IMG/VR virus record: IMGVR_UViG_3300005830_000044
Coordinates: 1-20,813 of that record
Origin: a virus
DNA length: 20,813 bases
Direction: 5' to 3' (one strand)
The notes under the pieces were generated by a model that saw only the letters and a list, made by a program, of their open reading frames with translations, searched no databases and was not told the origin of the DNA. This document shows, in pieces, positions 1 through 20,813 of this stretch. Every line of letters begins with the position of its first letter. Positions within the stretch are counted from its first letter, which is position 1. Both the position numbers and the translations under genes were made by a program.

Positions 1-3000
1 TCGGGGAGCCGTCGGGCGAGAAGTACCCGGACGTCACGGCCTGATAAGCCTTCAGCATCCACGCCTTCGCGTGCCGGAAGACGCCGCGCAGCTCCTCGCT
101 CGGGGGCCTGCCTTCCATTAGGTACAGCTCGAAGGCGCGGGCGAACTTCTCGTGATCGGCGTCGGTAATCGCTGCGTCGGGGTCCGCGTTCAGCCACTTC
201 TTAAGCGTCGCGAGATCCCTACCGATCTCCGCGTACTTCAGCGCGTCGCGCTCCATGCGCGCGAGGAAGTAGTGTCCGAACTCGTGGAGCAGGCTGGTGA
301 GGTCGGCCTTCTGCGTGAGCTTGATCGTCACGCTACGGAGCTGCGGGTCGGTGAGGTCGATCGAGCCGCGCTCTTTCTGATAGAGAGCGCGCTTCACCTC
401 GATCCGCGAGTCGTCGTAGATCACGTAGTTTCGTACGTCGCTGGAGTCACCGATGTACGTGTGGCCGGGGATGCCGGCCTCGCGGAGGAACTCGGACGCC
501 TTCGCGTTCTCCTCTCTCCCAAGAGCGCCAGATCGCCCCTCGCCTCCGGCGATGAGGTAGTACAGCGCAGCACCGGTCGAGTCTTCTTCTGCGATCTTGC
601 CCGCGAGATCGTCTTCGATGCGGAACACAATCTCTTTGAGTGCGTCGCCTGAGTAGATCTCTTGACCGCGCTCCGTCTTCGCGAACGCGAGGATCTTCGC
701 TGCGATCTCAGGCTGCTCGCTGAGCGGCTCGTCCCAATCCATCAGCTCATGCAGGTCGGGGATGTCGGCCTCGAAGACGTTGCCCGGCTTCTTGACTTGG
801 ATCTGAACCCCTCGATCGCGAAGCTCGCGGATCAAACGCAACGCCAACTTCGCAACGGACGAAGTCCTTTCGGAAAGAGCCAGTAGCTCCGATCCGGGTA
901 GAATGGTTTTCTTCGTTTCTAAATCTTGTCGCACTTTAAGGAGAGTGTACGCAACGTAATCAGCCAGTGAACTTTCAGCTTCTTCGTATATGTCTGACAC
1001 GTTGGTCAGACCTCTACCTTCCACCGCCAACCGAACACGTGCAGCAGCGAGATCAGACGCCTCACCAAGTAACTTTTCTTCCTCGGCAGCCACCCGCCCA
1101 ACGTGCCTGAAGAAATCGAAATCACTGGAAGGCCGTGTGGGGCGATGGCGCGACGGCAAACGGCCGACCGCGTCGTAGAAAGAAGCGTCATCTCCGTAGA
1201 AGATCTGCGTCGATCCGCGACTCAGGTTGCGCCGGTAGTACTCCGCAATCGCCTGCTTCGACGTGAAGTACAGTCCGTAACCGTACGCTTGCGCCCCCTC
1301 TCCCGTGCCGACGTGCTGAAGAGAGAAGCGGTCCCCTTCGAGCCGCCTCCGGCCCGTGCCGTGGAAGGCGGACTGCTGCAGCACACGATCTTTCGAGTCT
1401 TCGAGGAGCCGGCCCTGCTTGTCCGTGAGATCGAGGATTCCCGTCGCGGTGTCCTCGACGTCCGGCGCTTCGAGATGATCGACGGCGTTCTTCTGCGCTG
1501 TGATGCCTGCGTCGTAGTCAGCGACGTAGAGACCCGAGCCGCGCTCGTACTCGCTCACCGTCGGGTCGTACACCATGAAGACGACGTCGGGCCGCCCGTT
1601 GTTCCATCGATCGTATCTCTCGTAGTCCCAGCCCGGCGGCGCGTACTCGTCGTTCCACGCGAGCCGCGCGACGGCGCGGAAGTGCTGTCGGCCGTACAGC
1701 TCGGGCAGCGCCGTGTCGAAGCAGTCGAGCCGACGGCCACCCTCCGCTACCGCCCGCTGGATGAGCGCGGACACAGCACCGCGCTGGCCGTCGGGATGAC
1801 GAAAGACGGAGACGATGTCGTCGTCCTTGAGCGCGAAGCCCGCCTTCCCGTCCGGAGTAAGGTAGGTCTTCATCGATGCGTACTCTTCGGGTGAGTACAG
1901 AGTCACCGCCGCGCCGGAGGGGTTCGCTTCCTTCGCCGCGGCGATGGCGGAGTGGAACTCGTCCGAAGGCGCGACACCTAGGTCGTCGGGGACATATCCG
2001 AGGGCGGCTTGCTGGGCAATCCGAACTCCAGATCCTCTAGTATCTTGTCGTACTCCGTCGGCTCCTCCCAGGAGGGCTTCAGCAGCGCGTCGAGCAGCAG
2101 CGTTCTCTCCTCCTCGCCGACTTTCGAGAGCAGCTCGAAGAATCCCGAGCCGATCTCGTTCGAGCTGCTTGTCTCCGCGCTCGGAGGTTGCGGAGAGTTC
2201 GGCGAAGACGGACTCGGTGGCTCGCCGAGCTTGGTAGACGTGCTCAAGTCGCTGGGCGGCTCGCTGGAGGGCGGCGGCCCCACGATCTCCGAGAGGAGCC
2301 GTAGGCGCTCTTCCTCGATCTTCGCTCGGTCGTCGAGCAACTGCTTGATCTCTGAACGTACGTAGCTGTTCGAGTCGTCCACCGTATCCCCCTGCTTGGA
2401 GTAGGTCCGTAATCTTCGCGTCTTGAGCCAACATCAGATCGAAGTCGGGCGTCCCCGTGACGTCCACCGATCGCGCCGCCGCCATCTCAGGAATTGTGGG
2501 CGAAGATACCTTGCGCGCCTCGGTGTACGATTTCGCCCAGCTCCACGTCGTCTCTTGTACTTCAGCGGGTGTCCACACCTGACCGGTGCGCTCGGTGAGG
2601 ATGCGGGCCGCCTCGCGGAAGCGCGCCGAGATCGCGGCGTAGAGAAGCGGTGTCGTGATGTCCTCGCCCACCAAGCTAAACATCGCCGCTACCCAGGCGT
2701 CGGCCGTCACCGCGTTCATGTTGCCGCGCAGATTCGAGAAGAAGCTGCGTACCTTGTCCGTGCGGAAGACGATGCTCTCGGGATCGGCGGAGGTGAGCGC
2801 GATCGTGGCGTTGCCCGCCCACGCATTGAAGTTCCGCACGCTGCGCACGATCCGATCGACGACGGCGGGGTCGGAGGGACGTCCCGCTTCGTTCCACGCG
2901 CGCCACATCTTGAGCGCCGCTACGACGTTATCGCGTACACCGGTCTGCGGGCTCGTCGCCGCGAGCAGCGCCGTGAAGCGTGCCGCATCCTCACCGAAGA

Positions 3001-5860
3001 CGAACTCGATCGTGCGCTGGGAGTTGGCGTACCAACCCTTCTTCGCCGCGCCCGAGATCGCCATCGCCGCCAGCTCTTCCGCAGTCGTGCTCAGTCCGGC
3101 GATCTGGTCCGCGATCTTGTTCACGAGGTGCGGCTTCTTCGCCGTGTCCAACGGCGTGAGATACGGAAGCGCGCGCTTGGCTTGCGGCGTCAGCTCCGTC
3201 TTCTTCTTTTGCTCCAGCGTACGACGACGACCCTCTTCCGCGTACGTCTCGTTGCTGAGCTGAGAGATCACGTCCTCGTTGGTCGTCTTCGATAGATCGA
3301 TCCCGCGCGACTCGACGACGCGTCGCATCGACTCTACCTGGCGTCGTGCCCGGAGATCTCGCGCCGTGCGTACGCGACGCTCCTTGGTACTCGCCTTCTT
3401 CTCTTCCGGCGTGAGCGTCGGGGGTGTGGGAGCCTGAGCCCCTGCCGCCTCTTGCGAAACGGCAGGGGTAGGCTCTGCGGGAGAAACTGCGGATTGGGAA
3501 CCTCCCACCGCAGACGCAGACGGGCTTTCGGGTGACTCGACCGCGTTCTCCTGCTCAGTCGTGGTCGCAGCAGCGGGCGACGTCGCGGGCTCTTCGAGCG
3601 TGTCTACGGCGACAGGCTTCTCGACAGTCTCATTGCGCAGCGTGTCGAGCGCGACGTTCGCTTCCTGCGTCGTCATCGCCTCCATGCGGCTCTCATCGAT
3701 CTTGATCTGCGGCACACCCTCGTCGTTGAGTACCGCGCCCAGCGTGCGGCCCGTCTTCTTCGCGAGAGTCTCCATACCCGCGAGCCAGACCTTGGCCTGC
3801 GCGGCAGCAGTCGCTTCGTCGAACGGCCCCGCGTTCACGATCTGTGAGTACACGGAGTTGAAGATCGTGCTGCGTGCCTCGGCGTCGGGCGTTGCGGATT
3901 CCGTCTCGGAGGGCGACGTCAGCTCGTCGAGCATCCTCGCTTGGTCGCCGATCTGCTTCACGAATAGGTCGGCTTCCTTCTTCGACATCCCCACCGGATC
4001 GAAACGCGCCTCGTCGCCCACGAGCGCCGACATCTTCTCGTTCGCTGCGATGTACGCCGCGTAGGTAGGCAGATCGATCGCGACGTCCGCCCCCGTAGCG
4101 CGGGCCTTCTCCACCTCCTGGGCGAGGCCCGGCGCGGCCGACGCGAGCGCAGAGCCTTCGGGGGACTGCAAGAGCTTGCGCGTCACTTCGTGGGGCAGGT
4201 AGACGTGCGAGACGCCCGCCTGCTCGGAGACGTGCGAGAGCCACCCACGCAACATCTCGGGGTCCGTGCTCGCCGCCTTCGAGCCCTTCAGCACCTCGCC
4301 GATCTTGGTCGCCGCCGCGCTCGACGACTTCGCACGCGCGGCCTGAGTCATGTTCCAGCCGCCCGTGATGGCCCGTCCGCCCGCAGCGACACCGAGACCG
4401 CCGACGGCACCGAAGTAGCCCGCCTCACCCGTGCGCGCGGCGATCGCCTCCCAGCCCGTGAGCGCCACCCCCTCGCGGGTCGTGTACGAGAACCGCTTCA
4501 CGTTCTCATCAGCGAACGGGTTCAGGTGCATCTCAGCGAGCTTGCTGAGCACCGCCTGCTGAGGCTTCGAGTACGGATCCCACATCCCGACTTCGAACGC
4601 CATCGGGAGATCGGTGAACGCACCCTTGTTCGCCGCGGTCAGAATCCCGACGAGATCGCCGAAGATCGCCACGAACTCTTGCGACGCCTCTTGCATACCG
4701 TTCTCGACTGCGCCCGACGCGAGCGCGCCGCCGAGGTTGTCGATCATCGGGGCGAGCGCCTTGTTACGGAGCAGCAGCGTCACGAGCCCGCGTGACTTGT
4801 TACCGAACAGCTCGGCGAACCCAGGGATCCGGCCGAACGCCGCCTCGACCTGTAGGTGCTCTAAGAATCCGTTGGGTACGCCCACCATGATCGAGAGCGC
4901 ACGGTTCACGTTCACCGAGTTGCCGTTCTCTCGATTGGCGAGGTACCACGCGAGACCCTCCGCCTTCATCATCGAATAGTTCGACCCGATCAGCGTGCCG
5001 AGACGCCAGCCCTCGACAGCACCGACGACCGCCGCAGGGATCTGTCCTCCGGGCGGAGCGAGGAGCGCAGAGAGTCCCGCCCCCGCAATCGCCGAAATCC
5101 CTCCCACGAGAGAGGACTTCGCTCCGTACTCCAGTGTCTGCGCGGTGAAGTTCGCCGTCGCGCCGGGCACGTCCCGCAGAATGGACAGCGCCTCATCCGC
5201 TAGCGCCGCCGCGCCTCCCGACACGATCACAGAGGGGTCGTCCTCGATCGACCCCTGCACACGCGACTTGAAGAACTCGACGTCGTCTCCAGCGAAGTAG
5301 TTGATCTGCTTCTCCGCCATGAGCTTCTGAATCTGTCGCTCGATCTCGGGCGATGCGTACCCCGTCGGCGAGATGAACGCCTGCCCCGCCAGCTCCGTGA
5401 GGTCGGACTGTACGCCCGCCTGATGCACGCCCTGCTTGACGTCGAGCCACATCTTCTTCGCGGTACTGAGGCCCGAGATTGCGTCGGGCGTGAACTTCTC
5501 GATGGCGTTGGGCGCTTCGAGGAACGACGGCAGCTCCGGCACGAGCTGCGTCGCGTCGTTGCGCCGCTTGTTCTGCGCCTCGATCGCGAGGTAGCCGGGG
5601 TCGAGGTGCGCGACCTCGTCGGGCAGCCCGAGCGTGCGTGCGTTGTTGACCGACTCGACGACGGCGTCAGGGTCGGTGTCGAAGATCGTCTGCGGTGTGC
5701 GGCGCTCCTGCCGCACTTGCCCGAGCAAGCTATTGAACTCGGCGACCTCCTCGTCGATCGTCTTCGGAGCGAGCGGCTTCGGCGGCGTAGCGGGGGTCGG
5801 AGCGGGACCGCCCAACGTGATGTTGGTATCCGTGACCCCCGTGAGCAGCCCCTCACTCAT
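1..5860 (-). CDS. Giant polyvalent ejection-type protein (gp16 position), 3' end outside window
   Basis: The frame opens with ATG at 5860, overlapping the upstream stop as ATGA, and stays open to base 1, giving at least 1953 codons with no stop; the C terminus lies outside the window. Visible parts: a Gly/Ala-rich hydrophobic stretch (about residues 252-291); a segment with GADVAIDLPTYAAYI (about 590-605) of a kind seen in large podovirus virion proteins; a Pro/Ser/Ala-rich linker (about 748-817); a DUF7178-like domain with KVRSFFSNL (about 920-1115); a GNAT-like domain with GRRLDCFDTALPELYG and LAWNDEYAPPGWDYE (about 1304-1440); an ADP-ribosyltransferase region beginning FHGT (1499) with GYGLYFTS; and a zincin motif HEFGH (1859-1863) followed by FARAFELYLMEG. 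Such fusions are known as phage polyvalent proteins. Position after gp14/gp15-like genes suggests an ejected internal virion protein; this is inference. No lytic transglycosylase motif was seen. Residues about 1157-1291 are in doubt (frame conflict at 1988-2392). Confidence 0.85.
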   Translation of the reverse strand, partial: MSEGLLTGVTDTNITLGGPAPTPATPPKPLAPKTIDEEVAEFNSLLGQVRQERRTPQTIFDTDPDAVVESVNNARTLGLPDEVAHLDPGYLAIEAQNKRRNDATQLVPELPSFLEAPNAIEKFTPDAISGLSTAKKMWLDVKQGVHQAGVQSDLTELAGQAFISPTGYASPEIERQIQKLMAEKQINYFAGDDVEFFKSRVQGSIEDDPSVIVSGGAAALADEALSILRDVPGATANFTAQTLEYGAKSSLVGGISAIAGAGLSALLAPPGGQIPAAVVGAVEGWRLGTLIGSNYSMMKAEGLAWYLANRENGNSVNVNRALSIMVGVPNGFLEHLQVEAAFGRIPGFAELFGNKSRGLVTLLLRNKALAPMIDNLGGALASGAVENGMQEASQEFVAIFGDLVGILTAANKGAFTDLPMAFEVGMWDPYSKPQQAVLSKLAEMHLNPFADENVKRFSYTTREGVALTGWEAIAARTGEAGYFGAVGGLGVAAGGRAITGGWNMTQAARAKSSSAAATKIGEVLKGSKAASTDPEMLRGWLSHVSEQAGVSHVYLPHEVTRKLLQSPEGSALASAAPGLAQEVEKARATGADVAIDLPTYAAYIAANEKMSALVGDEARFDPVGMSKKEADLFVKQIGDQARMLDELTSPSETESATPDAEARSTIFNSVYSQIVNAGPFDEATAAAQAKVWLAGMETLAKKTGRTLGAVLNDEGVPQIKIDESRMEAMTTQEANVALDTLRNETVEKPVAVDTLEEPATSPAAATTTEQENAVESPESPSASAVGGSQSAVSPAEPTPAVSQEAAGAQAPTPPTLTPEEKKASTKERRVRTARDLRARRQVESMRRVVESRGIDLSKTTNEDVISQLSNETYAEEGRRRTLEQKKKTELTPQAKRALPYLTPLDTAKKPHLVNKIADQIAGLSTTAEELAAMAISGAAKKGWYANSQRTIEFVFGEDAARFTALLAATSPQTGVRDNVVAALKMWRAWNEAGRPSDPAVVDRIVRSVRNFNAWAGNATIALTSADPESIVFRTDKVRSFFSNLRGNMNAVTADAWVAAMFSLVGEDITTPLLYAAISARFREAARILTERTGQVWTPAEVQETTWSWAKSYTEARKVSSPTIPEMAAARSVDVTGTPDFDLMLAQDAKITDLLQAGGYGGRLEQLRTFRDQAVARRPSEDRGRAPTAPLGDRGAAALQRAAQRLEHVYQARRATESVFAELSATSERGDKQLERDRLGILRAALESRRGGENAAARRAAEALLGGADGVRQDTRGSGVRIAQQAALGYVPDDLGVAPSDEFHSAIAAAKEANPSGAAVTLYSPEEYASMKTYLTPDGKAGFALKDDDIVSVFRHPDGQRGAVSALIQRAVAEGGRRLDCFDTALPELYGRQHFRAVARLAWNDEYAPPGWDYERYDRWNNGRPDVVFMVYDPTVSEYERGSGLYVADYDAGITAQKNAVDHLEAPDVEDTATGILDLTDKQGRLLEDSKDRVLQQSAFHGTGRRRLEGDRFSLQHVGTGEGAQAYGYGLYFTSKQAIAEYYRRNLSRGSTQIFYGDDASFYDAVGRLPSRHRPTRPSSDFDFFRHVGRVAAEEEKLLGEASDLAAARVRLAVEGRGLTNVSDIYEEAESSLADYVAYTLLKVRQDLETKKTILPGSELLALSERTSSVAKLALRLIRELRDRGVQIQVKKPGNVFEADIPDLHELMDWDEPLSEQPEIAAKILAFAKTERGQEIYSGDALKEIVFRIEDDLAGKIAEEDSTGAALYYLIAGGEGRSGALGREENAKASEFLREAGIPGHTYIGDSSDVRNYVIYDDSRIEVKRALYQKERGSIDLTDPQLRSVTIKLTQKADLTSLLHEFGHYFLARMERDALKYAEIGRDLATLKKWLNADPDAAITDADHEKFARAFELYLMEGRPPSEELRGVFRHAKAWMLKAYQAVTSGYFSPDGSP
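1988..2392 (-). other. Segment of the giant gene whose coding signal lies in another frame
   Basis: The giant gene's frame is open here but reads as low-complexity Arg/Ala/Gly text, and by hand count only about 47% of its codons end in G or C. The frame one base later has about 84% G/C-ending codons and reads as ordinary protein, for example SEIKQLLDDRAKIEEERLRL and PTEYDKILEDLEFGLPSKP. That frame has its own GTG (2382) and TAG (1978-1980), so a nested 134-residue gene with an AGGGGG ribosome site is formally possible. Deleting one base in the CCCCC run (2388-2392, plus strand) and adding one in the GGGG run (1988-1991) would join all three parts into one natural protein, reading LLQAGDTVDDSNS at the first joint and PPSDMSPDDLGVAPSDEF at the second. 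Two compensating homopolymer indels, real or from sequencing, are the likeliest explanation. Confidence 0.7.
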
Positions 5861-7815
5861 CGCGTGTTCCGCTTCGCAGCCACCGCGGCTACCTCTTCTT
5901 CCGTCAGTACGTCGCCCGCAGCCGCACGCTCCTGCACCCACTTCCCGAGGGCGTCTACGCCGAAGCCGTACTTCGCGGCCCACTGCTGCACTCGCGCCGT
6001 CGGATCTTCAGTGAGGTGCTTCGGCTTCGTCGCTCCGATCACTTCCTTGAGCACCTCTTCTTCCTGCCCGGGAGCCTTGCCTCGCATCTCGTCGTGCAGC
6101 GTGAGCAGCTCCAGCTCCGTCAGCTCGTGACTGAACTTGTGTCGGGCCAGAGTGGTTGCGCTCTCGATCTCGAAGTACGACAGACCTGTCTTCTGCGACA
6201 TCGTGTAACGATCCGACACGGTGTCTTCCGAGATGCCCGACGGATTGCCCGCCGATTCCCAAGCGTTCGTAATCGCCTCCTTCTCTTTGTCGGGGACGTC
6301 GTCGTACGGCACGGTCTCGAACGCATACACGTCCTGTCCCCAGCGCGGCTCGTGGACTTTGCGAGAGATCCGCGCAAGCAGCGTGTTGAGATCCTCGTAG
6401 CTCGCGTCGGGCTGGAGAGAGAGCTGGAGATGCGCCTCGGACGCGAACGCTGCGCGGCGCTGAAGCGCGACAGGGCCCGTACCGGGGAACAGAGACTTCG
6501 CGATGTTGTTGATCTGACTATTCGCAAAGTCCTGTGTCATGAATCCGCGCCGCGTCGTCTCCCCTCGCCGCGCCTCTGCGGTGCGCTTCACGAGATCTTC
6601 GTACCTGCTCTGCGTGAGTCGTCCGTAGTACCTGAACGGAGAAAAGTCCGGGTCGCGTAGCTGCGAATCGCTGAGAGAGAACGCTTCGAGCAGCGCCTCC
6701 GGGTCCGACGATGTCGCGCCCTTCTCGCGCCGTAGCACCTCGGCCCGTAGAGCGCGCGTCGCGGAAGGCGCGAGATCTGTCGGAATGTCGGACATCACGA
6801 ACGGGCGCACCCCGCCCGCCGCGGTCGGTACGCCGTGATCGAGCAGCGCCTGTGTCGCGATGGCGCGCTCCTCGCGGGCTGCGTTGCGGGCCGATCGAGC
6901 GGCGCGGGTACGAGCAGCGACGAGCGTACGCACCTCGTTACGGATGACCGCAGGTAGCGGTGCAATCTTCGCTTCCATCTGCTCCGGTGTTGCGTTGGAA
7001 GAAAAGATCTGGTCCGCAGTCTCGATCACCGTCTCTTTCTGGATCTGATCCGAGTACGCATCTCGTACCCGAGCGAGGGCGTCACCCGTCAGTCTGCTAC
7101 CGAACCTTTGGATGACTCCGACCATGGCGAGAGCACCATCAGCAGCAGCAGTATTGACTGCGCCCTCTACTGCGTCGCTCTGTACTTTCTTGATCTCCGC
7201 ATCGACCGCGATCTTCGCCTGCTCATCCGTTTCTGCGTCGAGTCCGTTTCTCTTCGCTCGAGCACGAACTAGAGCGGCGATTGATTCGAGATGCCCTTGG
7301 AACTCCTCGATGTCCTCCGGTGTACTGAGCGTCGCGACCAATGCCGCGCCATTCACATGTGCTGCGATGAGACCCGAGTCCACCTGATCCTCGTAGGCAT
7401 CGAGCTGCATCTGGTAGTGGCGTACGCCCCGCTCGCGCTCTTGGATAAGTGACTGATCGATCGACGCTTGCGCGATGCGCTTCGCACGGTCGTTCGGCAA
7501 AGCGGCGAGTGCTTCGTCGCGCGCCAACTTCAGAGCGGAGTCGAACTCCTGCCACGTATCCGTCGCCGCTTTCCCCTTGCGCGTGTAGTACCCACCACGG
7601 CTCTGCCCCAACTCTAAGAGCTTGTTGCGGTAGGTGTAGTCTGCATCCTTCGCCGCAACGGTGTCGGCCTGTAGATGCACCTGATCTATCGTGCCGGAAA
7701 GATCGTCGAGCCCCTTCGCGAGACCTGCGGTCGGCGAGCCGGACGGCGAGAAGACAGCCGGAGACTGGAGCTTCTCCGGCGCGACGCGATCTTGGTAGAG
7801 ATTGATCTCGCCCAT
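5857..7815 (-). CDS. Internal virion (ejection) protein, T7 gp15-like
   Basis: This is a 652-residue, mostly helical, charged protein without signal peptide or membrane segment. It begins MGEINLYQDRVAPEK and is rich in Ala, Glu, Arg and Lys throughout. Its size (T7 gp15 is about 747 residues) and its place between a gp14-like gene and a giant gp16-position gene support the call; in T7 this protein is part of the inner core and of the tube that carries DNA across the periplasm. The ATG at 7815 overlaps the upstream stop as TAATG, and its own TGA overlaps the next ATG as ATGA, so translation of the three ejection proteins is probably coupled. The assignment rests on position, size and composition; no catalytic motif was recognised. 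Confidence 0.72.
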   Translation of the reverse strand: MGEINLYQDRVAPEKLQSPAVFSPSGSPTAGLAKGLDDLSGTIDQVHLQADTVAAKDADYTYRNKLLELGQSRGGYYTRKGKAATDTWQEFDSALKLARDEALAALPNDRAKRIAQASIDQSLIQERERGVRHYQMQLDAYEDQVDSGLIAAHVNGAALVATLSTPEDIEEFQGHLESIAALVRARAKRNGLDAETDEQAKIAVDAEIKKVQSDAVEGAVNTAAADGALAMVGVIQRFGSRLTGDALARVRDAYSDQIQKETVIETADQIFSSNATPEQMEAKIAPLPAVIRNEVRTLVAARTRAARSARNAAREERAIATQALLDHGVPTAAGGVRPFVMSDIPTDLAPSATRALRAEVLRREKGATSSDPEALLEAFSLSDSQLRDPDFSPFRYYGRLTQSRYEDLVKRTAEARRGETTRRGFMTQDFANSQINNIAKSLFPGTGPVALQRRAAFASEAHLQLSLQPDASYEDLNTLLARISRKVHEPRWGQDVYAFETVPYDDVPDKEKEAITNAWESAGNPSGISEDTVSDRYTMSQKTGLSYFEIESATTLARHKFSHELTELELLTLHDEMRGKAPGQEEEVLKEVIGATKPKHLTEDPTARVQQWAAKYGFGVDALGKWVQERAAAGDVLTEEEVAAVAAKRNTR

Positions 7816-8300
7816 TAGTTGATCACTTTCGATTCAGGAGGGTGCTGCGAGCGGTACATGCCGTACGCATCTGACGCGCTCGTGAGCAGACCTCCAGCCG
7901 CATCAAATCCTGTACTGACTTCTTGGTACGTAGAAGCGAAACCCGCTTCTCTCGCACCGGTTCGCACGGCCCAGGCTTCCTTCTCTGCGTTGGATTTGAT
8001 GAGCAGGGCGTCGTACTCTCCGAGACTGAGTGTGTCTGACTGGATGTCGAGATTGGATCCGGCGTTGAGGATGAAGCCGTGACCCGCACCCTGGACGCGC
8101 TGCTGCCCGAGTACTGCGAGAACGTGATTGCGGTGTCGCTGCAGTTCGATCTCCGCGTTGCGTCGGATGTCCTCCGCTTGATACTTGGCGATCTTCTCTT
8201 GCCGTTTCGCTGCGGCGGCCTGGCCCGCGATGGCCGCGCCCGAGCCCGCAGCCGCGACGACGGCACCGAGAATTCCGACGACGAGTCCTCCATCACACAT
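7815..8300 (-). CDS. Internal virion protein, T7 gp14-like
   Basis: From the ATG at 8300 the product is 161 residues, beginning MCDGGLVVGILGAVVAAAGS. An N-terminal Gly/Ala-rich hydrophobic helix (about residues 5-30) is followed by a long charged helix with AAAKRQEKIAKYQAEDIRRN and then a Gln/Gly-rich middle. This layout is typical of gp14-type ejection proteins, which in T7 act at the host outer membrane during DNA entry. A GTG at 8309 would add three residues, but GAGGTGAG lies at ribosome-site distance from the ATG and covers that GTG, so 8300 is preferred. The start overlaps the end of the gp13-like gene by 8 bases. Family assignment comes from layout and gene order. Confidence 0.75.
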   Translation of the reverse strand: MCDGGLVVGILGAVVAAAGSGAAIAGQAAAAKRQEKIAKYQAEDIRRNAEIELQRHRNHVLAVLGQQRVQGAGHGFILNAGSNLDIQSDTLSLGEYDALLIKSNAEKEAWAVRTGAREAGFASTYQEVSTGFDAAGGLLTSASDAYGMYRSQHPPESKVIN

Positions 8301-8769
8301 TGTTCTCACCTCGCGTGAAGCGGTAGAACTTGCCGCCGCTCGGCGTCTCCCACGTCCGTTCTCGATCGATCGTGAAGCCGATCACTTCGAGCCACCGCTG
8401 CGCCACTTCGTTCTCTGCCCAGACGAAGTTCCACATGGGCAGCCCGAGCCGATCCATGCGCGCGACGTACTCACGCCCGAAGCGCACGAGGCTGAGCGGG
8501 TAGTGCGTCACCTCCTCGCTCCCGAGCATCCACGGGATGATCGCGCCCTCGAACTCGCGGTAGCCCCACATCGCGACGATCTCGTCTCGATCATCGACCG
8601 CCATCCACGCCTCGCTCGCCGTGACCAACGTCTCGCGAATCGCCACGTTGGGGGCCACGCGATCGTCGAGCGCGCGCAGTTCATCTCGGTCCACCTTGCG
8701 CAAGCACGAAGAGAAGGCATCCCCGTATTTCTCGGTCGCAGGAAGTACACGAATGGGCTCATGCGACAT
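8293..8769 (-). CDS. gp13-like GNAT-fold protein (DUF2833-like)
   Basis: The product has 158 residues with a GNAT-like pattern: a strand with EAWMAVDDRDEIVAMWGYRE, then GAIIPWMLGSEEVTHYPLSL, then a helix, and a C-terminal NEVAQRWLEVIGFTIDRE, matching the usual N-x-x-(A/S)-x-x-x-L-x-x-x-GF ending of this fold. T7 gp13 and relatives share this form and are needed for virion assembly; whether any of them transfers acetyl groups is not established. The gene lies between nozzle and gp14-like genes exactly as in T7. ATG at 8769 is preceded by GCGGAG at good spacing and overlaps the nozzle gene by 11 bases. Confidence 0.75.
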   Translation of the reverse strand: MSHEPIRVLPATEKYGDAFSSCLRKVDRDELRALDDRVAPNVAIRETLVTASEAWMAVDDRDEIVAMWGYREFEGAIIPWMLGSEEVTHYPLSLVRFGREYVARMDRLGLPMWNFVWAENEVAQRWLEVIGFTIDRERTWETPSGGKFYRFTRGENNV

Positions 8770-11700
8770 CGCTGAACTCCGCGGTGGAAACTACGGCGAG
8801 AAGCTCGAAGGGCAGGGGCGAACGCTGCTCGATCACGACGGACCCCGACGGATTCCACGAGCCGTCGATCGGAATGTCGAGCTTGCCTGTATGCGTAAGA
8901 GTCGGGAAGTCGTAGGTCGGAGTGAACTCCGCTGGCTCCATGTGAGAGACATCCGGGCCTACGTGGCCGCCCTTTGTGTCCTTCACGTACAGACGCACTT
9001 CACTCACATTGAGCTGGCGTCCCACGTTGTTGAACTGGATCTTTGAAAGATCTGGGTCGAGCGTCTGCACGCGCGTCGTGAAGGGCAGCCCTGCGTGAAT
9101 GCGAGACGCTGCGGTCGAGAGAGTGAAGGTGCCTCCGCCGCTCACCGTCTTCGGTCCCACGTCTACGCCGTCTGCATTCACGGCGATGATCATGTTCGCG
9201 AGGTGGTCGAGGCCCGAGATCGTGGTGACTGCTTTCCGGATGACTCCGGAGCCGACGACGTAGCCTGTGTTCATCGCCGAGCCGTCGAACCCCTGCAGCT
9301 CGAAGGTGTCGTTCGTCTTGTTCGCCACCGTGTACCGCGCGTCGTTGAGCCCTGTCGCGCCGACCATCCCCGTGATGTCCACGAGATCACCGTCCAACAG
9401 ACCATGCGCGACGCTGGTGATCACGACGGGGTTCGCCCATGAGACGCTGCCGATCGCGATCGGTACGTCCCACGAGAGACCGCAGTCCACGAAGAAGCCG
9501 TCCTTGGACGAGGCCAAGGTCCGTGTCTGCATACGCTCGATCGTACGTACGAACGCACCGTTGAGGTACCGCTTGCAGATGAAGTACGCGACGTCCTCCG
9601 TGCCCTCCGGCACGACGCACACCCGCTCGTAGTACCCCTGCGTCGTATGCGAGCCCCAGCCCCAGATCTTCTCCTCACGCCGATACGTAAGCGAGGCCGC
9701 CGAACCGTCACTGAGTACGCACCAGATGAGCGAGTCCGGATTCTGTGCGAACGCCATGCTCACGACGGTGCGCGGAACGCCGTCCTTCTCCGGGCGGAAG
9801 AGATGCTCTGCGAAGAGGGAGAGATCGTTGCCTCCGTACTTCGAGCTTTCGAGCGAGTAGTACAGATCTCGGATCTTGGTGCCGCGCTCCTGTACGTAGA
9901 GCAGCGTGTTGCCGACGATCGCAGGCCGCACGTGCGACGAACCGTTGTTGCTGTGCTCCTTGGTATTGATCGTCGTCGGACTGACCACGTCATCCGCGTT
10001 GCCCTTGATGACCCACTCCCCCGACGCCGTCAGTGCGATGAGGTCGTCGAGCGTCACGAGGTGGATGATCTCTTGCGAGCCCTGCGACGCGATCGTCGCG
10101 CTGATGGCGTCGCTCGGACGCACCGGATTCGACACGTTGAAATTCTTGAAGAGACCCGCCTGCGACAACCGAATCGACTGAACGCCGAGATCGAAGTGCC
10201 CGTATACGAGCCGTTGTTTGTAGTACGCAGCGCACGCCGGAAAGCCCAGCATCAAAACCGGGTCCGAATACTGCGGAGGCCGGTCGAGCGTGGAGGGAGT
10301 GATGCGGTCCGGAGACGCGCCCATCGGCTCGCTGATGTCTTGGAACGCCAGCCCGTCTGTCGTACCGATGAATCCGTACGATGCAGAAGCGGCCGTCTCA
10401 CCGGTTCGTTTGTAGATGTTGTACCGAATCGCGTTGGGCACCGCGGGCCACGACAAATCCGGGTTGGGGTTCGTCCCCGTCTTCTGCAGTACAGAGCCCT
10501 CTCGCATCAGCGACTCTTCGCCTGTCGTCGCATCGACGGACGTCACGCCGTAGTAGTAGTCGAAGGCCCCGGCCCCCGCAGAGTCGTTGACGGTCAAAGA
10601 CGCCGGAGGATTGATCGAAGTCCCTCGCTTCGGAACCGCCAACGTCCACAGATGGTGATCCTTGCGAGTCAACTCTCGGGTCTCGTAGCCCGCTCGTGTA
10701 ATCGTCAGTACGTCGAACGACTGCACGTACTTGATATAGTCGAGATCCGATTCGAGGTACGGCGACGTGATCTGCACCGGAGCGCCGAGCCACGACGGTG
10801 CGTACTGATACGTGCCGCCGCTCGTGTATACCCCGTAGCCCGTCGAGTTGATCCCGAGCAAGCTGAACTTGCGCATCGCGAGCTGACCGCCACTCACGTA
10901 CGTGCCGTAGCCCGTCGAGTTGACGCCCGTGAGCGTCGCCTTGGCGATGGTGAGAGCACCGCCCGATTGGTACGACGAGAAGTTCGTTGAATCGACGCTG
11001 AACGTGACGACCGCGCCAGCAACATTCGTGAGCGTCACCGGAACGTTGTTCAGCTCGTAGCAGCCCTTCGTGAACCCACTGAGCCAAACGACGTCACCAA
11101 TCGCAAGACCCGCACCGGAGTTGAGCGTGAGCGTGGTCGTCGATCCGCGCACCACAGCGGACACAGTGTACGCAGTCGTCGAGACGGTGAGCGCGTACCC
11201 CGCATCGTTGAGCTGAGTCATCCCCAGGACGCCCGTGATCCACGCGCGATCGCTCGTCGTGATGCCCGTAGAGCTGCGCAAGTACACGACGCAGGGGTTC
11301 GCCTTGGTCGCGCCGATGATCTGAGCAAGAACCTCGGTCGAGCCATCGACTGTGTAGTCGTTGCCGTTGAGCTGCGTCATCCCGCCGACGCTGCTGAACC
11401 GAATGAGATCGCCGTTCTGGACGTGCTGCGGACCTGAGTAGACCACGCAGGGATTCGCCTGCGTCGCGTGGAGCACTGAAGCCACCGTGCTCGGGTACAC
11501 GATCTGCGCACCGTTCCGGATGAAGCGCATGTACGCCTCTCCGACCTCGATCACGTACGACTGCGAGTTGGAGTACTTGAACGCGAAGAGCGTGCTCTTT
11601 TTCGTCGCCGAGTCTTTCGTGCTGACGACGTACTTCGTACCCGGGCGATTGACCACGCTGCCATGCACACGAGGGAAAGCGTTACGACAAAGAGCCAGAC

Positions 11701-11788
11701 CCGTCGCGTACTTCGCAAGATCTATGCGCCGATGCAGCGCAGGCGTCAGCTCTCCGCCGTCGAACACGCTCTGTCGTACGATCGGCAC
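8759..11788 (-). CDS. Tail nozzle protein, T7 gp12-like (tail tubular protein B), with inserted repeats
   Basis: The N terminus, PIVRQSVFDGGELTPALHRR then CRNAFPRVHGSVVNRPGTKY, is characteristic of podovirus nozzle proteins that form the tail tube tip below the adaptor. At 1009 residues it is longer than T7 gp12 (about 794). The extra length comes from about four copies of a small beta module with the pattern ANPCVVY...GD...TQLN...Y (about residues 108-270 and again at 779-850), resembling the E1-FCCH-type repeats found in phage tail proteins; three 24-residue repeats (about 264-335); and a fibronectin-III-like stretch (about 395-500). The core continues with PACAAYYKQRLVYGHFDLG, typical of the nozzle propeller. 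The start is GTG, four bases after the adaptor's TAG, with only a weak ribosome site (GGTGGTAG), so coupling to the adaptor gene is likely. Confidence 0.9.
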   Translation of the reverse strand: MPIVRQSVFDGGELTPALHRRIDLAKYATGLALCRNAFPRVHGSVVNRPGTKYVVSTKDSATKKSTLFAFKYSNSQSYVIEVGEAYMRFIRNGAQIVYPSTVASVLHATQANPCVVYSGPQHVQNGDLIRFSSVGGMTQLNGNDYTVDGSTEVLAQIIGATKANPCVVYLRSSTGITTSDRAWITGVLGMTQLNDAGYALTVSTTAYTVSAVVRGSTTTLTLNSGAGLAIGDVVWLSGFTKGCYELNNVPVTLTNVAGAVVTFSVDSTNFSSYQSGGALTIAKATLTGVNSTGYGTYVSGGQLAMRKFSLLGINSTGYGVYTSGGTYQYAPSWLGAPVQITSPYLESDLDYIKYVQSFDVLTITRAGYETRELTRKDHHLWTLAVPKRGTSINPPASLTVNDSAGAGAFDYYYGVTSVDATTGEESLMREGSVLQKTGTNPNPDLSWPAVPNAIRYNIYKRTGETAASASYGFIGTTDGLAFQDISEPMGASPDRITPSTLDRPPQYSDPVLMLGFPACAAYYKQRLVYGHFDLGVQSIRLSQAGLFKNFNVSNPVRPSDAISATIASQGSQEIIHLVTLDDLIALTASGEWVIKGNADDVVSPTTINTKEHSNNGSSHVRPAIVGNTLLYVQERGTKIRDLYYSLESSKYGGNDLSLFAEHLFRPEKDGVPRTVVSMAFAQNPDSLIWCVLSDGSAASLTYRREEKIWGWGSHTTQGYYERVCVVPEGTEDVAYFICKRYLNGAFVRTIERMQTRTLASSKDGFFVDCGLSWDVPIAIGSVSWANPVVITSVAHGLLDGDLVDITGMVGATGLNDARYTVANKTNDTFELQGFDGSAMNTGYVVGSGVIRKAVTTISGLDHLANMIIAVNADGVDVGPKTVSGGGTFTLSTAASRIHAGLPFTTRVQTLDPDLSKIQFNNVGRQLNVSEVRLYVKDTKGGHVGPDVSHMEPAEFTPTYDFPTLTHTGKLDIPIDGSWNPSGSVVIEQRSPLPFELLAVVSTAEFSDVA
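10833..10923 (-). repeat. Tandem 72-base coding repeat in the nozzle gene
   Basis: The 19-base string ccgtagcccgtcgagttga occurs exactly at 10833-10851 and 10905-10923, a 72-base (24-codon) period. At protein level it gives GVNSTGYGTYVSGG and GINSTGYGVYTSGG, and a diverged third unit just upstream in the gene reads SVDSTNFSSYQSGG. This is an in-frame duplication in a surface protein. Confidence 0.85.
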
Positions 11789-11791
11789 TGA

Positions 11792-12442
11792 CTACCACCG
11801 AGCCACGGCGCGTCGCGCACTCACGGCAGTCGGGGCGTCGAACACCTTGTTGCGAACGAAGCCCTCGTTCACCGCGTTCGCCTTCGCCGCACGCATCGCT
11901 CGATCAGCGATCGTCATCGTCTCGCTGCGCGTCTTGCGGTCCTTCGCCAGATCCATCACGAGGCTTGACGCGAGCGCCCACGCGAAGGCATCCGCGAAGT
12001 GGTCCGGCCACTTCGACACGTCGGTGAGCCGGTAGGAGTAATCCACCCACGCGCTCCCCAGATGCGTGAGGATGTTGTGCTCGGGAACGGCCGGGTTGTA
12101 CGAACGCTCGAAGGAGATGTGCGTCCACTCCCCCGTCTCGTAGTTCACGACCTTACGCGGATACTCCGGATGTACGACGGCCCACACGCGATAACAGTTC
12201 GAAGGGTAGACGTAACGGTACGTCCAGTTCACCGGAGCCGCCGTCGCGCTGAGCGCGAGCGCCTTCCGATCGTAGAGCCACGGCCATTGGAACTCGCTGA
12301 GCACGGAGTCTCGAAGCGACGGGTAGATCCGTCGAGCAGCCGCCGCAGACTTGCTCTGCGTAGTCGCGTAGTCCGCGATGAACTCGGCACCGATGTGTCC
12401 GAGCGCGAGGTTCACCAGCTCTGTCTCTGTGGCGACCGACAT
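11792..12442 (-). CDS. Tail adaptor, T7 gp11-like (tail tubular protein A)
   Basis: The 216-residue product begins SVATETELVNLALGHIGAEF and contains YPSLRDSVLSEFQWPWLYDR and WTYRYVYPSNCYRVWAV, the usual pattern of podovirus adaptor (gatekeeper) proteins: helices that bind the portal and a beta part that meets the nozzle. T7 gp11 is about 196 residues. The ATG at 12442 is preceded by AAGGGGACACG, a workable ribosome site. It is the first gene after an intrinsic terminator and directly precedes the nozzle gene, as in T7. Confidence 0.92.
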   Translation of the reverse strand: MSVATETELVNLALGHIGAEFIADYATTQSKSAAAARRIYPSLRDSVLSEFQWPWLYDRKALALSATAAPVNWTYRYVYPSNCYRVWAVVHPEYPRKVVNYETGEWTHISFERSYNPAVPEHNILTHLGSAWVDYSYRLTDVSKWPDHFADAFAWALASSLVMDLAKDRKTRSETMTIADRAMRAAKANAVNEGFVRNKVFDAPTAVSARRAVARW

Positions 12443-12453
12443 CGTGTCCCCTT

Positions 12454-12487
12454 AACAACAAAGGGCGGAGTCTCAGCGACCCCGCCC
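12454..12487 (-). terminator. Intrinsic terminator between head and tail genes
   Basis: On the minus strand GGGCGGGGTC, a five-base loop GCTGA and GACTCCGCCC form a ten-pair stem (12463-12487) followed by TTTGTTGTT. The seventh pair is a G-U wobble in minus-strand RNA but would be an A-C mismatch in plus-strand RNA, which fits function on the minus strand. It lies between the capsid-side genes and the adaptor gene, the same place as T-phi in T7, where it lowers but does not stop transcription of the genes beyond. Confidence 0.75.
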
Positions 12488-12511
12488 CTTGCCGCTCAAC
12501 AGGCGAGCGGG

Positions 12512-12826
12512 TTACTTCTTCTTGCTGCTCCCCTCGGCCTTCGTGATCGCGTCGGACATCTTCTCCGCCTCGCTCTGCGGCGGAGACGAGAGCTTGGCTT
12601 CGAAGGCCTCGATCACGACGTCCGGCACTTTGCGGATCACGCGGAGGAGCTGTACCTGCGCACCGAGGTTGACTTCGAGCACCGTATCGTCGGGAACTTC
12701 GACGAGCGTGCCGGGGTACACGATGTGATCGTGCATCGCCTGCCGCTCGTACTCCTGATTCGTAGCGTTGTACTTGAGTACGTTGCCCGTGATGAAGCAG
12801 GTCTCGATGACCTCGCAGTGCAGCAT
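12512..12826 (-). CDS. Unknown protein between cement and tail adaptor genes
   Basis: I do not recognise this 104-residue product. The first two thirds suggest a small beta-rich domain (HIVYPGTLVEVPDDTVLEVN, then AQVQLLRVIRKVPDVVIEAF); the end is charged and probably disordered, closing with GSSKKK. There is no signal peptide or membrane helix. ATG at 12826 has a good ribosome site (GGAGAAACG). It is the last gene before the terminator, and so co-transcribed with capsid and cement genes, which suggests a head-related job such as decoration or head completion; that is inference from position. Confidence 0.7.
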   Translation of the reverse strand: MLHCEVIETCFITGNVLKYNATNQEYERQAMHDHIVYPGTLVEVPDDTVLEVNLGAQVQLLRVIRKVPDVVIEAFEAKLSSPPQSEAEKMSDAITKAEGSSKKK

Positions 12827-12850
12827 CGTTTCTCCGTGATGGGGCTCGGC

Positions 12851-13285
12851 TTACAGCCACGCGCCCGTGAGGCGCGTCTGGAAGCCCGGCAGCGTGACAC
12901 CTGCCGTGAGGTTGCCCGAGGTGAACGGACCCGTCGCGATCGTGTACCGCAGAGCGAAGTACCTTTCGAGATCGTTGTACGGGGGCATCGGCATCGTGTA
13001 GATGTACCCCGCCTGATCCCAGAAGCCGATCTTCGCGACCACATCACCCGCGGCCACCTTCGTCGGCGTCGCCATGCCCGCGTTGTCGTCGGTCACCAGC
13101 TCGATCTGCATCGTGGTCGCGCCGCCCGACCCGAACGCCGTGGTGACGACCACGAGGATCTGCATCGGACGGCCGCGTCCGAAGAAGACCTTCGCAGCGT
13201 TCTTGTCGTACACGTTGGTCGAGATTCCACCGGTCGCCGTGACGGCCTGCGCGTCCGCGAACAGTGACTGAGTGTCGAGAATCAT
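12851..13285 (-). CDS. Capsid cement protein, Bbp16-like
   Basis: The true start is ATG at 13285, giving 144 residues beginning MILDTQSLFADAQAVTATGG. The start, the central TTMQIELVTDDNAGMATPTK, and the C-terminal ERYFALRYTIATGPFTSGNL match my memory of Bbp16-type cement proteins of BPP-1-like phages, small beta proteins that clamp the outside of the capsid between major capsid subunits. It directly follows the major capsid gene, as expected. A longer open frame reaching 13702 runs through the capsid gene in another frame and is Arg-rich nonsense there. The ribosome site GAGAGGAAAG lies partly in a hairpin (13294-13306). Confidence 0.88.
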   Translation of the reverse strand: MILDTQSLFADAQAVTATGGISTNVYDKNAAKVFFGRGRPMQILVVVTTAFGSGGATTMQIELVTDDNAGMATPTKVAAGDVVAKIGFWDQAGYIYTMPMPPYNDLERYFALRYTIATGPFTSGNLTAGVTLPGFQTRLTGAWL

Positions 13286-13293
13286 GGGTCTTT

Positions 13294-13306
13294 CCTCTCG
13301 AAGAGG
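13294..13306 (-). promoter_or_regulatory. Hairpin covering the cement gene ribosome site
   Basis: Minus-strand CCTCT-TCG-AGAGG is a perfect five-pair stem whose 3' arm contains most of the Shine-Dalgarno sequence GAGAGGAAAG for the gene starting at 13285. It could lower initiation until ribosomes arriving from the capsid gene disrupt it. The effect is inferred; the pairing is visible. Confidence 0.45.
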
Positions 13307-13316
13307 TGTAGGGGCT

Positions 13317-13337
13317 CGGCGTCTCCACGCCGTGGAG
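13317..13337 (-). repeat. Two overlapping hairpins between capsid and cement genes
   Basis: CTCCAC-GGC-GTGGAG (13323-13337) and CGGCG-TGGAGA-CGCCG (13317-13332) are mutually exclusive stems in the 56-base gap after the capsid stop. Neither is followed by a U run, so a terminator is unlikely; an RNA-processing or 3'-end-protecting stem is possible. Confidence 0.4.
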
Positions 13338-13341
13338 TAGA

Positions 13342-14379
13342 TCAGGTCGCGAGCGACTCGGTCGCCGTCAGGGCATCGACCTCGCGGATCGGAGCGCCCA
13401 TGAACGTGAGGATCTCCTTGCCCTCGAAGTTCGCGTAGCCCAGCGTGGCGTTCGCGATGTCGGTGCGCGCCTTGAGGTGCAACGCCGTCTTCACAGTGCG
13501 GTTGCAGTAGATCGCGAGACCGCCGCCCTTCGGCTGACGAGACGGGCGCTGCCACAACTTGTAGTACGCCTGGATCATCAGCTTGATGAGATTGCTGTAG
13601 TCGTTCGACGTGGTGTTGTCCGCAGCCACGAGGTCCGAGGTCTTCAGATTCGCGACGCGCGCGATGTAGCGCCAATCGCGAACACTGAGCCCGAGATCCC
13701 ACGTGAACTGCTCTCGGAACACGCGGTACACGCCCGACGCCCCGAGATCCTTCGTCTCCTCACCGATCTCTCGGCGCTTGATGCCGGCCTGCGTGCCCTT
13801 CGGATAGAGCAAGTGGCACGTGTCAGCGCCCCACACGATGAACCAGATCGAGCAGCTCGAAGACGCCACCGCGTTGGCTCCGAGCACGATCTGCGCGCCG
13901 GGGCCTGAGGTGATCGTACCTCCCGCCGTGTCGTTGAAGCGAGCCCGCAGACCGAGCATGCGCTCGGGCGTGGTGAGCACGTCCTCGTAGAAGATCGCGC
14001 TCGCACCTTGCTGCGAGAGACCCTCGATGAACGCCTTCGCCTCACTCATGCGGAACGCCGCCGGGTCGTTGCTGAGCGCGACGAGCTTCGAGTCCACCTC
14101 GCTCCACGCTTCGAGCATGCCGGTCGTATCTTCGACCTGCGCCGTGGTGCTCTTCGTCGGCTGGACGCCCTGATAGAGCTTGCGCCATGTCGCCGACGGC
14201 ACGCCCGTGCGGATCGTCGTCAGGTGTGAGACGCCGTTGTTGCACTCGACCGCGACGGTGTCCGTCAGGATCGGATTCACCTGGGCCATCATCTCGACGA
14301 TGTCCGCGATCGAGTTGTTGGGGTCTCGACGCCGGTAGAGGTCCGCCAGCGTGAGGTAGTTGGTGGCGATGGTTGCCAT
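13342..14379 (-). CDS. Major capsid protein, Bbp17-like HK97 fold
   Basis: The 345-residue product starts MATIATNYLTLADLYRRRDP and contains IVEMMAQVNPILTDTVAVEC, TTIRTGVPSATWRKLYQGVQ and TTAQVEDTTGMLEAWSEVD, the signature of the capsid family found in BPP-1 and many podoviruses. It forms the icosahedral shell with scaffold inside and cement protein outside. The gene lies between those two partners. There is no N-terminal cleaved delta domain visible; the separate scaffold gene takes that role. ATG at 14379 is preceded by AAGGA at nine bases. No slippery site or extended frame like T7 gene 10B is seen at the end. Confidence 0.95.
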   Translation of the reverse strand: MATIATNYLTLADLYRRRDPNNSIADIVEMMAQVNPILTDTVAVECNNGVSHLTTIRTGVPSATWRKLYQGVQPTKSTTAQVEDTTGMLEAWSEVDSKLVALSNDPAAFRMSEAKAFIEGLSQQGASAIFYEDVLTTPERMLGLRARFNDTAGGTITSGPGAQIVLGANAVASSSCSIWFIVWGADTCHLLYPKGTQAGIKRREIGEETKDLGASGVYRVFREQFTWDLGLSVRDWRYIARVANLKTSDLVAADNTTSNDYSNLIKLMIQAYYKLWQRPSRQPKGGGLAIYCNRTVKTALHLKARTDIANATLGYANFEGKEILTFMGAPIREVDALTATESLAT

Positions 14380-14384
14380 TCAGG

Positions 14385-15098
14385 TCATTCCTTGCCGAGC
14401 GACTTGTTGAGACCGGGGTACAGGCGCTGCGCCCGTGCCGTCTCGTCGTCGGCTTCAGACGCAGCGCCGTCTCCGCGGCGTACGTCGAAGTTGTCGTCTG
14501 CCGTCGCCCGTGCGACTCGCGCAAGAAAGCGAACGAGCAGCGGAGAGTTCTGGTACTTCATCTCCGCCAGCTCTTTGAGGAAGTCCTCGCCGCCGTACTT
14601 CACGACCACGTCACGCGCAGCCACGACGGTCGCGGTGAGCTTGTCCCCACCGAACTCTTTGTCTGCGCGCACTTCATCGGCCCACTTCGTGGCGCGCTCG
14701 TTCATCGCGGCCTGCTGAGACGCCATGAGCCGCGTCACGAGCCCGCCCGCAAGAGCGACGAACTGATCCGCCTGCTCAGGCTTGAGGTCGAGCGCCTTCG
14801 CGAGCGGCACGAAGTCCTTCACCGTCTCGGGATCGAGTGAGTCGAAGCCCGCCGCCTTGAGCGCGTCGGGGATCTTCAGCTCGACCTTCTCCGCGTCGTA
14901 CCACTTCACGCCCGAATCAGGCTTCGTATCTTCAGTCTTCGCGGGCGGCGCTGCGTCGGTCTTCTCGGGAGGCGGAGCCGCATCGGCCTTCGGGGGCGCG
15001 GCATCCGCAGTCGGCGGCGCGCCACCCAGCAGACCCGCGTCGGGCGCGGGGGTCGTTGCCGGAGTTGTGCTGCTCGCCGGAGGTGACGCTGCGCTCAC
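14385..15098 (-). CDS. Capsid scaffold protein
   Basis: The 237-residue product has an Ala/Pro/Thr-rich N-terminal third (to about residue 65) and then a helical part with ALDLKPEQADQFVALAGGLV, RATKWADEVRADKEFGGDKL and SPLLVRFLARVARATADDNF. This pattern, with AD-E-GGDKL and a closing helix, is typical of podovirus scaffold proteins that line the procapsid and leave or are degraded on DNA packaging. It directly precedes the capsid gene. The start is GTG at 15098 with GAGGAGAAGAA upstream, overlapping the previous stop by four bases (GTGA). Confidence 0.87.
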   Translation of the reverse strand: MSAASPPASSTTPATTPAPDAGLLGGAPPTADAAPPKADAAPPPEKTDAAPPAKTEDTKPDSGVKWYDAEKVELKIPDALKAAGFDSLDPETVKDFVPLAKALDLKPEQADQFVALAGGLVTRLMASQQAAMNERATKWADEVRADKEFGGDKLTATVVAARDVVVKYGGEDFLKELAEMKYQNSPLLVRFLARVARATADDNFDVRRGDGAASEADDETARAQRLYPGLNKSLGKE

Positions 15099-15418
15099 TT
15101 CTTCTCCTCAGTCCTGGCTTCTCGCGCTGCCCGCCAAGCGGGCGTCTCACTCAGCATGGACGCATAGCGCACCGGGTAGTTCGAGGTGATAACACCCAAT
15201 AACTCGATCGCTGCGCTCTGCCTTCCGACGCGCCACGCAAGTACCGTGGGATCGGCCGGGCCAATCGCGTGAAACGGCTGCAGCTCAGACAGGTGATTCC
15301 ATAGCCACTCGCGGAACTGAGGCATGCCGAGCAGCGAGTGGAGCAGCTCTATCTGCCTCTCCGCCACGCTCTGTCCGACGCGCGGTGGGTCGCCGCGGAA
15401 AAGCTCCGCCGCACTCAT
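15095..15418 (-). CDS. Bbp19-like phage protein
   Basis: The 107-residue product carries MPQFREWLWNHLSELQPFHA, then AWRVGRQSAAIELLGVITSN and YPVRYASML. A compact helical protein with this pattern (a WLW helix, then G-R-x-x-A-I-x-L-L, then a tyrosine-containing last helix) lies between portal and scaffold genes in BPP-1-like phages as Bbp19. Its role is not known. ATG at 15418 overlaps the upstream stop as ATGA and its TGA overlaps the scaffold GTG, so it is embedded in the head-assembly operon. Confidence 0.68.
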   Translation of the reverse strand: MSAAELFRGDPPRVGQSVAERQIELLHSLLGMPQFREWLWNHLSELQPFHAIGPADPTVLAWRVGRQSAAIELLGVITSNYPVRYASMLSETPAWRAAREARTEEKK

Positions 15419-15786
15419 ACGAGCAGTCCACCCGGTTGATCAGAGTATCGACTGAGATCGACTGTCGAGCCGCCATTGAGTACGGCCGTGGCGAACTTCG
15501 TACCCGTCAAGTCGCCCGACGGAGCGGGCGTAAACCGCTCTCTCAGCTTCTCGCTCTTGCGGAAGTCCTTGATGCGGTAGAGATCTCCCCGCTTGTCGCG
15601 CGGCGCGTTGCCCGCAGCGTCGGTGTAGTGCAGGAACGCATCCGACAAACGCTTCTTGTACGCAGGCCCGGGGTCCGGACTCGTCCAGCTCCCCTTGCCT
15701 TGGCGTCGGCGCGACTCCTCGACCACGGCGCTCGCGCCGCCCGATGAGAACGTCATGAACACGCGCAGCGCAGAAGCTCCACACAT
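15415..15786 (-). CDS. Unknown small protein after portal
   Basis: I do not recognise this 123-residue product. It has a variable, Ser/Gly/Ala-rich start, then a basic middle with DPGPAYKKRLSDAFLHYTDA and RGDLYRIKDFRKSEKLRERF, and a Gly-rich end (NGGSTVDLSRYSDQPGGLLV). It overlaps the portal stop by one base (TGATG) with GGGGA at ribosome-site distance, and overlaps the next gene as ATGA. A second in-frame ATG at codon 11 lacks a ribosome site. Position suggests a head or neck protein. Confidence 0.65.
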   Translation of the reverse strand: MCGASALRVFMTFSSGGASAVVEESRRRQGKGSWTSPDPGPAYKKRLSDAFLHYTDAAGNAPRDKRGDLYRIKDFRKSEKLRERFTPAPSGDLTGTKFATAVLNGGSTVDLSRYSDQPGGLLV

Positions 15787-17516
15787 CAGGCTATCCCCAC
15801 TGCCTTGGCTGCGGCACCGAGCGCAGTCTCCGTACCGTCGGGAGTCTGCATCGGAGCCGTCGCGAGATCCTTCACCGTCTTGCCGAGCGCGGGCGCAACC
15901 GCAGCCGCAGCCATCGCGTTCTGCTGCTTGTTACGGGCCTCGCGCTCCGCATCGACTTCTTCCTCGGTGCGTACGATCTTGGGCGGGGTGCCGAGCCTCT
16001 CCGCTACGTCGTCGATGACCTCGTCGGGGTTGATCTTGTCGAGCACCGCGGGCCACGCCTGCGCCATGCCGAGCGCCATCGTCACGAGCCGGTCCACCGC
16101 ACTCACACCCACGGCCCGCTGTGCCTGATGAAGAATCGAGATGTACTCGATCCGCAGCCGCCCGACGTTCTGCAGCTCAGGAGGCGGAGGCGGGATCAAG
16201 TTGCGCGCCTGCATCACGGCGAACGTGTTCTTCACGAGCGGGTCGAGCAGATCGTCGTTGATCGACTCCAGCACCGGGCCGAGCTGCAACAGCTTCTCTT
16301 CCTTGCGCTCTGCGATCTCGAACGCCGTGATCTGCGCGCGATCGATCTGCGTGAGCATGAGGAACAAGTCCTCGAACACACCCTTGCGAATACGCTGGCG
16401 CGTCAGCTCCATGTCTTCACGCAGATCTCCGAGCGGCAGCTTGACCTCGTACAACGAACGGATGCCCTCAGTCGATCCGAGCGGCACCGCGTTGTGCCCG
16501 CCCGGCAGCGTGTCGAGCGAGTCGATGGGCGGGCCCTGCGTCGGCGGGTCCACGATCTTGTCGATGCCCTTCAGCTTCTGTAGTTGCTGCGCTTGGAGCT
16601 GCTTCACATCGGGGAGGATCTCGCCGCCGAGCGAGTACCCGTAAGGCGACTCGATCGCAGCCTCCCAGCGCGGCGTGAGCAGCGGGAAGCGATCGAACCC
16701 GCTCTCGCGCAGGTACTGATCAACCTCACCGTTGTCTCGCTCGTACCAGCACGACTTCCATCGCTTGTACTTGCCAAGCGCGCTGCCGGGGAAGCGATCC
16801 GCTTCATCGCGCGGCTCGATGACGTGAACGACGTCGTAGTACTGGTAGAGGATGCCCTGCTGCCAGTTCTGCTGGATCAGCCGCGAGCAGTTCTCGATGC
16901 CGAACTTCTCGACGATCTGACGCACCGTCATCGGGATGTCGCGGTAGCACGTGTCGATGCGCCCATCGACGCCGAGCGCGAGCCTGAACGCGCCGATCGG
17001 GAACTCCTCGAAGCGCAGCACCTTCTCAGGATCTTCGAGCTGCGCCACGACCGCAGGACCGAACACCGCGAGCGACTCGTACACGCTCGGCAGGATCTTG
17101 TAGAGGTTGGTGTTCGAGAACAGCCACTCCATGTTGCGCTGCACTGTGTACAGCCACTGGCGCACGGGGCCGTAATCATTCAGGTCCGGATCGGGCGCAG
17201 AGAGCCTGAACCACGGACGAGCAGGCGACGTGATCCCGCTCATCATGCCCGATCGCAGCGTGCGAATGGCCTGCGTCGCGGTCGAGTCGAGGATGCGGTC
17301 AGAGCGAATGCGTCCGTCGTTGGCACGAGTGTCATCACGGAAGCGCGACTTGTTGGGGAGCAGGAAGTCGCTGAGATCACGCCACCGATCCTGGTAGCCC
17401 GAGCGCAGCAGCTCAGATCGGAGCGCCTCGTCACGCAGCCTCAGCCCGCGCACGCCGCGGACGTGAGGCAGCATCGGCACGTTCGATCGTGTCCCGATGT
17501 ATGAGACCGAAGCCAC
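15786..17516 (-). CDS. Portal (head-to-tail connector) protein
   Basis: The 576-residue product has the podovirus portal signature: a YQDRWRDLSDFLLPNKSRFR segment, then RILDSTATQAIRTLRSGMMS and GITSPARPWFRL, then ESPYGYSLGGEILPDVKQLQ, and the C-terminal VKNTFAVMQARNLIPPPPPE. It forms the twelve-part ring through which DNA enters and leaves. Size is close to T7 gp8 (536) and relatives of the Head-tail_con family. The start is GTG at 17516, four bases after the preceding stop and without a clear ribosome site, so coupled translation is likely; an internal ATG at 17474 has no better site. Confidence 0.94.
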   Translation of the reverse strand: MASVSYIGTRSNVPMLPHVRGVRGLRLRDEALRSELLRSGYQDRWRDLSDFLLPNKSRFRDDTRANDGRIRSDRILDSTATQAIRTLRSGMMSGITSPARPWFRLSAPDPDLNDYGPVRQWLYTVQRNMEWLFSNTNLYKILPSVYESLAVFGPAVVAQLEDPEKVLRFEEFPIGAFRLALGVDGRIDTCYRDIPMTVRQIVEKFGIENCSRLIQQNWQQGILYQYYDVVHVIEPRDEADRFPGSALGKYKRWKSCWYERDNGEVDQYLRESGFDRFPLLTPRWEAAIESPYGYSLGGEILPDVKQLQAQQLQKLKGIDKIVDPPTQGPPIDSLDTLPGGHNAVPLGSTEGIRSLYEVKLPLGDLREDMELTRQRIRKGVFEDLFLMLTQIDRAQITAFEIAERKEEKLLQLGPVLESINDDLLDPLVKNTFAVMQARNLIPPPPPELQNVGRLRIEYISILHQAQRAVGVSAVDRLVTMALGMAQAWPAVLDKINPDEVIDDVAERLGTPPKIVRTEEEVDAEREARNKQQNAMAAAAVAPALGKTVKDLATAPMQTPDGTETALGAAAKAVGIA

Positions 17517-17519
17517 GAG

Positions 17520-17711
17520 CTACGTACCCAACAGAGTCTTGGGGTTGCCCGGGGCTTCGGTCAGCAGGCCGTACGCGCCCGTCGTCTGCGTACTCAAGAT
17601 CCCTTGCTTGGCCTGCAGCTCGGCAGTCTGGTTCCTGCGCGAGGAGAGACTCGCCTCACTCGGAGGCGCGGGGGCAGGCGGAGGCTTCTTCACGCTGGAG
17701 CTGAAGCACAT
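17520..17711 (-). CDS. Small Pro-rich protein upstream of portal
   Basis: The 63-residue product starts MCFSSSVKKPPPAPAPPSEA and ends GAYGLLTEAPGNPKTLLGT. Very short proteins with an MCF start, a proline run and a KTLLG ending are common immediately before portal genes in podoviruses; their function is not known to me. It has no good ribosome site. It lies in the 36-base-spaced gap after the large terminase and ends just before the portal GTG. Conserved ending and position support a real gene. Confidence 0.7.
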   Translation of the reverse strand: MCFSSSVKKPPPAPAPPSEASLSSRRNQTAELQAKQGILSTQTTGAYGLLTEAPGNPKTLLGT

Positions 17712-17747
17712 GAGCGCGCAAGCTAGCGAGAGCCGTGATTCGAGGTG

Positions 17748-19322
17748 TTACCGAGAGTGCTTGAACGGGTCGTAGTCGCGTCGTGTGTGGACCTGCTGCG
17801 CGGGCCCGAGCTGGCTCGCGAGGGCGTGAGGCACGGAGAACGTGAGCGCCGCTGCGTCGCCGAGATCGGGGCTCAGACCGAGCCGCGCCTTGATGTGCTC
17901 CTTCGATTCGAGCAGCAGCCGTGTGCCCACGAACTTCGTGCCTTCGTCCCACCGAGGCGCAGTCAGCTCACTGTGCAGGATGTCGTCATCGGGAATCGAC
18001 ACAGGCACCGCCTTGTCGTCTATCCACTGCCGCATGTGATCCCACATCTCCGCGCGCCGGTTCGCGTAGCGATCGGGCTCGTACGCCTGCGCTCCGAAGT
18101 TCACGGCATGAACGATCTTGTCGTAGCCGTTGGCCTTGAGTATGTCGTACACGCCAGCTCCGACGCCCGTGACATCGATCGGCATCGCCTTGGGCTGGAA
18201 CTGCTTGATCACCATCGCGAGGCGCGAGGCGATGGCGTTGAGGTCGTTCATGTCCCACCGCTCGCAGATGATCTTCCCTAACACACGACCTTGCCGAGAG
18301 ATCACGCCCGTACGATCTCCACCACCGCGCGCGGGATCGACACCGATGACGATCGGTCCGTAGGGCTCCGTGAGCGTGCGTCGCGCCTCGACCACGCGCT
18401 GATTCGAGATGAACGAGCCCTCGCCTCCAGACTGAAAAGCTTCCATCACGTTCCCCGGATGCTCTTGAAGGAATCTCCACGACGGACCCGACTCGGGATC
18501 CTCGCCTGTCTGCGCACAGCGATCGGCGTTCTTGGTGTACGCCCAGTAGAGCTGCTCGATGTCCACCTCGTGCTGCTGCTGATACGCGAGCCACGCCGCG
18601 CTCGGCTTCCAGTCATTAGGGGGATCGCGTCGATTCGAATGCTTCATCTTCCACGAGAGGAACGTGCAGCGCCACGTACCCACGCCCCTAATAGCTGCCA
18701 TCGTCGTCGCCCAGAACGGACCACCGACACCGTTCGCACTCGACTCAAGGATGAGCATCGAGCCCGTGCTCGGCACGGCGTTGCCCGCACCATCGAAGTG
18801 GTCTTGGGCATTAGGCCAGAACGCGACCTCGGAACCGTGAAAGAGCTGGAACGTGAACGAGCGGCCCACGCTGCGCGCACCGGCCGTACCCACGACGTAG
18901 CCCGAGTCCATTTTCGGGAAGCGCAGCTCGTTCGCGTTGTCCTTGCCGACAGTGGGCGCAACGAGCTTCGGCAGGTTGTCGTAGTACCGCTCGACCATGC
19001 CGAAGAGATTCGACGTTGCCTTGGCCTCGTGGGTGAGGATGAACGCCAGCCAACCGAAGTGGTGAATCACGCGCCACAAGAAGTAGGCCGTGATCAGCGT
19101 CGAGGTGCCGAGCTGTCGCGCCTTCGGTACGACGAGACGCACGAAGCCACGAGAAAGCCACTGCTCCTCGATCTCTTCGTACAGCGCCTGCTGCGCCTCG
19201 TTGAGGATCAACGGTACGACGTCGCCCGACTCACTGCGGATACGCAGACACTTACGCGCGAAGTACGGGAAGTCGTCCCGCAGACGCCTCCGAATACGGC
19301 GCTCGTCGAAGGACAGCTCCAT
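17748..19322 (-). CDS. Large terminase subunit (packaging ATPase and nuclease)
   Basis: The 524-residue product contains the ATPase centre (Walker A-like VPKARQLGTST, residues 65-75; Walker B MLILE, 189-193) and a C-terminal RuvC-like nuclease with VIGVDPARGGGDRTG (Asp329), PIDVTGVGAGVYD (Asp383) and DLGDAA (Asp487/Asp490). It cuts concatemeric DNA and drives it into the procapsid through the portal. The Walker A lacks the classical GKT form but matches the K-x-R-Q-x-G-x-S/T variant common in terminases. ATG at 19322 overlaps the upstream stop as TGATG. The motifs are complete, so an active enzyme is expected. Confidence 0.96.
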   Translation of the reverse strand: MELSFDERRIRRRLRDDFPYFARKCLRIRSESGDVVPLILNEAQQALYEEIEEQWLSRGFVRLVVPKARQLGTSTLITAYFLWRVIHHFGWLAFILTHEAKATSNLFGMVERYYDNLPKLVAPTVGKDNANELRFPKMDSGYVVGTAGARSVGRSFTFQLFHGSEVAFWPNAQDHFDGAGNAVPSTGSMLILESSANGVGGPFWATTMAAIRGVGTWRCTFLSWKMKHSNRRDPPNDWKPSAAWLAYQQQHEVDIEQLYWAYTKNADRCAQTGEDPESGPSWRFLQEHPGNVMEAFQSGGEGSFISNQRVVEARRTLTEPYGPIVIGVDPARGGGDRTGVISRQGRVLGKIICERWDMNDLNAIASRLAMVIKQFQPKAMPIDVTGVGAGVYDILKANGYDKIVHAVNFGAQAYEPDRYANRRAEMWDHMRQWIDDKAVPVSIPDDDILHSELTAPRWDEGTKFVGTRLLLESKEHIKARLGLSPDLGDAAALTFSVPHALASQLGPAQQVHTRRDYDPFKHSR

Positions 19323-19561
19323 CAGTGCGTGGGCGGCTTGGGCAACCCCACGAGCGTGGGCTTGTGGATGAGCGTCTTGCGCTGCGAACGCAAGTAGTCC
19401 GACACACCCGACAGCGCGTTGGCAAGCATCTCACGCGCGGTGTCGTCGGCCGCCCAGTTCTCGATCTTCGCCTGGATGCGCCCATCCGGCTGCACGAGCA
19501 TGAGCACGTTGAGACTCGATACGCAGACCGGTCCCCGAGCCCCGTCCTTCTCGTCATCCAT
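19322..19561 (-). CDS. Unknown small protein between terminase genes
   Basis: From ATG at 19561 the product is 79 residues, beginning MDDEKDGARGPVCVSSLNVL with a central ARIEN-like stretch (GRIQAKIENWAADDTAREML) and a basic, proline-containing end. An ATG five codons earlier is possible, but GAGGAGAAG sits just before 19561. It overlaps the small-terminase gene by 8 bases and the large-terminase gene by one. I do not recognise it; its place suggests a packaging accessory. Confidence 0.65.
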   Translation of the reverse strand: MDDEKDGARGPVCVSSLNVLMLVQPDGRIQAKIENWAADDTAREMLANALSGVSDYLRSQRKTLIHKPTLVGLPKPPTH

Positions 19562-19820
19562 CCGACTTCTCCTCATCGTCGAGCATCTTGAGCGCCTGCT
19601 CGTGGGTGATCGTCACGTCCGCCGTGTGGTGCTGCGGAATGATCCGATTAAATGCGCCCATGAAGGTCTTCGAGTCCCGCTTCCCCAACGCCACGAGGTA
19701 GTCCTCGCCACCTAATCGATCGAACGCGTTACGCACAGCCTCGCGCACGTCGGCCGTGAACTTGTTGGGCGTACCCTTCTTACGGCCGCCGTACTTCGGA
19801 CTACCCTTGGGTCTGCTCAC
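19554..19820 (-). CDS. Putative small terminase subunit
   Basis: The 88-residue product begins SRPKGSPKYGGRKKGTPNKF, a basic start seen in many small phage proteins next to large terminases, followed by helices (VREAVRNAFDRLGGEDYLVA, then SKTFMGAFNRIIPQHHT). Its size equals T7 gp18 (about 89). Small terminases bind the packaging site and regulate the large subunit. The start is GTG at 19820 with GAGGTAG upstream. The neighbouring winged-helix protein (19846-20199) is the alternative candidate for this role. Confidence 0.6.
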   Translation of the reverse strand: MSRPKGSPKYGGRKKGTPNKFTADVREAVRNAFDRLGGEDYLVALGKRDSKTFMGAFNRIIPQHHTADVTITHEQALKMLDDEEKSDG

Positions 19821-19845
19821 GGAACTACCTCAAACTAAAATTCGT

Positions 19846-20199
19846 TCAGTCGAACAACGTAACAGGCTGCTCGAAGAGTCTCACCCCGAGCCTACGCTCG
19901 ACCGCGAACTGCGCCTCCATCCCGTCGGAGTACTTGACCTTTCGCTTGCCGGTCAACGACTTAGAGGCGACACGAGCGATCCGCCGCGCACGCTCCAGCT
20001 TGGGCATCTCCACCGCCCAGAGCCCCGCAACACGGCGGCGCAACAAACCTTCATCGATGAGCGGCTGAGTCCACCGATGAATGTGAAGCGGGCAGTACCC
20101 GATCTTCTTCGCGACTGCGTACCCCGACACCGGGGCGAGTACCTCTACCTCGTTGAGTACACGAATGAAGAACTCCACTCGCCGCTCGATCTGTGTCAC
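19846..20199 (-). CDS. Winged-helix DNA-binding protein
   Basis: From GTG at 20199 the product is 117 residues. Residues about 25-62, with YAVAKKIGYCPLHIHRWTQP then LIDEGLLRRRVAGLWAVE, read as a winged helix-turn-helix with a C-terminal wing strand; the rest is basic (KSLTGKRKVKYSDG). An open frame extends to a GTG at 20328 but passes through inverted repeats and lacks a ribosome site, whereas GGAGGT lies four bases before 20199. As first gene of the late block it may regulate it, possibly by binding the repeats just upstream, or may be a packaging-site recognition protein. Confidence 0.68.
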   Translation of the reverse strand: MTQIERRVEFFIRVLNEVEVLAPVSGYAVAKKIGYCPLHIHRWTQPLIDEGLLRRRVAGLWAVEMPKLERARRIARVASKSLTGKRKVKYSDGMEAQFAVERRLGVRLFEQPVTLFD

Positions 20200-20212
20200 A
20201 CGACCTCCGAAG

Positions 20213-20262
20213 GCCCGGGCCGGTGAGGGGTCGGCACCGGAGGAGATGCCGCCGGCCCGGGC
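20213..20262 (-). promoter_or_regulatory. GC-rich inverted repeat in the leader of the winged-helix gene
   Basis: GCCCGGGCCGG (20213-20223) and CCGGCCCGGGC (20252-20262) are perfect 11-base arms with a 28-base spacer. In minus-strand RNA they would form a very stable stem ending five bases before the GGAGGT ribosome site. No U run follows on either strand, so a terminator is unlikely; an operator or a leader structure is more likely. Confidence 0.55.
20220..20240. repeat. Inverted repeat CCGGTG/CACCGG, copy 1
   Basis: CCGGTG and CACCGG flank nine bases (aggggtcgg). The same arms recur at 20309-20331, so this is a repeated element and a candidate protein-binding site. Confidence 0.55.
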
Positions 20263-20308
20263 AAGCAAGGGAGGTCTACTCAATCGAAGGGGTGGGTGCA
20301 ACGAGGGG

Positions 20309-20331
20309 CCGGTGAGGGTGTACGACACCGG
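20309..20331. repeat. Inverted repeat CCGGTG/CACCGG, copy 2
   Basis: CCGGTG and CACCGG flank eleven bases (agggtgtacga), with an inner GTGT-ACG-ACAC. The left half, gggccggtgaggg, matches copy 1 exactly; centre-to-centre distance is 90 bases. Confidence 0.55.
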
Positions 20332-20368
20332 CGCATAAGAACCGGAGGGAGGCCTTATGATCTATTGA

Positions 20369-20394
20369 TTACTTACTTTACTTACTTACTTAAG
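20369..20394. repeat. AT-rich TTAC tandem repeat
   Basis: Five TTAC units, the third offset by one T, end in TTAAG and are followed by a purine run (aagaaaaagaaaagagga). The tract is strikingly AT-rich in a GC-rich genome and sits centrally in the gene-free 20200-20560 region. It could be a promoter region for the late block, or a DNA-unwinding element of an origin. No convincing minus-strand promoter could be fixed. Confidence 0.5.
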
Positions 20395-20472
20395 AAAAAG
20401 AAAAGAGGATACGGAGTATCCACGGCGACCGGCGTAAAGCATTCTTCATGGCGTCATCATGCTCCCAAAAGG

Positions 20473-20500
20473 TTTTGCCGCGGCGCGGGGGAAGGCAAAA
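20473..20500. promoter_or_regulatory. Inverted repeat TTTTGCC/GGCAAAA, possible operator
   Basis: Perfect seven-base arms at 20473-20479 and 20494-20500 with a GC-rich 14-base spacer; a smaller pair CAAAA-GG-TTTTG overlaps the left arm. It lies immediately before the candidate promoter of the ribbon-helix-helix gene. Confidence 0.4.
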
Positions 20501-20504
20501 GGAA

Positions 20505-20532
20505 TTGCGCGTCGTTTTGGGTCTGGTAGGGT
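20505..20532 (+). promoter_or_regulatory. Candidate promoter of the rightward genes
   Basis: TTGCGC (20505-20510) and TAGGGT (20527-20532) are separated by 16 bases, an acceptable though weak match to a sigma70-type promoter of the TANNNT class seen in GC-rich bacteria. Transcription would start about 20 bases before the GTG at 20561. Confidence 0.4.
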
Positions 20533-20533
20533 G

Positions 20534-20554
20534 CCTCCCCTAACGCAAAGGAGG
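20534..20554 (+). promoter_or_regulatory. Ribosome site with complementary leader sequence
   Basis: The strong site AAAGGAGGG (20548 onwards) lies six bases before the GTG at 20561. CCTCC at 20534-20538 can pair with GGAGG at 20550-20554 and could mask the site. Confidence 0.45.
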
Positions 20555-20560
20555 GTTCTC

Positions 20561-20755
20561 GTGCGCGTAATCAGTCTCAGTAAATTGATGGTCCCCGACG
20601 ATCTCTGGCCCCGCGTCAAATCGTCTGCGGCGCTTGAGGGTTTGACGCTCTCTCAGTTCGTGGCGCAGGCCCTGTTGTTCCACGTAGAGCACCAAGAGAA
20701 TGCGCGTCGCGTGAAGTGGATCAAGGAGTCCGCGCCGAAGAAGCGCACCCGATGA
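20561..20755 (+). CDS. Small ribbon-helix-helix type protein
   Basis: From GTG at 20561 the product is 64 residues: a short strand (RVISLSKLMVPDDLWPRVKS), a helix, a turn EGLTLSQFVAQALLFHVE, and a basic tail ending KKRTR. Strand-helix-helix order with L-S-x-F-V at the second helix is typical of CopG/Arc-type DNA-binding proteins, which are often autoregulators. The start is chosen for its excellent ribosome site; an ATG at 20459 would read through the promoter and repeat region. It is divergent from the virion genes and coupled to the next gene by an ATGA overlap, so it may be a regulator or an antitoxin-like partner. Confidence 0.68.
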   Translation: MRVISLSKLMVPDDLWPRVKSSAALEGLTLSQFVAQALLFHVEHQENARRVKWIKESAPKKRTR

Positions 20756-20813
20756 GCCGCGACGCGCTCGGCTCCCGCGCGAAGAAGTACAGGTTAGACC
20801 GAGCGGACATCAA
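20752..20813 (+). CDS. Start of a second rightward gene, cut by window edge
   Basis: ATG at 20752 overlaps the preceding TGA (ATGA) and opens a frame to the end of the window, reading MSRDALGSRAKKYRLDRADI. Only 20 codons are visible, basic and without a recognisable motif. The overlap suggests translation coupled to the ribbon-helix-helix gene. Confidence 0.5.
   Translation, partial: MSRDALGSRAKKYRLDRADI

Follow-up and report, generated by a model that had tools for sequence, protein, structure and literature searches.

What do the inverted repeats clustered between two divergent sets of genes do in the genome of a little-studied podovirus? We asked this question of an IMG/VR record of 20,813 bases, the entire length of which was analyzed (the window) and which is classed as linear, often a fragment. 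No end repeats were found in this linear fragment, and its GC content is 63% overall. Judged by its leftward capsid, portal, and terminase genes, the virus is an epsilon15/BPP-1-like podovirus; identity to named phages is about 41% to 50% for the capsid (among the matches listed), about 40% to 44% for the portal, and at most 39% for the terminase. The nearest relative by capsid (L005, 63%) has a sequence that starts inside the terminase. The leftward operon opens with a gene for a winged-helix-like protein of 117 aa (19846..20199, minus strand), followed by a gene for an 88-aa protein with a GGRKKGTPN motif (19554..19820, minus strand), relatives of which lie upstream of the terminase in L007, L028, and L029, and by the gene for the terminase large subunit of 524 aa (17748..19322, minus strand). 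The first clear rightward gene encodes an Arc/ribbon-helix-helix-like protein of 64 aa (20561..20755, plus strand). About 360 bases separate the winged-helix GTG (20199) from the start of the Arc-like gene (20561) at this divergent junction, and it is in this gap, the only large intergenic one of the contig, that the repeats cluster.

All of the repeats that a sequence-only reading had claimed within 20200-20345 are present. Two dyads share the half-sites CCGGTG and CACCGG and lie 89 nt apart. That reading took them for two copies of the same inverted repeat, but their spacers differ: the first is CCGGTG-N9-CACCGG (20220..20240) and the second CCGGTG-N11-CACCGG (20309..20331). No further CCGGTG...CACCGG pair with a spacer of 3-20 occurs in the contig of 20,813 bases; the dyads are unique to the junction rather than spread in many copies over coding regions. 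A 13-nt direct repeat, GGGCCGGTGAGGG, occurs at 20217..20229 and again at 20306..20318. The first dyad lies within a nested repeat and overlaps one of its 11-nt inner arms, which are GCCCGGGCCGG on the left (20213..20223) and CCGGCCCGGGC on the right (20252..20262) and form one of two perfect 11-mer inverted repeats (spacer at most 60) in the contig. Each inner arm includes the palindrome GCCCGGGC, found twice in the whole contig with identical cores 42 bp apart. The nested repeat is larger than first noted, the outer 7-bp pair at 20202-20208/20270-20276 having been overlooked. On the minus strand, the outer left arm (20202..20208, GACCTCC, read as GGAGGTC) includes the Shine-Dalgarno sequence of the winged-helix gene, GGAGG at 20208-20204, 4 nt ahead of the GTG, and the outer right arm (20270..20276, GGAGGTC, read as GACCTCC) is complementary to it. 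The whole repeat therefore combines an 11-bp inner and a 7-bp outer pair, with an asymmetric internal loop of 4/7 nt between the arm pairs, and stops 2 nt short of the start codon.

Other small features were seen in the gap. A TTTTGCC...GGCAAAA inverted repeat with a 13-nt direct repeat lies at 20466-20508, upstream of the ribbon-helix-helix gene. On the plus strand, a 30-aa ORF (20246-20338) follows GGAGGAG and has a stop and then GGAGGGAGG; it gave no PHROG match and its Shine-Dalgarno sequence is very close to the ATG. A three-codon plus-strand ORF (ATG ATC TAT TGA) is found at 20358-20369. These two ORFs are possibly leader peptides or chance.

The repeats could have no function at all and stem from chance or local duplication in a GC-rich intergenic stretch, which we consider unlikely. 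We compared them with shuffles of 20200-20345 and, separately, of the whole contig, having chosen the tests and thresholds with the repeats already in view. Local shuffles seldom or never yielded the features: an inverted repeat of at least 11 in 0.3% of 5000, a direct repeat of at least 13 in 0.1% of 5000, and neither any duplicated 6-bp inverted repeat nor the nested 11+7 repeat in 3000 (0/3000 each). Single repeats often appeared in whole-contig shuffles (11-mer inverted repeat, 103/200; duplicated 6-bp inverted repeat, 23/60), in favor of chance, whereas the nested 11+7 repeat appeared in 1% of them (3/300), and the contig holds it once, at the junction. Therefore, genome-wide, the individual repeats are unremarkable, while their nesting and their clustering in the large intergenic gap are not. 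The location of the element in that gap, next to the GC minimum, also speaks against chance.

As RNA, the element is predicted to fold into a very stable hairpin. The minus strand of the 75-nt element gave -48.1 kcal/mol (z -6.24; 0/200 shuffles equally stable), an energy below that of all 8296 scanned 75-nt windows of both contig strands. The GC-corrected top score in its own 1.35-kb stretch was -3.38, ordinary beside the top windows of relatives (183 loci, among those listed), a result that counts against a masking leader and fits an element without function. The plus strand folds as well as the minus strand (-48.6 kcal/mol, z -4.90); the fold therefore cannot separate RNA from DNA. The asymmetric internal loop is more in keeping with RNA than with a binding site for a protein dimer. 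An Rfam search gave no match up to E = 1.

In this predicted fold, the ribosome-binding site of the winged-helix gene is buried. Accessibility of GGAGG was predicted at 0.003 for a leader from 20400 and at 0.0 with 200 nt upstream, compared with 0.05-0.68 at the other 13 minus-strand starts tested. The Shine-Dalgarno sequence was buried at least as deep in 6% of 300 shuffled leaders, and a short leader (5' end 20276, with 60 nt of the gene) had an accessibility of 0.53, above most of its shuffles; masking may therefore be a by-product of the GC-rich sequence. Taken together, masking of the Shine-Dalgarno sequence is suggested by these models, at a level that is not significant.

We also looked for signals from which the leftward operon could be transcribed. 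Directly upstream of the nested repeat on the leftward strand lies the GC minimum of the contig, 100 bp with 38% GC (20350..20449) compared with 63% overall; this island, which holds a (TTAC)n-like repeat at 20369-20392, is a candidate promoter or unwinding region. A scan of 19800-20813 for the sigma-70 consensus found no promoter, and a relaxed scan returned weak candidates only. A weak terminator-like stem of 6 pairs (3 G-C) with a T-rich tail points leftward within the island (20407..20421, minus strand), 1 being found where 1.1 were expected. As only 2 nt separate the repeat from the GTG, a promoter has no space between them, and leftward transcription must therefore start inside the repeat or to the right of it. 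A start to the right would place the element in the mRNA.

The reading that we tentatively rank first is that the element is a structured leader RNA of the leftward, terminase-containing operon that masks the winged-helix ribosome-binding site. It is placed first because no other reading accounts for the asymmetric loop, for the outer arms, and for the way in which the repeat overlaps the ribosome-binding site, and because phage T4 offers a firm precedent. Leftward transcripts would begin in or close to the AT-rich island (20350-20449), and their leader would fold into the nested hairpin. The winged-helix gene would have little translation while its ribosome-binding site is paired; relief would come from avoiding or opening the hairpin, whether by a transcript beginning inside the right arm, by an RNA-binding protein, or by processing. 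The purpose might be a low level of the regulator, and perhaps of the start of the late operon, early in infection.

The T4 precedent concerns genes e, soc, 49, and I-TevI, whose leader hairpins mask the ribosome-binding site (PMC3014915). As in e, soc, and I-TevI, an inverted repeat in the leader pairs with the Shine-Dalgarno sequence of a phage gene, and in our case this pairing inside a stable helix, of the gene e type, is predicted. The T4 sites are masked in long transcripts and free in late ones, with a late promoter inside the 5' arm (PMC3014915); in the window, such a promoter would be a putative one. In contrast to T4 (PMC3014915), the phage here is unrelated, the masked gene encodes a putative DNA-binding regulator, and the hairpin is a predicted one.

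A second reading is protein binding, which is possible and nearly as likely as a masking leader. The GGCCCGGGC palindromes, 42 bp or about four helical turns apart, and/or the CCGGTG dyads would bind the winged-helix protein in autoregulation, or the ribbon-helix-helix protein, setting an early/late switch. The divergent junction is indeed flanked by two genes for DNA-binding proteins, as far as their matches go. The winged-helix gene matched a PHROG transcriptional-regulator family at E 6e-4 and the 64-aa protein an Arc-like family at E 0.0018. The AlphaFold model of the winged-helix protein, made with two sequences, has a pLDDT of 62.6 and is nearest to Rrf2 and MarR regulators, a similarity to repressors that favors operators, at E 0.03 or worse; no structure matched it at E 0.001 or better. 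Its sole homologue found, in L007/L056 (one and the same contig; phmmer E 0.047, 29% identity), sits in the equivalent place ahead of the 88-aa gene and aligns from the GTG at 20199, for which reason a 160-aa version of the ORF (start 20328) was discarded. In L007, no divergent junction interrupts the closely packed genes, and no such leader precedes the homologue. For the winged-helix protein, tblastn against phages and against plasmids gave no match, and a pattern-based scan of viral contigs gave 7 candidates, 0 of them confirmed.

The concentration of repeats at the junction, with CCGGTG dyads nowhere else in the contig, also fits operators, as does the record of the related podovirus epsilon15, with two annotated repressor sites, one at 12-27, some 20 bases ahead of the terminase operon and at the same genomic position, and the other at 2931-2947. 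Both of these sites are ATTACC-N5-GGTAAT, a 17-bp AT-rich palindrome of constant spacer and of a sequence unrelated to the window element, whereas the CCGGTG dyads vary in spacer (9 and 11) and so do not form a set of repeated sites with equal half-sites and spacing. In phi29, p4 binds inverted repeats at the early/late junction (PMC3100819), and the p4/p6 sites (CTTTTT-15-AAAATG) resemble the window in their position and in having small phage DNA-binding proteins as partners, candidate ones in our case. The phi29 sites have a fixed spacer and A-tracts (PMC3100819), while the window element is GC-rich with unequal spacers, and any overlap with a promoter would be putative. Moreover, operators here would be situated downstream of the island that is the likeliest promoter and would abut the start codon, and the outer 7-bp pair that reaches into the ribosome-binding site would be left unexplained. 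The proposal that the repeats are operators is therefore borne out as far as position, flanking genes, and the epsilon15 site fit cis-regulation, and weakened by the unequal spacers and the run into the ribosome-binding site. Antitermination of the HK022 put type was considered as a possible reading of the element as well.

A role in packaging or replication appears quite improbable. The dyads would then mark an origin or a site of pac/cos recognition, DNA unwinding being assigned to the AT-rich island, and the adjacent terminase operon and the GC minimum next to the element agree with this. Yet no terminus was found, the contig continues for about 540 bases beyond the element, the window shows no primase, and the sequence-only suggestion of a pac/cos site gained no supporting result. 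Another argument for such a site comes from other phages. Long dyads at a comparable place were found in 2 of the 9 named phages tested, BPP-1 and BcepC6B, and in none of Nostoc JY18, Mel-JY33, MW202485, vir555, epsilon15, phiV10, and HU1; the dyad measure also found none in Shamal, FBPa19, and RapA (the last over a short stretch only). BPP-1 has a 22-bp and BcepC6B a 15-bp perfect repeat (0/300 shuffles each), and the BPP-1 dyad also occurs in Bordetella phage vB_BbrP_003. Both form nested dyads of about 100 bp, unannotated in their records, at 26607-26710 in BPP-1 (L295), with 10-bp tandem repeats in the arms, and at 1-98 in BcepC6B (L287), where the dyad comes after a primase/polymerase gene. 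Like the window, these phages have a nested dyad close to where the terminase operon starts, but their dyads measure about 98-104 bp, stay clear of a ribosome-binding site, and are unrelated to the window element in sequence. The window element is without the TTGCC-type tandem repeats of BPP-1, and its gapless dyad score is 11, against 24 for BPP-1 and BcepC6B. It thus falls short of the BPP-1/BcepC6B type, with gapless scores of at least 16 and, in BPP-1 and the L113 group, 10-bp tandem repeats; a score of 11 was reached by 90 of 192 rows.

Across 177 loci, dyads scoring at least 14 were found in 26 upstream stretches and in 4 control stretches inside and after the terminase. Long dyads lie about 650-1000 nt upstream of the terminase in L113, L120, L125, L105, L109, L124, L129, L130, L123, and L114; those of this group consist of 10-bp units such as TTGCCAANATTGCCAAT, repeated in tandem and arranged as inverted pairs (TTGCCTACATTGCCTACAA in L130), and in L113, L125, and L105 a primase-like gene is upstream of the dyad. 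Nostoc phage JY18 (L289, 2600-2822) has an array of ACCCGGGT palindromes after its primase/polymerase gene, with an exact spacing of 20 bp between three of them. A motif common to the window and this phage (CCCGGG repeats after the primase gene) was rejected, as the likeness is within chance (score 24 in 113/1000 shuffles).

We also searched for the window element itself. It is absent from the loci L002-L298 by blastn-short (longest match 15 nt), and no match came from 50,697 phage records when 17748-20813 was compared with them by distant blastn. None of the close relatives identified has sequence that spans the junction. The pattern GGGCCGGTGAGGG-N2..10-CACCGG was found in 5 viral contigs, where ORFs of at least 80 aa overlap it in 5/5; nothing therefore marks it as intergenic there, and these were not taken as related sites.

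In a wider and very doubtful reading, which takes in the window, BPP-1, BcepC6B, and the group of IMG/VR contigs, the place where the terminase operon of epsilon15/BPP-1-like podoviruses begins would be a hot spot for long dyads unrelated in sequence and alike in architecture. These might represent a common element for control or for replication/packaging that evolves fast and is undescribed as a class, the masking repeat of the window being one form of it.

In conclusion, it is plausible that the junction is a cis-regulatory region, of an ordinary kind and unproven, the repeats most likely acting as ordinary on/off control of the neighboring gene. Taken alone, it is a routine regulatory region. 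If the reading is true, this would be another phage in which the first gene of the terminase operon is restrained by a leader or by operators, and the junction would be a place to seek the early/late switch in a little-studied group of podoviruses.
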